Assembly: GCF_000943545.1 (NCBI RefSeq)
Contig: NZ_JTHP01000020.1
Coordinates: 1 to 64,000, forward strand
Direction: 5' to 3'
DNA: 64,000 nt
From: Paenibacillus terrae
GTDB lineage: Bacteria; Bacillota; Bacilli; Paenibacillales; Paenibacillaceae
Numbering within the stretch: the stretch's first letter is position 1; each line of letters starts with the position of its first letter. The notes beneath the pieces were generated by a model. It did no database searches and was not told where the DNA came from. It worked only from the letters and a program-made list of their open reading frames with translations. Below, one piece after another: positions 1 to 64,000 of this stretch. The position numbers and the translations under genes were made by a program.

Positions 1-1
1 T

Positions 2-3000
2 GTGGTAGGAGCGGAGGAACAAGACACGAGGGACAGAGTAGAACAAAATCAAGCGGATGCAGCACAGGAGAAACTTGAGCTTTCTGATGGAACCGTTTCT
101 TTCACCCCGTCTGCTTCTGCGACAAACAGCGTCTATAACGCATTAATGATGAGCTTGGCGGCGGTGGATAACACGACGCTCGTCATTAATCCCGGAGAGA
201 CCTATGAATTTGAGAATATAGATACTGCTGGCAGAGCAGTAATCAGTAATGCATCAGCAAAAAATGATATTACTTATGACCTGGTCACTTATAAAGCAGA
301 TGGATCTATAAATGTAGCCTATCTGGATCACACTTCTGCTTCAACTGTGGTTCCAGGAGGAGGTTCTTCTTTTATAACGGCTACAGGATCAGGGCCTCTG
401 GTCATATCGGTTAAGCCCCAATTTACCTACAGCACCTCCGAGAATCCGGCACTGGAGCGCATTACTGTCTTTAAGGACGAGAGTTATCGCATTGTAAATG
501 AGGGGGCGGGCAGCCGTACCATTTTGCATAATGCTTCGAGCGCGGACAATCGCCTTTTTGACTATGCAAAATATAAGGAAGATGGAACTTTAGTCGCATC
601 CGGTCTTAATAGTATTGCTCACCCTACTTTTGCGGATGACGAAGAGCTGATTATTACAGGCTCCACTGCAAACGCGGTTAGCTTCGGATTTCCGTATGGA
701 AAATACAGTATAGAAAACACCGGAGAGCCGGCTTATGCACGGGTTACCTTAAATCAAGGAGAAAGCTACCAGTTTATCAATGTGGGAACCAGACTGGACA
801 CGATTGAGAGCGATGGGACAACCAAGGATAAGCTTGACTACGTTGTTTACCTGGCAAATGGAACGGAGTCTTCACGCGGTAGTGGCACTTCGGGGAAGCC
901 GCAGATTGGTGTGGACAGATACGCGGTCATTACTCAGGTCACTGCCAATCCGGTTACATACGGCGCTCCTTATCGTAACTTTATGGCCCGTCCTGTAGGC
1001 GGATATGCGATCAGCCGCGTCGAGTTTGAGGCAGGCAAGAGTTACATTTTCCATAATAACGGCACGCTGCTGAATCCGATCTACAATAACTCCAGAAAGG
1101 CTGGAAATTTGTTCGATTATGTTATCTATAAGCCGGATGGAACGGTATATACTTATGGTTTTAACAGTCAAGCAGGCCCTTTGATCCCGGCTTCGGGATA
1201 TGCCATTGTGACCGTGATTGGCCCGAGTCCCATTATCTTTGACTATACGGACGATTTTTCCTGGGAACCGAGCAGTGAACCTGCATTTTTACGCGTAACA
1301 CTGTCGAAGGGTGAAAGTTATGCTTATACGAATATTAGCGATCGTTATAGGAATCTGCACAGCACCGCCAAAACCGTTAAAGGTAAATTTGATGCGGTCC
1401 TGTATAAAGCGGATGGTACAGAGCAATCCAGGCGCAGTGATACAAGTACAGCCCCTCAGGTTGGTGCTGGAAAGACAGCTCTTCTTACGGTAACAGGTGA
1501 CACGCCGATTACATTCGGCGGTATTTATCGGAGCTTCCATGGTCAAGGAGATGATGGTGACCCACTTCAGGAAACGACTTTGCAGCCGTGGGATTCCTAT
1601 ATTTTTGAGAATCATGACAATACATCGCAAACGCTGCGTCGTAACAAAAGCAGTGGAAGCTCTAGATTTGATTTTGCCAGCTACAAGGGACTTAGGCTAC
1701 TCGCAGCCGATCATTTTAATACCTTGGCTGACCCGGAAATTATCGAGAATGGTGTTGGTATTGTAACGAATGTTTCGGATCGGCCTATCACCTTTAGCCA
1801 TAGCACTAAGGTAAAGGCTTTACTCAGCGCGCAAATGGCATTTTATCGGATTACGTTAAAGCAGGGAGAAAGCCGGAAATTTATCAACAGAAGTCCGAAT
1901 GCCAAGGCTTTGGACGTACTTTCTTCCACCGGGATGAAATGGAGTTACACTAACTATCTGGAAGATGGGACGATATACAGTCAAGCGATTGATACGACTC
2001 AGTTGCCACTAGTTCAGGCTGGCGGCTATGCCATCGTTACGACGGTATCGGAAATACCTGTGACTTTTGGAGCCATATGGGGGATATTCGATGTTGAGGC
2101 TGCCGAGGTACCGACAGGCAATCAGATTACCGTCAAGCAGGGAGAAAGCTATGTATTCAATAATACTGGCTCACAGGCTTCCTCGTTGACCACAGATGCT
2201 TCAAACGAAAGTCGCCTTTATGACTATCTCGAATATGGAGCAGGTAGCGGTGTGAATTCCAAGGTGGATGGAGCAGGAATGGATGCTTCTTTACCCAAAG
2301 TCTCACTTGGAGCTGGAGGTACGCTCGTTGTGACCGTCACTTCACCGCAAGCTGTGACCTTTTATTTCAACAATGAAATTAAAGCGGAGCCAAGCACAGA
2401 ACCGGCGTTATTAAAAACGTCTTTGTCCGGCGGAAAGCAGGAAGTATGGATCAATCGCGGAAGCGAGGCAGCCCCTGTCTTGACGAATGCAAAGACGGCT
2501 GGTGGAACGTATCAGTATACCGTTACGGATCAGGCTGGAAAAGTGATTCATGAACATAAAGAGGCGACAGATAATCTACAGCAAGTGCCAGGTAAAGCAA
2601 ACATTCATCTTGCTGTAGCAGCAGCTACTCCTGCTGTTAACTTTGGAGCGCCTTATCGTTTGTTTGCTATGAAAAATAACGATGACAGCAAGCTGGACGA
2701 GCTCATTGAACTCATAGAAAAAGAAGCTGACTTTACGGCAGGTCAGCAAGGGAAATATCGGTTTACGCCCAAAGAAGACGGAATGTACCGTTTTGCGGTG
2801 TGGGAAAAATCCAACGAAGCTGCGCAGCAGCCTATTGTAACCTTGTTTACCGACCCTGATTTTTCTAATCAGCTTGTCTCCTCAACAGAGCAAGCGCAAA
2901 TATATGGTTGGAATTTCACTGTTTTAGAGTATGAGATGAAGGCAGGACAAACCGTTTATGTAAAGCTGACAGAAGCCAATAGCGGCGCATTGCAAACCGT

Positions 3001-3169
3001 AATTAAGGCAGCACATATGGCGCTTGGCAAGGATACTTCATATGAATACGGCAAAGGGAACCGACTGAATAAAGTTATTTTTTCCACCGGAGATCAAATC
3101 GAGCTGCATTATGATTTAAACGGAAACGTCAGTATGCGGCTGAAAAAGGTATTTCCTTTTACAAATTAA
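2..3169 (+). CDS. Tandem-repeat protein upstream of the Rhs toxin (5' end outside the window)
   Basis: Open reading frame running in from the window edge. The GTG at base 2 has no visible ribosome binding site and no signal peptide follows, so the true start is probably upstream. The protein is almost entirely nine repeats of about 91-97 residues, each opening with a G-E-S-Y-x-F-x-N-like motif (near residues 63, 158, 252, 343, 435, 528, 620, 712 and 809), with a central Y-x-x-DG-T turn and a closing 'PVTFG-APY'-like strand. Spacing and composition suggest beta-sandwich units. The last ~45 residues resemble an Rhs/YD repeat (YEYGKGNRLNKVIF, YDLNGNV). It ends 14 bases before the Rhs gene, so the two are very likely co-transcribed. 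The family is not recognised. An exported adhesin, wall or shell partner of the Rhs protein is an inference from position. Confidence 0.75.
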   Translation: MVGAEEQDTRDRVEQNQADAAQEKLELSDGTVSFTPSASATNSVYNALMMSLAAVDNTTLVINPGETYEFENIDTAGRAVISNASAKNDITYDLVTYKADGSINVAYLDHTSASTVVPGGGSSFITATGSGPLVISVKPQFTYSTSENPALERITVFKDESYRIVNEGAGSRTILHNASSADNRLFDYAKYKEDGTLVASGLNSIAHPTFADDEELIITGSTANAVSFGFPYGKYSIENTGEPAYARVTLNQGESYQFINVGTRLDTIESDGTTKDKLDYVVYLANGTESSRGSGTSGKPQIGVDRYAVITQVTANPVTYGAPYRNFMARPVGGYAISRVEFEAGKSYIFHNNGTLLNPIYNNSRKAGNLFDYVIYKPDGTVYTYGFNSQAGPLIPASGYAIVTVIGPSPIIFDYTDDFSWEPSSEPAFLRVTLSKGESYAYTNISDRYRNLHSTAKTVKGKFDAVLYKADGTEQSRRSDTSTAPQVGAGKTALLTVTGDTPITFGGIYRSFHGQGDDGDPLQETTLQPWDSYIFENHDNTSQTLRRNKSSGSSRFDFASYKGLRLLAADHFNTLADPEIIENGVGIVTNVSDRPITFSHSTKVKALLSAQMAFYRITLKQGESRKFINRSPNAKALDVLSSTGMKWSYTNYLEDGTIYSQAIDTTQLPLVQAGGYAIVTTVSEIPVTFGAIWGIFDVEAAEVPTGNQITVKQGESYVFNNTGSQASSLTTDASNESRLYDYLEYGAGSGVNSKVDGAGMDASLPKVSLGAGGTLVVTVTSPQAVTFYFNNEIKAEPSTEPALLKTSLSGGKQEVWINRGSEAAPVLTNAKTAGGTYQYTVTDQAGKVIHEHKEATDNLQQVPGKANIHLAVAAATPAVNFGAPYRLFAMKNNDDSKLDELIELIEKEADFTAGQQGKYRFTPKEDGMYRFAVWEKSNEAAQQPIVTLFTDPDFSNQLVSSTEQAQIYGWNFTVLEYEMKAGQTVYVKLTEANSGALQTVIKAAHMALGKDTSYEYGKGNRLNKVIFSTGDQIELHYDLNGNVSMRLKKVFPFTN

Positions 3170-3183
3170 ATAGGGGTGAGCAT

Positions 3184-6100
3184 GTGTTTAAACGTTATAT
3201 TTGTAGTCTATTATGTGTGGCAATGTTGCTGGGTCCATGGAGTACATGGGCATATGGAGAAGAAGGGAAAGGAGAGGCTGCGGCTTCTCAGGCTTCTTCG
3301 TCTTCCACTCCACAGATTATTACCAGAGCGTGGCTTGCACAGCAAACCGGCAAGGATCAGGCTTGGGTCAATGCACAGTTATCCAAGGGCTATACTTTAT
3401 ATGATATTTATAAAGCATGGCAAAAAGATGGCGGGGAAAACTCATTACCGGAACAAAGTCCTGCCTTGTGGGTACAGCAAAATGGGCTTGAATTGAGCAC
3501 AAAAGCGAAGACGGAACCGCCCAAGGAATCGGCTGAACTCAAGGCGGGTGAAACGCCCGTTCAGGATGAAGTGGTGAATCCCAAACCGCTGGATCAGGAT
3601 GAGGAACCATCGCTGGTTCCTGAGACGACTAAGGCAGGTATACCATCCGTACCCAGCGTACATGATTCCGTGTATGCACCGATTCCAGAAGAAAACGGCC
3701 TGATCGGGCAGGCTTTACTTAAGCAAAGCTTGCTACAGGTATCTGCTGCAACAGATGTGTATGCTCCTTTGGATCAGGCGGCGCTTGCACAAAGCAGGTT
3801 AAGTGATGATGCTTCGCGTTATGGGCTGGATTACGGTGACAACAGTGTATCAACCGCTTCTGGTCAGCTTATCGTTCAAAATACGGACTTCGTGCTGCCG
3901 GGGTCATTGCCCTTTGCACTGACTCGTGTGTATAACAATTCATTGGCCAATAACCAGATTGGTGTGCAGCAAAATGAAGGGGTGTACACAAACACAAGTG
4001 CCATCCGCGAGGAGGAAGCAGCTTCTGGTCTGGGACGAGGCTGGAAATGGGATCTTCCTCATATGCAGAAACAGGACGGTAAACGGTATTTGTACATGCC
4101 GGGAACAGGCTCCTATGAACTGAAAAATGATTTGAAGCTTGAAGGATATGCATACAAAGATCTGAAGATCAGTACAGATCAAAGCGCAAGCGTGCAGGGA
4201 ATACGAAGTGAATACAAAATATCTGAGCTGAATGGAAACGACTATTATCTCGATCAGGACGGTTATTTGATTTTAATTCAGGATGCGTATAAGAATCGGG
4301 TGGAGTTTGACTATACAAGTTCTGGTGGAGCTAAGCTCATTCGTTCGATTCGAAATAATGATGGCAGAGAGCTTGACTTCACTTACAATGCCGGACAGCT
4401 TGTTGTTAAAGAGCAGGGCACAGACCATCAGTACACCTATCGTCAAAGTGGCGAGGGAAGCAACAAAGTGCTAACGGAAGTGCTGGATTCTCTTTCTCGA
4501 AGCACAAGCTATACGTATACCTTCATGGATGCTCCGTTTAATCTGGTAGCAGATGGTGAAGGGAAAACGGGAGCCTTACAGCCAAATGCAACCGCGCTGC
4601 TCACACGAATTGTACGACCTACTTCGTCCATGACAGACATTCGTTATGAAGCCTATAACAAGCAAATAGGCGTATACGGTACACAAGGCGTGTTTAAAGT
4701 GATTTCACGCGCAGATGTGTACAGTACAACGGCAGGTAACCGTTTTTTAAATCAAACCGATTTCACCTATTCGGGAGAAGATCTAGCCAGCTATGGCAAA
4801 AACGCTGAGTGGACGGTGGTTGCCAAAGGGACACGTACAGCGGAAACCACCCATTTCGGTAAAGTTTTTAGAGGAGATAACGCACCGGACAAGCTTGTTC
4901 TAAACAGCTATGATCAAGAGGGAGAATCCACCGGGTATCATGTAGACTATACGTATAAGGATGCCATGGACTGGAATTTACCTGTGCAAATGCGGGAGTC
5001 CTATACGGAGGGGGGTTCTTCATCCGAGCCTGTAACGACCTCCTATGACTACAATGAATATGGTCTTCCTTTGAAAATATCCCAAAGTACGGGATCGGAG
5101 ACGGTTCATACGTATAAAGCCTCTAATGAGCCTTTTTTCTGGGTACAACCTGTTCAGACGGTTAGCCAAATCAGTGAAGGAAAAACCGGAACGACAGTTC
5201 GAACCTATAAAGCAGAGGGCACATTGTATGAACTAAAAAACTATGAAGGTACAGAGCAAGGGAAGCTTTTATCCCACAGCTATACTTTTTACAATGCAAA
5301 AGGGAATGTAAGCGGCAAGAAGGTTCTCATTGACGACAGAAACTATACGGATGTTTCTATAGATTATAAATCTTCCTATGGTTCTCAGCTCCCAACAAGG
5401 CAGCTTTTGCCTAAAGGTGTTGAGTATACGTATGATTACTATCCGACCGGAGAAATCAAGTCCCAAACCGATGCCAAGCGCAAAACGGAGTCCTATGTGT
5501 ATGACGCATTGGGGCGTGTAACGAAGGTTACTTATCCGGATGGAACTCAAACCGTTGTGGTGTATAAGGATGATACGAACGATGTCACCGTCACCGGACC
5601 GGATGGCGTGAGCGCTGAAAGAATGTATAATCCATTCGGACAAATGCTCCAGCAGCAGGTGGGGGATGCGATTTACGGATATGGTTATGATGATCATGGA
5701 GATATGGTAGAAAGCACGGATGCGGAACAAGCCACCACTCGCTACGCCTACGATGCTTTTGGACGGCCTGTGAAGACGACCTATGCGGATGGAACAACAG
5801 ATACCGTGGCGTATCATGCGGTGGAACGTACCGTGACTCAGACGGATGCCTCTGGCTACCGTGTACGTGAAGTATCGGATGCTTTAGGTCGTGTGACTTC
5901 CACACAAGAAGCTGCAAATGGATCCTTTCAGCCGCTGGAATCTTTAGCTTACAATCATGCGGGTATGGTCACTAGCCGGACGGACGGTAACGGCCAACGT
6001 ATGACCTATGATTATGATGCTCTGGGACAAATGACTTCGGTCACAGATCCATCCGGACAGCAGGTTAGCTATATGTATGATCTGGCCGGAAATTTGAAGA

Positions 6101-8145
6101 CCGTTCAGTATCCTGATGGGCAAAAGAATGTGTATTCGTATGATGAGCTGGGCAGACGCATGTTGCTTGAGAAATCCAGTGGAGGAACGACCCTAAATAT
6201 TTACGATACGGATGGAAACATCACTCGTATGATGACAGGAAAATCGCAAGCGATCACCTTTGAATATAATACGGACGGGCTGGTTACGGAAGCGGCAGGA
6301 CCGGATTTTAAAACAAATTATACCTATGACCTTGTGGGACGCCGAACCAGCATGACAGATGGGCAGGGAACAACCTCCTATGCCTATGATCCAACAGATG
6401 GATCGTTGACCGGGCTGAAGTACCCGGACGGCACGCAAATCAGCTATGAATACAACAAGCAGTCTCGTACAGGTTATGTGCTGACCGATGCTTCCGGAAC
6501 GTCTATGCATGTCCAGTCCAAGCTGGATAGCCTGGGCCAAGTGACTCAAATGGACGTTAGCAGTGGAGCAGGGACAGCGGGCGTACAGAGTCTGGCAGGA
6601 GCGAGTGCTGCTGTGGGTGGATCACTGGATCGGATGACATTTGAGTATGCACCGAATGGGCTGCTGAAAGGTCAGTCCTCAAGCCGAGGGCTGAGTACGC
6701 GATTCAGCTATAACGGACTGGATTTGTCCGGGGTTACAGTAGAGCAAGGCGGTACGGCGCTGCACCAATTTGGTTATGAACGGGATGGGAATAAAAACAT
6801 CATCGGACGTACACAAAACGGAACCACGGATCAATTTGGATACGACCCGTCAAACCGAATAGCCAGCGAAGCCGCAGGTGAGAAGAACAAGACCTACGGC
6901 TACGATCCGAATGGAAACCGAAGCGCGGAAGGCAGCGGCAAAGTGTTCGGTATGACAAACGCCAGTTATGGCTATGATTCCGTCAGTCGTTTGACAAATG
7001 TGAGCGGTGAAGGCAAAGAGGTTAGTTATAGCTATAACGGAGACGGGCTGCTGTACGAGCGTACGGAGGGTGGCAAAACAACCCGGTATTACTACGATGA
7101 AGAAGCGAAGCTGATGGCGGAGGCTGAGGTCGAAGGTGGAACGCCGAAGATCACGTACGCTTATGTGTATGACTTGTCCGGTCAACTGTGGGCGAGACAA
7201 GACAAGGCCAGTGGACAGCTGCAATATTATCAGCTGAATGGCCACGGGGATGTGGTGGGCCTAAGTGACAGCACAGGCAAGGAGTTGAACAGCTACAGCT
7301 ATGACATTTGGGGCGGCCCGAAGACGGTGAAAGAGACCGTACCGAATGTGCTGCGCTATGCTGGCGAGTATTGGGACGACACGACCGGACTCCAGTATTT
7401 GCGGGCCCGCTGGTATGATCCGGGCACAGCCCGTTTTATGGGCGAGGATACGTATCAGGGGAATATTAGCGATCCGCAAAGCTTGAACTGGTATGCGTAT
7501 GTAGCCAATAATCCGTTGATTTATGTTGACCCAAGTGGGCATAAAGTTTGGCTAGTTCACGGTACTTTTGCTTATCCAAATACATGGAATAATAGTAAAA
7601 ATTACATTGAAAAGGAACTTTTTCATGAACCGATTGATACTCCGCGATGGAGCGGTAAGAATAACAATGGAGCCCGCGTTAAGGGGGCAGAAATTGTAGC
7701 GAATGAAATTTATAATTATCACAAAGCTCATCCAAAAGAACCTATACGGATTATGGGGCATAGCCATGGAGGTAATGTATCCATAATGGCAACTAATATT
7801 TTGGCTAAACGTGGGGTGCACGTTGATACTCTTATCACCATTGCGACACCAGTACGAGGGTATAAGCTGAAAACGGATGTAGGACAACATATCAATGTAT
7901 ATAACGATTATGATTTAGTACAAAAAGAACTTGGAGGGAGTATTTGGACTTTGGGGCAAGCGATGCGTACATTCAGTGGCGCTGAAAATGTTAAAGTTAA
8001 ATTATCTTCATATTTTTCTACACATCGAATTGAAGCCCATTCTGTAATGCATAATAATCCTAATACATTGGATAAATACGTAAAGCCACTTTTGTTACAA
8101 CATAATTTTTCTGAAGCAAGGTATAAAAATTCAATGAAAAACTGA
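3184..8145 (+). CDS. Secreted Rhs/YD-repeat polymorphic toxin with alpha/beta-hydrolase (lipase-like) C-terminal domain
   Basis: 1653 aa. GTG start preceded by GGGGTGAGC. Residues 1-25 form a signal peptide (basic MFKR, hydrophobic core, then AYG). A DUF6531-type segment near 215-260 precedes many YD repeats (YDxxGxxxxxxYPDGT), and the Rhs core ends near residue 1450 at NNPLIYVDPSGHK. The last ~200 residues are a distinct domain with an oxyanion-type 'LVHGTF', the nucleophile elbow G-H-S-H-G-G (Ser1527), acidic candidates Asp1575/1577 (YNDYD) and His1619. This is the layout of an alpha/beta hydrolase, probably a lipase or esterase. In known Rhs/WapA proteins the core encloses and delivers a variable C-terminal toxin; a membrane-lipid target here is inferred. 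The tip DNA is clearly more AT-rich than the core, suggesting acquisition. The immunity candidate follows after 81 bases. Confidence 0.88.
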   Translation: MFKRYICSLLCVAMLLGPWSTWAYGEEGKGEAAASQASSSSTPQIITRAWLAQQTGKDQAWVNAQLSKGYTLYDIYKAWQKDGGENSLPEQSPALWVQQNGLELSTKAKTEPPKESAELKAGETPVQDEVVNPKPLDQDEEPSLVPETTKAGIPSVPSVHDSVYAPIPEENGLIGQALLKQSLLQVSAATDVYAPLDQAALAQSRLSDDASRYGLDYGDNSVSTASGQLIVQNTDFVLPGSLPFALTRVYNNSLANNQIGVQQNEGVYTNTSAIREEEAASGLGRGWKWDLPHMQKQDGKRYLYMPGTGSYELKNDLKLEGYAYKDLKISTDQSASVQGIRSEYKISELNGNDYYLDQDGYLILIQDAYKNRVEFDYTSSGGAKLIRSIRNNDGRELDFTYNAGQLVVKEQGTDHQYTYRQSGEGSNKVLTEVLDSLSRSTSYTYTFMDAPFNLVADGEGKTGALQPNATALLTRIVRPTSSMTDIRYEAYNKQIGVYGTQGVFKVISRADVYSTTAGNRFLNQTDFTYSGEDLASYGKNAEWTVVAKGTRTAETTHFGKVFRGDNAPDKLVLNSYDQEGESTGYHVDYTYKDAMDWNLPVQMRESYTEGGSSSEPVTTSYDYNEYGLPLKISQSTGSETVHTYKASNEPFFWVQPVQTVSQISEGKTGTTVRTYKAEGTLYELKNYEGTEQGKLLSHSYTFYNAKGNVSGKKVLIDDRNYTDVSIDYKSSYGSQLPTRQLLPKGVEYTYDYYPTGEIKSQTDAKRKTESYVYDALGRVTKVTYPDGTQTVVVYKDDTNDVTVTGPDGVSAERMYNPFGQMLQQQVGDAIYGYGYDDHGDMVESTDAEQATTRYAYDAFGRPVKTTYADGTTDTVAYHAVERTVTQTDASGYRVREVSDALGRVTSTQEAANGSFQPLESLAYNHAGMVTSRTDGNGQRMTYDYDALGQMTSVTDPSGQQVSYMYDLAGNLKTVQYPDGQKNVYSYDELGRRMLLEKSSGGTTLNIYDTDGNITRMMTGKSQAITFEYNTDGLVTEAAGPDFKTNYTYDLVGRRTSMTDGQGTTSYAYDPTDGSLTGLKYPDGTQISYEYNKQSRTGYVLTDASGTSMHVQSKLDSLGQVTQMDVSSGAGTAGVQSLAGASAAVGGSLDRMTFEYAPNGLLKGQSSSRGLSTRFSYNGLDLSGVTVEQGGTALHQFGYERDGNKNIIGRTQNGTTDQFGYDPSNRIASEAAGEKNKTYGYDPNGNRSAEGSGKVFGMTNASYGYDSVSRLTNVSGEGKEVSYSYNGDGLLYERTEGGKTTRYYYDEEAKLMAEAEVEGGTPKITYAYVYDLSGQLWARQDKASGQLQYYQLNGHGDVVGLSDSTGKELNSYSYDIWGGPKTVKETVPNVLRYAGEYWDDTTGLQYLRARWYDPGTARFMGEDTYQGNISDPQSLNWYAYVANNPLIYVDPSGHKVWLVHGTFAYPNTWNNSKNYIEKELFHEPIDTPRWSGKNNNGARVKGAEIVANEIYNYHKAHPKEPIRIMGHSHGGNVSIMATNILAKRGVHVDTLITIATPVRGYKLKTDVGQHINVYNDYDLVQKELGGSIWTLGQAMRTFSGAENVKVKLSSYFSTHRIEAHSVMHNNPNTLDKYVKPLLLQHNFSEARYKNSMKN

Positions 8146-8226
8146 GCAACACATTAAACGGTAAGCGCTATTTAGATATGATATAAATTGAAAAGTAAAA
8201 AATCAAACATAGACAGGAGGGAGTAA

Positions 8227-8880
8227 ATGAGTAAAATGCCTATCTGGTTCAAAATCATATGGATGATACCTATTCTTATAAATATAGCGGCTTTCATATG
8301 GTTTATTCTAGGCTCAACAGGGGGCTTTCAACGTGGACATGATATCTTGGGGACAGCTGCATTGGTTTTATTTGGAGTTCCGTCAGTTATAATTGTATTA
8401 ATATCGTTAACGTATATCTGGCAGGGATGGGCACCATTTAGTGGAATAAAATATGTGGTGTCAGCAATATTGATGGCATCTTTACTGTTTTTTTCTTATT
8501 ATTTAGTAGATGGAACTCCCACTCGAGGATGGCTGTATGATAATGTTGATAGTGATCCAGTACGCTTAACTTCAGATCAAAAATATGAATATCGCATTGA
8601 TTTAATTAATCCTTTCCAGAGGAATAGTAGGGAACAATTGCACTTGAAAAATATTTCAACAGGAGAAGAAAAAAATATTGCTATTTCAATTAGAAAGGAA
8701 AATGAGGGCTATTCAGGTGGAGGTAGCGAGGACTGGGCTTGGGGTATTTTAAAACCGACAAATGTACCGAATCAATACGAGTTGTCTACACTGGACGAAC
8801 ATAATAATGGGAGGTATGGTATGGATCCCAGAGTTTTTCTAATTGATGTAGAGGCGGGGACTGCGCAAATATTGAAATAG
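8227..8880 (+). CDS. Candidate immunity protein: membrane-anchored, uncharacterised
   Basis: 217 aa, ATG start with a strong AGGAGGGAG site. Three hydrophobic segments (about residues 8-28, 40-64 and 75-93) are followed by a ~120-residue soluble domain rich in Asn, Glu and Tyr. No family is recognised. It lies directly downstream of the variable Rhs tip, shares its AT-rich composition, and is followed by a terminator, which is the usual place for the cognate immunity gene of an Rhs toxin. If the tip is a lipase acting at or outside the membrane, a membrane-tethered inhibitor fits. The immunity role is inferred from position only; a generic membrane protein carried as cargo is the alternative. 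Confidence 0.7.
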   Translation: MSKMPIWFKIIWMIPILINIAAFIWFILGSTGGFQRGHDILGTAALVLFGVPSVIIVLISLTYIWQGWAPFSGIKYVVSAILMASLLFFSYYLVDGTPTRGWLYDNVDSDPVRLTSDQKYEYRIDLINPFQRNSREQLHLKNISTGEEKNIAISIRKENEGYSGGGSEDWAWGILKPTNVPNQYELSTLDEHNNGRYGMDPRVFLIDVEAGTAQILK

Positions 8881-8896
8881 GATTTTTGAATATTTT

Positions 8897-8935
8897 ACCA
8901 CAATGCGATATAGTTTCGTGTTGTGGTCTTTTTTA
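8897..8935 (+). terminator. Rho-independent terminator after the toxin/immunity unit
   Basis: ACCACAA (8897-8903) pairs with TTGTGGT (8921-8927), followed by CTTTTTT. It closes the Rhs/immunity transcript and separates it from the silent cassette. Confidence 0.75.
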
Positions 8936-8987
8936 ATTATTAGTCCTTAATTGCGCTTACTTCATGCTATTGTAAATAAATATTATG

Positions 8988-10370
8988 GTGGGCTAATTAC
9001 CGAAGCAATGGGACCAGATTTTAAAACCAACTATACCTATGACGTGCGGGACGCAGAACCAGCGGAACGACCTCTTATGAGTATGATCCAGCAGATGGGT
9101 CGTTGGCCGGGCTGAAGTACCCAGATGGAATGCAAATACACTATGAGTACAACAAGCAGTCTCGTACGGGTTATGTGCTGGCGATGCTGCTGGTACGTCT
9201 ATGCACGTTCAATCGAAGCTGGACAGCTTGGGCCAAGTGAATCAAATGGACGTTAGCAGTGGAGCCGGGACAGCGGGCGTACAGAGTGTGGCAGGAGCGA
9301 CGGCTGCTGCGGGCGGATCATTGGATAGCATGACGTTTGAGTATGCACCAAATGGGCTGCTGAAAGGTCAGTCTTCCAGCCGAGGGTTGAGTACGCGATT
9401 CAGCTATAACGGACTGGACTTGTCCGGGGTTACGGTAGAGCAAGGCGGTACGGCATTGCACCAATTTGGGTATGAACGCGATGGGAATAAAAACATCATT
9501 GGACGTACACAAAACGGAATCACGGATTCATTTGGATACGACCCGTCCAACCGAATAGCCAGCGAAGCCGCAGGAGAGAAGAACAAGACCTACGGCTACG
9601 ATCCGAATGGAAACCGAAGCGCGGAAGGCAGCGGCAAGGTGTTCGGTATGACTAACGCCAGTTATGGCTATGATTCCGTCAGTCGTCTGACCCATGTGAG
9701 CGGTGAAGGCAAAGAGGTCGGATACAGCTATAACGGAGACGGGCTGCTGTACGAGCGTACGGAGGGTGGCAAAACGACCCGGTATTACTACGACGAAGAA
9801 GCGAAGCTGATGGCGGAAGCTGAGGTCGAAGGTGGAGCGGCGAAGATCACGTACGCTTACGTGTATGACTTGTCCGGTCAACTGTGGGCGAGACAAGACA
9901 AAGCCAGTGGACAGCTGCAATATTATCAGTTGAATGGCCACGGTGATGTAGTGGGCCTGAGTGATAGCTTGGGCAAGGAGCTGAACAGCTACAGCTACGA
10001 CATTTGGGGCGGCCCGAAGACGGTGAAAGAGACCGTACCGAATGTGCTGCGCTATGCTGGCGAGTATTGGGACGACACGACAGGGCTTCAGTATCTGAGA
10101 GCCCGCTGGTATGATCCGGGCGCAGCCCGTTTTATGGGCGAGGATACGTATCAGGGGAATATTAGCGATCCGCAAAGCTTGAACTGGTATGCGTATGTAG
10201 CCAATAATCCTCTCGGTTATGTAGACTCTAATGGGCATGAATTTATGCCTACGACTAAAGGAGGGATATTTTATACCAACCAGAAGACGATTATTCATTG
10301 TGAAAGAGTAGGGATGGGGACTTGCTGGAATGAGTTTAAAGCAGGAACTATTCAGGCATCCGCACTGTAG
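8988..10370 (+). pseudogene. Promoterless second copy of the Rhs core with a different tip (silent cassette, frameshifted)
   Basis: From about 8988 the DNA is homologous to 6275 onward of the intact Rhs gene, up to NNPLGYVDSNGHE at about 10240, roughly 1.25 kb. Over the ~345 residues readable from 9201 there are only about 16 substitutions. The 5' part is broken: bases are missing around 9045-9060 (GACGTGCGGGACGC against GACCTTGTGGGACGC in the intact gene), and one base is lost near 9181. The ATG at 9201 is simply an internal Met of the core, with no ribosome binding site. After the core only ~45 AT-rich residues follow (MPTTKGGIFYT...) before a stop at 10370, unrelated to the first tip. This matches the orphan Rhs tip cassettes known downstream of rhs genes. 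I infer that it is not expressed alone but can donate a tip by recombination. Confidence 0.8.
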
Positions 10371-10378
10371 CCAATTTC

Positions 10379-10687
10379 TTGATTGTAGACGATATAAATA
10401 CAATGGATGTTTCTACGCCAAAAAATTATTATTGGTATATGGATAAAGAAGGGCTTGATTATATACCACCGTCTGCACCTGATATAATTGTAAGAAGCCT
10501 AACTAAAGAGAATATTAGGAAGTTCGTTGAAGCTTTTGCAGAGGATGACGCTTACTGGATGAAACTTTATTTTCTATCGGGTGATAGAAAAGGCGTGTTT
10601 GATATGGACAAAATGAATAAGATGTTGGTTGATGTTAAGAAGACAAACGATACTGAGTATAAAATTCATGAAAGGCTTGTTTCATAA
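10379..10687 (+). CDS. Small AT-rich orphan ORF after the Rhs cassette (toxin remnant or immunity gene)
   Basis: About 94-102 aa, depending on the start: TTG at 10379 or ATG at 10403, neither with a convincing ribosome binding site. The sequence is charged and soluble, with no membrane segment and no recognised motif; it ends in KIHERLVS. It sits in another frame immediately after the truncated second Rhs tip. The upstream sequence in its own frame is open back to a stop near 10339. It may be the 3' part of a frameshifted toxin, or a partial immunity gene left behind when the cassette formed. Whether it is translated is doubtful. Confidence 0.35.
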   Translation: MIVDDINTMDVSTPKNYYWYMDKEGLDYIPPSAPDIIVRSLTKENIRKFVEAFAEDDAYWMKLYFLSGDRKGVFDMDKMNKMLVDVKKTNDTEYKIHERLVS

Positions 10688-10796
10688 GCTCTAGTTCAAC
10701 TAAAAGAATTTATTAATAGCTTGCATTTTAACTCAGCCAATTTATTCACAACTTTGTAATCTCGATGGTCGGGGAGATTGCGAGATTGTTGTCGAA

Positions 10797-10824
10797 TTGT
10801 TTCACTATATTTACATACTATACT
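10797..10824 (+). promoter_or_regulatory. Possible sigma-A promoter upstream of the polysaccharide deacetylase
   Basis: TTGTTT (10797) and TATACT (10819) are separated by 16 bases. It lies within the 330-base gap 10688-11017, which also holds a GGAACG/CGTTCC hairpin (10852-10869) and three 14-base direct repeats. Confidence 0.4.
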
Positions 10825-10913
10825 CTGGTAATCTATTAATATATATAGGGGGGAACGGAAAGGCGTTCCGATTCAATAAGTTGAGATGCGTTTATGTTCT
10901 ATATGTTTAGTGA

Positions 10914-10955
10914 ATGTCTATATTGCCATGTCTATACCGTCATGTCTGTATAACT
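10914..10955 (+). repeat. Three tandem 14-bp direct repeats
   Basis: ATGTCTATATTGCC, ATGTCTATACCGTC and ATGTCTGTATAACT follow each other with no gap, sharing ATGTCT(A/G)TA. They lie about 65 bases before the deacetylase start and downstream of the possible promoter at 10797. This could be an operator array or simple repetition. Confidence 0.6.
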
Positions 10956-11017
10956 TCATAGACAAGCTAGAGATAGCTCCCGCACAATATAAAATACAGC
11001 ACAGGATGGTGTAAGTA

Positions 11018-12154
11018 ATGAAGTTTTTGAAAGTAAAATGGATGGCTGTATGTTTGATAGCAATCTGTTGTTTGGGTCTGTTGGGCATACATACGAATAC
11101 GGCAAGTGCGCAAGCGAAGGCTCCTTTGCTGGGGGTCAATGATGTATTACTGGACTCTAATACGGTTCGGCCAGTGATGGAAAATGACAAATTGTATGTA
11201 CCTATCGTTACATTAGGTCAAAAAATGGGGATTTCCACTTCGGTCAGTGGTCGTACATTGCAGTTGACGGGACATAATCGCAGCTTTACGCTGGATGTGA
11301 CCAAGGGTGATGTTTTTGAGCGCGGAGGACGTACGATGGTGCCAATTCGCACATTGGCGGATGCCTTCGGTTTTACCATCACGATACCTTCAAGCAATGT
11401 ATACCGGATTCAGAATGCGAATGCAAGCTTGTCTGATGCACAATTTTTGAACAAATTTGCCGCAGAAATTAAACAGTATGTTGCTGTGAAGCCAGGAAAA
11501 TCTGGCAATACAGGAACTAAGGGGAACGCTTCCCCATCAAGCCGTACGATTTATTTGAGCTTCGATGACGGTCCTACAGCCCATACTTCACAGCTGTTGG
11601 ATATCTTGGATAAATATAATGCCAAGGCGACTTTCTTCATGTTGGGACCGGAAATTCGTCAACATAGTGCAGTTATGAAGAGAATGGTAGAGGCGGGTCA
11701 TGGTTTGGGCTTGCATGGGATGACACACCAGGTAAAGAAAATCTATGCTTCTCCGGCAGCGGCGCTTGCAGAAATGAATCAGGATAATGAGATTTTATTC
11801 CAGGCAACAGGGCAACGCACTTCTTTAATTCGTACTCCTTATGGCAGCAAACCTTATTTGAATAAAGCATTCCGTGATCAGCTGACGGGTGCAGGCTATC
11901 ATATTTGGGATTGGAATGTAGATTCCAACGATTGGCGTTATACTAAAAATCCAGAGCATTTTGAACAGAGCGTTCTGCGTGATATTAAAAGATTGAAAAA
12001 ACAAGGCAGAACACCTGTCGTTCTTATGCATGATAAGCCATCTACGATCAAGGTTCTTCCACAGATCATGGCAGCTTTGCAGAAAGAAGGCTATTCGTTC
12101 GAGCCGTTAAATGGCAATTTGACTCCACTTAATTTTTGGAATGATCATCGTTAA
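11018..12154 (+). CDS. Secreted polysaccharide deacetylase with N-terminal copper-amine-oxidase-like domain
   Basis: 378 aa. ATG start after AGGATGGTG. Residues 1-33 are a signal peptide ending TASAQA. Residues ~36-130 match the copper amine oxidase N-terminal-like fold (DUxLLDSNTVRPVMENDKLYVP type, later MVPIRTLADAFGF), common in secreted Paenibacillus proteins as a wall or sugar-binding module. Residues ~180-365 are a NodB domain: SFDDGP (catalytic Asp pair), the metal-binding H-G-M-T-H, RTPYGSK, DWNVDSNDWR and LMHDKP. NodB enzymes remove N-acetyl groups from peptidoglycan or other GlcNAc polymers using a divalent metal; the substrate cannot be told here. Monocistronic, closed by the terminator at 12172. 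Confidence 0.9.
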   Translation: MKFLKVKWMAVCLIAICCLGLLGIHTNTASAQAKAPLLGVNDVLLDSNTVRPVMENDKLYVPIVTLGQKMGISTSVSGRTLQLTGHNRSFTLDVTKGDVFERGGRTMVPIRTLADAFGFTITIPSSNVYRIQNANASLSDAQFLNKFAAEIKQYVAVKPGKSGNTGTKGNASPSSRTIYLSFDDGPTAHTSQLLDILDKYNAKATFFMLGPEIRQHSAVMKRMVEAGHGLGLHGMTHQVKKIYASPAAALAEMNQDNEILFQATGQRTSLIRTPYGSKPYLNKAFRDQLTGAGYHIWDWNVDSNDWRYTKNPEHFEQSVLRDIKRLKKQGRTPVVLMHDKPSTIKVLPQIMAALQKEGYSFEPLNGNLTPLNFWNDHR

Positions 12155-12171
12155 TTGAATAGCTTGTCAGA

Positions 12172-12220
12172 AAAACAGACTACCCTACTTTATTTTTTGA
12201 AGAGGGGGTCTGTTTTTTTC
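12172..12220 (+). terminator. Rho-independent terminator
   Basis: AAACAGAC pairs with GTCTGTTT and runs into seven T's, after the deacetylase gene. Confidence 0.85.
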
Positions 12221-12362
12221 ATATTTGCACAGAAAATCCTGAGGTTTACAGCTTGTTTTATATGAATCTATGAATTACATATCCCTGTTCAGGTCATATG
12301 ACTTTACGGGTTGCCACGTCGCTGCATATATTGCAGTAACCGCCCCGAGAGGAGGAACAGGT

Positions 12363-12788
12363 ATGAATATTAACCCGGCTATGTTTAGTATGTTTTGTGC
12401 TACCACAGGTGCCATTATTACATTTGCATTTGGTGGCTGGAATCAGTTGATGGTGCTGTTCACAGTTGCGATGGCTGTTGATTATGTGACAGGAGTTGCC
12501 GCAGCGATTAAGACTGGACAAGGCTTGAGCAGCAAAGCCGGTTTTTGGGGATTGACGAGAAAGGCTTTGATGCTGATGGTGATTTCTTTGGCACATCATA
12601 TGGATCTCCTGATGGGCACCGAAATCATGAAAGGGGCGGCGACATATTTTTATTTATCCAACGAATTAATCTCGATTACAGAAAACTGCTCACGCATGGG
12701 CTTGCCGCTTCCACCAAAGCTCAAGAATTTTTTTGCTTTGCTGAAGGACAAGGAGTCTGGTGGGAAAGATGGTGGAAAAGATCGCTAG
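12363..12788 (+). CDS. Phage-type holin family membrane protein
   Basis: 141 aa. I place the start at ATG 12363, directly after AGAGGAGGAACAGGT. The longer frame from 12270 has no binding site. Hydrophobic segments at about residues 8-25, 30-48 and 66-85 and the pattern 'AMAVDYVTGVAAAIKTGQGLSSKAGFWGLTRK' split as DYVTG followed by S-K-x-G-x-x-G-L-x-R-K identify the Bacillus/clostridial holin family (phage_holin_4 type). The tail is hydrophilic (KDKESGGKDGGKDR). No lysin or other phage gene lies nearby, so a stand-alone chromosomal holin, with a role in lysis or protein release, is likelier than a prophage. An imperfect palindrome, CTGCA-TATAT-TGCAG, lies in its leader at 12321-12335. Confidence 0.85.
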   Translation: MNINPAMFSMFCATTGAIITFAFGGWNQLMVLFTVAMAVDYVTGVAAAIKTGQGLSSKAGFWGLTRKALMLMVISLAHHMDLLMGTEIMKGAATYFYLSNELISITENCSRMGLPLPPKLKNFFALLKDKESGGKDGGKDR

Positions 12789-12870
12789 AATTATAAAGCT
12801 TCTTTCCGTATGTGGGGCGTTATGATAAAATTTTGAAGAGAACATTTTAAAAGATAAGGAGCCTATACGT

Positions 12871-13158
12871 ATGATTAAACATATTGTTTTGTTCAAATTG
12901 AAAGACCGCTCCCCTGAAAGCATTGAGCATACGGCATCCATTTTGCGCAGCATGAACGGTAAAATCAAAGAACTTCTGTCACTTGAAGTAGGCACGGATG
13001 TGATTCGTTCGGAACGATCTTATGATATTTCCCTTACGGCTGTAGTCGAAACACTGGAGGACTTGCAAACATATCAGGTACACCCTGTGCATCAGGAGAT
13101 CATTGTACACATGAATGAAGTGAAGGATGTATCGATCGCAGTTGATTATGAAATTTGA
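12871..13158 (+). CDS. Dabb family (stress-responsive alpha/beta barrel) protein
   Basis: 95 aa. ATG start with ATAAGGAGCC upstream. The opening M-I-K-H-I-V-L-F-K-L-K, the middle 'GTDVIRSERSYDISL' and the late 'YQVHPVHQEI' are the signature of the Dabb ferredoxin-like dimeric barrel. Members are small cytoplasmic dimers; some are plant stress proteins or polyketide cyclases, but bacterial stand-alone copies have no settled role. It starts 82 bases after the holin gene and ends 24 bases before the YutE-like gene, so it is probably transcribed with the latter. Confidence 0.85.
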   Translation: MIKHIVLFKLKDRSPESIEHTASILRSMNGKIKELLSLEVGTDVIRSERSYDISLTAVVETLEDLQTYQVHPVHQEIIVHMNEVKDVSIAVDYEI

Positions 13159-13182
13159 AGCGGTTACGGGAGGTGCAGGACC

Positions 13183-13623
13183 TTGTATTATGTCAACCGG
13201 GAGCAAATTGAGCTTCGACTAGGGGCCGTTACCGACATTGTTGCAGGACTCCGCCGCATATCGGCCGGTTGGAACGGAGATTTGTTGCAGGGGCTGGTGC
13301 AGGAGCGCTGCCTTCATCTGGCGATTGAAACGGTGACGGACGTAGGAAGCTATATCATTGACGGATTTATTATGCGTGATGCCAGCAGCTATGAGGATAT
13401 TATTGGTATCATTCATGAAGAGGGCGTACTGGAGGATACCGTGTTTAATCCTCTGATGGAGCTGGTAGTCTTGCGGAAACCCTTGGTGCAGGAGTATTTC
13501 CATTGGGACCGGACGAGCCTTCATCCGCTTACACCTGTGCTGCCCGAGCTATTGGAGCGTTTTGCATCCAGTGTGCATGACTACTTAAATAAGGAATTGG
13601 GTCAGCAGCCCGAGGGAGTGTAA
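13183..13623 (+). CDS. yutE: YutE/HepT-like (DUF86) protein
   Basis: 146 aa. TTG start, seven bases after GGGAGGTG. All-helical protein with 'QERCLHLAIETVTDVG', 'IDGFIMRDASSYEDII' and a C-terminal 'LRKPLVQEYFHWD', matching the YutE branch of the HepT/DUF86 family as I know it. HepT toxins use R-x4-6-H-x-Y; here the segment reads R-K-P-L-V-Q-E-Y, with Gln where the catalytic His would be. No MntA-type nucleotidyltransferase partner is adjacent. It is therefore probably not an active HepT ribonuclease but a domesticated or structural relative. Eight bases separate it from the next gene, so the two are likely co-translated. Confidence 0.8.
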   Translation: MYYVNREQIELRLGAVTDIVAGLRRISAGWNGDLLQGLVQERCLHLAIETVTDVGSYIIDGFIMRDASSYEDIIGIIHEEGVLEDTVFNPLMELVVLRKPLVQEYFHWDRTSLHPLTPVLPELLERFASSVHDYLNKELGQQPEGV

Positions 13624-13631
13624 AGGCTAAA

Positions 13632-14279
13632 GTGACGGATAAGCATATCGTACCCGAAATGCCCACCAGGCGCATGATTATGACACTATTGAAAACCCAG
13701 GGACCTGTGGGCGTCGGAAGCTTGGCAGCTCAATTGGGCATTACTGAAATGGGGGTGCGCAGGCATCTCAAATTGATGGAGCAGGATGGTCTCATCGTCG
13801 CTACAGTAGTGCGGCAGGCGATGGGACGTCCGACGTTTTTGTACAGTCTAAGTGAGCAGGGAAGTGAGCAGTTCCCCCGAAATTATGATCATTTGTTGCT
13901 GGAGCTGCTGGAGGAACTGGATGAAGAGCGGGGAATGGAAGCTGTTTACTCTCTGTTTGACGGCAGAAAACGCAAAATGATGAAGCGTTACGCCCCTCAG
14001 ATAGAGCGCGAGACCACGCTGGCTTCACGTGTGGAAAAGCTTTCCGGTATTCAGAACGCCTCCGGTTATATGGCGGAGTGGCGGGAAGAAGAGGACGGGA
14101 GCTACTCTATTGTGGAATACAATTGTCCGATTTCTCAAATTGCAGGCCGTTACCGCAAGGCTTGTGAATGTGAGCAGCAAATGTTCGAGGAGCTGCTTGA
14201 TGCCGAGGTTGTTCGTGAGGATTGCTTGGCGGATGGAGGACGTTGCTGCCTGTACCGTATCCGGTCCCGAAAAATGTAG
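13632..14279 (+). CDS. SufR-like winged-helix regulator with C-terminal cysteine cluster
   Basis: 215 aa. GTG start eight bases after the previous stop; the binding site (AAGG) is weak, consistent with coupling. Residues ~10-70 form a DeoR/ArsR-like winged helix (GVGSLAAQLGITEMGVRRHL). The C-terminal half carries C-x12-C (NCPISQIAGRYRKAC), then E-C, then D-C-x6-C-C, resembling the metal- or Fe-S-binding part of SufR-type repressors, although the spacing after the second Cys differs from the cyanobacterial C-x12-C-x13-C-x14-C. An Fe-S or metal-sensing repressor is inferred; targets are unknown. No suf genes are in the window. Confidence 0.75.
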   Translation: MTDKHIVPEMPTRRMIMTLLKTQGPVGVGSLAAQLGITEMGVRRHLKLMEQDGLIVATVVRQAMGRPTFLYSLSEQGSEQFPRNYDHLLLELLEELDEERGMEAVYSLFDGRKRKMMKRYAPQIERETTLASRVEKLSGIQNASGYMAEWREEEDGSYSIVEYNCPISQIAGRYRKACECEQQMFEELLDAEVVREDCLADGGRCCLYRIRSRKM

Positions 14280-14370
14280 GTACTTTCATGGCTTGTTCGC
14301 TGTGTCATGACAAGCTCTCCGTGCTTATAATGCATTAACAGATGGGCATTCGCCCGGGCACAAGGGAGAG

Positions 14371-14700
14371 ATGATGATGAAAGAATACCACAAAAGCTTT
14401 ATCCGTGGTGCGGTAGCAGGTAGCATTGCCGGTTCGCTCGCTGCGCTGCTGTTTGCCCCCAAGTCAGGTCGTGATCTGCGTCAGGACATAAAGGATCAGG
14501 CCCGTCTTGTCAGTGATAGAGGGCAGGAACTGGCGGGGAAAATTACAGACGTCTCTATTGAGTATACCGATAAAATTAAGGATACGGCCTCAGCGGTCAT
14601 TCATGAAATCGGACAATTTCGTAAAAAAAGTGAAGTTCTTCCCGAAGTCAGCATTTCATCTGCTCCTGTTCAAGAAGATACGAAAAAGGATTCTCTGTAA
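14371..14700 (+). CDS. YtxH family general-stress protein
   Basis: 109 aa. Start at the first of two tandem ATGs (14371 or 14374) after AAGGGAGAG. 'FIRGAVAGSIAGSLAALLFAP' style N-terminus followed by 'KSGRDLRQDIKDQA' is the YtxH (gas-vesicle-like) signature: one glycine-rich membrane segment at about residues 12-30, then an amphipathic helix. B. subtilis relatives are sigma-B-dependent and of unknown mechanism. Flanked by its own terminator at 14745. Confidence 0.85.
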   Translation: MMMKEYHKSFIRGAVAGSIAGSLAALLFAPKSGRDLRQDIKDQARLVSDRGQELAGKITDVSIEYTDKIKDTASAVIHEIGQFRKKSEVLPEVSISSAPVQEDTKKDSL

Positions 14701-14744
14701 TCAGCTCTAAATGTATATAATATAACTGAATATGGATTCGCTTT

Positions 14745-14778
14745 GAGGCTTCTCCTGTTGGGATGAAGCCTCTTTGTT
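14745..14778 (+). terminator. Rho-independent terminator after ytxH-like gene
   Basis: GAGGCTTC (14745) pairs with GAAGCCTC (14764-14771), then TTTGTTG. Confidence 0.75.
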
Positions 14779-14908
14779 GATGGCTTTCCCTTTTTCGAGT
14801 AATATTTGGGGGTACCTTTTACTCGAATACAACATAAGGTATGTAGCAACGGATAGCTTCCCGAGAGGGAACGACTCATACTTGAACAAAAAAGGAAGCG
14901 GTGTGTAC

Positions 14909-15718
14909 GTGCAGCAAGCGATTGCAATATTGGATTCCGGTGTAGGAGGTTTGACGGTAGTTAAAGAAGTCATGCGTCAGCTTCCACGGGAAAAAATCAT
15001 TTATTTTGGAGACACTGCGCGCACCCCGTACGGACCCCGGCCATCGGAAGAGGTTAAGAAATTTACAGAGCAAATGGTTGATTTTCTGATTCAATTTGAT
15101 CCGAAAGTCATTATTATTGCCTGCAACACGGCAACAGCCGCGGCATTGGATTATATTAGCCAAAAGGTATCCATTCCGGTGATCGGAGTCATCCACCCTG
15201 GGGCACGTGCTGCAATCAGCGCAACAGCCACCGGGCATGTCGGGGTGATTGGGACTGTCGGTACGATTCGAAGCGGAGCCTATACGGCTGCGCTGAAGCA
15301 ACTATCCCCCTATGTAGACGTGTTGAGCCATGCCTGCCCTGCTCTCGTTCCTTTGGTGGAACAGGGACTGTTCCGCTCAGACACGACATCAGAGGTCGTA
15401 GAGGAGTCGTTGAAGCCGATTCAAGCGTACCCGATTGATTGTTTGATTCTCGGTTGTACGCATTATCCTTTTTTGAAGGAAACGATTCAGGAAGTGATGG
15501 GCCCTAACGTGAAGCTGATTAGTTCAGCAGACGAAACGGCTCGTGAGACGAGTACGATTTTGTATAACAAGGGCAAGTTAGAGGCCGGGGATGAAACCCC
15601 TGTGCATCAGCTTTTTTGTTCCGGTGATCCGGAAATGTTCCAGAGCATTGCCGCACAGTGGCTTGGGGAGCAAATTCGTCAAACTCCTGTTGTTTGGCAG
15701 GTCACCAATCTGGATTGA
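14909..15718 (+). CDS. murI: Glutamate racemase
   Basis: 269 aa. Converts L- to D-glutamate for peptidoglycan in the cytoplasm. The upstream frame is open to 14774 but overlaps the previous terminator. GTG 14909 (or GTG 14903) after AAGGAAG gives the family's usual length and opening 'QQAIAILDSGVGGLT'. Catalytic signatures: DSGVGG, GDTARTPYGPR, C72 in ACNTATA and C183 in LGCTHYPFL, the two-Cys acid/base pair. Preceded by a ~130-base leader and followed by a hairpin. No regulation is evident. Confidence 0.95.
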   Translation: MQQAIAILDSGVGGLTVVKEVMRQLPREKIIYFGDTARTPYGPRPSEEVKKFTEQMVDFLIQFDPKVIIIACNTATAAALDYISQKVSIPVIGVIHPGARAAISATATGHVGVIGTVGTIRSGAYTAALKQLSPYVDVLSHACPALVPLVEQGLFRSDTTSEVVEESLKPIQAYPIDCLILGCTHYPFLKETIQEVMGPNVKLISSADETARETSTILYNKGKLEAGDETPVHQLFCSGDPEMFQSIAAQWLGEQIRQTPVVWQVTNLD

Positions 15719-15722
15719 TGAG

Positions 15723-15765
15723 ACAGCCGATTTTTTTGCATTGGACAAAAGAATCGGCTGTTTTG
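15723..15765 (+). terminator. Terminator after murI
   Basis: ACAGCCGATT (15723-15732) pairs perfectly with AATCGGCTGT (15752-15761); the T-run after it is short. Confidence 0.65.
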
Positions 15766-15834
15766 GTATTCGTTACATCAAGACACGCCGCGTCTGCATA
15801 ACATGCAGTAAGACAGATGGAAGGGGCGTAGAAG

Positions 15835-17091
15835 ATGAGGGAATATATCGTACAAAAAGGAGATACTTTGCACCGAGTCGCCTCGGCTTTTAAATTATCG
15901 GCAGATACATTGATGGCAGACAATCCGTGGACTGCCGCGCAACCCTATCTGATTTGTGGTCAAGTGCTGTACATTCGTCCGTCAATGGATCGTAAATACG
16001 TTATTCAGGCCGCTGAGCATGCCAGACAGATTGCCAAGCAGTTTGGTATGGAGCTTGATGAGCTGCGGCAGGCCAATCCTGAACTTGCGGAGCATGATTT
16101 TGTGGAAGGAAAAACCATTATTATACCTGAAAACCATCAGAATCAGATTGTACGCTTGCGTGGAGAGTATGGGTACGAGGACTTGAGAGAAGATCTTGTG
16201 GCTCTGGCTAAAGGGTATCCGTTTATTGAAGTGGGCAGCATCGGCACCAGTGTCATGGGAAAGGATATCCCCTATGTACGCATTGGACGGGGACCGCTGA
16301 AAATTCACGCCAACGCCTCCGTACATGCCAATGAATGGCTGACGACACCATGTTTGCTGCGTTTTGTAGAGCGATATGCGCAAGGAGTCGACAGTACGAA
16401 TGGAAATAAAGGGGGGGAGCATCATGATGAGCGAGAGGATCCAGGCGAGGCTCCTCTATGGATATATGGAGTTTCTCCACAAACCTGGCTATACCGTACT
16501 TCTTTATGGGTAGTGCCCATGGTCAATCCAGATGGGGTGGAACTGGTTCAACAAGGTGCCCTTCCGTCTCATCCCCTGTACCATGACTTAAGAAAGTGGA
16601 ACGAAGGCCGTGCTGATTATCGTGGATGGAAGGCTAACATTCGCGGTGTGGATCTTAACGATCAGTTTCCGGCGTATTGGGAGGAAGAGGTACGCAGACG
16701 CGGTAAAACAAGCCCGTCCAGAAGGGATTATGCGGGTCCTGCGCCTTTGTCTGAGCCGGAGGCTAAAGCGCTTGTCGATCTGACGGAGCGGGAACAGTTT
16801 GATATGGTGTTGTCCATACACAGTCAGGGACAGGAAATCTATTGGAATTACCGGGATTTGGAGCCAAAGGAGAGTCGGGATTGGGCATCACGGCTGGCGG
16901 CTGCAACAGGATACCGGGCGGTAAAGCTGGGGGGCAGCGATGCGGGATATAAGGATTGGTTTATACAGCGATTTGGAAAACCGGGTTTTACCGTTGAAGT
17001 CGGGCTGGGTGTAAATCCGTTGCCTATGCGTGATTATGACGATATTGCGGCAGAGGTGGGCATGTTAATGGCAACGGTGCTTTCATGGTAA
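15835..17091 (+). CDS. LysM-containing M14 zinc peptidase (gamma-D-glutamyl-diamino acid endopeptidase I type)
   Basis: 418 aa. ATG start after GGAAGGGGCG. Two LysM modules at residues 1-45 (REYIVQKGDTLHRVA) and ~50-95, then an M14 catalytic domain. Zn ligands H164 and E167 are in V-H-A-N-E and the third, H329, in S-I-H-S-Q-G; substrate-binding NPDG follows the Zn pair; E388 in F-T-V-E-V-G is the catalytic Glu. This arrangement matches endopeptidase I of Lysinibacillus sphaericus, which cuts gamma-D-Glu-meso-DAP bonds in peptidoglycan. There is no signal peptide, so it may act in spores or be released by lysis. Function is well supported by family; location is inferred. Confidence 0.9.
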   Translation: MREYIVQKGDTLHRVASAFKLSADTLMADNPWTAAQPYLICGQVLYIRPSMDRKYVIQAAEHARQIAKQFGMELDELRQANPELAEHDFVEGKTIIIPENHQNQIVRLRGEYGYEDLREDLVALAKGYPFIEVGSIGTSVMGKDIPYVRIGRGPLKIHANASVHANEWLTTPCLLRFVERYAQGVDSTNGNKGGEHHDEREDPGEAPLWIYGVSPQTWLYRTSLWVVPMVNPDGVELVQQGALPSHPLYHDLRKWNEGRADYRGWKANIRGVDLNDQFPAYWEEEVRRRGKTSPSRRDYAGPAPLSEPEAKALVDLTEREQFDMVLSIHSQGQEIYWNYRDLEPKESRDWASRLAAATGYRAVKLGGSDAGYKDWFIQRFGKPGFTVEVGLGVNPLPMRDYDDIAAEVGMLMATVLSW

Positions 17092-17224
17092 AAGGGTTAG
17101 CCTGAAACTCCATGGTTTATCAGCACGTATTAGGAGGAGCACATGTTTTTACAAGTGTTCCTCTTACATGTCCCTTCAATGGGGTATATATACTTAGGAG
17201 CATTGGAAATGGAGTGAACAACCT

Positions 17225-17491
17225 ATGAAGTGGAAAAGATTACTGTCTCTCCGTCAATGGTCACATGTTTTTCGTCGCATGCCCCGGTTTATTACTTCGT
17301 CGAAGATTCCATTGGGTGAAAAGTTGCTGTTTGCCGTCCCTGTATTGCTCTATTGGGTGTTGCCAGATGTCATGCCATTTATGCCCATTGACGACATTGG
17401 GGTGACGCTGCTGCTGATGAACTGGTTTGTGACCCGCGCTGAACGTAAATATCCCGATGTGCTTGAGAAGCAGCACGTACGTGTCCGGTAG
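17225..17491 (+). CDS. Small DUF1232-like membrane protein
   Basis: 88 aa. ATG start after TGGAGTGA. A basic N-terminus (KWKRLLSLRQWSHVFRRMPRF) is followed by 'LPDVMPFMPIDDIGVTLLL', the DUF1232 pattern of two short hydrophobic stretches around an acidic turn. The role of the family is unknown. It stands alone between a stem-loop (17130-17158, AGGAGGAGCAC pairing with GTGTTCCTCTT) and the HesB-like gene's promoter region. Confidence 0.65.
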   Translation: MKWKRLLSLRQWSHVFRRMPRFITSSKIPLGEKLLFAVPVLLYWVLPDVMPFMPIDDIGVTLLLMNWFVTRAERKYPDVLEKQHVRVR

Positions 17492-17537
17492 GAATAAAAG
17501 CTTATGAATTTCGTGATTGCGATTTTTCGCGATTTTC

Positions 17538-17567
17538 TTTACAATAGGAATATTGCCTTTCTAGTAT
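17538..17567 (+). promoter_or_regulatory. Promoter for the HesB-like/YuzB pair
   Basis: TTTACA (17538) and TAGTAT (17562) with an 18-base spacer, about 105 bases before the HesB-like start. Confidence 0.5.
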
Positions 17568-17673
17568 AGAGGCTATTTTGTAGTTGTTGAATTTACCTGT
17601 TAAATTGTGTGGCACGGATATTCATACTCCGATGGACACACTTCATTTGATTAATATGAAGGAGATGAAGTTG

Positions 17674-17976
17674 ATGAATTGCAAAATTACTCGCAACGCA
17701 GCTAAAGTATTAAAGCTTGAATTGGATAAAGAAGAAAACCAAGGGAAGAGCCTGCGCGTTGTCATTACTCATTCCCATGGAGACCATGCTCATTACGGGC
17801 TGGATTTGGACACGCCTAAAGAAACAGATACCGTCGTATCTACAGATAAAGGCATTGATGTTATTTTGGAAAACGGCCAGCCGTTGCTGGATGGTGTAAA
17901 AATTGATTACTTGTACTTCCCCGAAGAAGGCTTTGTCATTACTAACCCTTCCCAAGGTAATCACGGCGACCACTAA
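17674..17976 (+). CDS. HesB/IscA-like protein lacking the Fe-S cysteines (His-rich)
   Basis: 100 aa. Start chosen at ATG 17674, which follows AAGGAGATGAAG; the frame further upstream has no binding site. Fold signature of the HesB-like (seleno)protein branch: 'GLDLDTPKETDTV' and 'LLDGVKIDYLYFPEEGFVI'. Where A-type carriers hold Cys (or Sec in this branch), this protein has T-H-S-H-G-D-H-A-H, and the usual C-terminal C-x-C becomes N-H-G-D-H. The only Cys is residue 3. A conventional Fe-S carrier role is therefore doubtful; metal binding through the His clusters is an inference. It is followed after 23 bases by YuzB, with its own good binding site. Confidence 0.75.
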   Translation: MNCKITRNAAKVLKLELDKEENQGKSLRVVITHSHGDHAHYGLDLDTPKETDTVVSTDKGIDVILENGQPLLDGVKIDYLYFPEEGFVITNPSQGNHGDH

Positions 17977-17999
17977 GCCGGAGCACGGAGGGATGACAG

Positions 18000-18221
18000 A
18001 TGGCCAATGATATTCGCGTATGTGATGAATGCAATCATATTCGCTTGAAAACGATCCTGCCCAAGCTGCAAAAGATGGCACCGGATGCGGAGATCAAAAT
18101 CGGTTGCAAATCGTATTGCGGTCCTTGTGGAAAGCGGGCGTTTGTATATGTGAACGGACGTTATATAAGTGCAGCTACAGAGGATGAAGTATTGGAGAAG
18201 GCTGCGCGTTTTATAAAATAA
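18000..18221 (+). CDS. yuzB: YuzB family (DUF1450) protein
   Basis: 73 aa. ATG start after GGAGGGATGACAG. The pattern CDECN near the N-terminus and 'IGCKSYCGPCGKRAFVYVNG' in the middle is diagnostic of DUF1450. The fold is ferredoxin-like/thioredoxin-like with conserved cysteines (CxxC at C-G-P-C), suggesting redox or metal chemistry, but no activity is established for the family. Probably co-transcribed with the HesB-like gene. Confidence 0.85.
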   Translation: MANDIRVCDECNHIRLKTILPKLQKMAPDAEIKIGCKSYCGPCGKRAFVYVNGRYISAATEDEVLEKAARFIK

Positions 18222-18314
18222 TTCCAGTACGTAGCATTCACAGCTTTGTATAGTTCCCCTTCTTCTGATCCATGCTAATGGATGCAGACCACTGCCCAGA
18301 AGGAGGAGTGACTC

Positions 18315-18584
18315 ATGGCCCAATATGATTCCAATCTCGACAATCACAGTGTCGAGGCCCAAACGCAAAACTCGGTGGACAAGCTTCACCATGCCGTTTC
18401 TCAGGCACTGTCACATCCGGCTGAGCAACTGATTGAGCAGGCGGAGCAGTCCCGTACTCATGCGGAGCATGCTTTAGAGCAGGCGAAGGACAGCCTTGGC
18501 GACGATGCGGTAGAGGTTGCCGAGGAAATGCTTGGTGAAGAGACACAACGGCTGGAGCAAGCCAAAAAAGCATTGCGCCCATAA
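18315..18584 (+). CDS. Small acidic helical protein, unknown
   Basis: 89 aa. ATG start with AAGGAGGAGTGACTC, a very strong binding site, so expression is likely. The sequence is rich in Glu, Gln, Ala and His with heptad-like repeats (EQLIEQAEQSRTHAEHALEQA), predicting a single long helix or coiled coil. No cysteine, membrane segment or signal. I do not recognise a family. Ends 46 bases before a strong shared terminator. Confidence 0.7.
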   Translation: MAQYDSNLDNHSVEAQTQNSVDKLHHAVSQALSHPAEQLIEQAEQSRTHAEHALEQAKDSLGDDAVEVAEEMLGEETQRLEQAKKALRP

Positions 18585-18630
18585 GCATTGGTAAATGTAA
18601 ATGAGCGCGGTTTACTAGCTCAAGAATACC

Positions 18631-18676
18631 AAAAGCCCGATCATCAGCATATTGCTGCTTGATCGGGCTTTTCTTG
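18631..18676. terminator. Bidirectional terminator between the small acidic ORF and the LTA synthase gene
   Basis: AAAAGCCCGATCA pairs with TGATCGGGCTTTT; T-runs are present on both strands, serving two convergent genes. Confidence 0.85.
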
Positions 18677-18737
18677 TTGGTATTATCTTTCCGGGAATCT
18701 GGGAAGAGTGCTGTGTAAGCAACTTTCCTCAGAAAAT

Positions 18738-20747
18738 TTAATTGGATGTCGAAGGAGTCGTAGTCACTTCTTGGGTTTGCGGTTCCCATTGGCGAATGAG
18801 ATCATATGTGATCACCTGATCGGAAATGTTCAACCGATTGAGAGCTTCGGTATACCCCGGTCCGCAGGCATTCACATCCGTAGGCTGGCCTGTGGTGAGG
18901 TTGTAACAAGTTCCTTTGGAGAACGTGCCATCCTCAGATGGAATGTAGTACACACGACCATCAGTGAAAGCGCCACTGCGCAGCACGACCATACGAGGCT
19001 TTTCGCTGAACAGATCATTACCCATAAAGTGATATGGTTTCGTTGAAATGCCAAGTAAATGCATCACCGAAGGTGTCAGATCAAGCTGTCCTGCCGGTTC
19101 AGTGTAAGTTCCCGCGCGGCTTCCATCGGGAAGATGTACTAGCAGTGGCACCTGGTTCATGATTTTTTGCATGTCGAGATCTGTGAGTGGTTTACCCAGA
19201 AATTTCTCATACAGTGCCTTATCTTTAATAGAATTGTCGTGATCCCCGTAGAACATGAGGATCGTATTATCCCACAATCCGTCTTTCTTCATCTGATCGA
19301 CCAGCTCGCCTAGTGCTTCGTCCACATAATGGACGGATTTCAGATAGTCTCCGAACATGGTCCCTTCAAACTCACCAACGTCCAAATCCACGGCGTCTGG
19401 TGGCAGATTGTACGGGTGGTGGCTCGAAATTCCGACCATATAAGCGTAGAACGGCTGTTTGACTTCAGTGGTGAGATCATTGAGCGTTTGACGGAAGAAG
19501 GATTTGTCTCCCAGTGACCAGCCCAGTGGCTCATCAATCTCAAAATCCTTTTTACTGTAGAACTTGTCATAGTTCATTGCCTTATACATTGTATAGCGAT
19601 TCCAGAAGCTGCTGTCGTATACGTGAAATGCATTAGGGCTGTAGCCAGTATCTTTTAGAATAGAAGGCAACGTATCGAATTTATGGTCCGCATAACGGAT
19701 GAATACCGAGCCTGTAGGGAGCGGATGCAGAGAAGCATGTGTAGAGAAATCCGCGTCCGAAGTACGGCCCTGCGCAGTCTGGTGATAATAATTGTTAAAA
19801 TACATGCTTTCCTTCGTCAGCTTGTCAAAGTTAGGCGTAATGGCCTGACCGTTGATTTTTTTGCCGATGAAAAAGTTCATATACGCTTCGGCTTGAATGA
19901 CCATCACATTTTTGCCTTTATACTTGCCTGAAAGGTCATTTTTCACCTGAAGCAGCTTTTGATGCTGATTAAACCATTCCTTATCCTTATCGGACTCTGC
20001 CTGAGCCAGCGTAGGCTGGGATCCCAGATGGTCCTGTCCATAGCGGTAAATGTCATACCCGTGAAATCCGATCAGCCCGGTTACATTGTACAGGGCCATC
20101 GACCACCAATTACCGACGAAAATGCCGGTTGCCCACGTCGACGTATAATATTTAATCGGTCCAAAGGTAAAAATGTAGCCGATCAGGAAGGCCAGCGCGC
20201 CTTTGGAGAAGCGAAGCAGAAAGCTTTTGGTGAATGAGCGGCGGGACGTTTTGAAGTAAGGATCACTCGTTACATACCGACGCCGTAAGGAAGCTACGAA
20301 CATCACATACGGAATGAACAGAATCCAGTCTGCAAAAAAGAAAAGATCCCACCAGTACATCAGAGATGCGATACTTCCACCCAAGGAATCAACTTGTCCA
20401 GCTTGAAGCAAGACGGGGATCGTAATGAAATCCTGAAAATACCGATAATAAACCATGTCAGAATAAATGAGAGCGGTAAGCAAAATATTGAGCACTACAA
20501 GAGCGACCAAGCGTCCGCGCCTTGACAGCCATAAGGTCCAAAAACTCACAAGCAAGAGCGAACCGATAGCGATGACATAATCCAGCATATTCATGTCAAT
20601 ATTTTGGGCATGCAGGTTATGGTGGATCAGAACGAGCTTGCCAATCATAAGTACAAAAAACAGACCAAACCCGAAATATCGGGACAGCAGCATTCTGCTG
20701 AACATGTTTCCAGTGCGATTTGCACCGGCCGTGCGAATAACCAACAC
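18738..20747 (-). CDS. Lipoteichoic acid synthase family sulfatase-fold membrane enzyme
   Basis: 669 aa. TTG start eight bases after GAAGGGGG. Five transmembrane segments lie in the first ~200 residues, followed by an extracellular sulfatase-type domain (~260-600). 'VIQAEAYMNFF' supplies a metal ligand, T329 in QGRTSDADF is the catalytic Thr that takes glycerol phosphate, and 'FYGDHDNS' gives the remaining metal ligands. LtaS enzymes polymerise glycerol phosphate from phosphatidylglycerol on the outer membrane face. Paralogues (primases, stress synthases) share this layout, so the exact member is uncertain. The promoter carries three TTAACA-like hexamers at 11-bp spacing, resembling a Pho box. 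Confidence 0.9.
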   Translation of the reverse strand: MLVIRTAGANRTGNMFSRMLLSRYFGFGLFFVLMIGKLVLIHHNLHAQNIDMNMLDYVIAIGSLLLVSFWTLWLSRRGRLVALVVLNILLTALIYSDMVYYRYFQDFITIPVLLQAGQVDSLGGSIASLMYWWDLFFFADWILFIPYVMFVASLRRRYVTSDPYFKTSRRSFTKSFLLRFSKGALAFLIGYIFTFGPIKYYTSTWATGIFVGNWWSMALYNVTGLIGFHGYDIYRYGQDHLGSQPTLAQAESDKDKEWFNQHQKLLQVKNDLSGKYKGKNVMVIQAEAYMNFFIGKKINGQAITPNFDKLTKESMYFNNYYHQTAQGRTSDADFSTHASLHPLPTGSVFIRYADHKFDTLPSILKDTGYSPNAFHVYDSSFWNRYTMYKAMNYDKFYSKKDFEIDEPLGWSLGDKSFFRQTLNDLTTEVKQPFYAYMVGISSHHPYNLPPDAVDLDVGEFEGTMFGDYLKSVHYVDEALGELVDQMKKDGLWDNTILMFYGDHDNSIKDKALYEKFLGKPLTDLDMQKIMNQVPLLVHLPDGSRAGTYTEPAGQLDLTPSVMHLLGISTKPYHFMGNDLFSEKPRMVVLRSGAFTDGRVYYIPSEDGTFSKGTCYNLTTGQPTDVNACGPGYTEALNRLNISDQVITYDLIRQWEPQTQEVTTTPSTSN

Positions 20748-20776
20748 TTTACCCCCTTCGGCAGAAATGTTCGGCT

Positions 20777-20806
20777 AGTATAAACTAAATATTAACGTAA
20801 TGTTAA
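20777..20806 (-). promoter_or_regulatory. LTA synthase promoter with PhoP-box-like 11-bp repeats
   Basis: On the minus strand: -35 TTAACA (20806-20801), 18-base spacer, -10 TATACT (20782-20777). The hexamers TTAACA, TTAATA and TTTATA recur every 11 bases across this region, like the direct repeats bound by B. subtilis PhoP. Confidence 0.5.
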
Positions 20807-20936
20807 AACCGAAATCGCCTTTAATTATTATAGCGCTCATCCCGCGCATTTCAATGATTAAGTAAAGAAAATACAGCATTTTCCTTCCAGTACAACAGGG
20901 GAAAGCTACATTTTTATCCTATGAACAGCACAAATC

Positions 20937-20978
20937 AGGCCAGAAGGCGAACAGATGGTTCGCTTCCTGGCCTGGGCA
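20937..20978 (-). terminator. Terminator for the RNA methyltransferase gene
   Basis: AGGCCAG-AAGGCGAAC pairs with GTTCGC-TT-CTGGCCT; on the minus strand the stem is followed by GATTTGT. Confidence 0.6.
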
Positions 20979-20986
20979 TCATCTAT

Positions 20987-22147
20987 TTAAGACTGCGACG
21001 GCGGAGTATCTTTGCGGCGTGGTGGTAGAGGGCCCAGATACTGATAGTATTGGCATTCAATCCGGCCATTAAACAGCTTGCGGCGCTTATCGGCTTTACG
21101 GCCCCAATAGTGCTCGAATTGCTTGGTGGAGCTGATGGCAAAGAAGGACCATGTCTTCATTTCCGCTGCCGTGCGTGCGATTGACCGGATCAGCTTCTCC
21201 ACCTCGGTTTCCTCACTCAGTCTCTCACCATAAGGTGGATTGGTAATCATCACACCATATTGGCCTTCAAGTCTGACTTTCGTTACAGGCATGACCTTTA
21301 ATGAGATATCTTTAGCGAAGCCTGCCGCCTTTACAGCAGCCTCAGCGACTTCGATGGCACCTGGATCAATATCGCTGCCTGCAATCTCGAAAGGAATGTC
21401 ATCGCGGGTCAAATCCATCGCTTCGTCGCGAGCCTGATCCCATAGCTCGCGACCAATGACAGGCCAGTCTTCCGAGTTAAAGGTACGTCTCAGCCCTGGA
21501 GCAATATTCCATGCCTGCATTGCTGCTTCTATCAGCAGAGTACCGGAACCGCAGCACGGGTCATAGAATGGTCGATCCGGGGTCCAGCGGCTAAGCTGAA
21601 TAAGAGCCGAAGCCATCGTCTCTTTGAGCGGTGCCTCCGTCACGAGCTTGCGGTAGCCGCGCTTGTGCAGCCCCGGACCCGTCGTATCGAGCGTTAGCAA
21701 TGCACGGTCATTTAAGAGAATGACCTCTATAACGTAACGAGGGCCGTCCTCCTCAAACCAATCCGTGTGATAGGTTTCCTTGAGTTTTTCCACAATCGCC
21801 TTCTTGACGATTCCCTGACTGGCTGGTACGCTACTAAGCTGTGATTTGTGCGAGCGTCCCTCTACTGGAAATTCACCATCCAAAGGAATCCAATCCTCCC
21901 ATGGCAAAGCCTTGGTGCCCTCAAACAGCTCGTCGAAGGTGGTTGCGGCAAATTCACCCATTTTAATAAGAACGCGGTCTGATGTGCGCAGCCACAGGTT
22001 ACACCGGCATATATCCATATAATCACCGGAAAAAACGACGCGGCCATTCTCGACGGTCAGGTCCTCATATCCGAGTTCTCTGAGCTCCCGAGCCACGACG
22101 GCTTCAAGTCCCATCGGCGCAGTTGCAATTAGTTGCAGTTGAGTCAT
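20987..22147 (-). CDS. ypsC: THUMP-domain class I RNA methyltransferase (YpsC/RlmL-like)
   Basis: 386 aa. N-terminal ferredoxin-like and THUMP domains (~1-160), then a Rossmann methyltransferase with 'DPCCGSGTLLIEAA' (S-adenosylmethionine site) and NPPYGERL (catalytic N-P-P-Y). This is the COG0116 family, whose E. coli member RlmL makes m2G2445 in 23S rRNA; the site modified by the Bacillales single-module version is not settled. The gene is monocistronic and reads toward the LTA synthase promoter region, with its own terminator at 20937. Confidence 0.9.
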   Translation of the reverse strand: MTQLQLIATAPMGLEAVVARELRELGYEDLTVENGRVVFSGDYMDICRCNLWLRTSDRVLIKMGEFAATTFDELFEGTKALPWEDWIPLDGEFPVEGRSHKSQLSSVPASQGIVKKAIVEKLKETYHTDWFEEDGPRYVIEVILLNDRALLTLDTTGPGLHKRGYRKLVTEAPLKETMASALIQLSRWTPDRPFYDPCCGSGTLLIEAAMQAWNIAPGLRRTFNSEDWPVIGRELWDQARDEAMDLTRDDIPFEIAGSDIDPGAIEVAEAAVKAAGFAKDISLKVMPVTKVRLEGQYGVMITNPPYGERLSEETEVEKLIRSIARTAAEMKTWSFFAISSTKQFEHYWGRKADKRRKLFNGRIECQYYQYLGPLPPRRKDTPPSQS

Positions 22148-22304
22148 TAAACGTATTCACTCCGTCCCCATAATCATATAAGCTTGGTTCAATCCCTATA
22201 GTATAGGTCATTGTACACGAAGAGACAAATAATTAAGGCAAATAATTTACGAAGGACATCGCGTTCAACCTGCGTTATGATAAAGCGAGAAGGAGAGATG
22301 AAAC

Positions 22305-22949
22305 GTGGAAATTACACCCAATATGACGCCTGAACAATACGTAGACCAACTGGTACAGGAGGATGAAGCGCTCCGCGGCATCAGGGAGGCCATTATTGGA
22401 GAGGGAATGCCTGAGGTATCGGTGGCTCATCCTTACGGGAAGCTGCTGACCTTTCTAATTGAGGTATCCGGCGCGCAGCAGGTACTGGAGATTGGCGCAT
22501 TAGGCGGATACAGTGGATTATGTCTGGCCCGTGGGCTGGGAGAAAAGGGACGCATTGTGTCATTGGAGCTGAAAGAAGCGTATGCGGCACTGGCACATAG
22601 ACATATGGAGGAAAACGGCTACGGTGACCGTGTCGAATATCGTATCGGACCTGCAGCGGACAGCCTGAAGGAGCTTCAGGAAGAGGGGAGGACCTTTGAT
22701 TTTTTCTTCATCGATGCCGATAAGGAAAATTACCCGGTGTATCTGGAATATGCGATTGCTCTGGCGAATCCAGGAGCCATTATTGCGGGAGATAACTGTT
22801 TCCTTCGCGGACGGACGCTCAATACCGACAAGAACGGCCCTGCCGTACAGGCCGTGAGACGCTTTAACGAAACGATAGCTACGGACCCACGGCTGGTTAG
22901 TACGCTTTTACCAGCCTATGACGGATTGGCGTTGGCACGAGTAAAATAG
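22305..22949 (+). CDS. O-methyltransferase (Methyltransf_3, caffeoyl-CoA OMT-like)
   Basis: 214 aa. GTG start after AGAAGGAGAGATGAAAC. 'VLEIGALGGYSGLCLARGL' is the S-adenosylmethionine loop, 'FDFFFIDADKENY' the metal-binding acidic motif, and 'IIAGDNCFLRG' and 'FNETIATDPRLVSTLLP' complete the family pattern. Members methylate catechol-type hydroxyls with Mg2+; YrrM of B. subtilis is related and acts on tRNA wobble uridine. The substrate cannot be chosen from sequence. Divergent from ypsC, closed by the terminator at 22996. Confidence 0.88.
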   Translation: MEITPNMTPEQYVDQLVQEDEALRGIREAIIGEGMPEVSVAHPYGKLLTFLIEVSGAQQVLEIGALGGYSGLCLARGLGEKGRIVSLELKEAYAALAHRHMEENGYGDRVEYRIGPAADSLKELQEEGRTFDFFFIDADKENYPVYLEYAIALANPGAIIAGDNCFLRGRTLNTDKNGPAVQAVRRFNETIATDPRLVSTLLPAYDGLALARVK

Positions 22950-22995
22950 GTTGTAATGTTACTTATATAGCTATACAAAAAGTAGCTATACAAAA

Positions 22996-23040
22996 AAGAA
23001 CCTCCTTGTCCACAAAATTGTGGATCGGAGGTTCTTGTCT
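22996..23040. terminator. Bidirectional terminator between O-methyltransferase and MFS genes
   Basis: AAGAACCTCC...TCCACA pairs with TGTGGA...GGAGGTTCTT. The T-run is strongest on the minus strand (TTCTTTTTTG). Confidence 0.85.
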
Positions 23041-23073
23041 GTTCTGGAAGGCTGCCCTTACGAGAGGGCTATT

Positions 23074-24294
23074 TTACCTGAAATCAGGTGCTGGCTTACG
23101 ATCGTAGAGCTTCATACGTACCCAGAATATGTTGACGATCAGCAGGACACCTGACATGATGAATAGTCCTTCGATGCCGATAAATCCGGACAGCACCCCG
23201 CCAATGACAGCGCCCAGCATATTACCAAGCGACAGCGAGCTGGTATTGAAGCCGAACGAACGGCTTTCCATGCCTTCCGGTGTATACGTGCGAATCAGCG
23301 CGTTTACGCTCGGCAGCAGACCGCCCATAAATATACCCATGAAAAAACGAATCGTGACGAGCTGCCACACCTGATTGACAAAAGCCTGTGGAATGAGCAT
23401 AAGTGCTGTTCCGAGCAGAGCGAGGGTCAAAATGCGGTGTGCCCCGATCTTGTCACTCAATCTTCCAAGCAGCGGCGCAGCGACCATATTGGATACGCCG
23501 GTAATGGCTGTAACAAAGCCAGCAATGAGCGCAATTCCTTCTGCCGACCCATACAGCTTTTGCACATATAACGGCAACAAAGATACCGTACTGATCATGG
23601 CAAACTGGAGCAGGAACGTTACGGTAAACAGAGCCGGAAGCTGGGGCGTATGGCTTAGCTCCTTTAATCCGGCAAGAACCGAAATTTGCGGTATTCGTGC
23701 AGCTTCGGCTTTGCTGAAATCTTCCTTAACCAGAAACATTGCGATGAGAGAGGCTACAAGAATAAGAGCGCCTGTAATGTAAAAGATCGGTCTGAATCCA
23801 ACCCAGTCAGCCAAAAAACCGCCCATCAGAGGGCCGAGAATCGTACCCGCCATCTGACCGGATTGCATAATCCCCATAGCGAAACCGGTCCGTTCTTTGG
23901 GTGTGGTACCCGACACCAGAGAAATCGAAGCCGGATTGAAGCCTGAAATCGTACCGTTCAGCAGACGAAGCGCCAACAGTTGCCACGGATGGGTGACCAA
24001 ACCCATGCAGCCGATCACCAGAGCCATACCGAAACCCGAGCGGAGCAGCATTGCTTTGCGCCCATATCGGTCAGCCAGCTTGCCCCATAGAGGCTGGAAC
24101 ATAAATGAAGTCAAAAAGTTTGCGGCAAAAATAACTCCGGCCCACAGCCCGATATCATGTTCTCCCTTCACATGAAGGTCTTGAGCCAGATAGAGGGCGA
24201 GGAATGGAGTAATCATCGTAATACCCGCATTGACCAGAAACTGACCGAACCAAAGCACAATGAGATTGACTTTCCACGTCTCCCACGTTTTCAA
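23074..24294 (-). CDS. MFS drug-efflux type transporter (DHA1)
   Basis: 406 aa. TTG start after AGGAAGTGAAAGCACA. Twelve hydrophobic segments; loop 2-3 has the MFS motif A 'GKLADRYGRKAML', and segment 5 the drug-antiporter motif C 'GQMAGTILGPLMGG'. A proton-coupled exporter of small hydrophobic compounds is expected; the substrate is unknown. The TTG start overlaps the stop of a possible 29-codon leader ORF (24380-24291), and a perfect inverted repeat (24337-24353) lies inside the leader, so drug-inducible translation is possible. Confidence 0.9.
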   Translation of the reverse strand: MKTWETWKVNLIVLWFGQFLVNAGITMITPFLALYLAQDLHVKGEHDIGLWAGVIFAANFLTSFMFQPLWGKLADRYGRKAMLLRSGFGMALVIGCMGLVTHPWQLLALRLLNGTISGFNPASISLVSGTTPKERTGFAMGIMQSGQMAGTILGPLMGGFLADWVGFRPIFYITGALILVASLIAMFLVKEDFSKAEAARIPQISVLAGLKELSHTPQLPALFTVTFLLQFAMISTVSLLPLYVQKLYGSAEGIALIAGFVTAITGVSNMVAAPLLGRLSDKIGAHRILTLALLGTALMLIPQAFVNQVWQLVTIRFFMGIFMGGLLPSVNALIRTYTPEGMESRSFGFNTSSLSLGNMLGAVIGGVLSGFIGIEGLFIMSGVLLIVNIFWVRMKLYDRKPAPDFR

Positions 24295-24380
24295 TGTGCT
24301 TTCACTTCCTTTCTGTCATTTCTTGCTGATGCAAAACTACTTATCCTAAGTAGAACTTCCCGGAGCTTTAAAAAAGCCAT
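24291..24380 (-). CDS. Possible leader peptide of the MFS pump
   Basis: 29 codons, from ATG at 24380 to a TGA at 24293-24291 that overlaps the TTG start of the pump (TTGA). The promoter's -10 (TATACT, minus strand, 24392-24387) lies so close that the message would be leaderless or nearly so. The peptide is basic and begins MAFLKLREVLL. Translation is not proven. Confidence 0.35.
   Translation of the reverse strand: MAFLKLREVLLRISSFASARNDRKEVKAH
24337..24353 (-). promoter_or_regulatory. Perfect inverted repeat in the MFS 5' leader
   Basis: CTACTTA-TCC-TAAGTAG, a 7-bp dyad with a 3-base loop followed by TTTT on the minus strand. It could be an RNA hairpin or a dimer operator. Confidence 0.5.
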
Positions 24381-24386
24381 TTCTCT

Positions 24387-24392
24387 AGTATA
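24387..24392 (-). promoter_or_regulatory. MFS -10 element (extended)
   Basis: Minus-strand TGC-TATACT, an extended -10. The -35 is weak. Confidence 0.4.
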
Positions 24393-24456
24393 GCACACTT
24401 CATTGAAACTTTATCCAAATGTCATGGGTTTGTCATGGATTGTCCGCCAGCGGCAG

Positions 24457-24485
24457 TTGTTACGACTCCTGAAAAAGGGCATAAT
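24457..24485 (+). promoter_or_regulatory. hemE operon promoter
   Basis: TTGTTA (24457) and CATAAT (24480) with a 17-base spacer, 40 bases before the hemE start. Confidence 0.6.
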
Positions 24486-24524
24486 AAAATACAGTAGTTA
24501 CGATTCGAACTGGAGGCTGAAGTC

Positions 24525-25571
24525 ATGACCTACAACGATACCTTTATCCGCGCTTGCCGCAAGCAGGCTGTGGATCATATTCCCGTATGGTACATGCGGC
24601 AGGCCGGAAGGTATGATCCTGAATATCGCAAAATTAAAGAGAAATACACGTTGCTTGAAATTTGTCGTCAGCCTGAGTTGGCCGCAGAAGTGACCTTAAT
24701 GCCCGTGCGCAAGCTAGGGGTGGACGCTGCTATTTTATATTCTGATATTATGAATCCGGTGGCCTCGCTGGGGGTTGATTTTGATATTGTCAAAAATATT
24801 GGTCCGGTTATTGATAATCCGATTCGTACAGCAGCGGACGTGGACAAGCTGCGCCCGATTGATGTAGAACGAGATCTGGGTCATATTTTGGAAACGATCC
24901 GTATTTTGGACCGTGAGCTGGAGGTACCACTGATTACGTTCGCCGGAGCTCCTTTTACAATTGCGAGTTATTTAATAGAAGGCAGACCGTCCAAGGGGTA
25001 TATCCGCACTAAAGCCATGATGTATGGAGAGCCTGAATTATGGCGTCGGCTGATGGACAAGCTTGGAGACATGGTTATTACATACGTGCGTGCCCATATC
25101 GCTAACGGTGGCAAGGCATTTCAACTGTTTGACAGCTGGGTAGGGGCGCTTTCGCCTCATGATTTCCAAACGCTTGTGTTGCCGACGATTACACGTATTT
25201 TCCATGAGCTGTCCGATCTGGACGTACCGAAAATTTATTTTCCAGGTGTAAGCTCCGGTGAGTTGCTTCCGCTGCTGGGCGGGGTAAAAGCCGATGTGAT
25301 CGGACTGGACTGGCGGGTGAGTATACCTGAAGGACGCCGTCGTTTGGGGAATGCTTTTGGTGTGCAGGGAAATCTGGATCCTTACGTGCTCACAGCGCCG
25401 TTAGATGTAATTAAACAGTACGCGAAAACGATTGTGGATGAAGGAATTTTGGAGCCGGGATATATTTTTAATCTGGGTCACGGTTTATTTCCAGAAGCTT
25501 CGTTAGATAAGCTGAGAGAGCTTACAGAGTATGTGCACGAGTATTCCCGTTCCGTTTTGACAAAGAAGTAA
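24525..25571 (+). CDS. hemE: Uroporphyrinogen III decarboxylase
   Basis: 348 aa. ATG start after CTGGAGGCTGAAGTC. Converts uroporphyrinogen III to coproporphyrinogen III in the cytoplasm. Signatures: 'PVWYMRQAGRYDPEYR' near residues 20-36 (substrate-binding Arg) and 'FAGAPFTIASYLIEG'. Usual family length. First gene of hemE-hemH-hemY, with 31 bases to hemH and no terminator between. Confidence 0.97.
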   Translation: MTYNDTFIRACRKQAVDHIPVWYMRQAGRYDPEYRKIKEKYTLLEICRQPELAAEVTLMPVRKLGVDAAILYSDIMNPVASLGVDFDIVKNIGPVIDNPIRTAADVDKLRPIDVERDLGHILETIRILDRELEVPLITFAGAPFTIASYLIEGRPSKGYIRTKAMMYGEPELWRRLMDKLGDMVITYVRAHIANGGKAFQLFDSWVGALSPHDFQTLVLPTITRIFHELSDLDVPKIYFPGVSSGELLPLLGGVKADVIGLDWRVSIPEGRRRLGNAFGVQGNLDPYVLTAPLDVIKQYAKTIVDEGILEPGYIFNLGHGLFPEASLDKLRELTEYVHEYSRSVLTKK

Positions 25572-25602
25572 TCAATCCAAAATGTTAAGAGGTGATGTGC
25601 TG

Positions 25603-26544
25603 ATGAAAACCAAAGTGGGTGTACTGGTTATGTCCTACGGGACACCGGAAAGTTTGGATCAGGTGGAAGCCTATTATACGCATATTCGTCGTGGTAACCC
25701 TCCTTCCCCGGAGCAATTGAAAGAATTAAAGGACCGTTATGAAGCCATTGTGGGCGGTGTATTTCCGCTACGTCAAAATACGGATCGTCAGGTTCAAAAT
25801 CTGCAAGAAACCTTAAATCGGGAAAATCGTAATCCGGATATTGAATTTGTCTGCTATCAGGGACTCAAACATGCCAAGCCGTTCATCGAGGATGGCGTGG
25901 AGGCTATGGTGCAAGACGGTATCCGTACAGCGGTAGGTGTCGTGCTGGCTCCGCATTATTCCGTAATGAGTGTAGGCACTTATATTAAGCGCGCACAGGC
26001 CAAGGCACAGGAACTGAATCTGGCTATATCGTTTGTGGAAAGCTATCATCTTCATCCAAAGCTGATCAAGACGTTGACCGAGCGTGTAAATGCAAAGCTG
26101 GCGCTTTTCGAAGAGGCAGGGGCGAATCGGGACGAGGTACGTGTATTGTTCAGTGCGCACAGCTTGCCTGAGCGGATTCTGGCGATGGGTGATCCTTATG
26201 TAGAGCAATTGATGGCTACTTCGCAAGCTGTTGCGGACAAGGCAGGAATCACGAACTGGAAGTTTACGTGGCAAAGCGCGGGCCGTACAGCAGAGCCTTG
26301 GCTCGGTCCTGACATCCTGGATACCATGCATAGTCTCAAGGAAGAGCAGGTTGAATATGTGCTGGCTGCGCCAGTCGGCTTCGTTTCAGATCATCTAGAG
26401 GTACTATACGATCTGGATATTGAGGCGCAGGCTTTGACGAAGGAACTGGATATGCGTTTCCAGCGGATTGATTCGCTTAACAGTGATCCATTGTACATGG
26501 AGACGCTTAGCGATGTCATCATAGACCAATGGAAAAAGGGATGA
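25603..26544 (+). CDS. hemH: Coproporphyrin ferrochelatase (HemH/CpfC type)
   Basis: 313 aa. Start at ATG 25603 after AGAGGTGATG, rather than the in-frame ATG at 25582 that precedes the binding site. Inserts Fe2+ into coproporphyrin III in the Gram-positive pathway. The metal-site His186 lies in FSAHSLPERI and the acidic partner E266 in SDHLEVLYD; 'QSAGRTAEPWLGPDI' is also family-typical. Soluble and without the C-terminal membrane tail, as in Bacillus. Seven bases to hemY. Confidence 0.95.
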   Translation: MKTKVGVLVMSYGTPESLDQVEAYYTHIRRGNPPSPEQLKELKDRYEAIVGGVFPLRQNTDRQVQNLQETLNRENRNPDIEFVCYQGLKHAKPFIEDGVEAMVQDGIRTAVGVVLAPHYSVMSVGTYIKRAQAKAQELNLAISFVESYHLHPKLIKTLTERVNAKLALFEEAGANRDEVRVLFSAHSLPERILAMGDPYVEQLMATSQAVADKAGITNWKFTWQSAGRTAEPWLGPDILDTMHSLKEEQVEYVLAAPVGFVSDHLEVLYDLDIEAQALTKELDMRFQRIDSLNSDPLYMETLSDVIIDQWKKG

Positions 26545-26551
26545 GGACATT

Positions 26552-27997
26552 ATGGAGCAAAAACTACGCAATATTGTGATTGTAGGCGGAGGATTGACCG
26601 GACTGAGCGCAGCTTTTTATACACGTAAAATGTACAAAGAAGCAGGCTACACACCACGGATTACGCTGGTGGAGAAGGCCCCGGTGCTGGGCGGGAAAAT
26701 CGAAACGTTGCATAAAGACGGGTTTGTGATTGAAAAAGGGCCGGATTCCTTTCTGGCCCGTAAAACGGCTATGATCGACCTGGCAAAAGAGCTGGAGCTG
26801 GATCATGAGCTGGTAAGCACGAATCCTGAGGCGAAAAAAACATACATTTTGCATGGAGGTCAGCTTCATCCGATGCCCCCCGGTCTGGTACTGGGAATTC
26901 CGACGGAGCTGCAACCATTTCTGCGAAGCGGGCTCATCTCTTTGGGCGGCAAGCTGCGGGCCATGATGGACTTTGTTATTCCGCCTCGGCGCATACCCGG
27001 TGATGAAGCCTTGGGTGATTTTATCGAACGCCGACTGGGCAAAGAAGTGCTGGAAAATGTAACCGAGCCGCTGCTGGCTGGCATATATGCTGCCAATATG
27101 AAGACGCTGAGCTTGCAGGCGACCTTCCCGCAATTTGCTGAAGTAGAGCAGCAATATGGAAGCCTCATTCACGGGATGATGACCGGAAGAAAGCCAGCCG
27201 AGACGCATACAGGCACGAAAAAAAGTGCTTTCCTGACCTTCCGACAAGGACTGCAAAGTTTGGTACATGCGTTACTGAATGACTTGCATGACTGTGATTT
27301 GCGTATAGGCGTTGCTGTTACAGAGTTCACAAAGACAGCAGACGGTGAAGGAAGCATCTACCATGTTGTACTGGATAATGGGGAGACGTTGGAGGCGGAC
27401 GATCTATTTATCACGACTCCGAATTTTGCCGCTGCGCCGTTGTTGCGGGGACATGTAAAGGTGGCGGCACTGGAAGCCGTTAATTATGTGTCCGTGGCGA
27501 ATGTGGTCATGGCCTTTAATAAAAAAGACATCGAGAATGTCTTTGATGGTTCCGGTTTTCTGGTTCCCCGTAAAGAGGGACGCAGTGTGACGGCCTGTAC
27601 GTGGACGTCCGCCAAGTGGCTGCATACCAGTCCGGACGATAAAGTACTGCTGCGCTGTTATGTGGGGCGTGCTGGAGCCGAAGAAACGGTAGAGCTACCC
27701 GATGATGAACTGACTGCGCTGGTACGTAAGGATTTGCAGGACATGATGGGCGTTACGGCGACTCCGCTATTTACGGAAATTACCCGTCTTCGCCACTCCA
27801 TGCCGCAATATCCGGTAGGACACCCTCAGGCTATCGCCGATCTGCGTGAAGAACTGCGTACAACGATGCCGGGAGTGTATGTTTTGGGTGCTGGCTATGA
27901 TGCCATCGGCTTGCCGGATTGTATCCGTCAGGCCAAGGAATGGGCCTCTGTCGCCGTCCAAGCTGCGGAACGGGAAGCGGTCGAGGTACAGGTATAA
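26552..27997 (+). CDS. hemY: Coproporphyrinogen III oxidase (HemY/CgoX, FAD-dependent)
   Basis: 481 aa. ATG start after GATGAGG. N-terminal FAD-binding GxGxxG motif 'VIVGGGLTGLSAAFY', 'GGKIETLHKDGFVIEKGPDSF' split by family insertions, and a C-terminal 'YVLGAGYDAIGLPDCIRQ' that closes over FAD. In Firmicutes this enzyme oxidises coproporphyrinogen III using oxygen, feeding HemH. Last gene of the operon; a terminator lies at 28025. Confidence 0.95.
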   Translation: MEQKLRNIVIVGGGLTGLSAAFYTRKMYKEAGYTPRITLVEKAPVLGGKIETLHKDGFVIEKGPDSFLARKTAMIDLAKELELDHELVSTNPEAKKTYILHGGQLHPMPPGLVLGIPTELQPFLRSGLISLGGKLRAMMDFVIPPRRIPGDEALGDFIERRLGKEVLENVTEPLLAGIYAANMKTLSLQATFPQFAEVEQQYGSLIHGMMTGRKPAETHTGTKKSAFLTFRQGLQSLVHALLNDLHDCDLRIGVAVTEFTKTADGEGSIYHVVLDNGETLEADDLFITTPNFAAAPLLRGHVKVAALEAVNYVSVANVVMAFNKKDIENVFDGSGFLVPRKEGRSVTACTWTSAKWLHTSPDDKVLLRCYVGRAGAEETVELPDDELTALVRKDLQDMMGVTATPLFTEITRLRHSMPQYPVGHPQAIADLREELRTTMPGVYVLGAGYDAIGLPDCIRQAKEWASVAVQAAEREAVEVQV

Positions 27998-28024
27998 TTA
28001 AATGAATGGAGCTACTTGAATAAC

Positions 28025-28058
28025 GAACCCTTCGCAATCCAAGCGAGGGGTTCTATTT
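28025..28058 (+). terminator. Terminator after hemEHY
   Basis: GAACCCTTCGC pairs with GCGAGGGGTTC, then TATTTAT. Confidence 0.75.
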
Positions 28059-28151
28059 ATACCGAAATTTGATATATAATGGAGAAGGTGTCAAAATCGC
28101 CGGATCATTCAAGAATGTAATGCATATGCAATAGCATAGAAGGAGTGAAGA

Positions 28152-29639
28152 ATGTACCCTCCCAGATCACAGAAAAATGAAGGTCGAAAGAAAGCAAGGA
28201 AGCGAAAAATAGGCAAGGCCTGGATCATTACGAATCTGGTCCTGCTGCTTATGATCGTAGGTCTTTTCGGATATTATTACATATTTGAACATGGGAAGAG
28301 TAGCTCTCTTGCGGAAAACGCCGGACTATTGCAACAGGAGAACAAGGGCAAAACGGATTCAGTGGATGGAGGACAGTCTTCTAGCCCGATAAGAGAGAAC
28401 GTTACAGCCGTTTCAAATGAACAACCGGACGACAGCTCCAAAAAAGATGAGCACACTGCTGACGATAAAACGGAGCATTCTTCTGATACTGCTACAGTTA
28501 CAGACAGCCGCCCCGCGACCTCATCTGACACAAATGTTGCCGAAGGCAACTCGTCAGAATCAGGAGTATCTTCAGAGAACGCCGGGCAATCACCGGACAG
28601 CTCTTCAAATAAGGATGCATCGGACAGCGGGAATTCTGCTGACCCCAATGAATCGGAGCAGGGAAAGAACGTGGCATCGGATGGAACAGCTTCACCGACA
28701 GTCACGCTCCATTTTGTAGGGGATGTGCAGTTTTCTGGTAAAGTTGAGCAGCGCTTGGAAAAGAACGGATTTGATTTTCCATATCAATATCTCGGTAATC
28801 TGTTTCGCAAGGACGATCTGACGATAGCCAATCTGGAAACGCCGGTTACAACCGCGGGCGTGGGTGCGCTGAATAAAACGTATGTGTATAAGTCTTCTCC
28901 CAAGGCGTTGACTGCGTTGGCTGCGGCAGGAATAGACGCTGTAAATTTGGCCAACAATCATATTTTGGATCAGGGCATAGACGGATTACTGGATACGCTG
29001 AAATATTTGAAAGAAAATGATATAGCGTATACCGGAGCCGGGCGTAATGCAAAAGAGGCGTATGCTCCGCACTATTTTGAACGTAAAGGTATTAAAATTG
29101 CGTTGCTGGGAGCTACACGGGTTATGCCCGAGGCCAACTGGAATGCAGGCGTCAAACAGCCCGGTGTTGCAGGAGCCTACGATTCGACCGCGATCGTGAA
29201 GTCGATTCGTGAGGCGCGCAAGCAGGCTGATTTGGTTATTATCATTGCCCATTGGGGCAAGGAGCGCGTGACTGTATTGGAGCCTCATCAAACCGAGCTA
29301 TCGCATGCTTTTATAGATGCAGGGGCAGATCTCGTAATCGGAGGTCACCCGCACGTGCTACAGGGGATGGAGCAGTATAAAGGCAAATGGATTGCATACA
29401 GCACAGGCAATTTTATTTTTTCTAAATCTACAGTACCAGCCACCTGGGATACAGCGATATTTCAGGCAACTTGTACCCGGGCTGGGGCTTGCAGGATGAA
29501 GCTGACTCCTTACCGGGCGGAGCTGGGGCAACCAGTTCCAATGAAGGATGCGGAAGCCAGCAAAATTTTGCAAGGAGTAGCGGCGATGTCACCGGCTAAT
29601 GTTTCTGTAGGCGCAGACGGTACAGTAACCGCCCGATAG
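28152..29639 (+). CDS. CapA family protein (poly-gamma-glutamate synthesis type metallophosphatase fold)
   Basis: 495 aa. ATG start after AGAAGGAGTGAAG. Basic cytoplasmic N-terminus, one membrane segment at ~25-45, a ~130-residue low-complexity Ser/Asp/Glu linker, then the PGA_cap domain from ~182: 'HFVGDVQFSGKVE', 'LTIANLETPVT', 'DAVNLANNHILDQG', 'IIAHWGKE', 'IGGHPHVLQG' and 'YSTGNFIFS'. The clustered Asp, His and Asn residues are metallophosphoesterase-like metal ligands. Classical CapA helps export poly-gamma-glutamate, but no capB/capC neighbour is present, so the role here is open; extracytoplasmic action is inferred. Confidence 0.9.
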   Translation: MYPPRSQKNEGRKKARKRKIGKAWIITNLVLLLMIVGLFGYYYIFEHGKSSSLAENAGLLQQENKGKTDSVDGGQSSSPIRENVTAVSNEQPDDSSKKDEHTADDKTEHSSDTATVTDSRPATSSDTNVAEGNSSESGVSSENAGQSPDSSSNKDASDSGNSADPNESEQGKNVASDGTASPTVTLHFVGDVQFSGKVEQRLEKNGFDFPYQYLGNLFRKDDLTIANLETPVTTAGVGALNKTYVYKSSPKALTALAAAGIDAVNLANNHILDQGIDGLLDTLKYLKENDIAYTGAGRNAKEAYAPHYFERKGIKIALLGATRVMPEANWNAGVKQPGVAGAYDSTAIVKSIREARKQADLVIIIAHWGKERVTVLEPHQTELSHAFIDAGADLVIGGHPHVLQGMEQYKGKWIAYSTGNFIFSKSTVPATWDTAIFQATCTRAGACRMKLTPYRAELGQPVPMKDAEASKILQGVAAMSPANVSVGADGTVTAR

Positions 29640-29712
29640 TTGTCGAAGGAATCTTTTACACGAGGCTGGTCTGTATTGAGGCTACCACTTGTGGATGGAG
29701 GTCATAACCGGA

Positions 29713-30486
29713 ATGGATCATTTGTGCGTGGCTCACCGTGGTTTTTCGGGAATTGCTCCCGAGAACACGTTGGCGGCCTTTAAGCTTGCGATCGATCAGC
29801 CGTTTGTGCGCTGGATTGAGCTGGATGTACAACTGTCGAAGGACGGCGTTCCGGTGGTCATTCATGATTTCACGCTGGAGCGCACGACTAACGGCACAGG
29901 TCGGGTGAAGGATACGGACTGGAAAGAGCTGAAACGTCTGGATGCAGGTGGCTGGAAAAGCACGGAATATCAAGGTGAAAGCATTCCTGCTCTCGCACAA
30001 GTGCTGGATCTGTGTCGTGGCCGCGTATCGCTCAATATTGAGCTAAAAACCGCAGGGGATATGTATCCGGGGCTGGAGAAGGCTGTACTCCGTGAAATTG
30101 TGGCGCGGGATATGGAGAATGAGGTGGTATTGACCTCTTTTGAGCGTTCCGCTTTACGTCGGGCCAAAGAGCTGGCTCCAGGTATCCGTACCGGTCTGAT
30201 TATTGATGCTCGTCCGGATGATCTGGCAAAGCAGTTGGAAGGGCTGCAATGCTCTTTTCTATCCATGGGCTACCCGCGTTTGGATCGAAAGCTGATGAAA
30301 GACTTGACCGGACGCGGTATCACTGTCATGGCGTGGACGGTGGATGACCGTAGCATTATGCGAAGATTGGCCTCGTTACATCCTGAATTGATGATTTGTA
30401 CCAATTGGCCGGATCGCTGGGAGCAGGTTTTTTTGCATTCCAAGCACCGGATGTGGCACTATATACGTAATCTATTTATTAAATAA
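29713..30486 (+). CDS. Glycerophosphodiester phosphodiesterase
   Basis: 257 aa. Start at ATG 29713 following TGGAGGTC; a TTG at 29689 lies upstream of that site and is unlikely. Cytoplasmic (no signal). Family motifs: V-A-H-R-G, 'PENTLAAF', 'IELDVQLSKDGVPVVIHD' (E and D metal ligands plus the catalytic His), 'LNIELK'. Hydrolyses glycerophosphodiesters from lipid or teichoic acid turnover to glycerol-3-phosphate and an alcohol. 36 bases before the next gene, with no terminator between. Confidence 0.93.
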   Translation: MDHLCVAHRGFSGIAPENTLAAFKLAIDQPFVRWIELDVQLSKDGVPVVIHDFTLERTTNGTGRVKDTDWKELKRLDAGGWKSTEYQGESIPALAQVLDLCRGRVSLNIELKTAGDMYPGLEKAVLREIVARDMENEVVLTSFERSALRRAKELAPGIRTGLIIDARPDDLAKQLEGLQCSFLSMGYPRLDRKLMKDLTGRGITVMAWTVDDRSIMRRLASLHPELMICTNWPDRWEQVFLHSKHRMWHYIRNLFIK

Positions 30487-30521
30487 TTGGACTATATACG
30501 CGGGAAGGGTGACGGGTCGTA

Positions 30522-31145
30522 ATGAACGTGGAAATTCGTAATGTCTACTGTGTCGGGCGCAATTATAAGCTGCATGCCGAGGAACTGGGAAATGAGGTTC
30601 CTACAGAACCGATGATTTTTTTAAAGCCTTCCCATGCGGTAGTACCGCTGGATGGAGCAACACTGGAGCTTCCTAAAGATCAAGGAGACATTCATTATGA
30701 GACAGAGCTGGTTGTGGCGGTAGGCCGTAATTACGAACCGGGTATGTCTGCGGAAACGATGCTGAATGCATTTGCCCTTGGTATTGATTTTACCCTGCGT
30801 GATGTACAAAGCGTTCTCAAGAAAAAGGGTCACCCATGGACGGCGGCTAAAGGTTTCAAATTTTCTGCTCCCGTTACACCGTTCTTGCCTTTAGAGAAAC
30901 TGGACACGCTGGAGCAGCAGGATTTTTCATTGCTCAAAAATGGACAGGAAGTACAACGCGGCCATATCAAGGATATGATTTTTTCCATCGAGCATATCAT
31001 TGATTACATAGCGACCCATTATGGACTGGGTGAAGGCGATATTATTTTTACAGGCACTCCGGCAGGTGTAGGGCCTATAACGAGTGGAGATCGCTTCGAG
31101 CTATTTTGGGGAACTGACCATCAAGGAAGCTGCACAATCGGTTAA
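30522..31145 (+). CDS. Fumarylacetoacetate hydrolase family protein
   Basis: 207 aa. ATG start after GGGAAGGGTGACGGGTCGTA. 'VYCVGRNYKLHAEELGN' opens it, 'HYETELVVAVG' and 'GIDFTLRDVQ' carry the metal-binding Glu and Asp, 'IFTGTPAGVG' the closing loop. This is the short FAHD1/YcgM/YisK type, acting on acylpyruvates or oxaloacetate in better-known members. The substrate is not determinable. Followed by the terminator at 31242. Confidence 0.9.
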   Translation: MNVEIRNVYCVGRNYKLHAEELGNEVPTEPMIFLKPSHAVVPLDGATLELPKDQGDIHYETELVVAVGRNYEPGMSAETMLNAFALGIDFTLRDVQSVLKKKGHPWTAAKGFKFSAPVTPFLPLEKLDTLEQQDFSLLKNGQEVQRGHIKDMIFSIEHIIDYIATHYGLGEGDIIFTGTPAGVGPITSGDRFELFWGTDHQGSCTIG

Positions 31146-31241
31146 GTTGATCCGTGTGATTGCATAATTAAGTTGGTTAAAAAGGGAGTTCTCTTGGTAG
31201 TTGGGCAGTATGGAAGGATTTCCGCAGGCAAGAATGTAAGG

Positions 31242-31279
31242 GCCGTGTCCTGTGCCATAGCATGGGACGCGGCTTTTAT
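31242..31279 (+). terminator. Rho-independent terminator
   Basis: GCCGTGTCC pairs with GGGACGCGGC, then TTTTAT. Confidence 0.75.
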
Positions 31280-31358
31280 ATAAGTGTAGAGCGTTGTACA
31301 ACAAATTACGAACTGAAAAATGAAAAACGAGAGATTCATTTCAAAGTGGGGGTATATC

Positions 31359-32165
31359 ATGGATTGGATCATCGGATTGCTTGGCGCTGCTGTAGTGGCG
31401 GGAGCTGCTTTTTATAAAAAATCCTTAACCTTATCGGGCTTTGCGGCGGCTGTGCTGATGGGAACCGTGTATTATGGTGCAGGTAACCTGTTTTGGTTCG
31501 GGACCTTGCTCCTGTTCTTCATTACATCGACCTTGCTGTCGAAGTTCAAAAAGGAGCGCAAGGCAGAGCTTGAAAAATCGTATGCCAAAACCGGAAATCG
31601 GGATGCTGGTCAGGTATGGGCCAACGGGGGATTAGGTATGCTGTTATGCCTGTGCTATGCGATCTGGCCTCATGTTGCCTGGCAGTTGGCTTTTGTTGGC
31701 GTCATGGCTACAGTCACGTCGGATACGTGGGCAACGGAATTTGGCAGCCTGAGCCGCAAGCCACCCCGCTCGATACTGAATGGCAAGGTGCTGGCACCTG
31801 GAACCTCGGGAGGGGTATCTGTTCTGGGGACAGCTGCGGCCTTGGCTGGGGGAGTTCTGATTGGAATAGGCGCCTGGGGCTTTGGATACGCCATAGGAAT
31901 GCCAGGCTTGCCGCTATGGCTGTGGGCACTGATCGGGGGAATATCTGGTAGTGCGGGGGCCTTTGCCGACTCCTATCTTGGTGCTACGGTGCAAATGATG
32001 CGTTCCTGCACGGTTTGCGGCCGGGAAGTAGAGGTAGACTCGCATTGTGGACAACCGACAGTCTATGTGCGGGGCTGGCGTTGGATGAGCAATGATCGAG
32101 TGAATAGCATCAGTTCGATTTTCGGGGGGCTGGTCGCTCTGGCAGGAATTCTGTTTATACTCTAG
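31359..32165 (+). CDS. DUF92 (TIGR00297) integral membrane protein, phytyl-phosphate kinase-like
   Basis: 268 aa. Start at ATG 31359 after GTGGGGGTATATC, not at the in-frame ATG 31320, which has no site. Six to seven hydrophobic segments; conserved 'ANGGLGMLLCL', 'TSDTWATEFG', 'GTSGGVS', 'GAFADSYLGA' and a C-terminal 'SNDRVN'. Plant VTE6 of this family phosphorylates phytyl phosphate; bacterial members are uncharacterised but the shared S-D-T-x-A-x-E suggests a CTP-dependent polyprenyl kinase (inference). A short Cys pair, C-x-x-C, sits in the loop SCTVCGRE. Nineteen bases to the TetR gene. Confidence 0.85.
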   Translation: MDWIIGLLGAAVVAGAAFYKKSLTLSGFAAAVLMGTVYYGAGNLFWFGTLLLFFITSTLLSKFKKERKAELEKSYAKTGNRDAGQVWANGGLGMLLCLCYAIWPHVAWQLAFVGVMATVTSDTWATEFGSLSRKPPRSILNGKVLAPGTSGGVSVLGTAAALAGGVLIGIGAWGFGYAIGMPGLPLWLWALIGGISGSAGAFADSYLGATVQMMRSCTVCGREVEVDSHCGQPTVYVRGWRWMSNDRVNSISSIFGGLVALAGILFIL

Positions 32166-32184
32166 GTACAAGGGAGGTGCGAAG

Positions 32185-32769
32185 ATGGGCGGTATACATG
32201 GAGATAAATATGAGGCCATTTTGGACGCCGCTTACACAGTCTTCGGCACCAAAGGCTTTTATGAAAGTAAAATTTCCGAGATTGCAGAACAGGCGGGTGT
32301 CGCCAAAGGCACGGTATATTTGTACTTCAAAAGCAAAGAACAGCTGTTTACAGCGGTCACGCGCAGAGATTGCGAGCAATACCTGGCTGAAATGCAGGGC
32401 GCATTGGCTAACCGCGCTTTGGAGGAGGGACTGCTGCGAATGGCAAATCTGCACTTACATTACTACTACAAGCGTAAGCAGCATACCAAACTGTTTTTTA
32501 TGACCCCGAACAGTGACCCTGATTTAATGGAGTTTATGCGCGGATTTATTCAGGATTATACCGATATGGTCAAAAATAAGCTGGCTTTGGAGGGTGTGCG
32601 GCAGCCTGAGCTTCATGCGAAGGCATTCATTGGCATGATGGAGCGCCTGAAAATGGACATTTTACTGGATAAAGATTTCCGTGAATACGATGTGGATCAG
32701 ACGGCTGAATTTGCGGCTAACTTGTTTATGCACGGCTGTAAGGCCGGGAGCGGGATACGCAGACTGTGA
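32185..32769 (+). CDS. TetR/AcrR family regulator
   Basis: 194 aa. ATG start after AAGGGAGGTGCGAAG. The N-terminal helix-turn-helix 'KISEIAEQAGVAKGTVYLYF' (residues ~28-47) is typical; the helical C-terminal domain has no recognisable ligand pocket. Transcribed with DUF92, so it may control it or itself. Resembles FadR-type Bacillales members that sense acyl-CoA, at moderate confidence. Confidence 0.88.
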   Translation: MGGIHGDKYEAILDAAYTVFGTKGFYESKISEIAEQAGVAKGTVYLYFKSKEQLFTAVTRRDCEQYLAEMQGALANRALEEGLLRMANLHLHYYYKRKQHTKLFFMTPNSDPDLMEFMRGFIQDYTDMVKNKLALEGVRQPELHAKAFIGMMERLKMDILLDKDFREYDVDQTAEFAANLFMHGCKAGSGIRRL

Positions 32770-32783
32770 TATTGTAAAGCCAG

Positions 32784-32820
32784 AAACCGTACTGACTTCG
32801 TTCAGATTACGGTTTTTTTA
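32784..32820 (+). terminator. Rho-independent terminator after tetR
   Basis: AAACCGTA-CTGA pairs with TCAG-ATTACGGTTT, running into seven T's. Confidence 0.85.
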
Positions 32821-32889
32821 ATCATTTGGTGTGACTGTGTTAAAATAAACAAGATGCATCACAAAATAGGGGAAGAGTAGGGAATCCGT

Positions 32890-34836
32890 ATGAATATTAT
32901 GACCGTTGAACATATAACGAAAAGCTATGGCGAAAAAATGCTGTTTGAGGATGCTTCCTTTGGCATGGATGAACGTGACAAAATAGGGGTGGTCGGTGTG
33001 AACGGCACCGGAAAATCTACGTTTTTACGTGTGATTTCCGGCTTGGAGCCACCGGATGATGGTAATATTGCGGTCAACAACGGTGTACGCATTCAATATT
33101 TGGCGCAAAATCCGGAGTTTGACCCCGAGGTGAAGGTACTCCAACATATTTTCCACGGCAACCAGCCGGAAATGAAGGCGGTGCGCGAATATACGGAAAC
33201 GATGGAGATGCTGGAGCTGAATCCGGGCAGCGAGGAGCTTCAAAACCGCCTGTTGCGGGCAAGCCAGCAAATGGATACGCTCCAGGCATGGCAGCTGGAG
33301 AGTGAGGCCAAAAACGTATTGACCCGACTGGGTATCACACAGTTTGAAGCACGTATGGGCGTTCTCTCTGGGGGACAGCGTAAGCGGGTTGCTTTGGCGG
33401 CAGCTTTGATCCAGCCCTGTGAGCTGCTCATTCTGGACGAGCCTACCAACCATATTGATAATGAGTCAGTGGAATGGCTGGAGCAGTATTTGCAGAAAAG
33501 ACGCGGTGCGTTGCTGATGATTACGCATGATCGCTATTTTCTGGATAGAGTGGCGAATGTCATGCTGGAGCTGGATCATGGTCGACTTTTCCGGTACGAA
33601 GCTAACTATACCCGTTTTCTGGAGCTAAAGGCGGAACGCGAGGAACGGGAAGCGTCTTCGGAGCAGAAACGGCAAAACCTGTTGCGCAATGAACTAGCCT
33701 GGATTCGCCGGGGGGCAAAAGCCCGTTCGACCAAGCAGAAAGCGCGTATTGAACGATTTGAACAGCTTAAGGATCAGCAGCCGGAAGCTCGTTCCGGGTC
33801 TGTAGACATGTCGGTAGCCTCCACGCGTCTGGGTAAAAAAATACTGGAGCTGGAGCATCTGTCCAAATCGGTAGATTCCCGCAAGCTGATACATGATTTG
33901 AGCTATATCGCTGTGCCCGGTGACCGGGTTGGGATTGTGGGTCCCAATGGTAGCGGAAAATCGACTCTGCTCCAAATGATTGCACAGCGCGTAGAACCGG
34001 ATTCAGGCAGTGTGATCGTGGGACCGACCGTGAAGCTCGGTTATTTTACCCAGGAACATCAGGAAATGAACGAATCGCTGCGTGTCATCGAATACATTAA
34101 GGAAGAAGCCGAAGTGATCCGGACAGCAGATGGTTCGGCTATTACAGCCGCGCAAATGCTGGAGCGTTTTCTGTTTGCGCCAAGCTCGCAATGGACGGTC
34201 ATTTCCCGGTTATCAGGGGGCGAGAAACGACGCTTGTACCTGCTGCGTGTGCTGATGTCCGCACCGAATGTACTGTTACTGGATGAACCAACGAATGATC
34301 TGGATATTCAGACTCTATCCGTGCTGGAAGACTATCTGGATGAATTTCCGGGTGTTGTTTTTATCGTTTCCCATGACCGGTATTTCTTGGACCGCACGAT
34401 AGACAAGGTACTGGCATTCGAAGGAGAAGGACAGGTACGTGTGCATGTGGGCGATTACAGCGAGTATGCAGAATGGATCAGTAAAAATGCTCCATCCGCT
34501 GCGAATCCGCCTGTCCCAGCGGGTACTTCTTTTGCTCAGTCTTCTACGTCTAAGTCTGCGGATGCTTCGGATTCAGTTAAGGAGACAAGCAAAACCAGGC
34601 TTAAATTCACCTTTAAGGAACAGCGGGAATATGAGCAAATTGACGAATTGATCGAACAGGCTGAGGAGAAGTTGGCTAGCATCCAGCGACAGATGGAAGA
34701 GTCTTTCAATGATTCCGCACGACTACAAGAACTTATGGCTGAGCAAACAAAGGCCGAACAGCATTTGGAGCATCAAATGGAGCGCTGGACCTATCTGAAC
34801 GAGCTGGCCGAGCAAATTGAACAAAGCAAATCTTAA
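32890..34836 (+). CDS. ABC-F ATPase (Uup/YfmR-like translation factor)
   Basis: 648 aa. Two ABC domains without membrane segments. NBD1: GVNGTGKST, LSGGQRKR, 'LLILDEPTNHID'. Linker of ~80 charged residues (P-site interaction region; REEREASSEQKRQ). NBD2: GPNGSGKST, LSGGEKRR, 'LLLDEPTNDLD'. The last ~90 residues form a charged coiled coil (EQIDELIEQAEEKLASI), as in Uup and YfmR, where it contacts DNA or ribosome. ABC-F proteins act on stalled ribosomes; this is not an obvious antibiotic-resistance subtype. Single gene with its own terminator. Confidence 0.92.
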   Translation: MNIMTVEHITKSYGEKMLFEDASFGMDERDKIGVVGVNGTGKSTFLRVISGLEPPDDGNIAVNNGVRIQYLAQNPEFDPEVKVLQHIFHGNQPEMKAVREYTETMEMLELNPGSEELQNRLLRASQQMDTLQAWQLESEAKNVLTRLGITQFEARMGVLSGGQRKRVALAAALIQPCELLILDEPTNHIDNESVEWLEQYLQKRRGALLMITHDRYFLDRVANVMLELDHGRLFRYEANYTRFLELKAEREEREASSEQKRQNLLRNELAWIRRGAKARSTKQKARIERFEQLKDQQPEARSGSVDMSVASTRLGKKILELEHLSKSVDSRKLIHDLSYIAVPGDRVGIVGPNGSGKSTLLQMIAQRVEPDSGSVIVGPTVKLGYFTQEHQEMNESLRVIEYIKEEAEVIRTADGSAITAAQMLERFLFAPSSQWTVISRLSGGEKRRLYLLRVLMSAPNVLLLDEPTNDLDIQTLSVLEDYLDEFPGVVFIVSHDRYFLDRTIDKVLAFEGEGQVRVHVGDYSEYAEWISKNAPSAANPPVPAGTSFAQSSTSKSADASDSVKETSKTRLKFTFKEQREYEQIDELIEQAEEKLASIQRQMEESFNDSARLQELMAEQTKAEQHLEHQMERWTYLNELAEQIEQSKS

Positions 34837-34886
34837 AATACGAAACAAGTATATTACGTGAATCGTTTTTCCGTCGTTACTTAAAC

Positions 34887-34925
34887 AAGCAAGTCTCCAT
34901 TAAGCACTGGAGACTTGCTTTTTCG
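34887..34925 (+). terminator. Rho-independent terminator after ABC-F gene
   Basis: AAGCAAGTCTCC pairs with GGAGACTTGCTT, followed by TTTT. Confidence 0.9.
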
Positions 34926-35075
34926 TATTTATTCCAGTACATCGGTCGTGGAAATAACTCATGTCCTGACTTGGAAACTCGAAGCTACCTAACATTATGC
35001 AAATGTATGAATTGATTAATATATTTTTCATATTAATAATAAGTTTATTATATATTTCTAATATTAAAATTTGCT

Positions 35076-35084
35076 TGCTATAAT
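35076..35084 (+). promoter_or_regulatory. Extended -10 for the aldo/keto reductase
   Basis: TGC-TATAAT inside a very AT-rich stretch, 30 bases before the start; no good -35. Confidence 0.45.
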
Positions 35085-35113
35085 CAAATTTATATGGAAG
35101 GGAGGCATTCAAA

Positions 35114-36103
35114 ATGGAATATCGTAAAATTGGAAAAAGCGGCTTGAGGGTAAGCGAGATAGCATTGGGAAACTGGATAACCCACGGTGCACAAGTGGAT
35201 GACACCACAGCGAAAGCATGTGTCCATGCTGCATTAGATTCAGGAATCACAACGTTTGATACTGCTGATGTTTATTCAGAAACGATGGCGGAAACGGTTT
35301 TAGGTCATTCTTTAAAGGGAATACGACGTGAAAGTATTGAACTATGCACAAAGGTTTTTCATCCAACAGGTACCGGACAGAATGATAAAGGGCTATCCCG
35401 CAAGCATATTATGGAGGCCTGCCATGCTTCCCTTCGACGCTTGCAGACGGATTATGTTGATGTTTATTATGCACATCGTTTTGATCCAACCGTATCACTT
35501 GAAGAGACATTTTTGGCATTATCCGATTTGGTTCGTCAGGGGAAGGTTTTGTATGTAGGGGTGAGCGAGTGGACAGCAGATCAGATAAAGCAAGGAGCGG
35601 ATTTAGCGAGAGAACTAAAGGTCCCCTTCGTGGCAAGTCAACCCCAATATTCCATGCTCTGGCGTATTATTGAAGCTGAAGTGATTCCCGCTTGTGAGCA
35701 GGAAGGAATTGGACAGGTCGTTTGGTCACCTCTGGCACAGGGTATTCTTTCTGGAAAATATGCAGTAGACAAGCCGCTTCCAGAGGGTTCACGTGCTTCT
35801 ACGACAGCAGGTTCACCATTTTTCGAACGCTTGGCCGGGCAATGGTTACGTAAAGAGGTCCTTCAGGCAGTGGAGCAGATACGGCCGATTGCACAGGAAA
35901 ATGGTTTGACGCTACCACAGCTTGCAGTAGCATGGGTTTTACAAAACCCGCAAGTGTCCTCAGCTATTATCGGTGCTTCCAAGCCAGAGCAGGTAAAGGA
36001 GAATGTAAAAGCTGCGGGTGTCCGTCTGGAAGGGGAGGTTATGAGACAAATTGACAGTATTTTAAACGGTGTTGTTGATCGTGATCCGAATAAAACGGGT
36101 TAA
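35114..36103 (+). CDS. Aldo/keto reductase
   Basis: 329 aa. ATG start after AAGGGAGGCATTC. (beta/alpha)8 NADPH enzyme with the catalytic tetrad in 'TFDTADVYS' (Asp, Tyr), CTKVF (Lys) and 'YYAHRFD' (His). 'IIGASKPEQVKENVKAAG' binds the cofactor phosphate. Belongs to the Kv-beta/YhdN-like branch; reduces small aldehydes or ketones. Convergent with the LysR gene, with only 20 bases between the stops and no terminator seen. Confidence 0.92.
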   Translation: MEYRKIGKSGLRVSEIALGNWITHGAQVDDTTAKACVHAALDSGITTFDTADVYSETMAETVLGHSLKGIRRESIELCTKVFHPTGTGQNDKGLSRKHIMEACHASLRRLQTDYVDVYYAHRFDPTVSLEETFLALSDLVRQGKVLYVGVSEWTADQIKQGADLARELKVPFVASQPQYSMLWRIIEAEVIPACEQEGIGQVVWSPLAQGILSGKYAVDKPLPEGSRASTTAGSPFFERLAGQWLRKEVLQAVEQIRPIAQENGLTLPQLAVAWVLQNPQVSSAIIGASKPEQVKENVKAAGVRLEGEVMRQIDSILNGVVDRDPNKTG

Positions 36104-36123
36104 GACTACACGCTGATGGTAGT

Positions 36124-37023
36124 TTACATGTCTAATTGCTCACTACAAGCTGTTTCTTCAACCACCTCCAGAAAACGAGTCAGAACAGCGTCATTCGCAT
36201 CTGTTTTCCATGCAGCGTAAAGTGGGACGGACGGAGAATCTTCGTGAAAAGAACGAAATACGACATCACTGCGTTGGAAAACAGAAACGGAAGAGGGAAC
36301 AATGGAGATGCCTATACCAGCAGCTACCAAGTTAACGATTGTATACATTTGAACGGCTTCCTGTACGATTTGGGGTTGGAATCCGTGTTGTCCGCAAAAG
36401 TCTAATATGAGGTCATGAAAAGACGCTCCCATATGAGGTGGAGACAGGATGAAAGATTCTTCCGCTAAAGAACGTAAAGACAAGGTTGGGTGGCGGGCTA
36501 GCGGATGTGTTGCGGGAAGTACGGCAATGAGTGATTCGTTGGTGTAGAGCTGAGAGGTGATATGTATAGATGGATCTGCCCAGCGCAGGAAGCCCACATG
36601 AACTTTGCCGTCGTGTATGGCTTTCAGTTGTTGGGCAGATGTCATTTCAAACAACGTAAGCTTCACGTCTGGAAAACGATCCCGGAATTTCTTTAAGGCG
36701 TTAACCATCAGACCGCCAGATGCCGAATCAACAAAAGCGATGGATAAATGTCCGAATTTCCCCTGACTTGCAAGCTGTGTCATCTTAATGGATTTTTCCA
36801 ATTGAGAAACCATGTTTCTGGATTCTTCTAAAAAGATGGCTCCTGCGGACGTAAGTCGAACTTGCCTTTTGGTTCGTTCCAAAAGTTTCACGCCAAGCTC
36901 TTCCTCAAGGCTTTGGATTTGTTGGCTCAAGGGGGGCTGGGTGATATTCAGTTTTTTTGCAGCACGATTAAAATGTAGTTCTTCCGCCACTGCGATAAAG
37001 TAACGTAGTTTTTTCAGATCCAT
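36124..37023 (-). CDS. LysR family transcriptional regulator
   Basis: 299 aa. ATG start after GCGAAAGGAAATCACAACT on the minus strand. Winged helix at 1-60 ('LHFNRAAKKLNITQPPLSQQI') and a periplasmic-binding-like effector domain. Resembles BenM/CatM- or YwfK-type members; ligand unknown. It is 72 bases from the start of the M42 region it shares a strand with, so its target may be itself or the M42 gene. Confidence 0.9.
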   Translation of the reverse strand: MDLKKLRYFIAVAEELHFNRAAKKLNITQPPLSQQIQSLEEELGVKLLERTKRQVRLTSAGAIFLEESRNMVSQLEKSIKMTQLASQGKFGHLSIAFVDSASGGLMVNALKKFRDRFPDVKLTLFEMTSAQQLKAIHDGKVHVGFLRWADPSIHITSQLYTNESLIAVLPATHPLARHPTLSLRSLAEESFILSPPHMGASFHDLILDFCGQHGFQPQIVQEAVQMYTIVNLVAAGIGISIVPSSVSVFQRSDVVFRSFHEDSPSVPLYAAWKTDANDAVLTRFLEVVEETACSEQLDM

Positions 37024-37095
37024 AGTTGTGATTTCCTTTCGCCAAGCCTTCGCCGACCTATTCTCAGTGGAACAGGCCGGTCGTCATCGTTCGGA

Positions 37096-38133
37096 TTAAA
37101 CCGTCACATAAGCGGCAAGCAGACGGGCAGTGTTCACCACAGCCTGCTTGTGCGTACGCTCCATCGCATGGGAGGCGTGTACGCCAGGGCCGATCAGCGC
37201 AGCATGGATATTGTTGCCTGCTTTCAGCGCAGCCGAAGCGTCAGAACCATAGTGCGGATAAATATCAACCGCATACGGGATATTCAGCTCCTTGGCCAGC
37301 TCAATCAGACGAGTCGTCATGTCATAATCATAAGGCCCGGAAGAATCCTTGGCACAAATGGATACATCCGTCTCCTTGCAGCTCAGATCCTCGCCTATGC
37401 AACCCATATCGACAGCAATCATCTCGCTGACCCCTTCAGGGATGTAAGCAGCTCCGTGACCGACTTCCTCATAGTTGGAGATGAGCAGCTTAACAGTATG
37501 ACGGGGCTTCCAGTTTTCGCGTACAGCGGATTCCAATAAACCAAACAGCGCAGCTACGCTGGCTTTATCATCCAGATGCCGCGACTTGATAAAGCCGCTG
37601 GGTGTCACGACCGGACGAGCGTCGAACGAAATAAAATCGCCTACCGCAATGCCGAGCTGGAGCACATCTTCTTTGGATTCGACAAGCTCGTCGATCCGCA
37701 CCTCCATATGGCTTTCCTTGCGTTCAAAGCTACGTGCATCATCATAGACATGCACAGACGGATGGCTCGACAAAATCGTGCCTGTATACGTTTGTCCGCT
37801 TCTGGTATGAATAAGGCAGTATTCGTTTTCGATGCTGTTCATCATGAAACCGCCGACAGATGTCAGCCGCAAGGTGCCGTGACTGGTAATCGAGCGTATC
37901 ATTGCCCCTAATGTATCCACATGTGCGCTCAGTGCAATTGTAGGGTCTTTTTCATGGCCCTCCAGGGTCAAGATGGCACCGCCTTTGGCGTTCCATTCTA
38001 AGGGTACCCCAAGGCTTGCGGCTTCCTTACGGATCAGTTCCATCACATGATGTGTGTAGCCGCTGGGACTGGGGGTGTTCAATAGTTGATTCAGAAAGGT
38101 CATGATATAATTTTCGTTCAGATGAATCGTCAT
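37096..38133 (-). CDS. M42 family metallopeptidase (FrvX/YsdC-like)
   Basis: 345 aa. I set the start at ATG 38133 because the ATG at 38151 lies within the binding site AGGAGGAG. Dinuclear zinc peptidase: 'ALSAHVDTLGAM' (His and Asp), 'RHLDDKASVAAL' (bridging Asp), 'ISNYEEVGHGA' (catalytic and ligand Glu), 'IAVDMG' and 'GPGVHASHAMERTH' (final His). M42 enzymes are cytosolic, often dodecameric, aminopeptidases. It begins 15 bases after the LapA stop, so the two are translationally coupled. Confidence 0.93.
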   Translation of the reverse strand: MTIHLNENYIMTFLNQLLNTPSPSGYTHHVMELIRKEAASLGVPLEWNAKGGAILTLEGHEKDPTIALSAHVDTLGAMIRSITSHGTLRLTSVGGFMMNSIENEYCLIHTRSGQTYTGTILSSHPSVHVYDDARSFERKESHMEVRIDELVESKEDVLQLGIAVGDFISFDARPVVTPSGFIKSRHLDDKASVAALFGLLESAVRENWKPRHTVKLLISNYEEVGHGAAYIPEGVSEMIAVDMGCIGEDLSCKETDVSICAKDSSGPYDYDMTTRLIELAKELNIPYAVDIYPHYGSDASAALKAGNNIHAALIGPGVHASHAMERTHKQAVVNTARLLAAYVTV

Positions 38134-38147
38134 GTTGTTGCTCCTCC

Positions 38148-38525
38148 TCATTTGGACAACCGGTCAAGGTCAGAGGACGTTTGCTCTGTATCCTTGTCAG
38201 ATGTAGACACCGAACTGGACGAACCAGACGTGTTATAGACGGTATCCGCATATGCTTCCACAGCGGGTGTGTGCTCTTCTTGCAGTGTATGAAGCTGGGT
38301 GGTCAGACGTTTGATTTCTCTCTGAAGCTTATATTGACGGAAAATACCGAAGGAACCGACGATAAGCCCTCCAAGAAGAGTGCAGCCGAGAATAAGTAAA
38401 ATCAAAGGAACGTTGACCGTACGGAATAGTAGATTTACTTGGACCGATTTCACGTTAATGACAGCGAATACAGCCGTTAACAAAGCGATAACAAGAGCTG
38501 CAATCAAAGACCATTGTGTTTTCAA
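38148..38525 (-). CDS. LapA-domain (DUF1049) membrane protein
   Basis: 125 aa. TTG start after GGAAGGAGGTGGCAT, giving MKTQWSLIAAL; an upstream ATG frame lacks a site. Two hydrophobic segments (~5-24 and ~38-60) with 'VQVNLLFRTVNVPLILLILG' between, the LapA pattern. A short basic coiled coil (QREIKRLTTQLHTLQEE) and a Ser/Thr/Asp-rich tail follow. In E. coli LapA/LapB act in envelope lipid control; the Bacillales role is unknown. Confidence 0.82.
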   Translation of the reverse strand: MKTQWSLIAALVIALLTAVFAVINVKSVQVNLLFRTVNVPLILLILGCTLLGGLIVGSFGIFRQYKLQREIKRLTTQLHTLQEEHTPAVEAYADTVYNTSGSSSSVSTSDKDTEQTSSDLDRLSK

Positions 38526-38550
38526 AATGCCACCTCCTTCCGCTACATTA

Positions 38551-38584
38551 TAAAATCCCTTGCCCGTCATGGACAAGGGATTTA
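38551..38584 (-). terminator. Terminator after pepF
   Basis: AAATCCCTTG pairs with CAAGGGATTT; minus-strand reading ends in TTTTATAA. Confidence 0.8.
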
Positions 38585-38626
38585 TCCGTGCATCGTTTCA
38601 ATGCCGGATTTTAATCGTGTATAGTT

Positions 38627-40423
38627 TTACTTTCCGGCGGTCAGCTTTTCCATTTCCGTAATAACTTCCTCGAATACGCTCATCGCTTCGCGGATCGGTT
38701 GCGGAGAGGACATATCCACGCCGGCCTTCTTCAAAATATTAATCGAATAATCGCTACCGCCGCTCTTCAGGAATCCTAAATAACGGTCAACGGCTGGCTG
38801 GCCTTCTTCCAGAATCTGTTTCGAGAAGCTGGTTGCCGCAGAGAAGCCGGTAGCATATTTGTAGACATAAAAGCTGTTATAAAAATGGGGGATACGCGCC
38901 CATTCCATTTCAATGTCTTTGTCTACTTTCATGCCAGGGCCGTGATATTTCACGTTAAGATCATAGTAAATCTCCGACAAAAGCTGCGGTGTAAGGGATT
39001 CCCCCTGTTCTGCGCGCTCATGTACGATTTTCTCAAATTCCGCAAACATCGTTTGACGGAATACCGTCGTGCGGAATTGGTCCGCATAGTAGGTAAGGAG
39101 GTACATTTTCTCTTTTGGATCGGTGGACTTTTTCAGCAAGTAGTCCATCAGCAACGCTTCATTCGTTGTCGATGCTACTTCAGCCAGGAAAATGGTGTAC
39201 TGGGCATCCCGATACTTCAACGCATTATCCGAGTAATACGAATGCAGCGCGTGTCCCATCTCATGAGCGAGCGTAAACATGCTGTTCAGGTTATCTTTAT
39301 GGTTCAGCAGCACATAAGGATGAGTACCGTAAGCACCCCAGCTATATGCACCTGTACGTTTATTTTCATTTTCGTACACATCAATCCAGCGATCATCGTA
39401 GCCTTTTTGCAACGAAGCCAGGTAGTCCTTGCCCAGCGGCTTTAGACCTTCCTTCGTTTGCTTTTTAGCATCTTCAAACGAAATGTCGAGCTTGTATTCG
39501 TCCACAAGCGGAGCGAACAGGTCATACATATGAAGCTCATCCACACCCAGCAGCTTTTTACGCAGCTTGATATAACGGTGCAGCAAAGGCAAGCTTTCGT
39601 GAATGGTGTCAATCAGATTGGTATACACTTCTTTCGGGATATTGTCACCGTATAACGACATTTCCAGTACGGAAGGGTACTTGCGAACATGTGAATAAAA
39701 AACATTTTTGTTCACATTGGCACTCAGTGTGGAAGCAATCGTATTTTTATTTTTGGCATACGTATCATAGACCGCTTTAAAAGCACGCTCACGTACTTCC
39801 CGGTGCGGACTTTCGAGAAATTGAATATAGCTGCCATGTGTTAGCTCAACCTCTTTGCCGTTTTCATCCTTGATTTTAGGAAATTTCATATCGGCATTGT
39901 TCAGCATACCGAAAATGGTTTGTGGTGCTTGAGCCAGGTTACCGACCTGTGCGAGTAGGGCTTCTTCCGACTTACCCAAAATATGCGCTTTCTCCCGTTT
40001 CATTTCCTGGAGCGTAAAGCGATAATCTGCCAGCTTCGGATCTTCAATCAAGGCATCGAGCTGATTGTCGGGCAGCGCCAAAATTTCAGGTGTCACGAAA
40101 GACAGGGATTCACTGACCTCAACGCCTAATTTTTTGGCTTTTTGCGAAAGGCCCTGATATGTAGGTTCAGCCGTATCCTCGTCATGATGTAGATGGGCGT
40201 ACACGTATACGCGCTCGGTTTTGAGCGATAGTTCATCTTCCAGCTTAAAGCAATTGACAATCACTTCGGCTGAATTCAGCTTGCCCTGGAATTGTGCAGC
40301 CTTTTTGGCTAGTTGTTTAACTTCTTCGTACTCTTGATCCCATGCTTTGCGGTCTGGAAACAGATCTTCTAGCTTCCAGGTATTTTCCGCAGGCGCATCT
40401 GCGCGTTTTACGATTTCACTCAT
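38627..40423 (-). CDS. pepF: Oligoendopeptidase F (M3 family)
   Basis: 598 aa from ATG 40423, preceded by AGAGGAGGCTCTCC. Zinc site H-E-M-G-H in 'FTLAHEMGHALHSYYS', with the downstream Glu in 'FLAEVASTTNEALL'. Cleaves oligopeptides of about 7-17 residues in the cytosol. The frame is open upstream to an ATG at 40546, adding 41 residues that look like a signal peptide (MHATKPLALLLTVSVAVSS, then TAAA) and have their own site, AAGGAGGAT. The gene could therefore encode a longer, exported form. See the leader entry at 40564-40587. Confidence 0.93.
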   Translation of the reverse strand: MSEIVKRADAPAENTWKLEDLFPDRKAWDQEYEEVKQLAKKAAQFQGKLNSAEVIVNCFKLEDELSLKTERVYVYAHLHHDEDTAEPTYQGLSQKAKKLGVEVSESLSFVTPEILALPDNQLDALIEDPKLADYRFTLQEMKREKAHILGKSEEALLAQVGNLAQAPQTIFGMLNNADMKFPKIKDENGKEVELTHGSYIQFLESPHREVRERAFKAVYDTYAKNKNTIASTLSANVNKNVFYSHVRKYPSVLEMSLYGDNIPKEVYTNLIDTIHESLPLLHRYIKLRKKLLGVDELHMYDLFAPLVDEYKLDISFEDAKKQTKEGLKPLGKDYLASLQKGYDDRWIDVYENENKRTGAYSWGAYGTHPYVLLNHKDNLNSMFTLAHEMGHALHSYYSDNALKYRDAQYTIFLAEVASTTNEALLMDYLLKKSTDPKEKMYLLTYYADQFRTTVFRQTMFAEFEKIVHERAEQGESLTPQLLSEIYYDLNVKYHGPGMKVDKDIEMEWARIPHFYNSFYVYKYATGFSAATSFSKQILEEGQPAVDRYLGFLKSGGSDYSINILKKAGVDMSSPQPIREAMSVFEEVITEMEKLTAGK

Positions 40424-40563
40424 GGAGAGCCTCCTCTGATCGAACGAAATGTGGGGTGGGGCTGCGGCGGTACGGGGCGGCTGCCAAAACGAAGAAACCG
40501 CCACGCTGACCGTGAGCAGCAGAGCAAGAGGTTTTGTGGCATGCATGTAACGGCATATCCTCC

Positions 40564-40587
40564 TTATACCATGGCTTGTTATGCCAT
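40564..40587 (-). other. Two two-codon minigenes in the pepF leader
   Basis: Reading the minus strand: AGGAGG, seven bases, then ATG-GCA-TAA (40587-40579); six bases on, ATG-GTA-TAA (40572-40564). The flanking bases pair as TACTATGGC with GCCATGGTA around ATAACAA. The second stop overlaps the next binding site AAGGAGGAT. Similar to the lambda bar minigenes in form; function unknown. Confidence 0.45.
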
Positions 40588-40609
40588 AGTATGACCTCCT
40601 GCGCCCAAA

Positions 40610-40615
40610 AGTATA
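40610..40615 (-). promoter_or_regulatory. Possible pepF -10
   Basis: Minus-strand TATACT immediately before the leader, just past the end of the 62-aa gene. The -35 (TTCCGA) is poor. Confidence 0.35.
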
Positions 40616-40622
40616 ATTTTCT

Positions 40623-40811
40623 TTACCTTGGGTCGGAACCTATATTTAATAAGCTGTATACAATAAGATAAAAGGCAAAGCAAACCATGATTACGGCAGT
40701 GAGGGCCATCCACTTTTTGAGAGGAGCTGGTAACGTATCACGTTTCATGATCAGCACTCCGCCCAGCGTAAAGGCCAGAATAATGAAGATGAGAAAGCTA
40801 TTGGATACCAT
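40623..40811 (-). CDS. Small two-span membrane protein, unknown
   Basis: 62 aa. Two hydrophobic segments (about 4-22 and 33-54) separated by a basic loop MKRDTLPAPLKKW. The binding site is weak, but the ATG lies six bases after the stop of the preceding 77-aa gene, which favours translational coupling. No family recognised. Confidence 0.6.
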   Translation of the reverse strand: MVSNSFLIFIILAFTLGGVLIMKRDTLPAPLKKWMALTAVIMVCFAFYLIVYSLLNIGSDPR

Positions 40812-40817
40812 GAAGCG

Positions 40818-41051
40818 CTATACCTGTTTGAAAGCGTTCATGATCTGCTGCCACTCTTCCTCGTTATCTTGAAAGGACTGCTTGGGAAACCGATTTTGAG
40901 CCCAATGCATCAGCGCTGGACGGCTCAAAAACGTGTGGGCTTCTTCGCCCCAGTCATCGGATATTTCCCGTAGAACGATGTAACGGCCCTGCACCTCGAC
41001 AGTCATCATGTTCCAATTGTCTTTTTTGTATATTTCGTGTTTTTTCATCAT
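40818..41051 (-). CDS. Small soluble protein, unknown
   Basis: 77 aa from ATG 41051, eight bases after CGGAG; ATG 41048 or an upstream ATG at 41087 are alternatives. Sequence: a charged N-terminus (KKHEIYKKDNWNMMTVEVQ), an amphipathic middle (YIVLREISDDWGEEA) and aromatic-rich C-terminus. A conserved hypothetical look but no family recognised. Upstream partner of the two-span membrane protein. Confidence 0.6.
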   Translation of the reverse strand: MMKKHEIYKKDNWNMMTVEVQGRYIVLREISDDWGEEAHTFLSRPALMHWAQNRFPKQSFQDNEEEWQQIMNAFKQV

Positions 41052-41150
41052 ATGCATGTCTCCGATTTTAAAGATGTTTTGGTTCATGATACCTCAGTTT
41101 CCGCCGCAAAAGCAAATCATTCCAGCCTGTAAAAGCCCTCAAAACATCAA

Positions 41151-41179
41151 TTGCATTGTGAAAAAGCATGAAGTATAAT
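41151..41179 (+). promoter_or_regulatory. Cold-shock gene promoter
   Basis: TTGCAT (41151) and TATAAT (41174) with a 17-base spacer. The ~40-base leader holds CGCCA-TAGA-TGGCG (41189-41202) just before AGGAGG. Confidence 0.8.
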
Positions 41180-41224
41180 ATGGATATTCGCCATAGATGG
41201 CGGTATTTTTAGGAGGTTGTTCAC

Positions 41225-41422
41225 TTGAAAGGTACAGTAAAATGGTTTAACGCAGAAAAAGGTTATGGCTTCATCCAAATGGATGGTGGCGAGGACGTAT
41301 TCGTACATTTCTCTGCAATCCAAGGCGACGGCTTTAAGACTTTGGAAGAAGGTCAAGCGGTTGAATTCGAAATCACTGAAGGTAACCGTGGACCCCAAGC
41401 AGCTAACGTAAATAAACTGTAA
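41225..41422 (+). CDS. Cold-shock protein (CspA/B family)
   Basis: 65 aa. TTG start after TTAGGAGGTTGTTCAC. Single OB-fold with RNP1 'KGYGFIQM' and RNP2 'DVFVHFSAI'. RNA and ssDNA chaperone in the cytoplasm. A strong promoter and a hairpin beside the binding site suggest high and possibly temperature-dependent translation. Closed by the terminator at 41494. Confidence 0.96.
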
Positions 41423-41493
41423 GTGTAACTGAATTGTAAGAATTGTTCCGTTATACGGATGTCTTATATATTACGGTTAAACGATGAATTGAG

Positions 41494-41532
41494 AGCGCAG
41501 TTCCTTATAATTTAAGGGACTGCGCTTTTTTG
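41494..41532 (+). terminator. Terminator after csp
   Basis: GCGCAGTTCCTT pairs with AAGGGACTGCGC, followed by six T's. Confidence 0.9.
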
Positions 41533-41628
41533 CGTAAAAAAGTTTATGATATGAGAAGGCTGAGCTGGAATAGGGTATTATACCGTAATGGAAACAAAAC
41601 ATTAGTTACTATTGAAGGAGTTGATAAG

Positions 41629-43044
41629 ATGAGCGCAGCGGAGGCAAGTCGTAAACCTTCCTTGACCGAAGGTCCAATTGCCAAAACACTGTTTTTATTC
41701 TCCTTGCCGATGCTGTTCGGAAACGTGATACAGTCGCTGAATGGAACGATCAATTCGATCTGGGTCGGCAAGTTTCTGGGCGAGGCTGCATTGACCGCCG
41801 CTTCCAACGGAAACATTATTATGTTTTTTCTCATCAGCGCCATCTTTGGTGTCACCATGGCTGCCACTATCATGATCGGACAGAAGATTGGTGCGGGAGA
41901 TGTCGCTGAAACCAAGCGTATAGTAGGCACAAGTGCAGTCTTTTTTCTTGTACTTGCTCTGGCTGTGGGCATTATCGGATTTTTTGGATCTCCCTGGATT
42001 CTTCGTGTGCTGAACACACCTGCTGAATCTGTGAATATGGCAATCACTTATACGCGTATTATTTTTGCGGGCATGCCTTTTTTGTACGGTTATAACTATA
42101 TTATGACCGTGATGAGAGGGGCGGGGGATTCCAAAACACCATTTTACTTTCTACTCGTTTCTGTCGTACTGGATGTGCTGCTCAATCCGCTGTTAATATT
42201 TGGATGGGGACCTATACCCGCGATGGGTATCGGGGGTTCCGCAGCGGCTACACTGATCGCTCAAGGGGTCAGCTTTGTGCTGATTCTCATTTATCTTTAC
42301 CGTGTAAAATACTTTTTGCGTATTACATCTTCAGAGCTTCATTTGCTTAGATTCGATTGGGAAATTATTAGGACCTTAATCCGTAAGGGAGTGCCTATGG
42401 GTCTGCAAATGATTGCTGTCTCCTCCAGTGCAATTGCGTTGATGAACCTGATTAACGGATACGGGACAGTGGCGGCTGCGGCTTATACTGCAGCAAATAA
42501 CTTGTCCAGCTATGTGCAGATGCCAGCCATGGCGCTGGGTGCTGCTGTGTCTTCCTTTGCGGCACAAAATATCGGGGCTGGGCGTTGGGATCGGGTGCGC
42601 AAGATCACATGGATTGGAATTGTGTACAATTTTGTATTGACTGGTGGATTAGTGGTATTGATTTACATCTTCAACCGGGGGGCCTTGCTGATGTTCCTTC
42701 CTTCTAGCGGCGGCGCTTTGGAACTGGGGATGCGGATTAATCTGATTACGTTGTGGTCTTTTGTCATATTCGGTATTACAAATGTCATTACAGGAATTAT
42801 GCGATCTACGGGTTCCGTAGTCGTGCCACTTTTAATTACCATCATTTCGTTATGGGGCATTCGTATTCCTCTGGCCTATGCGTTCGTCGATGAATACGGT
42901 CTGGATGCTGTATGGTGGAGCTTTCCTGTCGGTTTTGCCATCTCAGCAGTGGCGGTCATTTTCTATTATGCTTTTGGAAAATGGAAGCAGGCGAACATGG
43001 GGGATGCCTTTCAAGGCTTGAAGCCCGTAGAGGATGAGGGATAG
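41629..43044 (+). CDS. MATE family efflux transporter (DinF/VmrA-like branch)
   Basis: 471 aa. Start at ATG 41629 after GAAGGAGTTGATAAG; the longer frame begins inside the previous terminator. Twelve membrane segments in two six-helix halves, 'LPMLFGNVIQSLNGTINSIWVG' and 'GVPMGLQMIAVSSSAIALMN' being the equivalent helix 1 regions. Na+- or H+-coupled export of drugs or metabolites; substrate unknown. No terminator is obvious after it; a 12-bp AT-rich stem-loop lies at 43157-43189. Confidence 0.92.
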   Translation: MSAAEASRKPSLTEGPIAKTLFLFSLPMLFGNVIQSLNGTINSIWVGKFLGEAALTAASNGNIIMFFLISAIFGVTMAATIMIGQKIGAGDVAETKRIVGTSAVFFLVLALAVGIIGFFGSPWILRVLNTPAESVNMAITYTRIIFAGMPFLYGYNYIMTVMRGAGDSKTPFYFLLVSVVLDVLLNPLLIFGWGPIPAMGIGGSAAATLIAQGVSFVLILIYLYRVKYFLRITSSELHLLRFDWEIIRTLIRKGVPMGLQMIAVSSSAIALMNLINGYGTVAAAAYTAANNLSSYVQMPAMALGAAVSSFAAQNIGAGRWDRVRKITWIGIVYNFVLTGGLVVLIYIFNRGALLMFLPSSGGALELGMRINLITLWSFVIFGITNVITGIMRSTGSVVVPLLITIISLWGIRIPLAYAFVDEYGLDAVWWSFPVGFAISAVAVIFYYAFGKWKQANMGDAFQGLKPVEDEG

Positions 43045-43156
43045 GCAGGGCTTTTAACCTATTTTGAGATTAATAATTTTATCAGGGTAAATTTTGTTTA
43101 ATTTCAATTTTTGTGCATTTGGTCATGACAGGTATAAAGATTTTTTGTGAAAATGG

Positions 43157-43189
43157 CTCATTTTTCTTAAATATTAAAGAAAAAGTGAG
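43157..43189 (+). repeat. AT-rich inverted repeat upstream of the terpene synthase
   Basis: CTCATTTTTCTT pairs with AAGAAAAA-G-TGAG around AAATATTA. Possible weak terminator of the MATE gene or an operator. Confidence 0.5.
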
Positions 43190-43198
43190 GTTGTTCAT

Positions 43199-43227
43199 TT
43201 GTGCTAAAAGGACGATCATATTATAAT
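43199..43227 (+). promoter_or_regulatory. Promoter of the terpene synthase gene
   Basis: TTGTGC (43199) and TATAAT (43222), 17-base spacer. Confidence 0.7.
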
Positions 43228-43282
43228 GAGTATGGTTTGGATAGGTATAATTACGTAGACAACAATGTGGAGGCACCGTCAT

Positions 43283-44362
43283 TTGAGTTATGTTGAGCAA
43301 GGACGTTATCAAGTTCCGAGAGGCCCCATAGGTCTAATGAGCCGAATGTACAAGCACATTCTCCCTGAAACGAAGCAGGAATTGGGAAATTGGAAACACA
43401 AGGCTAAACAGATTCCGGATCCCGAGCTGAGAAGTCAGGCACTTGCAAGCATAGCAGAAAAGACGTTTCACTGTGTAGGCGGGGCGGTTTATGCCGCAGG
43501 GAATATGTCTGCCCGGCAGACGTTAATTCCGCTTATTGTGGCGTACCAGACGATTAGCGATTATCTGGACAACCTGTGTGATCGCAGCACGTCCATGGAC
43601 CCGGATGATTTCAGGCTGTTGCACCAGTCTATGCTGGATGCGGTCAACCCGGCAGCCAAGCCAGTGAATTATTACGCTTTGCGTCGTGAGCAGGAGGATG
43701 GCGGTTATTTGACCGGGCTGGTGACAACCTGTCAGTCTTGTGTAAGCAGGCTTTCTGGCTATGAGGCGGCAATGCCTTACGTTCAGGATCTGGCGGGATT
43801 ATACACGGATTTGCAAGTTTACAAGCATATTAAACCCGAATTGCGCGAACAAGCGCTATTGGATTGGTGGTCGGTTCATAAGGGCCGTACACCGGAGCTG
43901 CGCTGGAACGAATTTGCTGCGGCTACCGGTTCAACCCTGGGGGTCTTTATGCTGTTTCTTGCTGCCAGCGACCGGCATCTCACAGATGCGGAGGCTGCCT
44001 CAATACATGCATCGTATTTTCCACATGTGTGCAGTCTTCATATTTTGCTGGATTATCTAATCGATCAAGACGAAGACCGGAAGGGCGGAGATCTTAACTT
44101 CTGCAATTACTATGAAGATACCGACATGATGCTGGACCGGATCGCCTACGTTGTGAATCGGGCGCGGGTTGATATTGCAGATGTCCCTGCCAGCTCCTTT
44201 CACCGGATGATTATCGAGGGATTGCTGGCGTTATATTTATCCGACCCCAAAGTTAGCGAGCAGCAGGAAGTGCGCGCGGTTTCGAAACGTTTAATGAAAA
44301 ACAGTCCGCTCATGCGTTTGTTTTTCTTATTAAACAGTCGATGGATAAGAAGGCTTTTATGA
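43283..44362 (+). CDS. ytpB: Tetraprenyl-beta-curcumene synthase (YtpB, DUF2600)
   Basis: 359 aa from TTG 43283, nine bases after TGGAGG; an ATG at 43265 overlaps that site. All-helical large-terpene synthase: 'VAYQTISDYLDNLCDRST' carries the Asp-rich D-Y-L-D-N-x-x-D, 'LHILLDYLIDQDED' the second acidic cluster. The B. subtilis enzyme cyclises tetraprenyl diphosphate (C35) to tetraprenyl-beta-curcumene, precursor of sporulenes/baciterpenols. No squalene-hopene cyclase gene is nearby. 23 bases before pfkA, so possibly co-transcribed. Confidence 0.92.
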   Translation: MSYVEQGRYQVPRGPIGLMSRMYKHILPETKQELGNWKHKAKQIPDPELRSQALASIAEKTFHCVGGAVYAAGNMSARQTLIPLIVAYQTISDYLDNLCDRSTSMDPDDFRLLHQSMLDAVNPAAKPVNYYALRREQEDGGYLTGLVTTCQSCVSRLSGYEAAMPYVQDLAGLYTDLQVYKHIKPELREQALLDWWSVHKGRTPELRWNEFAAATGSTLGVFMLFLAASDRHLTDAEAASIHASYFPHVCSLHILLDYLIDQDEDRKGGDLNFCNYYEDTDMMLDRIAYVVNRARVDIADVPASSFHRMIIEGLLALYLSDPKVSEQQEVRAVSKRLMKNSPLMRLFFLLNSRWIRRLL

Positions 44363-44385
44363 ACATTTTGAGGAGGTCATAAATC

Positions 44386-45357
44386 ATGACAGCAATTAAG
44401 AAAATCGCAGTATTAACGAGTGGTGGAGATTCACAGGGGATGAATGCCGCAGTTCGCGCCGTTGTGCGCAGCGGCTTGTATTTTGGACTTGAAGTATTCG
44501 GGGTTCAGCGCGGATATCAGGGCCTGCTGAATGATGATATTTTCCCGATGGATTTGAGAAGTGTCGGAGATATTATCCAACGTGGGGGTACTGTACTTCA
44601 ATCTGCAAGATGCAAGGAATTTACGACTGAAGAAGGGCAGAAAAAAGGCGCACAAATTTTGCGTAACCGCGGAATTGATGGCGTAGTCGTGATCGGTGGC
44701 GACGGTTCCTATCAAGGGGCTAACAAACTGACCAAGCAAGGAATTAAAACCATGTGTCTTCCGGGTACGATTGACAATGACATTTCCTTCACCGACTATA
44801 CGATTGGTTTTGATACGGCGGTTAGTATCGTAGTGGACGCCATCAACAAGCTGCGTGATACGATGTCATCCCACGAACGTTCTTCTATCGTAGAAGTTAT
44901 GGGACGTCATTGCGGCGATATTGCTTTACATGCAGGTCTGGCTTCCGGCGCGGAAACGATTTTGGTGCCCGAGGTAGAGTTTGACCTGAATGAAGTATCT
45001 GATCGGATGAAGCAAAACTTTAAGCACGGCAAACGCCACAGTATCATTATCGTTGCTGAAGGCGCAGGCAAAGGTGACACCGTAGCACAGGTAATCCAGG
45101 AAAACTGTCCGGATTATGAGCCGCGTGTAACGGTGCTTGGACACATTCAACGTGGAGGCACACCAACTGCATTTGACCGTAATCTGGCGAGCCGTTTGGG
45201 TGACTTTGCTGTTCGTCAATTGATTGAAGGTATATCTGACAAGGCTTGTGGAACGATTGACGGCAAGCTGGTAGCCACAGATATTGACAAGGTCGTAAAT
45301 ACGAAAAAAGAATTCAATATGGAGCTTTACGAGCTGGCTTTGCGCTTGTCCCAGTAA
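44386..45357 (+). CDS. pfkA: ATP-dependent 6-phosphofructokinase
   Basis: 323 aa. ATG start after GAGGAGGTCATAAATC. Glycolytic phosphorylation of fructose-6-phosphate. ATP loop 'TSGGDSQGMNAAVRA', 'IGGDGSYQGA', catalytic 'PGTIDNDI' with the Asp, 'MGRHCGDIALHAGLASGAE' for substrate, and 'GHIQRGG'. The first loop reads GGDSQGMN rather than the usual GGDAPGMN, as in some Bacillales. Not followed by pyk, unlike B. subtilis. Terminator at 45412. Confidence 0.95.
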   Translation: MTAIKKIAVLTSGGDSQGMNAAVRAVVRSGLYFGLEVFGVQRGYQGLLNDDIFPMDLRSVGDIIQRGGTVLQSARCKEFTTEEGQKKGAQILRNRGIDGVVVIGGDGSYQGANKLTKQGIKTMCLPGTIDNDISFTDYTIGFDTAVSIVVDAINKLRDTMSSHERSSIVEVMGRHCGDIALHAGLASGAETILVPEVEFDLNEVSDRMKQNFKHGKRHSIIIVAEGAGKGDTVAQVIQENCPDYEPRVTVLGHIQRGGTPTAFDRNLASRLGDFAVRQLIEGISDKACGTIDGKLVATDIDKVVNTKKEFNMELYELALRLSQ

Positions 45358-45411
45358 TGAATAGCAGTTTTATGTAACAATTGGTTCACATCTGGGAATT
45401 CTTAAACTCAT

Positions 45412-45442
45412 GCGGATGACCCCAGTCATCCGCTTATTTTTT
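45412..45442 (+). terminator. Terminator after pfkA
   Basis: GCGGATGAC-CCCA-GTCATCCGC, then TTATTTTTT. Confidence 0.9.
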
Positions 45443-45544
45443 AACATAAGGATTTTGCAAAAATCCAAGAACCTGTAATTGGAGCGGCTGGAATCAAATT
45501 TTTCAATATCCTGACATTTAAAGCAGGTCTGGAGGAAATGAACC

Positions 45545-45748
45545 ATGTATTTGTTCAAAATCGAAGTGGACAGCTCGGAAGGAGCCTTAACTGTTATTCT
45601 CGTTGCGGAAAATGAGGAGCAGGCATTCCAGGCTGTGGATCAGCATGTGGAGAGACATTTTCTGTATCCTCCGAAACTGAACGAAGTAGCTATTGTGGAG
45701 AAAAAAAGAATAACTTCGGGTACTGCCTATGTCATGGAAACACGCTGA
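45545..45748 (+). CDS. DUF3906 family protein
   Basis: 67 aa. ATG start after TGGAGGAAATGAACC. 'MYLFKIEVDSSEGALTVILVAENEE' style N-terminus and 'VAIVEKKRITSGTAYVMET' at the end match DUF3906, a small Bacillales family of unknown role. No Cys, no membrane segment. Terminated by a hairpin that overlaps the end of the convergent MATE gene. Confidence 0.82.
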   Translation: MYLFKIEVDSSEGALTVILVAENEEQAFQAVDQHVERHFLYPPKLNEVAIVEKKRITSGTAYVMETR

Positions 45749-45749
45749 T

Positions 45750-45790
45750 ACACGCAAAGGCTAAACAGCCTCTGCGTGTCGTTTTTTTTC
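45750..45790 (+). terminator. Terminator overlapping the 3' end of the second MATE gene
   Basis: ACACGCAAAGGCT pairs with AGCCTCTGCGTGT, then GTTTTTTTT. Part of it is also coding on the minus strand. Confidence 0.85.
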
Positions 45791-47131
45791 GGCAAAACGT
45801 CGTTGTACAACCAGCAGGCGGAAGAGAAGTGCCACTGCTCCCGCGGCCAAACCTGTAATCAAGCCAATCCAGTAGCCGTAGGGACCAAATGATGTCCAAC
45901 GTGCGATAATATATCCTACAGGAAGTCCGATAACCCAATAGGCCAGGAATGTAATCAGAAAGGCCGAATTGACATCCTTGTATCCACGCAGTGCTCCTTG
46001 AGTAGGTGTAGCGATAGCGTCGGATATTTGAAAGAAAATCGCATAGAGCAGGAAATGTTGCGCTAACTGAATAACCTGTGGATCGGTGGAGTACACCCGG
46101 GCGACCTGTTCGCCCCAGATCACAAGCACAACAGCTGTGATCAATGACAGACCAATCGCACTGCTGATCCCCATTACGCTGTATATTTTTGCATCCCGTG
46201 ATCGTCCTGCCCCTGCCTCATACCCAACCAGAATCGTGAGTGCCATACAAATACTGAGTGGAATCATATACAGCGTGGTCGCAAAGTTCATAGCGGCCTG
46301 ATGAGCCGCAATTGTTGCGGTATTATAACTGCTCATGAAGAGGGTAACAGCTGCGAAGACAGCGGTTTCGAAAAAGATCGCAAAGCCGATGGGTACGCCG
46401 ATTTTGATAAGTTCTTTCCAAGCGCTAGCAGCGATGCAGTATATCTTGCTGAAAACCCCGTATTCGGCAAATATCCTTCCCCGATGTGCGATGATGCCAG
46501 TGACAAGCATAACAATCCAGTACGTGACGGCAGTTGCTACTCCGGAGCCCACACCCCCCAGACGGGGAAAACCCCAGTTGCCATAAATAAGTAAGTAATT
46601 CAACAAGACATTGATAGGCAACGACATCAGTGTGATGGTCATTGTAAACCGAGTTTGTCCCAGTGCATCCATAAAGCTCCGAAGGACCGTATAGGCAAAG
46701 AGCGGGGCAATGCCGAAGGCCATCGCACAAAGGTAGTACAAGGCCACATTATGAACCCTCAACTCCAGATTCATTCCGTGAAGAATAGGCTTAACGAGAA
46801 AAATACCTGCAATCAGAACAATCATGGATAGAGTGAGTGAGAGCCACAGCGCCTGAATGACATAGTAAGAAACCTTGTCCTTGCGCTGTGCTCCAACCAA
46901 TTGCGATACAATGGGGGTGATGGCCATAAGTATTCCGTTGAGGCCTGTTTGCACGGGTACCCACAGACTCACTCCGATGGCCACACCAGCCAAATCGGCA
47001 GAAGAAAAGTGTCCCGACATATTAGTATCAAAAAAAGTCATCGCGGATAGTGCAAGCTGTGTTACCAGAATAGGGAGCAAAATGTTAAAAAGCTGCTTCC
47101 ATTTTTGGCTGTTAGTTAGCGTCAAATGCAT
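45761..47131 (-). CDS. MATE family efflux transporter (NorM-like)
   Basis: 456 aa from ATG 47131 (an ATG at 47137 is too close to GTGAGG). Twelve membrane segments; 'LPILVTQLALSAMTFFDTNM' in helix 1 has the Asp usual for NorM-type coupling, and 'GVPIGFAIFFETAVFAAVTLF' is helix 7. Multidrug or cationic compound export is expected. It differs from the MATE gene at 41.6 kb, which belongs to another branch, so this is not a recent duplicate. Confidence 0.92.
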   Translation of the reverse strand: MHLTLTNSQKWKQLFNILLPILVTQLALSAMTFFDTNMSGHFSSADLAGVAIGVSLWVPVQTGLNGILMAITPIVSQLVGAQRKDKVSYYVIQALWLSLTLSMIVLIAGIFLVKPILHGMNLELRVHNVALYYLCAMAFGIAPLFAYTVLRSFMDALGQTRFTMTITLMSLPINVLLNYLLIYGNWGFPRLGGVGSGVATAVTYWIVMLVTGIIAHRGRIFAEYGVFSKIYCIAASAWKELIKIGVPIGFAIFFETAVFAAVTLFMSSYNTATIAAHQAAMNFATTLYMIPLSICMALTILVGYEAGAGRSRDAKIYSVMGISSAIGLSLITAVVLVIWGEQVARVYSTDPQVIQLAQHFLLYAIFFQISDAIATPTQGALRGYKDVNSAFLITFLAYWVIGLPVGYIIARWTSFGPYGYWIGLITGLAAGAVALLFRLLVVQRRFAEKKRHAEAV

Positions 47132-47225
47132 TTTCATGTCCTCACTTACTTGGAGTTATCAAACGTATATATCATAACATGTCAAGTATTTATTGTAAGG
47201 GATGCGGCAGCATTTGAACAGCAAC

Positions 47226-47266
47226 AAAAAAGACTGCACCCATGATCAAACGAATGGGGCAGCCTT
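47226..47266 (-). terminator. Terminator after the glycoside hydrolase gene
   Basis: GGCTGC-CCCAT pairs with ATGGG-TGCAGTC on the minus strand, then TTTTTTG. Confidence 0.75.
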
Positions 47267-47327
47267 GGAAACCTCTAAATAATTTGGTGTATTCCTTAAA
47301 AGTAATGATAAGACCGGGATACATGGA

Positions 47328-48506
47328 TTATTTGTACGTTACTCCGCTCGTATAGCGGTTTGTAGCATTCCAGAGTAAATATTCATCCACTTTCATGTCC
47401 TTGAGCGCTCGAATTTGATCCTCGACTTGGGTTTTACCATATTTGGCATAATGACCGCTTCCCAACCAGCTTGCGGTAAAATCCTGAATCCATGGACGGA
47501 TGATCGGTTTCAGCTTACCTGTCGGGTCAAGCTTTTTGTGCGTATCCGCCATCGAACCCTTAATGGTCTGGTACGGATTTTTGTCAGGGTCCTTTACACC
47601 AAACCAGCCTGTTGTATAGTGACTTGGATAGATCATAGGAGAAATGACATCCACGTTTTCGGAAATTTTGGCGAAATCCTGTCCGATTCCTTCCGCAGCG
47701 GGAACGGATGCGGCATACCCGAAAATATCTACTGATACCCGCACACCCAGTGGAGCAAGCTCTTTACGGGCATATTGCACGAACTCAGCGACCGCATCTA
47801 CACGTGATTGATTGGATTTGGTATATTTCAGCTTGTCGGCTCTTTTCTCAAAGCCCTCAGGGAAACGTACATAGTCAAACTGAATTTCCTTGAAGCCCAG
47901 CCTTGCCGCCTCTCTGGCGATAGCAATATTATAATCCCAAACCTCTTTATTGTAGGGATTAACGAAGCCATCTCCCTTGCCGTTTTTCCAGACAGAGCCG
48001 TCAGGATTACGGAAGGACATTTCGGGATTCTTGTTGGCTAATACCGTATCTTTAAATACAACAATACGGGCAATCGGGTAAACGTTATGCTTTTTCAATC
48101 GCTCCATCAAACCGGAGATATCCCGAATAAATTTTTGCGGCTTACCCAATTTCAACAGCTCGGGATTGGTCGTTGGATAAGTGATGTAACCTGCATCATC
48201 CTTAATATCAATAACCATGGAATTGAGCTCTGTCTTGTCTAGCAGTTCAAGCAGCTGGGTCATACGCGAACCGCCTGCGCTATAAGCCGTGACATAAATG
48301 CCCTTGATTGCAGGAGTCGTCGGCTGGGGATCAACTTTAACCGGAGGATTGGAGGCATCCACCTTCAGATTACTTTGCTGGGCCTGAATCATCGCGCTGC
48401 TGATTGTCATTGCCACCGTATCCTTTACATTTGGGGCGTTGGCTGACTGATCCCCGTTTCCGCCCATACCCATTGCCAATAGCATAATTGCCCAAATCAT
48501 ATTCAT
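47328..48506 (-). CDS. DUF4015 putative glycoside hydrolase
   Basis: 392 aa. ATG 48506 after AGGGAGAGAG; -10 TATAAT at 48547-48542 (minus strand). A short hydrophobic N-terminus (~1-17) and a low-complexity linker precede a TIM-barrel domain from ~68: 'GIYVTAYSAGG', 'MVIDIKDDAGYI', 'FKEIQFDYVRFPEGF' (catalytic-type acidic residues), 'VSVDIFGYA' and 'ISPMIYPSHY'. The family is related to GH13/YngK-like barrels acting on surface polysaccharides; the substrate is unknown. Secretion is inferred; the signal is short and unclear. Confidence 0.85.
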   Translation of the reverse strand: MNMIWAIMLLAMGMGGNGDQSANAPNVKDTVAMTISSAMIQAQQSNLKVDASNPPVKVDPQPTTPAIKGIYVTAYSAGGSRMTQLLELLDKTELNSMVIDIKDDAGYITYPTTNPELLKLGKPQKFIRDISGLMERLKKHNVYPIARIVVFKDTVLANKNPEMSFRNPDGSVWKNGKGDGFVNPYNKEVWDYNIAIAREAARLGFKEIQFDYVRFPEGFEKRADKLKYTKSNQSRVDAVAEFVQYARKELAPLGVRVSVDIFGYAASVPAAEGIGQDFAKISENVDVISPMIYPSHYTTGWFGVKDPDKNPYQTIKGSMADTHKKLDPTGKLKPIIRPWIQDFTASWLGSGHYAKYGKTQVEDQIRALKDMKVDEYLLWNATNRYTSGVTYK

Positions 48507-48541
48507 TTCCTAACTCTCTCCCTTATGTATGTCGCTTACCT

Positions 48542-48547
48542 GATTAT
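48542..48547 (-). promoter_or_regulatory. -10 of the DUF4015 gene
   Basis: Minus-strand TATAAT, 36 bases before the start; the region 17 bases upstream is only T-rich. Confidence 0.45.
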
Positions 48548-48662
48548 ACGTAAAGTTATGTATCGAAAAAACAACACGGTTGTAACCAATACTGGAATCA
48601 TCAGGCACAGTCTTACATGATTAACCCAACCCATGTTTATTGAATCCGTAAAATGACATAAA

Positions 48663-48711
48663 TAATGCCGCTTTCTTCGTGGCTGCGAACTGCAACCGGA
48701 AGAAGCGGCAC
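48663..48711 (-). terminator. Terminator after the 64-aa gene
   Basis: TGCCGCTTCTTC pairs with GAAGAAAGCGGCA on the minus strand, followed by TTATTTAT. Confidence 0.8.
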
Positions 48712-48737
48712 TTGGTGGAGAGATTTAATGAAGATGT

Positions 48738-48932
48738 TTACTGAAGATACGTATTGTCCTGATGCTCACAAATACTGTACTGAATAATTTCGAGCGCATC
48801 CGTGGGCTTGAGAATGGCCATCCCGTCCCGAAGTACAATCATCGAGTTCAGCTCATTCTTTTTGAGAAACGGGAGCATTTCTGGATACCATCTCAAGACA
48901 ATGTCGGACAGTTTTACCGTTTCCATTTCCAC
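48738..48932 (-). CDS. Small protein, unknown
   Basis: 64 aa from GTG 48932 (AAAGGG nine bases upstream); ATG 48926 is an alternative. Reads 'VKLSDIVLRWYPEMLPFLKK' then 'NSMIVLRDGMAILKPTDAL', with a mildly acidic tail. It has an own terminator and reasonable site, so it is probably real. No family recognised. Confidence 0.6.
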   Translation of the reverse strand: MEMETVKLSDIVLRWYPEMLPFLKKNELNSMIVLRDGMAILKPTDALEIIQYSICEHQDNTYLQ

Positions 48933-49098
48933 AAAAATCACCCTTTCCTGCTCGGAATCATTCCATAAGAATCATTCGGTACGAATCGGAAAAGCAAAGT
49001 GCCTGTGAAATAGCAGGTAAAGCTGGTCTTTATATAATATGGGAACAGCGCACGTATAGTGTACCACAGAAACTGCATTTTGACACTTGGGTTCATGC

Positions 49099-49920
49099 TT
49101 ATCTTCGGCGGAAAGAGCCCATAACCCCTACCGTTTCCACGATATTAACGAAAGCAGAGGGGTCCACTTGCTTAATAATGCGTTTCAGTTCTGCCAGCTC
49201 GTAGCGTGTTGTAACTGTCATCAGCATATCCTTTTCGGTATGAGAAAATGCACCTTCAATTTTAATTTTACTGACTCCACGTGGCGTCGTCAGCATTCGG
49301 CTGAGCAGTTTCTCGGTATGCCCAGTAATGATGTAAACGGTTATTTTGGTGTGACTCACATAAATCTGATCCAAAACCTTGCCGGTCACGAAAATGGATA
49401 ACATGGACACAAGGGCAATATTCCAGTCCTGGTTCAAATATCCCGCTGCCAGAATAACCAGCCCATTCAAACCGACGAGCACAGTCCCTACAGGGAAATC
49501 ACGGTAACGGGTGACGATGGAGCCGATAATGTCAAAACCGCCAGTAGACCCCCCCACCCGAAAGGAGATCCCTGCTCCAACGCCAATCAGCACTCCACCA
49601 AAAACGGAGGCAAGCAGCGGATCTTTAACGAGAGGTTGCACCGGAATCCAGGCCAAAATCCATGTTGTGGCGACAACAGACAAAATGCTCATACTAATAA
49701 ATCGTTTGCCCAAAATAAACCAGCCAGCAATAAGCATCGGGATGTTCAGGACAAAATACATCACGCTGATATCGAATTTTGTAAAGTAGCCGATTAACAT
49801 GGAAAGCCCTGCTACTCCGCCGCTCAACAGGTGGTGGGGCACGAGAAACAGATTAAAACCGCTTGCTATAGCAGCGGCTCCCAAAATGACAACAAAACAG
49901 TTTAACACTATTTTTAACAA
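49099..49920 (-). CDS. YitT family membrane protein (YitT_membrane plus DUF2179)
   Basis: 273 aa. TTG start eight bases after GAGGTG. Five to six membrane helices with 'GFNLFLVPHHLLSGGVAGLSML' and 'GVGAGISFRVGGSTGGFDII', then a C-terminal DUF2179 soluble domain (~205-270; 'VYIITGHTEKL', 'GAFSHTEKDMLMTV'). Family members are of unknown transport function, although widespread in Bacillales. Divergent from cshA. Confidence 0.9.
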   Translation of the reverse strand: MLKIVLNCFVVILGAAAIASGFNLFLVPHHLLSGGVAGLSMLIGYFTKFDISVMYFVLNIPMLIAGWFILGKRFISMSILSVVATTWILAWIPVQPLVKDPLLASVFGGVLIGVGAGISFRVGGSTGGFDIIGSIVTRYRDFPVGTVLVGLNGLVILAAGYLNQDWNIALVSMLSIFVTGKVLDQIYVSHTKITVYIITGHTEKLLSRMLTTPRGVSKIKIEGAFSHTEKDMLMTVTTRYELAELKRIIKQVDPSAFVNIVETVGVMGSFRRR

Positions 49921-49982
49921 CGTTTTTTCACCTCATTTAAAATATACGGAAAGCAACTTGCTGGTATTCATGAATTGTTTTG

Positions 49983-49991
49983 TGCTATAAT
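49983..49991 (+). promoter_or_regulatory. cshA extended -10 and long leader
   Basis: TGC-TATAAT (49983-49991) begins a likely ~248-base 5' leader up to the TTG start at 50246. The leader has GGAC-CTTCT-GTCC near 50016 and GTGGA-TTG-TCCAC near 50201. I see no gene in 49921-50245. Confidence 0.55.
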
Positions 49992-50245
49992 GCGATGTGG
50001 ATATTCTTGAGTAGGGACCTTCTGTCCAGAGAAACACTTAAAATTTAAACTGTTTTAAAAAGGATAAATTCGTTTAAGATGTATCGGATAAGGTTACCCG
50101 AGTTTATACAGAAAGATGCAGTTATAGGCCTAAATAAACTGTTACTGTATTGGGAAAACCTATACAATAATATCGCTACTTAAGAATACAGACAACATTG
50201 TGGATTGTCCACCACATCCACCATTATGAAGGAGTTTGAATAAAT

Positions 50246-51835
50246 TTGACGACATTTGCAGAATTTAATCTTGAACCGAAAGTACTTGAGGCGATTACAG
50301 AGCTTGGTTTTGAAGAAGCGACGCCGATTCAATCCCAATCCATTCCTCTTGCGTTGCAAGGAAGAGACATGATTGGCCAAGCCCAAACAGGTACAGGTAA
50401 AACCGCAGCTTTTGGTATTCCGTTGATCAGCAAAATCTCTAAAAACGACGACAAAATCAGAGCACTGATTATGGCTCCAACACGTGAGCTTGCCATTCAG
50501 GTTGCTGAAGAAATCGAAAAGCTGTCCCGCTTCAAAGGTCTTCGCACCCTGCCAATCTATGGCGGTCAAGATATCGTGCGCCAGATTCGCGCTTTGAAAA
50601 AGAAACCTCAAATTATCATTGGTACACCAGGTCGCTTGCTCGACCATATTAACCGTAAAACCATCAAGCTGGAAGACGTAAACACCGTTGTTTTGGATGA
50701 AGCGGATGAAATGTTGGATATGGGCTTTATGGAAGATATCCAATCCATTCTGAAGCAGGTTCCGGACGAGCGTCAAACGATGCTTTTCTCGGCTACGATG
50801 CCTCCTAATATCAAAAGACTGGCTGAACAATTCCTTAAAAACCCTGAGCATGTTTCAGTTATCCCTAAGCAAGTTAGTGCTCCACTGATTGATCAGGCCT
50901 ACATTGAAGTTCCTGAACGTCAAAAATTCGAAGCTTTGAGCCGTTTGATTGACATGGAATCCCCAGAACTCGCTATCGTATTCGGTCGTACCAAGCGCCG
51001 GGTAGACGAGCTGGCTGAAGCTCTGCAAAAACGTGGATATTCCGCAGACGGTCTGCATGGTGACTTGTCTCAGAACCAACGTGATGCCGTAATGCGCAAA
51101 TTCCGCGACGGAAGCATTGACGTGCTCGTAGCAACTGATGTAGCTGCCCGTGGTTTGGACGTTTCCGGTGTAACTCACGTTGTGAACTTTGACCTTCCGC
51201 AAGATCCGGAAAGCTATGTTCACCGTATTGGACGTACCGGACGCGCAGGTAAAGAAGGGGAAGCATGGTCTTTCGTAACGCCTCGTGAGATTGATCATCT
51301 GCATTTCATTGAGCGTGTAACTCGTCACCGTATTGCGCGTAAGCCGCTTCCAACTTTGGCTGAAGCTTTGGAAGGCAAACAACGCATCATCGCAGAACGT
51401 CTCCTGGAGGCTGTAGAAAGCGGTGAGCTGAACGAATACAAAGGTTTGGCTATTCAAATGCTGGAGCAGTATGACTCCGTACAACTTCTCTCCGCAGCTC
51501 TGAAGCTGATGACTGGCGAGAAAAGAGAAGCGTCTGTTGAGCTGACTCCGGAAGATCCAATTCGTGCAAAACGTCGTAAACCGGATGTTCGTACCGGCGG
51601 TCGCAAGCCGTCTAACTACAGCGGACGCAGCAACGGTGGTTATAACTCCAACCGTACTGGCGGCAGTGGTAGTGGCAGTAAAGGCGGATATGGTGGCTAT
51701 AACCGTGGCAGCAAAGAAGGCGGTAGCTACAACCGTGATTCCGCGAGCCGCAATAGCGGAGATCGCAGGCCACGTCCAAGCAGTAGCGGAGAAACTCGTC
51801 GTCCTGCAAGACGCGAAGATTCCTCTTCTGAATAA
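50246..51835 (+). CDS. cshA: DEAD-box RNA helicase CshA
   Basis: 529 aa. TTG start after GAAGGAGTTTGAATAAA. Q motif '[12 protein letters not shown]', Walker A '[10 protein letters not shown]', PTRELA, 'TPGRLLDH', DEAD, SAT, '[14 protein letters not shown]' and '[10 protein letters not shown]' in order. The last ~90 residues are Gly/Ser/Arg/Asn-rich, an RNA-binding tail. CshA unwinds structured RNA in ribosome assembly and the degradosome, and is needed at low temperature; the long leader fits cold control as in csp genes (inference). Confidence 0.95.
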
Positions 51836-51854
51836 GAATTGAAATAACAGGAAA

Positions 51855-51884
51855 GCCGAAGTGAATTCTCGCTTCGGTTTTTTG
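51855..51884 (+). terminator. Terminator after cshA
   Basis: CCGAAGTGA-ATTC-TCGCTTCGG, a 9-bp stem with one G-T pair, then TTTTTT. Confidence 0.88.
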
Positions 51885-52056
51885 TTATAATATCAAAAAG
51901 TATAAAATTCTTAGCAACCTGCTTCGATGGCTGAAGTATTGATTTCACTGGCGCATTGGGGATGAAATACGGTATGATATAGTCAACAGCCGGAATTTAC
52001 AGGCACAGCAACATGAGCCGTGGAACTGCCAAGGCTTGCGGAGGGAGAGACTAACG

Positions 52057-52824
52057 TTGGAGTTTAAAGGAGCTATGGGTGGTATTTATCGCCTGACTGA
52101 ATGGATTACCCGACTGGCGGCTACCAATTTGTTATGGGTATTATGCTCGTCGCCTTTTATGTTCTGTCTCATACTCAAACTACTTGTGATGAATCAGAAC
52201 TTGGCTAATGAATCTTTACAAATGAACTGGGCGATGGCTATTTTGGCACCGCTTACTTTATTCCCGGCTACATCTGCCATGTTTAGCGTCGTTCGCAAAT
52301 GGGCAATGGGCGATACGGATGCAGGTGTGTTTCGTACCTTTTTTAAAGGATACAAGGAAAACTACAAGCAGAGCCTGATCGGAGGCATCTTTTACACGCT
52401 GCTGTTTGTCATTATGTATGTGGATTATACCGTGTATATGACGCAGCTCAGCAATTTGCAAATTGTAGGCATTATCATGCTTATTCTCATGATTATTTTG
52501 CTTGTATCCATGTTTAACTTTTTCTCGATGGTTGCTCATTATCATATGTCCATCGGACAACTGATCAAAAATGCGGTCTTGCTGACGCTCATTCGACCGT
52601 TCCGTGTATTTTCTACCATGCTTGGCAGCGCGGTTGTTATCTTTATTGGGGTCAAATACCCTGTGCTGTTCTTGTTCTTCATTGGTAGTGTGGTAGCCTG
52701 GTTCGCTTTCTTTAATTTTTATGGAACGTTCCTCAAAATGCAGGATCAGATGGAAAAAATGAAAGAGAAAGACGAAGAAGCAGCAAGCACGGAAGACAAG
52801 AAAAGTGATAATCTCCAAAAATAA
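52057..52824 (+). CDS. YesL family (DUF624) membrane protein
   Basis: 255 aa from TTG 52057 after GGAGGGAGAG. Five to six membrane segments; 'TEWITRLAATNLLWVLCSSP' and 'FPATSAMFSVVRKW' match DUF624/YesL. Charged C-terminus (MKEKDEEAASTEDKK). YesL sits in carbohydrate-uptake operons in B. subtilis, but no sugar genes are here. Its function is unknown. Confidence 0.85.
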   Translation: MEFKGAMGGIYRLTEWITRLAATNLLWVLCSSPFMFCLILKLLVMNQNLANESLQMNWAMAILAPLTLFPATSAMFSVVRKWAMGDTDAGVFRTFFKGYKENYKQSLIGGIFYTLLFVIMYVDYTVYMTQLSNLQIVGIIMLILMIILLVSMFNFFSMVAHYHMSIGQLIKNAVLLTLIRPFRVFSTMLGSAVVIFIGVKYPVLFLFFIGSVVAWFAFFNFYGTFLKMQDQMEKMKEKDEEAASTEDKKSDNLQK

Positions 52825-52842
52825 AACAGATTTCTCCTAGCA

Positions 52843-52871
52843 TTTACTTTCCGAGTGAGAAGCGCTATAAT
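52843..52871 (+). promoter_or_regulatory. Promoter of the 6S-like RNA
   Basis: TTTACT (52843) and TATAAT (52866), 17-base spacer; predicted start near 52878. Confidence 0.7.
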
Positions 52872-52877
52872 AAGGTC

Positions 52878-53068
52878 ACATCCTGCGATGCACGTTACGG
52901 TCATTTGTTGTTTTGAACCAATGACAATGTCTAGGGAGATCAATACGGGTGGACAGCTGAAAAGCCCTGTCAATTCTGACAAGGGGACTTCAAAAGTTTG
53001 TCCTGCGGTCACCCACCTGCTAAAGCAGGTTCAGAAGACGCTATGGTCGGACGGCATCGGCGGGTACT
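52878..53068 (+). ncRNA. ssrS: 6S RNA (SsrS) candidate
   Basis: About 190 bases between a good promoter and a strong terminator, in a gap with no convincing protein. The ends pair as a closing stem: CCTG-CGATGC (52882-52891) with GCATCG-G-CGGG (53054-53064). A terminal stem starts GGGT-GGACA (52947-52955) pairing with TGTCC (52999-53003) and ACCC (53011-53014), with an inner AAGCCCTGTCA hairpin. On the 3' side the perfect ACCTGC-TAAA-GCAGGT hairpin (53015-53030) sits in the bubble. Closing stem, central bubble with a 3' hairpin, and size are the known 6S plan; the 3' end GGACGGCATC also resembles GGCGGCATC of E. coli 6S. 6S RNA binds sigma-A RNA polymerase. Confidence 0.68.
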
Positions 53069-53084
53069 CTATAACGTAATCAAC

Positions 53085-53125
53085 ACACCCTGATACTGCT
53101 CCGTGCAGAAACAGGGTGTTTTTTG
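53085..53125 (+). terminator. Terminator after the 6S-like RNA
   Basis: ACACCCTG pairs with CAGGGTGT and runs into TTTTTT. Confidence 0.9.
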
Positions 53126-53186
53126 TATGTAATAATGCTAAAATAAGAAATAAGGTACTCAATCGCATACTGCAGGTATGATCGGG

Positions 53187-53216
53187 TTTACTTTGTTGTT
53201 TTAACTTTTTTATAAA
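53187..53216 (+). promoter_or_regulatory. Promoter of the DUF1499 gene with a cre-like sequence
   Basis: TTTACT (53187) and TATAAA (53211), 18-base spacer. TATAAAGCGCTTGCA (53211-53225) resembles a CcpA cre site with two mismatches and would overlap the -10. Confidence 0.4.
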
Positions 53217-53282
53217 GCGCTTGCAGCAAAGGGAAATCGATGTGCTGTATTCAGCAACGATTATCATGAAGGAGGAAATGTC

Positions 53283-53675
53283 TTGTCGTTGAAGAGGACT
53301 CTGGTAGGGATTGTGCGCAGCCAAGAAGGTACAAGCGACCGGGTCAAAGACCCCCAAATGAAGACGCGCTATTATAACTTATCGAGAGACAAGGCCTGGG
53401 AAGAGGTATCGTCTGTTTTAAAAAAGATTCCTGGCTACAAGATGCTGCATGAAGTGCCATCCGTAGGTGAGATTACGCTTGAGAAGCGAACAGCATTCGG
53501 CAGAACTGTAGACATTACCGTTTCTATATTGTCCGTCTCGCCAGTTCGGAGTGCTGTGGATATTTATTCCGCTTCGCGCGGATCGCTGGGGGACATGGGT
53601 GCAAATTATCGCATTATTTTGCAGTTGTTTGCCGTGATTGACAAGAAACTGTCCGCTCATAAGGTCGTACAGTGA
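53283..53675 (+). CDS. DUF1499 domain protein
   Basis: 130 aa. TTG start after GAAGGAGGAAATGTC. 'RVKDPQMKTRYYNLSRDKAWEEV' and 'DIYSASRGSLGDMGANYRII' match DUF1499 (S-x-S-R-x-G-x-x-D-x-G-x-N). Single soluble domain without a signal peptide. The family is often near envelope or photosynthesis genes, with no defined activity. Ends before a bidirectional terminator. Confidence 0.82.
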   Translation: MSLKRTLVGIVRSQEGTSDRVKDPQMKTRYYNLSRDKAWEEVSSVLKKIPGYKMLHEVPSVGEITLEKRTAFGRTVDITVSILSVSPVRSAVDIYSASRGSLGDMGANYRIILQLFAVIDKKLSAHKVVQ

Positions 53676-53713
53676 TTGCAGACGTGTGAGCAGCAACGTG
53701 GCAGACCAACGTC

Positions 53714-53753
53714 AAAAAAAGCGAGGAAGGCAACCCTTCACTCGCTTTTTTAA
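53714..53753. terminator. Bidirectional terminator between DUF1499 and tpx
   Basis: AAAAAAGCGAG pairs with CTCGCTTTTTT around GAAGGCAACCCTTCA; T-runs on both strands. Confidence 0.9.
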
Positions 53754-53785
53754 TATTCGAATCAGCCTTAACGTAAGCAAATGAA

Positions 53786-54304
53786 TTAGACGAGCTTCTT
53801 CACCGCTGCAATCGCTTGCTCATAGTCAGGATGCTCAGACATTTCGCTCAAGTATTCTACATAAGCGATTTTATCGTTTTGATCAATAACGAAAATAGCG
53901 CGATGATCCAGGTGGAATTCCTTAATGAACACGCCGTAGGCTTCTCCAAAGGAATGGTCCTTGTAATCGGATAGTGTCAATACACGGTCAATGCCCGCAG
54001 CACCACACCAACGAGCTTGGGCAAACGGCAGATCCACGCTGACAGTCAGTATCACGACTTGATCCCCAAGAGAATCCGCTTCTTGATTAAAACGACGGGT
54101 TTGTGCGTCACACACGCCTGTATCAAGAGAAGGAACAACGCTGATTAGCTTGACTTTACCTGCAAAGTCTTGAAGCGTAGCAGCTTCCAGCAGATTTTTT
54201 TGCAATTTAAAATCAGGTGCCTGATCTCCAACTTTCAGTTCAGGACCCACGAGAGTCAAAGGATTGCCTTTAAAAGTAGCAACTTCTTTACGTTCTTGTG
54301 CCAT
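53786..54304 (-). CDS. tpx: Thiol peroxidase (atypical 2-Cys peroxiredoxin)
   Basis: 172 aa. ATG start after CAAGGAGGCTATTACAT. Peroxidatic Cys in '[15 protein letters not shown]', resolving Cys in 'QARWCGAAG', and '[11 protein letters not shown]' are all Tpx-diagnostic. Reduces H2O2 and alkyl peroxides with thioredoxin. Promoter on the minus strand overlaps a TTATAA-TCTT-TTATAA dyad. Confidence 0.96.
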
Positions 54305-54353
54305 ATGTAATAGCCTCCTTGGTTTTTAGCATTGGTTATCGGTGCCGAAATCT

Positions 54354-54384
54354 ATTATAATCTTTTATAAAAGACATTGTCCAA
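54354..54384 (-). promoter_or_regulatory. tpx promoter with TTATAA dyad
   Basis: Minus strand: TTGGAC (54384-54379), 19 bases, TATAAT (54359-54354). TTATAA half-sites at 54355-54360 and 54365-54370 are four bases apart, one more than the three in a PerR box. Confidence 0.45.
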
Positions 54385-54423
54385 TTTGAATAAGGTGGAG
54401 ACACCCATGAAGGAAGGATTGCC

Positions 54424-55047
54424 TTGATTTTTTTACGTTATGAGAACTGGAAAAGTTATTTACGTTTTTACCCGGTAACCTGTTTGATTCTGCTTATCAA
54501 TATCGTGATGTTTATTGTGCTGACTGTTCATGGTGGATCGGAAAATAGTTTAACACTGATTCGGTATGGAGCCTTGATCAATGAGGAGCCCTTTACCGAC
54601 CAGTTATGGCGCTATGTGTCAGCTATGTTTTTACACGCGGGGTTTGATCATCTTTTCTTTAATTCCTTTGCGATTCTCGTATTTGCTCCGCCGCTGGAAC
54701 GTCTGCTAGGGTCCTTTCGATACGCGCTGTTGTACCTTGCTACAGGCATTGTAGGAAACGTAATGTCCATTGCGCATTACAACATGGTAGCGGAAACTAC
54801 GGTCTCTGTAGGGGCCTCAGGAGCGATATATGGCATCTACGGTGCATTTCTGTACGTTGCCCTGTTCCAGCGGACGCTTATGGATGAGGCTTCGCGCAAA
54901 ACACTGTACACGCTGCTTGGCTTTGGTATCCTGTTTTCGTTTGCTGTGGCGAACATTAACTGGACCGCCCATTTTGGAGGACTGCTCAGCGGGTTTTTCC
55001 TGTATGGATTGATGATCAGATTGACTGGCCAACGTAAACGTCACTAA
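54424..55047 (+). CDS. Rhomboid family intramembrane serine protease
   Basis: 207 aa. TTG start eight bases after GAAGGAAGG. Six membrane segments. Catalytic Ser in 'VGASGAIYGIYGAFL' (G-x-S-G) and His in 'NWTAHFGGLLSGF'. The helix-2 motif 'FLHAGFDHLFFNSFAI' completes the H-x-x-x-N fold marker. Cleaves single-pass membrane proteins within the bilayer; substrates unknown. Divergent from tpx. Confidence 0.93.
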   Translation: MIFLRYENWKSYLRFYPVTCLILLINIVMFIVLTVHGGSENSLTLIRYGALINEEPFTDQLWRYVSAMFLHAGFDHLFFNSFAILVFAPPLERLLGSFRYALLYLATGIVGNVMSIAHYNMVAETTVSVGASGAIYGIYGAFLYVALFQRTLMDEASRKTLYTLLGFGILFSFAVANINWTAHFGGLLSGFFLYGLMIRLTGQRKRH

Positions 55048-55145
55048 AGACAGCTTTACCGTAAGTCAGCAGAGCAAGAAAGAGGGAGAGGTTCACCTAA
55101 CCTCTTCTTCCTGATGTTGAAAAACAGATTGGAGCGAATAACGGA

Positions 55146-56075
55146 GTGGAACTACGACAGTTGCAATACTTTATGAAGGTAGCGCAAAAGGAACATGTCA
55201 CTCAGGCGGCCGAGGAGCTGCATGTGGCGCAATCTGCGGTCAGTCGGCAAATTCATCAGCTTGAAGAGGAGCTGGGTGTGAACCTTTTTATGCAAAAGGG
55301 CCGCAACTTGCAGCTTACACCGGTGGGACAGTTATTTTGCAAGCGGGTTGAAACGATTATAAAGGATTTGGAGCGGGCTGTTCTGGAGGTTCATGAGTTT
55401 TTAGACCCGGAGGGTGGAGAAATTCGTATAGGCTTCCCGCACAGTTTGGGCATTCATCTTATTCCTACGGTTGTAGCTGAATTTCGTAAACGGTATCCGA
55501 ATGTTAAATTCAGATTTAAACAGGGGATGTACCCAAGTTTGATCCGTGATGTGTTAGCGGGTGAGGTGGATTTGGCTTTTGTATCCCCTTTTCCAGATCG
55601 TCATGATCATGTCGAGGGAGATGTGGTGTTGACTGAGGAACTGTTTGCGGTCCTGCCCCCTAACCATCCTTTGGCTTCAGCCGGGCACATCACGCTGGAT
55701 CAGCTTAAAGGAGAAAAGTTCATTCTGTTCAGAGACGGTTACTCCTTGCGTCCGATTGTCTGGCAGGCTTGTCTGGAGGCTGGATTTACGCCGGACATCG
55801 CTTTTGAAGGCGAGGAGACGGATACGATCCGCGGATTAGTTGCCGCAGGTATGGGGGTCAGTCTTTTGCCGGAGATGGCGTTGTTCCAGACCAATCCGCT
55901 CCAGCCCGCGAGGGTGTCTATTGTTGATCCCGAGGTGACGCGAACCATTGGCTTAATTCACCGTAGAGATGACAAGCTTCCGTTGGTTGCCAAATCGTTC
56001 CGCACTTTTTTGTTGCAATATTTTGGTCTTCAAGGTAGTGGCACTGTGACGGATGGAAGTGCTAAAGCGGACTAA
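55146..56075 (+). CDS. LysR family regulator (GltC/CysL-like)
   Basis: 309 aa. GTG start after TTGGAGCG. HTH 'HVTQAAEELHVAQSAVSRQI', then an effector-binding domain ('EIRIGFPHSLGIHLIP', 'LIRDVLAGEVDLAFVSPFP'). Similar in layout to GltC-type regulators of B. subtilis. No adjacent target gene is apparent, so a distant or auto target is likely. Confidence 0.9.
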   Translation: MELRQLQYFMKVAQKEHVTQAAEELHVAQSAVSRQIHQLEEELGVNLFMQKGRNLQLTPVGQLFCKRVETIIKDLERAVLEVHEFLDPEGGEIRIGFPHSLGIHLIPTVVAEFRKRYPNVKFRFKQGMYPSLIRDVLAGEVDLAFVSPFPDRHDHVEGDVVLTEELFAVLPPNHPLASAGHITLDQLKGEKFILFRDGYSLRPIVWQACLEAGFTPDIAFEGEETDTIRGLVAAGMGVSLLPEMALFQTNPLQPARVSIVDPEVTRTIGLIHRRDDKLPLVAKSFRTFLLQYFGLQGSGTVTDGSAKAD

Positions 56076-56108
56076 CGGACAGGTGAGTATAGGGAATTGG
56101 ATAAAATA

Positions 56109-56159
56109 TAAAAAGGTTGCTCCTCTACCATCATCATGGCGGAGGAACAACCTTTTTTG
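56109..56159. terminator. Bidirectional terminator between LysR and yugP
   Basis: AAAAAGGTTGCTCCTC pairs with GGAGGAACAACCTTTTTT (one bulge). Confidence 0.88.
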
Positions 56160-56171
56160 CTACAAAAGCGA

Positions 56172-56843
56172 TTAGTCACGGCTGTTGAAGATACCGATCA
56201 AGCGAATCAGCTCCAGCAAGGAAACGAGAGCAGCGGCCACATATGTTAATGCAGCGGCATTCAATACTTTAGCTACACCTCGTTCTTCATCACTGCGGAT
56301 AAATCCTTCGGACACCATAATTTCACGGGCTCGGTTGGAAGCATTAAATTCGACTGGCAATGTAATTAATTGAAAAGCGACAGTAGCTGAGAAAAAGATA
56401 ATGCCTAAGCCAATCAGGTTGGTGTAGCTGAACAAGAACCCGGCAATCAGCAGAAACGGTGCAAGACCGGATGCGAAGTTGACAATCGGGAAAATCCGGT
56501 GACGCAGCGCCAGCATAGGATAATGCTCTTTATGCTGAATCGCATGACCGACCTCGTGACAAGCCACTGCAACTGCGGAAATAGATTTTTCATAATATAC
56601 AGGCTCGGACAAGCGTACTACTCGTTGCATCGGATCATAGTGGTCAGATAACGCACCGGGCACAGGTTCAATGGGCACATCATGCAAACCGTTGCGATCC
56701 AGCATGTGCCGGGCGGCATCGTAGCCTGTCATGCCGTTTTCTGTAGGAACATCAGACCATTTGTTAAAGGTACCTTTAACACGAAATTGCGCCCATAAGG
56801 ATAAGCCGAACGCAAGAATAATCAATAGATACATCCCCATCAT
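56172..56843 (-). CDS. yugP: YugP-like zinc metallopeptidase
   Basis: 223 aa. An N-terminal membrane helix, 'GYDAARHMLDRNGLHDVPIEP', 'SISAVAVACHEVGHAIQH' carrying H-E-x-x-H, two hydrophobic helices and a C-terminal 'EGFIRSDEERGVAKVLNAAALTYVAA'. This is the COG2738 pattern. Membrane-bound, probably for protein quality control, with no confirmed substrate. A small intergenic gap separates it from the MerR gene, on the same strand. Confidence 0.9.
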   Translation of the reverse strand: MMGMYLLIILAFGLSLWAQFRVKGTFNKWSDVPTENGMTGYDAARHMLDRNGLHDVPIEPVPGALSDHYDPMQRVVRLSEPVYYEKSISAVAVACHEVGHAIQHKEHYPMLALRHRIFPIVNFASGLAPFLLIAGFLFSYTNLIGLGIIFFSATVAFQLITLPVEFNASNRAREIMVSEGFIRSDEERGVAKVLNAAALTYVAAALVSLLELIRLIGIFNSRD

Positions 56844-56887
56844 AAAAGCAACCCTCCAATATTATTTCATCAGTATAGCCTGGAAAT

Positions 56888-57319
56888 TCACATCATAGAG
56901 CTATGCTCCAGCAAATACTTCAGAGCTTCGATACAAGCGGCGCTTTGCGGTAGTAGACCAGTAAGCAGCTTACGCGCTTGAACGGGCTTGAGCTGCCCCA
57001 AAAGAGGTTGTAGCTCATTGACTTCGCGCTCCAGGCGCTGCATGTGCATCTCCAGACTTGTCAGCTTGTCGGTGACGTGCTCTTCGCCTGAAACCGAATT
57101 CCACTTCATTAATGTCTGTTTGATCTCCTCGAGGCTATACTTCTCTTGTTTCATTTGGTTAATACGTTCAAGTCTTTTTAAAGTTTCATCATTGTATAGC
57201 CGATAATTTTTCAAAGATCGTTCTTCAGGTGTGATCAAACCAAGCTTCGTATAATAATCAATGGTCCGTTCGCTGACACCAGCCGTCTTGGCTAGCTCGC
57301 CAATTCGAAATAGCTTCAT
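56888..57319 (-). CDS. MerR family regulator
   Basis: 143 aa from ATG 57319 (GAGGTGAGG upstream; the GTG at 57337 lies in that site). N-terminal winged helix 'FRIGELAKTAGVSERTIDYY' and 'YRLYNDETLKRLERI', a dimerisation coiled coil (LEMHMQRLEREVNELQ), and a short helical C-terminus without the Cys of metal sensors, although one Cys lies in AACIEAL. It reads away from amtB. The signal sensed is unknown. Confidence 0.88.
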   Translation of the reverse strand: MKLFRIGELAKTAGVSERTIDYYTKLGLITPEERSLKNYRLYNDETLKRLERINQMKQEKYSLEEIKQTLMKWNSVSGEEHVTDKLTSLEMHMQRLEREVNELQPLLGQLKPVQARKLLTGLLPQSAACIEALKYLLEHSSMM

Positions 57320-57529
57320 ATCCCCATCTGTCCTCACCTCGCGCTCTTCATTCAGCCTTCCATATTACGCATCTGCAAACAGAGTGCTTATAAAAATATT
57401 TTACATGATTCCCAACCGTACAGTCAAACGTCATGCTTTTTTTAGGGTAAGATACAAGCTACTTTAATAGTTAGTAAACATGACATGGAAAGTTCGAGAT
57501 CGAATTTTTTTCAGTTAATAAAAAAAATC

Positions 57530-57559
57530 TTGTCAAGTTTCATGTATTCTGATTATAAT
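57530..57559 (+). promoter_or_regulatory. amtB: amtB promoter
   Basis: TTGTCA (57530) and TATAAT (57554), 18-base spacer; start expected near 57566. Confidence 0.7.
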
Positions 57560-57580
57560 GACAATAAGAATTTCACGAAG

Positions 57581-57597
57581 TGTAAAGAAACTTAACA
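57581..57597 (+). promoter_or_regulatory. GlnR/TnrA-type operator
   Basis: TGTAAAGAAACTTAACA matches TGTNA-N7-TNACA at every fixed base. It lies between the predicted start of transcription and the ribosome binding site of amtB, a place suited to repression. Confidence 0.72.
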
Positions 57598-57615
57598 TTC
57601 GAGGGAGTGGGCTTC

Positions 57616-59019
57616 ATGAGAAAAAAGTGGTTTGTTTCATTACTGGCCATGCTGACGGTACTGGCTTTTCCGGTGGGGGCATTCGCTGCTGATGGTCCGA
57701 CAAATATTCAGCTTCAAGCTGGATTAAACACGGCGTTTACCTTCTTGGCATTTATTCTTGTGTTTTTCATGCAGGCGGGATTTGCATTGCTGGAGGCTGG
57801 CTCCACACGAATGAAGAATGCGGGGCATGTCGCTGGTAAAACGATACTCACCACGGGCGTTGCTGCATTGTCATTCTGGGCTCTCGGGTTCGGACTAGGC
57901 TTCGGTAACGATGGCGGCAACGGATTTATGGGGCTGACGGGTTTCTTCATGAGCGGCACGGATGCTGCTGTATCGTTTGACTCCCTTTCAGGTCTGGATG
58001 TTCCGATTACAATCATGTTTTTGTTCCACTTTGCTTTTGCTGCTGTGTCTCTTTCTATCGCATGTGGGGGAATGGCAGAGCGTGCAAAATTAAGTGTATA
58101 CATCATTTTCGGTGTTTTGTTCTCCATCGTAATCTACCCGGTTGTAGCTCACTGGGTATGGGGCGGCGGCTGGCTTGGCAAGCTGGGCATGCAGGATTAT
58201 GCCGGTTCGACGGTAGTCCATCTGACAGGCGCTACGGCGGCACTTGTCGCTACACTGCTGCTGAAACCGCGTTTGGGCAAGTTCAATAAAGACGGCAAGC
58301 CGAATATTATTCCTGGACATAATCAGGTGTATTCCATACTGGGTGTTATTATTCTCTGGTTTGGCTGGTTCGGATTTAATCCGGGTAGTGCTGTATCGGC
58401 CATGAATGACGGTTTCTTCGGGTATGTAGCGGTAACCACGAATCTTGCTGCGGCGGCAGGTGGAGTATTTGCCCTGCTGGTATCCTGGATGGTCTATGGA
58501 AAAGCGGATATTCCGTCCATGCTGAACGGTGTACTGGCGGCTTTGGTCGCAATAACAGGGGCGTGCGCATTTGTAGCTCCTTGGGCGGCTCTGGTCATCG
58601 GTGCGGTAGCAGGGATTGTTACCTTCTTCACAGCACAATGGTTTGAGCGTGCAAGAGTAGATGATCCGGTATATGCATTTTCCGTCCATGGTATTGCAGG
58701 GATGTGGGGTGCGATATCCACAGGATTGTTCGCTACTCCTGAGCTGGTGAAAATAACAGGTGTTGGTCAAGCCGGGCTATTCTATGGTGGCGGATTTACG
58801 CAATTGGGAGTACAGTTGCTTGGACTGGTAGGGACATTTGCTTTCGTATTCGTTATTTCCTTCATTATTCTGGGTGCGATGAAAGCCATTATGGGTATTC
58901 GTGTTACGGAAGAGGAAGAAACGATGGGACTGGATATCAGTGAGCATGGTACGTACGGCTATCCTGAGCAAATGAAGTTGGTTGCCGAGGCTGAGAAGCG
59001 TTCTAGGACTGTAAGCTAA
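57616..59019 (+). CDS. amtB: Ammonium transporter
   Basis: 467 aa from ATG 57616 (GAGGGAG upstream). Signal-like N-terminus ending FAADGPTN, then eleven membrane helices. 'FFMQAGFALLEAGSTRMKN', 'DYAGSTVVHLTGA', 'WFGWFGFNPGS' and 'FSVHGIAGMWG' contain the twin-His and Phe-gate regions of Amt/MEP. Conducts ammonium/ammonia across the membrane. Unlike B. subtilis nrgAB, no glnK/PII gene follows; a DUF294 nucleotidyltransferase begins 48 bases later with no terminator between. Confidence 0.96.
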   Translation: MRKKWFVSLLAMLTVLAFPVGAFAADGPTNIQLQAGLNTAFTFLAFILVFFMQAGFALLEAGSTRMKNAGHVAGKTILTTGVAALSFWALGFGLGFGNDGGNGFMGLTGFFMSGTDAAVSFDSLSGLDVPITIMFLFHFAFAAVSLSIACGGMAERAKLSVYIIFGVLFSIVIYPVVAHWVWGGGWLGKLGMQDYAGSTVVHLTGATAALVATLLLKPRLGKFNKDGKPNIIPGHNQVYSILGVIILWFGWFGFNPGSAVSAMNDGFFGYVAVTTNLAAAAGGVFALLVSWMVYGKADIPSMLNGVLAALVAITGACAFVAPWAALVIGAVAGIVTFFTAQWFERARVDDPVYAFSVHGIAGMWGAISTGLFATPELVKITGVGQAGLFYGGGFTQLGVQLLGLVGTFAFVFVISFIILGAMKAIMGIRVTEEEETMGLDISEHGTYGYPEQMKLVAEAEKRSRTVS

Positions 59020-59067
59020 TATGTAAAATATAAAGAGCCAGTATGGATGAGCGGAGGAGATGGAAGT

Positions 59068-60150
59068 ATGGAACTGCAAAATACGGCACCTTGGGTGAGT
59101 TCAGCCGAAGCGATTGATCATGCAGATACGCCTGAATCGCTAAGGCAGGCCAGGGTCGATTCTCAAAAATGGCTGCTGGCTTCCCAAGCCTCCGCTCCGT
59201 TATCAGACTGGTTACAAACGGCGAATGATATGCATGATCGCATTGCAGCCAGAGCTGTGCAAATGTGCGAAAAAGGGATGGTTGAGGATGGCTTCGGCCT
59301 TCCTCCCGTCCCTTACGCATTTATAGCCTTCGGCAGCATGGGACGCTCGGAGTCGACGCTATGGAGTGACCAAGATAACGGTATGATTATTAGTGACACT
59401 GCATCTGTCGGGAAAGAATCATATTTTATGAAGTTCGGCCAGAGGATATCTGCAATGCTGGAATATTTGGGATATCCGAAATGTGAAGGGAAAGTGATGT
59501 GTTCAGAGCCGCTATGGCGCAAAACGTTGTCTGAGTGGCAGGAGCAGCTGGCAAAATGGTCCGATGATTTTGCATGGGAGCCGATTCGTTATCTGATTAT
59601 CTCTTCTGATATGAGGCATATCGCTGGAGACGAGCAATTGTCAGCAGAATGGAAGCGGAGCTTTTATGCGTTGCTGCGCAAGCATCCGGATTTGCCTTCC
59701 GCGGTACTTAGGAACACGGTAAGGCATAAAGCGACACTTAATATTTTGGGTCAAATCGTTACCGAGCGCTTCGGGGAGCACGCGGGTGATTTTGATGTAA
59801 AATACGGTTTGTACATCCCATTGGTAAATGCAGTACGGTTTTGGGCTTTGCAGCACGGGGTGGAGGAGAGCTCTACGTTGAAAAGGCTCAGGCGGCTCGC
59901 GCTGCTGGAAGCAGCACCGTCACCTTTGCTGGATGCTTGTGAGCGGGCCTTTCGGATCGCGCTACAGCTTCGGATGGCTACTCCGGTGCAGGAAAAGAAC
60001 GGACTCTTAGTTAGCAAGGGTTACCTTGCTGTCAAACCGTTGAAGCAAGGTAAGGGCTGGCATGAACTGCGCGAGGCGCTTTCGACGGTGCGGCGGCTAC
60101 ATCGCGCGCTGCAAAGACAGTTGCGGTTTACGGAAGGGAGAAGGTCATGA
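59068..60150 (+). CDS. DUF294 (GlnD-like) nucleotidyltransferase
   Basis: 360 aa from ATG 59068, seven bases after GGAGGAGA. Residues ~20-80 are helical; ~95-150 is a polymerase-beta-type nucleotidyltransferase: 'FGSMGRSESTLWSDQDNGMI' gives the G-S-x-G-R-x-E and D-x-D metal site. The rest is DUF294_C, a helical substrate-binding domain. This arrangement resembles the uridylyltransferase half of GlnD, but the HD and ACT parts of GlnD are missing, as are the CBS domains that often precede DUF294. A role in modifying a protein in nitrogen control is inferred from amtB next door. Its last bases overlap the exonuclease start (ATGA). Confidence 0.85.
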   Translation: MELQNTAPWVSSAEAIDHADTPESLRQARVDSQKWLLASQASAPLSDWLQTANDMHDRIAARAVQMCEKGMVEDGFGLPPVPYAFIAFGSMGRSESTLWSDQDNGMIISDTASVGKESYFMKFGQRISAMLEYLGYPKCEGKVMCSEPLWRKTLSEWQEQLAKWSDDFAWEPIRYLIISSDMRHIAGDEQLSAEWKRSFYALLRKHPDLPSAVLRNTVRHKATLNILGQIVTERFGEHAGDFDVKYGLYIPLVNAVRFWALQHGVEESSTLKRLRRLALLEAAPSPLLDACERAFRIALQLRMATPVQEKNGLLVSKGYLAVKPLKQGKGWHELREALSTVRRLHRALQRQLRFTEGRRS

Positions 60151-60884
60151 AGGAACCAGCGCAGGGAGGCGGCTTTTGGAGCGCTCTTCGCAGAGGAGGG
60201 GTACCGTCGGCCATCGCTTCAGTGATGGGAGCTCCTACGGCTCAGCAGATGGCCTTTATCCGTTCCTTAACTCGGGAGCAACGGCGCTCTGAGGTATTGC
60301 GAACCCCGCTGGAGCGTTTGGAAACGGTTGTTTTTGACTTGGAAACTACGGGATTTTCAGCGCAGCATGGAGATGAAATTTTATCGTTCGGTGCGATTCG
60401 GGTTGTTGGGGATACGATAATGGAAAAAGAGCAATTTTACACGCTTGTCAATCCACGTACGGCCATTCCTGAGCACATTACGGAGCTTACCGGGATTACC
60501 CGGGAAATGACGGATGAGGCTTTGCCGCTTATGGATGGGCTGCATGACTTTATGTCCTTTGTAGGGGGACGGGTGCTTGTAGCGCATGCCAGTGCTCATG
60601 ACAAGGCATTTTTGAATGCAGCGTTGTGGAAAACCTCTAAAGTGCAACTGACCCACCGTGTTTTGGATACGATGATGCTTGCCAAATGGCTGGAACCGCA
60701 GCAGCACCAAACGTACAGTTTGGATGAGCTGCTGACCTATCAGGGCATACCGATTCAGGGAAGGCATCATGCGTTAGAGGACGCGAAAATGACGGCAAAG
60801 CTGTGGGTGGCGTACGTTCAGGAAATGCTGAAGCGTAATGTGACCAATTTGGCAGATGTGTATGCTCATTTAAGCCATGCCTGA
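60147..60884 (+). CDS. DnaQ-like 3'-5' exonuclease (DEDDh)
   Basis: 245 aa. Overlaps the DUF294 stop by four bases (ATGA), a tightly coupled start. Residues ~1-50 form a non-catalytic N-terminus; the exonuclease domain has 'VVFDLETTGF' (D, E), 'HASAHDKAFL' (D) and 'RHHALEDAKMTAKL' (H, D). Not part of a polymerase gene; family includes DNA polymerase epsilon subunits and oligoribonucleases. Pairing of DUF294 with a DnaQ exonuclease recurs in other bacteria, often beside transporters, to my knowledge; its role is not established. Confidence 0.9.
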   Translation: MKEPAQGGGFWSALRRGGVPSAIASVMGAPTAQQMAFIRSLTREQRRSEVLRTPLERLETVVFDLETTGFSAQHGDEILSFGAIRVVGDTIMEKEQFYTLVNPRTAIPEHITELTGITREMTDEALPLMDGLHDFMSFVGGRVLVAHASAHDKAFLNAALWKTSKVQLTHRVLDTMMLAKWLEPQQHQTYSLDELLTYQGIPIQGRHHALEDAKMTAKLWVAYVQEMLKRNVTNLADVYAHLSHA

Positions 60885-61059
60885 TCCAGTACAAGGTACA
60901 AGTTTCAATATAGAACAACATTACAGCAAGTCTGCGATCATTCGTGGGTTTGCTGTTTTTTTGCCTCTGTATAGATTGGAAGGGTTAGAGGTGGGAGTAG
61001 AAGGGGCACCATATGGAGAAGGTGAGAGTAATCCAGATGAAAGGCCGGGTGATTGGACT

Positions 61060-61725
61060 GTGAAAAAAGTTGTTTTTATTAAATTCCTGATGGTTATGCT
61101 GGTGGTAGGAGTAGCTTCATGGGGAGTAGAAACAAACATGACTTATACTTATGCGGCAAGCGTAGCGGCTAAAAATGTGCAAACTCAGGAGGAAAATGAG
61201 GACGGAGAAAGACTTGAAGCTGGCAAAGGGGTAGATACAGAGTTAGATACTATAGAAGTGATGCAAAAGATACAGCCTGGTCAACCGCTTCCTTCTATGA
61301 TTTTAAAAGGTTTGGACGGCAAATCCTACAATATGGGAGTCAAGCGCGACAAAGCGCTGGTAATTAGCTTCTGGGCCTCATGGTGCGATCCGTGCCGTTT
61401 GGAGGCACCTGTACTGAATGAGCTATATAGCAAGTACAAGCACGATGTGGACGTATATGGTATTAATGTAACACGCTATGATCGGTTGGAGGATGTGCAA
61501 AAGTTTTTCCACTCCCTAAAGCTCCAATTTCCAGTTTTGCTTGATGAGCAAGGGGCGCTGTTTGAACGGTTTGGGGGTGCGGCTTTCCCAACTCATGTCA
61601 TGGTTGACCGTCATGGGCAGGTACGTGAAATCATAATCGGCATGCTCAGCGAAGGGGAGCTGGAACGAAAAATAGAGTTGCTGCAAAAAAAAGACGGTGC
61701 CTTTGAGGTCCGAATAGACCGCTAA
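61060..61725 (+). CDS. TlpA/ResA-like membrane-anchored thioredoxin
   Basis: 221 aa from GTG 61060, preceded by GGGTGATTGGACT; the frame extends upstream to 60877 but with no site. One N-terminal membrane/signal segment (~4-25), an acidic linker, then a thioredoxin domain with C-x-x-C in 'WASWCDPCRLE' and the cis-Pro in 'AAFPTHVMV'. Likely extracytoplasmic thiol reduction, for instance in cytochrome c or spore maturation, by analogy to ResA/StoA. Its end carries the terminator of the convergent cimA. Confidence 0.88.
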   Translation: MKKVVFIKFLMVMLVVGVASWGVETNMTYTYAASVAAKNVQTQEENEDGERLEAGKGVDTELDTIEVMQKIQPGQPLPSMILKGLDGKSYNMGVKRDKALVISFWASWCDPCRLEAPVLNELYSKYKHDVDVYGINVTRYDRLEDVQKFFHSLKLQFPVLLDEQGALFERFGGAAFPTHVMVDRHGQVREIIIGMLSEGELERKIELLQKKDGAFEVRIDR

Positions 61726-61734
61726 AGACACCGC
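61690..61734 (-). terminator. cimA terminator lying inside the thioredoxin gene end
   Basis: GGTG-CTTT-GGTC pairs with GACC-AAAG-CACC; the minus-strand reading continues GTCTTTTTTTG. Partly coding on the plus strand. Confidence 0.7.
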
Positions 61735-61761
61735 TTATTAACAATATAAGCACTTATCAAA

Positions 61762-63378
61762 TCAGTGATTTACCAGTCCTTGAGGCGATAGGTCGGTCTG
61801 CTGATTTTTCGGAGACGGTGCTTCCAGCAACGCATAACGGAAACTGTCCACCAGTGCTTCCCAGCTGGCTTCAATTACATTTTCGGATACGCCCACGTTA
61901 CTCCAGACGTCCTCGTAATTTTTGGATTCAATGAGCACACGTACCTTGGCAGCGGTGGCATCTTTTTCGTCAAGTACACGTACTTTGTAGTCAGCCAGAT
62001 GCATATCCCGCAGTGCCGGAAAATATTGAGAAAGGGCTTTACGCAGTGCATTATCGAGTGCGTTGACTGGACCGTTGCCTTCGGCAGCAGTATAAACGCT
62101 TGTGCCTGCAACATTCAGCTTCAAGAACGCTTCGGATACAACTGGACGGCCCGCTGTTTTCTCCACAAGCACCTTGAAGGACTCAAACGAGAACATTTCC
62201 TTCACTTCACCGCCCGCTTCACGAATGAGCAGCTCCAGTGAAGCATCGGCTCCTTCAAACTGGTAGCCCTGATGCTCCAGCTCCTTAATGCGGCTGATGA
62301 CGCCACGGGCCTCATTGCTGGACGGATCAAGGGTAATACCCAGTTCCTGCGCTTTGGACACAACATTGCTTTGTCCGGCTAGTTCAGAGACCAGCACCCG
62401 TTGCTTGTTGCCCACCAGTTCGGGGGCGATGTGCTCATAGGTTCGCGAGTCGCGCAGAATAGCTGACACGTGGATACCGCCCTTGTGAGCAAAGGCAGCA
62501 TTACCGACATAAGGCTGGTTCACAGGCAAATTCACGTTGGCGACTTCGCTGACAAAGCGGGCCGTGTTGTGAAGCTGCTTTAGTTTGTCGGAGTCCAAAC
62601 AATCGTAGCCGAGCTTGAGCTGCAAATTTGGAATGACGGAGCATAAATTAGCGTTACCACAACGCTCGCCGTATCCGTTAATCGTACCTTGAATTTGTCT
62701 CGCGCCTGCTTGCACTGCACTCAGTGTATTGGCAACAGCCAATTCGCAGTCATTGTGTGTGTGAATGCCCAACCGTGACCTTGTCAGCTGGCTTTGCAGT
62801 ATGTTGACAATTTCCTGTATTTCATGCGGCATGGTACCGCCGTTAGTATCGCACATGACGAGCCAATCTGCGCCTGCTTCTTCTGCTTTTTTCATGACCG
62901 CGAGTGCGTATTCGGGATTATTTTTATATCCGTCAAAAAAATGCTCGGCATCAAAAATAACCTCCATGCCCCCTTGCTTTAAAAAGGCGATGGAGTCGTA
63001 AATCATGGACAGATTTTCTTCGAGGGTCGTCTGTAAGGCTGTGTGTACATGAAAATCCCATGATTTGCCGACGAGAGTAGCCGCTTGAGCGCCGGATTCC
63101 AGAATCCGTTGCAAATTGGCATCCTGTGCCGCTATGCTATCTTTACGGCGTGTGCTGCCGAAGGCGACAATCTTTGCCTGAAGTCCCAGCTCTTGCACTC
63201 GTTTGAAAAATTCGATATCCTTGCTGTTACTCCCGGGAATCCCGCCTTCAATATAATGAACACCGAGATCATCGAGTTTTTTGGCGATTTTCAATTTGTC
63301 GTCAGCAGACAAGCTAATTCCTTCTCCTTGAGTTCCGTCGCGCAGTGTTGTATCGAAGATAGAGATAGCGGTGGACAT
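61762..63378 (-). CDS. cimA: Citramalate synthase
   Basis: 538 aa. ATG start after GAAGGAGGAGTCCTC on the minus strand. HMGL-like TIM barrel: 'IFDTTLRDGTQGEGISLS', 'EGGIPGSNSKD', 'CDTNGGTMPHEI', 'RLGIHTHNDCELAVANT', plus a C-terminal regulatory domain. Condenses pyruvate and acetyl-CoA to (R)-citramalate for threonine-independent isoleucine synthesis. The leader (63379-63600) shows no T-box motif. Confidence 0.93.
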   Translation of the reverse strand: MSTAISIFDTTLRDGTQGEGISLSADDKLKIAKKLDDLGVHYIEGGIPGSNSKDIEFFKRVQELGLQAKIVAFGSTRRKDSIAAQDANLQRILESGAQAATLVGKSWDFHVHTALQTTLEENLSMIYDSIAFLKQGGMEVIFDAEHFFDGYKNNPEYALAVMKKAEEAGADWLVMCDTNGGTMPHEIQEIVNILQSQLTRSRLGIHTHNDCELAVANTLSAVQAGARQIQGTINGYGERCGNANLCSVIPNLQLKLGYDCLDSDKLKQLHNTARFVSEVANVNLPVNQPYVGNAAFAHKGGIHVSAILRDSRTYEHIAPELVGNKQRVLVSELAGQSNVVSKAQELGITLDPSSNEARGVISRIKELEHQGYQFEGADASLELLIREAGGEVKEMFSFESFKVLVEKTAGRPVVSEAFLKLNVAGTSVYTAAEGNGPVNALDNALRKALSQYFPALRDMHLADYKVRVLDEKDATAAKVRVLIESKNYEDVWSNVGVSENVIEASWEALVDSFRYALLEAPSPKNQQTDLSPQGLVNH

Positions 63379-63623
63379 GAGGACTCCTCCTTCGCGGATT
63401 GCATAGATTGGTAGTGCTTTGCTTTTTTAAGCAGCTTATTTAATGATTTAACGCGTGAAAATAGAAAAGTATCAACCTGCCTTGATTCGTATGATTTTTG
63501 ATTATATCAACTTATGACTTCAAATGTAATATATAAATATCATTTTTGACCGCAAACCTTTAATTTCATGTAAAATAGGGCATAGAATCATTTTATAATT
63601 TATAGTTAAAAGAAGGGTTGAGC

Positions 63624-64000
63624 GTGAGAGACGTCAGTGCTTATTATCCGGTTGGTGGGCGGGTTATTCTGCATGTCGATATGAACGCATTTTATTGTTC
63701 TGTTCATGCAGCGGAGGAACCGGAGAAATACAAGGGTTTACCTACCGCCGTCGCGGGCAGCAGTGAGCTGCGCAGAGGAGTAATCGTAACCTGCTCCTAT
63801 GAAGCCCGGCGATTGGGCATCTCAACAGGGATGGTCGTCCAGCAAGCCCGGCGGATTTGTCCGCAGCTTATCGTGATTCAGCCTGATTTTCACCTGTACC
63901 GTCGTTATTCCAAAGCTTTTATGAGCATTGCTTATTCGTATACGCCTATGTTGGAGGCAACTTCAATTGATGAATGTTATCTGGACATTACAGGTTCCAG
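63624..64000 (+). CDS. dinB: DNA polymerase IV, 5' part (cut by window end)
   Basis: First 125 codons in the window. GTG 63624 after AGAAGGGTTGAGC. 'VILHVDMNAFYCSVHAAE' near residue 15-32 (first catalytic Asp), 'SYEARRLGISTGM' (fingers) and 'SIDECYLDIT' (Asp-Glu pair) are Y-family motifs. Error-prone translesion polymerase. I found no LexA-type CGAAC-N4-GTTCG box in the 200 bases upstream. Confidence 0.92.
   Translation, partial: MRDVSAYYPVGGRVILHVDMNAFYCSVHAAEEPEKYKGLPTAVAGSSELRRGVIVTCSYEARRLGISTGMVVQQARRICPQLIVIQPDFHLYRRYSKAFMSIAYSYTPMLEATSIDECYLDITGS

Follow-up and report, generated by a model that had tools for sequence, protein, structure and literature searches.

The stretch of DNA analyzed here (the window) comprises 64,000 nucleotides of contig NZ_JTHP01000020.1 of Paenibacillus terrae, and it carries an ammonium transporter gene (amtB) followed on the same strand by genes for a DUF294-type nucleotidyltransferase and a DEDDh exonuclease-like protein (Table 1). 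The transferase frame is open from an ATG at 59047, and the ATG at 59068, which follows AGGAG, is the more likely start as judged from the sequence; it leaves a 48-base gap behind amtB, while the exonuclease ATG lies within an ATGA overlap with the transferase stop. This is the spacing that the initial annotation had described, and the coordinates agree with it. In a terminator scan the intervals between the three genes were free of hairpins, and the operon likely ends at the hairpin 3' of the exonuclease gene. The same scan gave a single weak match on the + strand within amtB, at 57952. A mobile origin of the locus was considered and rejected, as a megablast search with positions 57340–60960 returned 0 matches to plasmid sequences.

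Table 1. Genes and putative transcription signals at the amtB locus (positions in the window).
Feature	Positions	Strand	Basis
GlnR/TnrA-type site I, 5' of promoter	57468–57486	+	box with 1 mismatch
Sigma-70-type promoter TTGTCA-18-TATAAT	57530–57559	+	11/12 consensus positions; consensus match only
GlnR/TnrA-type site II, 3' of −10	57580–57598	+	perfect TGTNA-N7-TNACA at 57581–57597
amtB	57616–59019	+	PF00909 E 3e-115, TIGR00836; C-terminal motif GLDISEHGTYGYPE
DUF294/DUF294_C nucleotidyltransferase	59068–60150	+	PF03445 E 7e-37, PF10335 E 4.5e-25; GlnE/DrrA-like predicted fold
DEDDh 3'-5' exonuclease-like protein, PRK07740 family	60147–60884	+	RNase_T E 4e-33, NF005836
Intrinsic-terminator-like hairpin and T run	60923–60956	+	15-pair stem, tail TTTTTTGCCT

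Two GlnR sites are given for amtB of P. polymyxa WLY78 in Table 1 of PMC9948412, and both have a counterpart here, site I being one base off the published WLY78 amtB site TAGTTAGTAAATATGACAT and site II one base off the published WLY78 amtB site ATGTAAAGAAACTTAACAT. Boxes with at most one mismatch are not above chance across the window (25 observed vs. 26.6 expected), so a single box there is weak evidence. Across loci, a perfect box is kept 5' of amtB in 91 of the 103 family loci with amtB in 8.5-kb stretches (30 shorter family loci end before the promoter) and in 75 of 80 other Bacillales loci (the best 80 of 548 candidates), with letter shuffles of the same stretches giving 1 in each case. 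The conserved TGTNA-N7-TNACA site at the promoter by which the GlnR/TnrA regulon is recognized is present, and the nitrogen-type operator that had been proposed is thus real and in fact double, with two sites that flank the promoter and are conserved across loci. GlnR has been shown to bind the homologous WLY78 promoter by ChIP-qPCR under nitrogen excess and by EMSA (PMC9948412).

The transferase scores 126.8 bits for DUF294 (cut-off 21) and 88.6 bits for DUF294_C (cut-off 22.5), the only two domains matched in the Pfam scan, which found no HD, ACT, CBS or cNMP-binding domain in this protein. Its motif F-G-S-M-G-R-S-E-x4-S-D-Q-D is intact, as had been noted from the sequence, and the GS-x-GR-x-E plus D-x-D pattern is invariant in the alignment (138/138 family rows and 80/80 Bacillales rows, the latter the best 80 of 548); in long DUF294 proteins the second Asp is kept in 35 of 38. 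The fold of the predicted model (pLDDT 85.4) is nearest to those of GlnE and DrrA, which are protein AMPylases, with Z 26.1 over 323 residues for GlnE 1v4a, 25.9 for GlnE 3k7d and 24.7 over 300 residues for DrrA 6yx5 (13.0 for another DrrA chain), and with a best match outside these two families of 8.7. The likeness comes from fold comparison only; a sequence search gave no credible match of the DUF294 profile to solved structures, and the GlnE family PF03710 was found neither in the protein by the Pfam scan nor in the genome. GlnE has two catalytic units, with a D-x-D pair in the active site, and the window protein has one; the two have a common fold over 316–323 residues at 15% identity in the structural alignment, and for the N-terminal AMPylase domain of DrrA/SidM, a host-directed effector, the identity is 10%. 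The description of this protein as GlnD-like does not hold, since its fold is nearest GlnE and DrrA and the HD and ACT domains that GlnD carries beside its transferase were not found. Uridylylation of PII in the manner of GlnD is likewise rejected, since the genome lacks PII and neither domain was found in the protein.

The third protein scores 313.9 bits against PRK07740 (NF005836, cut-off 261), from which a 3'-5' exonuclease activity is predicted. Its D-E-D-D and His residues are kept in 138 of 138 aligned family rows, with E at the third acidic position in 79 of 79 other Bacillales rows (from the best 80 of 548 loci). Its relatives with a solved structure are PolC, DnaQ and Cas2-DEDDh, all of which cut nucleic acid, and we know of no precedent for a DEDDh enzyme that takes an NMP off a protein.

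To describe how widely this arrangement is distributed, samples of 148 genomes of the window's family, 398 of its phylum and 200 of its class were used. DUF294 occurs in 139 of the 148 family genomes, and 134 of these 139 have the order amtB-DUF294-exonuclease (hereafter the triad). Within the family the neighborhood is syntenic, with MerR and Zn-peptidase genes in 104 of 108 loci. The initial annotation had staked its proposal on amtB linkage outside the genus, and such linkage was found in 80 of 80 named loci, mostly from Bacillaceae, with the exonuclease gene in 79; these are the best 80 of 548 confirmed candidates, ranked by likeness to the short Bacilli protein and hence uninformative on long DUF294 proteins, and include one titled Paenibacillus sp. 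BSR1-1. None of the 80 loci holds any of the five neighbor genes of the window, so the linkage in other genera is not mere synteny, and this flank control rules out pure chance or synteny as its cause. The pair is absent from 9 of the 148 family genomes, 8 of which have an Amt among the matches listed, and an above-cut-off PRK07740 exonuclease is missing from all 9 genomes without DUF294. Five extra Bacilli genomes gave no exonuclease above the cut-off, and the three of them that were searched for DUF294 lack it. By these sequence counts, the pairing of transferase and exonuclease is near-constant in Bacilli.

The ammonium transporters of these loci are distinct as well. In both Amt trees, which are quick searches of samples with midpoint rooting, a single branch separates the DUF294-linked Amts from all PII-linked Amts, with an SH-aLRT of 100 in the first (109 rows: 55 of 216 DUF294-linked Amts, all 43 PII-linked and all 11 others of at least 390 aa) and 98 in the second (126 rows: L211, L303 and L314 dropped and 20 added). 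A (Y/F)GYPE tail is found in 214 of the 216 DUF294-linked Amts vs. 0 of the 43 PII-linked ones, the first tyrosine being replaced by F in 12 of the 216. Of the nine family genomes that lost the pair, seven still have the GYPE tail in an Amt, one has an Amt outside the tail comparison and one has no Amt (among the matches listed). Because Amts of pair-less genomes retain the tail, the pair alone does not maintain it, and the motif as a kept target of the pair is weakened both by this retention and by the occurrence of Phe at the first Tyr. Five genomes have the pair without an adjacent amtB, and each of them has one Amt elsewhere among the matches listed, which leave out the second Amts of many genomes, including in the window's genus. 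All five of these trans Amts have the YGYPE tail and lie in the DUF294 clade, vs. 2 of 19 unlinked Amts of triad genomes that were hand-picked rather than random (three genomes give two each). The trans case amounts to few events, since the five Amts, from two genera, share with two others one sub-clade of unlinked Amts.

The window genome (6.5 Mb, rated 100% complete) has one Amt and one DUF294 protein and no PII match in a PF00543 search, which in a control gave matches in 13 of 14 genomes, B. subtilis included. The wording "instead of PII" in the initial annotation is therefore accurate for the whole of this genome. In the family, PII was matched in 21 of 148 genomes and gave no match in the other 127. 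All 21 PII-bearing genomes also hold DUF294, and a further genome (G499) likewise has PII together with the triad; because PII and the triad coexist in some genomes, the pair is not a genome-wide replacement of PII everywhere.

The pair also occurs beside other transporters. A sodium:solute symporter gene lies within 0.8 kb on the same strand at 10 of 37 long DUF294 loci and beside the pair in three of five plasmid loci examined (of 61 matching records). Some DUF294-exonuclease pairs have no transporter nearby, and at 8 of the 37 long loci the gene run with DUF294 contains no exonuclease gene, some stretches stopping at a contig end. The one long relative that was scanned carries CBS and cNMP-binding domains, and the CBS protein pp_0354 of P. 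putida is presumably a long DUF294 protein too. P. putida grows less well on pyruvate when either the exonuclease gene pp_0353 or actP-I is deleted, and deletion of pp_0354 leaves growth normal on succinate, acetate and pyruvate (PMC9927547); since only the pp_0353 deletion hurts growth on pyruvate, the two phenotypes misfit a simple writer and eraser pair. As in the window, the CBS-domain gene and the RNase_T gene are in one operon and in a nutrient regulon common to a transporter, with transporter linkage in P. aeruginosa and actP in relatives; unlike in the window, there is a CBS domain, the nutrient is acetate or pyruvate rather than ammonium and control is by MxtR/ErdR (PMC9927547).

The initial annotation had suggested that the system might be undescribed. 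A literature search of mainly open-licence papers found no study, enzymatic or genetic, of the function of the Bacilli pair, but the operon itself is on record. An amtB-DUF294-dnaQ operon was already marked in 2012, in table footnote d of PMC3412718, for Anoxybacillus, Geobacillus, two Paenibacillus and Brevibacillus entries; the arrangement is the same as here, and the footnote itself does not go into how the operon is distributed, its Amt clade, the fold or the function. In the WLY78 amtBglnK operon the second gene is named glnK2, and the passages of PMC9948412 on this operon do not mention the exonuclease gene. Since the window genome has no PII and the glnK cell is empty for P. polymyxa E681 (PMC3412718), WLY78 glnK2 is probably the DUF294 gene. 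The amtB-glnK (nrgAB) operon resembles the window in placing an Amt beside a regulatory gene in the GlnR/TnrA regulon, but it has PII, whereas the window has a transferase and an exonuclease as regulator candidates with no PII gene beside amtB, and the Amts of the two arrangements differ in clade and C-terminal motif.

Overall, the pair looks like a transporter-coupled nucleotidylation module at the usual place of PII. Our main reading, to which we give a probability of about 45%, is that a single GlnR-controlled operon of three genes supplies an ammonium channel from a separate clade together with a regulatory module of two enzymes that serves it, in the place of the PII of other Bacilli. One transcript would span all three genes, and the transferase would tag a protein with a nucleotide, AMP being the likeliest one; the first candidate target is AmtB, at its C-terminal tail or cytoplasmic face, or else an AmtB-binding protein. 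Such a tag could adjust ammonium uptake to nitrogen status, and the DEDDh enzyme would strip it by cutting the phosphodiester bond; in GlnE, tag removal is the job of a second GlnE-fold domain. A broader version, which we consider doubtful, makes DUF294 and DEDDh proteins a widespread transporter-tagging system, in which the transferase AMPylates either the tail or cytoplasmic face of the YGYPE-type AmtB or, elsewhere, an acetate-type symporter, the exonuclease erases the mark, possibly by trimming oligo-AMP, and PII was replaced once, at the base of one Bacilli Amt clade. An oligo-AMP tag has been seen on the HEPN toxin modified by its MNT antitoxin.

An unlikely alternative is that the transferase acts as a GlnE analogue that AMPylates the glutamine synthetase GSI-beta, with the exonuclease or another enzyme reversing the reaction and amtB merely co-regulated. 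GlnE is the nearest fold, the genome has no GlnE, and its GSI-beta has NIYEL at the position of the E. coli adenylylation loop, NLYDL. GSI-beta nearly co-occurs with DUF294, being present in 137 of 139 DUF294-bearing vs. 7 of 9 DUF294-lacking family genomes (Fisher p 0.019, kinship uncorrected), and both are absent from G065 and G136. However, G010 and G019 have DUF294 without GSI-beta, which weakens GSI-beta as an obligatory substrate, and seven genomes show the reverse; the linkage, moreover, is to amtB, and in other phyla the pair is often found with symporters. It is also improbable that the two are housekeeping enzymes that remain next to amtB because they share its nitrogen induction and that do not themselves act on uptake. 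The syntenic family neighborhood and the eight pair-less genomes that have an Amt would suit such passengers, whereas the amtB linkage in an unrelated gene context in other genera (80 of 80 loci, the best of 548), the joint loss of the two genes and the five of five trans Amts (few events) argue against it.

The remaining alternatives concern what the transferase modifies. A small nucleotide signal, made by the transferase, degraded by the exonuclease and bound by AmtB or a partner, seems very unlikely to us; the CBS and cNMP-binding domains of the long relative imply nucleotide sensing in the family, but the window protein has neither, and to our knowledge the known enzymes of the GlnE/DrrA fold all act on protein tyrosines. 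Action on RNA, with the transferase extending 3' ends and the exonuclease trimming them so that turnover of the transporter mRNA is set, is unlikely. The DEDDh relatives do cut nucleic acid, and a role in mRNA decay has been speculated for pp_0353 (PMC9927547), but the predicted fold is far closer to protein-AMPylating enzymes than to the other chains listed, and general RNA work would leave the transporter linkage unexplained.

In textbooks, control by PII is exemplified by ammonium channels. A large bacterial family in which most sampled genomes (127 of 148) gave no PII match instead retains a conserved pair of enzymes encoded next to the channel. Should these enzymes modify the channel or one of its partners, nutrient uptake would be controlled in a new way, the presence of the same pair next to acetate-type symporters in other bacteria would be easier to explain, and both DUF294 and an orphan exonuclease family would gain their first function. 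The operon is relevant, too, to work on ammonium control in nitrogen-fixing Paenibacillus, in which this gene may go under the name glnK.

The gene placement proposed in the initial annotation, with amtB followed by genes for a DUF294 nucleotidyltransferase and a DEDDh exonuclease, is confirmed by coordinates and by Pfam and NCBIfam matches (see table). In the window sequence AGGAG stands just before the DUF294 start at ATG 59068 and the exonuclease start overlaps the DUF294 end by ATGA, while the hairpin scan found no hairpin between the three genes and one weak terminator-like match inside amtB. The proposed nitrogen-type operator is also substantiated, since two GlnR-type sites flank the promoter and a perfect GlnR box is kept 5' of amtB in 91 of 103 family loci (vs. 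1 in shuffles) and in 75 of the 80 named loci (vs. 1 in shuffles). Each window site differs by 1 base from the corresponding amtB site reported for P. polymyxa WLY78, for which ChIP-qPCR and EMSA are reported to show GlnR binding and the gene co-transcribed with amtB is called glnK2 (PMC9948412); we think that this glnK2 is the DUF294 gene. A GltC-type LysR regulator lies near the operon (window 55146-56075; NF053705, 418.7 bits), and because its match is present in 78 of 108 family loci this nitrogen regulator belongs to the local synteny.

Layout of the amtB operon and its control elements in the window
Feature	Position	Strand	Basis
GlnR-type site, upstream of promoter	57468-57486	+	sequence match
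Promoter TTGTCA-18-TATAAT	57530-57559	+	consensus match
GlnR-type site, downstream of promoter	57580-57598	+	sequence match
amtB	57616-59019	+	Pfam Ammonium_transp
DUF294 gene	59068-60150	+	Pfam DUF294 and DUF294_C; frame open from 59047
Exonuclease gene	60147-60884	+	Pfam RNase_T; NCBIfam PRK07740, score over cut-off
Strong terminator-like hairpin, 3' of third gene	60923-60956	+	hairpin scan

Genome-wide searches found one Amt and one DUF294 gene in the window genome and no gene for PII or GlnE, so the description of the pair as standing “instead of PII” is correct for this genome; there are two glutamine synthetases, one of which we take from its insert and loop to be GSI-beta. Among 148 family genomes (presumably Paenibacillaceae), an even draw from a larger group, DUF294 is found in 139, Amt in 147 and PII in 21. 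All 21 PII-bearing genomes carry DUF294 too, and where the PII locus was retrieved (20 genomes), PII adjoins another Amt in 15. In four family genomes (loci L049-L052) the 3.3-kb stretch surrounding a 113-aa PII frame contains no Amt, and this lower-scoring PII is perhaps of a different subgroup.

Over all 139 family DUF294 loci, window included, the exonuclease is always downstream of DUF294, and amtB, DUF294 and exonuclease are in order on one strand in 134. This gene order alone is weak evidence because the wider family region is syntenic; MerR and Zn-peptidase neighbors occur in 104 of 108 loci. The linkage to amtB nevertheless extends beyond the genus: in the best 80 of 548 confirmed candidates, found by Bacilli DUF294 alignment, amtB is present in 80 (spread over two frames in L236) and the exonuclease in 79 (all except L272). 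These named loci include Bacillus methanolicus, Neobacillus, Mesobacillus, Fictibacillus, Alkalihalobacillus and Aquibacillus, with one titled Paenibacillus sp. BSR1-1. None of five window neighbor genes sought is present in any of the 80, and therefore the triad was kept while its surroundings changed. Three short DUF294 genes from the phylum sample form triads as well, among them L073, which is identical to L213. A PRK07740 exonuclease over the cut-off is absent from all nine family genomes without DUF294 and the exonuclease is present in all 12 DUF294-bearing genomes searched, three of which score under the cut-off at 210–251 bits, exceeding the PolC/DinG-like background (≤145 bits). At one locus (L197 of genome G011, 3523-4628) a frameshift splits DUF294, and the same genome has a PII-linked second Amt; this is possibly decay following regulator redundancy.

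In 214 of the 216 DUF294-linked Amts that reach 390 aa, GLDxSEHG is followed by (Y/F)GYPE, with the remaining two being one YAYPE and one without a readable tail (L251), and the GYPE tail is found in 0 of 43 PII-linked Amts (41 by pattern, two by eye). In an Amt tree built without the tail residues, a branch with SH-aLRT 100 sets apart 64 rows, which include every DUF294-linked row of the sample (55), nine rows without partner and no PII-linked Amt; when 20 further Amts are added, the branch holds 69 rows, again no PII-linked, at SH-aLRT 98. The pair thus probably joined one Amt lineage once, with several later losses. An Amt with the tail is retained in seven (L202-L208) of the nine genomes without the pair, which means that the pair alone does not keep it; of the other two, G073 has its Amt outside the fetched set and G059 has no Amt.

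In the opposite direction the relation is stricter: five genomes carry DUF294 and the exonuclease apart from amtB, with the sole Amt of the genome elsewhere. All five of these trans Amts have the YGYPE tail and belong to the DUF294 clade, compared to two in a hand-picked set of 19 unlinked Amts from triad genomes (Fisher p 0.0005), although they represent few events rather than five, since only two genera are involved and the five group with the other two in a single sub-clade of unlinked Amts. In one of the five (L181) DUF294 is still preceded, in frame, by the remnant of an amtB 3' end. In several genomes a GSI-beta gene is found ~11–13 kb from an unlinked Amt with a PAY(N/S) tail (L332, L333, L336, L345), which suggests a second conserved nitrogen cluster.

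The description of the second gene product as a GlnD-like nucleotidyltransferase stands in part: domains and motif support the transferase type, while the predicted fold is nearest GlnE and DrrA rather than GlnD. The window protein as modeled by AlphaFold2 with the help of 40 relatives (pLDDT 85.4, pTM 0.84) matches E. coli GlnE (1v4a, Z 26.1 over 323 residues; 3k7d, Z 25.9 over 316) and, in DrrA, the AMPylase domain (6yx5, Z 24.7 over 300 residues; 3nku, Z 13.0), with aminoglycoside transferases (Z 8.7) and MNT antitoxins (Z about 6) far lower. The motif residues are invariant in 138/138 family and 80/80 other Bacilli rows, and 35 of 38 long proteins retain the second Asp. The exonuclease D, E, D, H, D residues are kept in 138/138 family rows; the third catalytic acid is Glu, not Asp, in all 79 named Bacillales rows (L213-L292).

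DUF294 matches occur in 68 of 398 phylum-sample genomes; 67 exceed the cut-off, and among these a dozen are weak. The long DUF294 proteins, with cNMP and CBS domains in the one scanned, share their gene run with an exonuclease in 29 of 37 fetched loci (26 adjacent, three with a symporter in between) and lack it there in eight. No Amt was found in any of the 37 stretches; a sodium:solute symporter is present in 14, and in 10 it is codirectional and no more than 0.8 kb away. Other neighbors, identified by Pfam on a sample of loci, include aconitase and methylmalonyl-CoA mutase. One genome (G536) has two pairs, one symporter-linked and one amtB-linked (L074, L075). Five plasmid loci from 61 matched records were inspected. 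Three of them, from alphaproteobacteria, run acs, DUF485 or DUF4212, symporter (annotated as an acetate symporter in one), DUF294 and then a 3'-5' exonuclease; in Vibrio tritonius and Cytobacillus spongiae no transporter adjoins the pair. In two alphaproteobacterial plasmids (L323 7470-9458, L326 7775-9727) the exonuclease of the pair is ~650 aa, and the gene before it encodes a response regulator, a hint of some connection with two-component signaling. We take pp_0354 of P. putida to be a DUF294 protein. According to one study, this CBS-domain gene and the RNase_T gene pp_0353 form one operon under MxtR/ErdR, their P. aeruginosa relatives adjoin actP, and growth of P. putida on pyruvate is impaired by deleting pp_0353 or actP-I, not pp_0354 (PMC9927547).

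GlnE and DrrA transfer AMP onto protein tyrosines, and the predicted fold of this type makes protein nucleotidylation the most likely DUF294 reaction. AmtB, or a protein bound to it, would be the first candidate target, given both the linkage in cis and the trans case. Glutamine synthetase is the second candidate: the predicted fold is GlnE-like, GlnE is absent from the window genome, and GSI-beta occurs in 137 of 139 DUF294-bearing vs. seven of nine DUF294-lacking family genomes (p 0.019, uncorrected for kinship), but two DUF294-bearing genomes are thus without it. With nucleotidylation as the DUF294 reaction, the exonuclease would act as eraser of the nucleotide tag, which is chemically plausible as a tyrosyl-AMP link is a phosphodiester, although we know of no precedent; the P. 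putida phenotypes agree with this role only loosely.

The gene order itself is already on record: a 2012 table footnote reads “Seems part of an operon that includes a gene with DUF294 domain and the gene dnaQ”, with an empty glnK cell in six of eight marked entries among those listed (PMC3412718). Our search of the open-licence literature found no published study of the function of the amtB-DUF294-dnaQ operon, and no published account of how DUF294 is distributed relative to PII, of the single Amt clade with its tail motif, of the trans case, of the predicted GlnE/DrrA-type fold or of the symporter link common to these groups. The most fitting interpretation of the DUF294-exonuclease pair is a module coupled to transporters.
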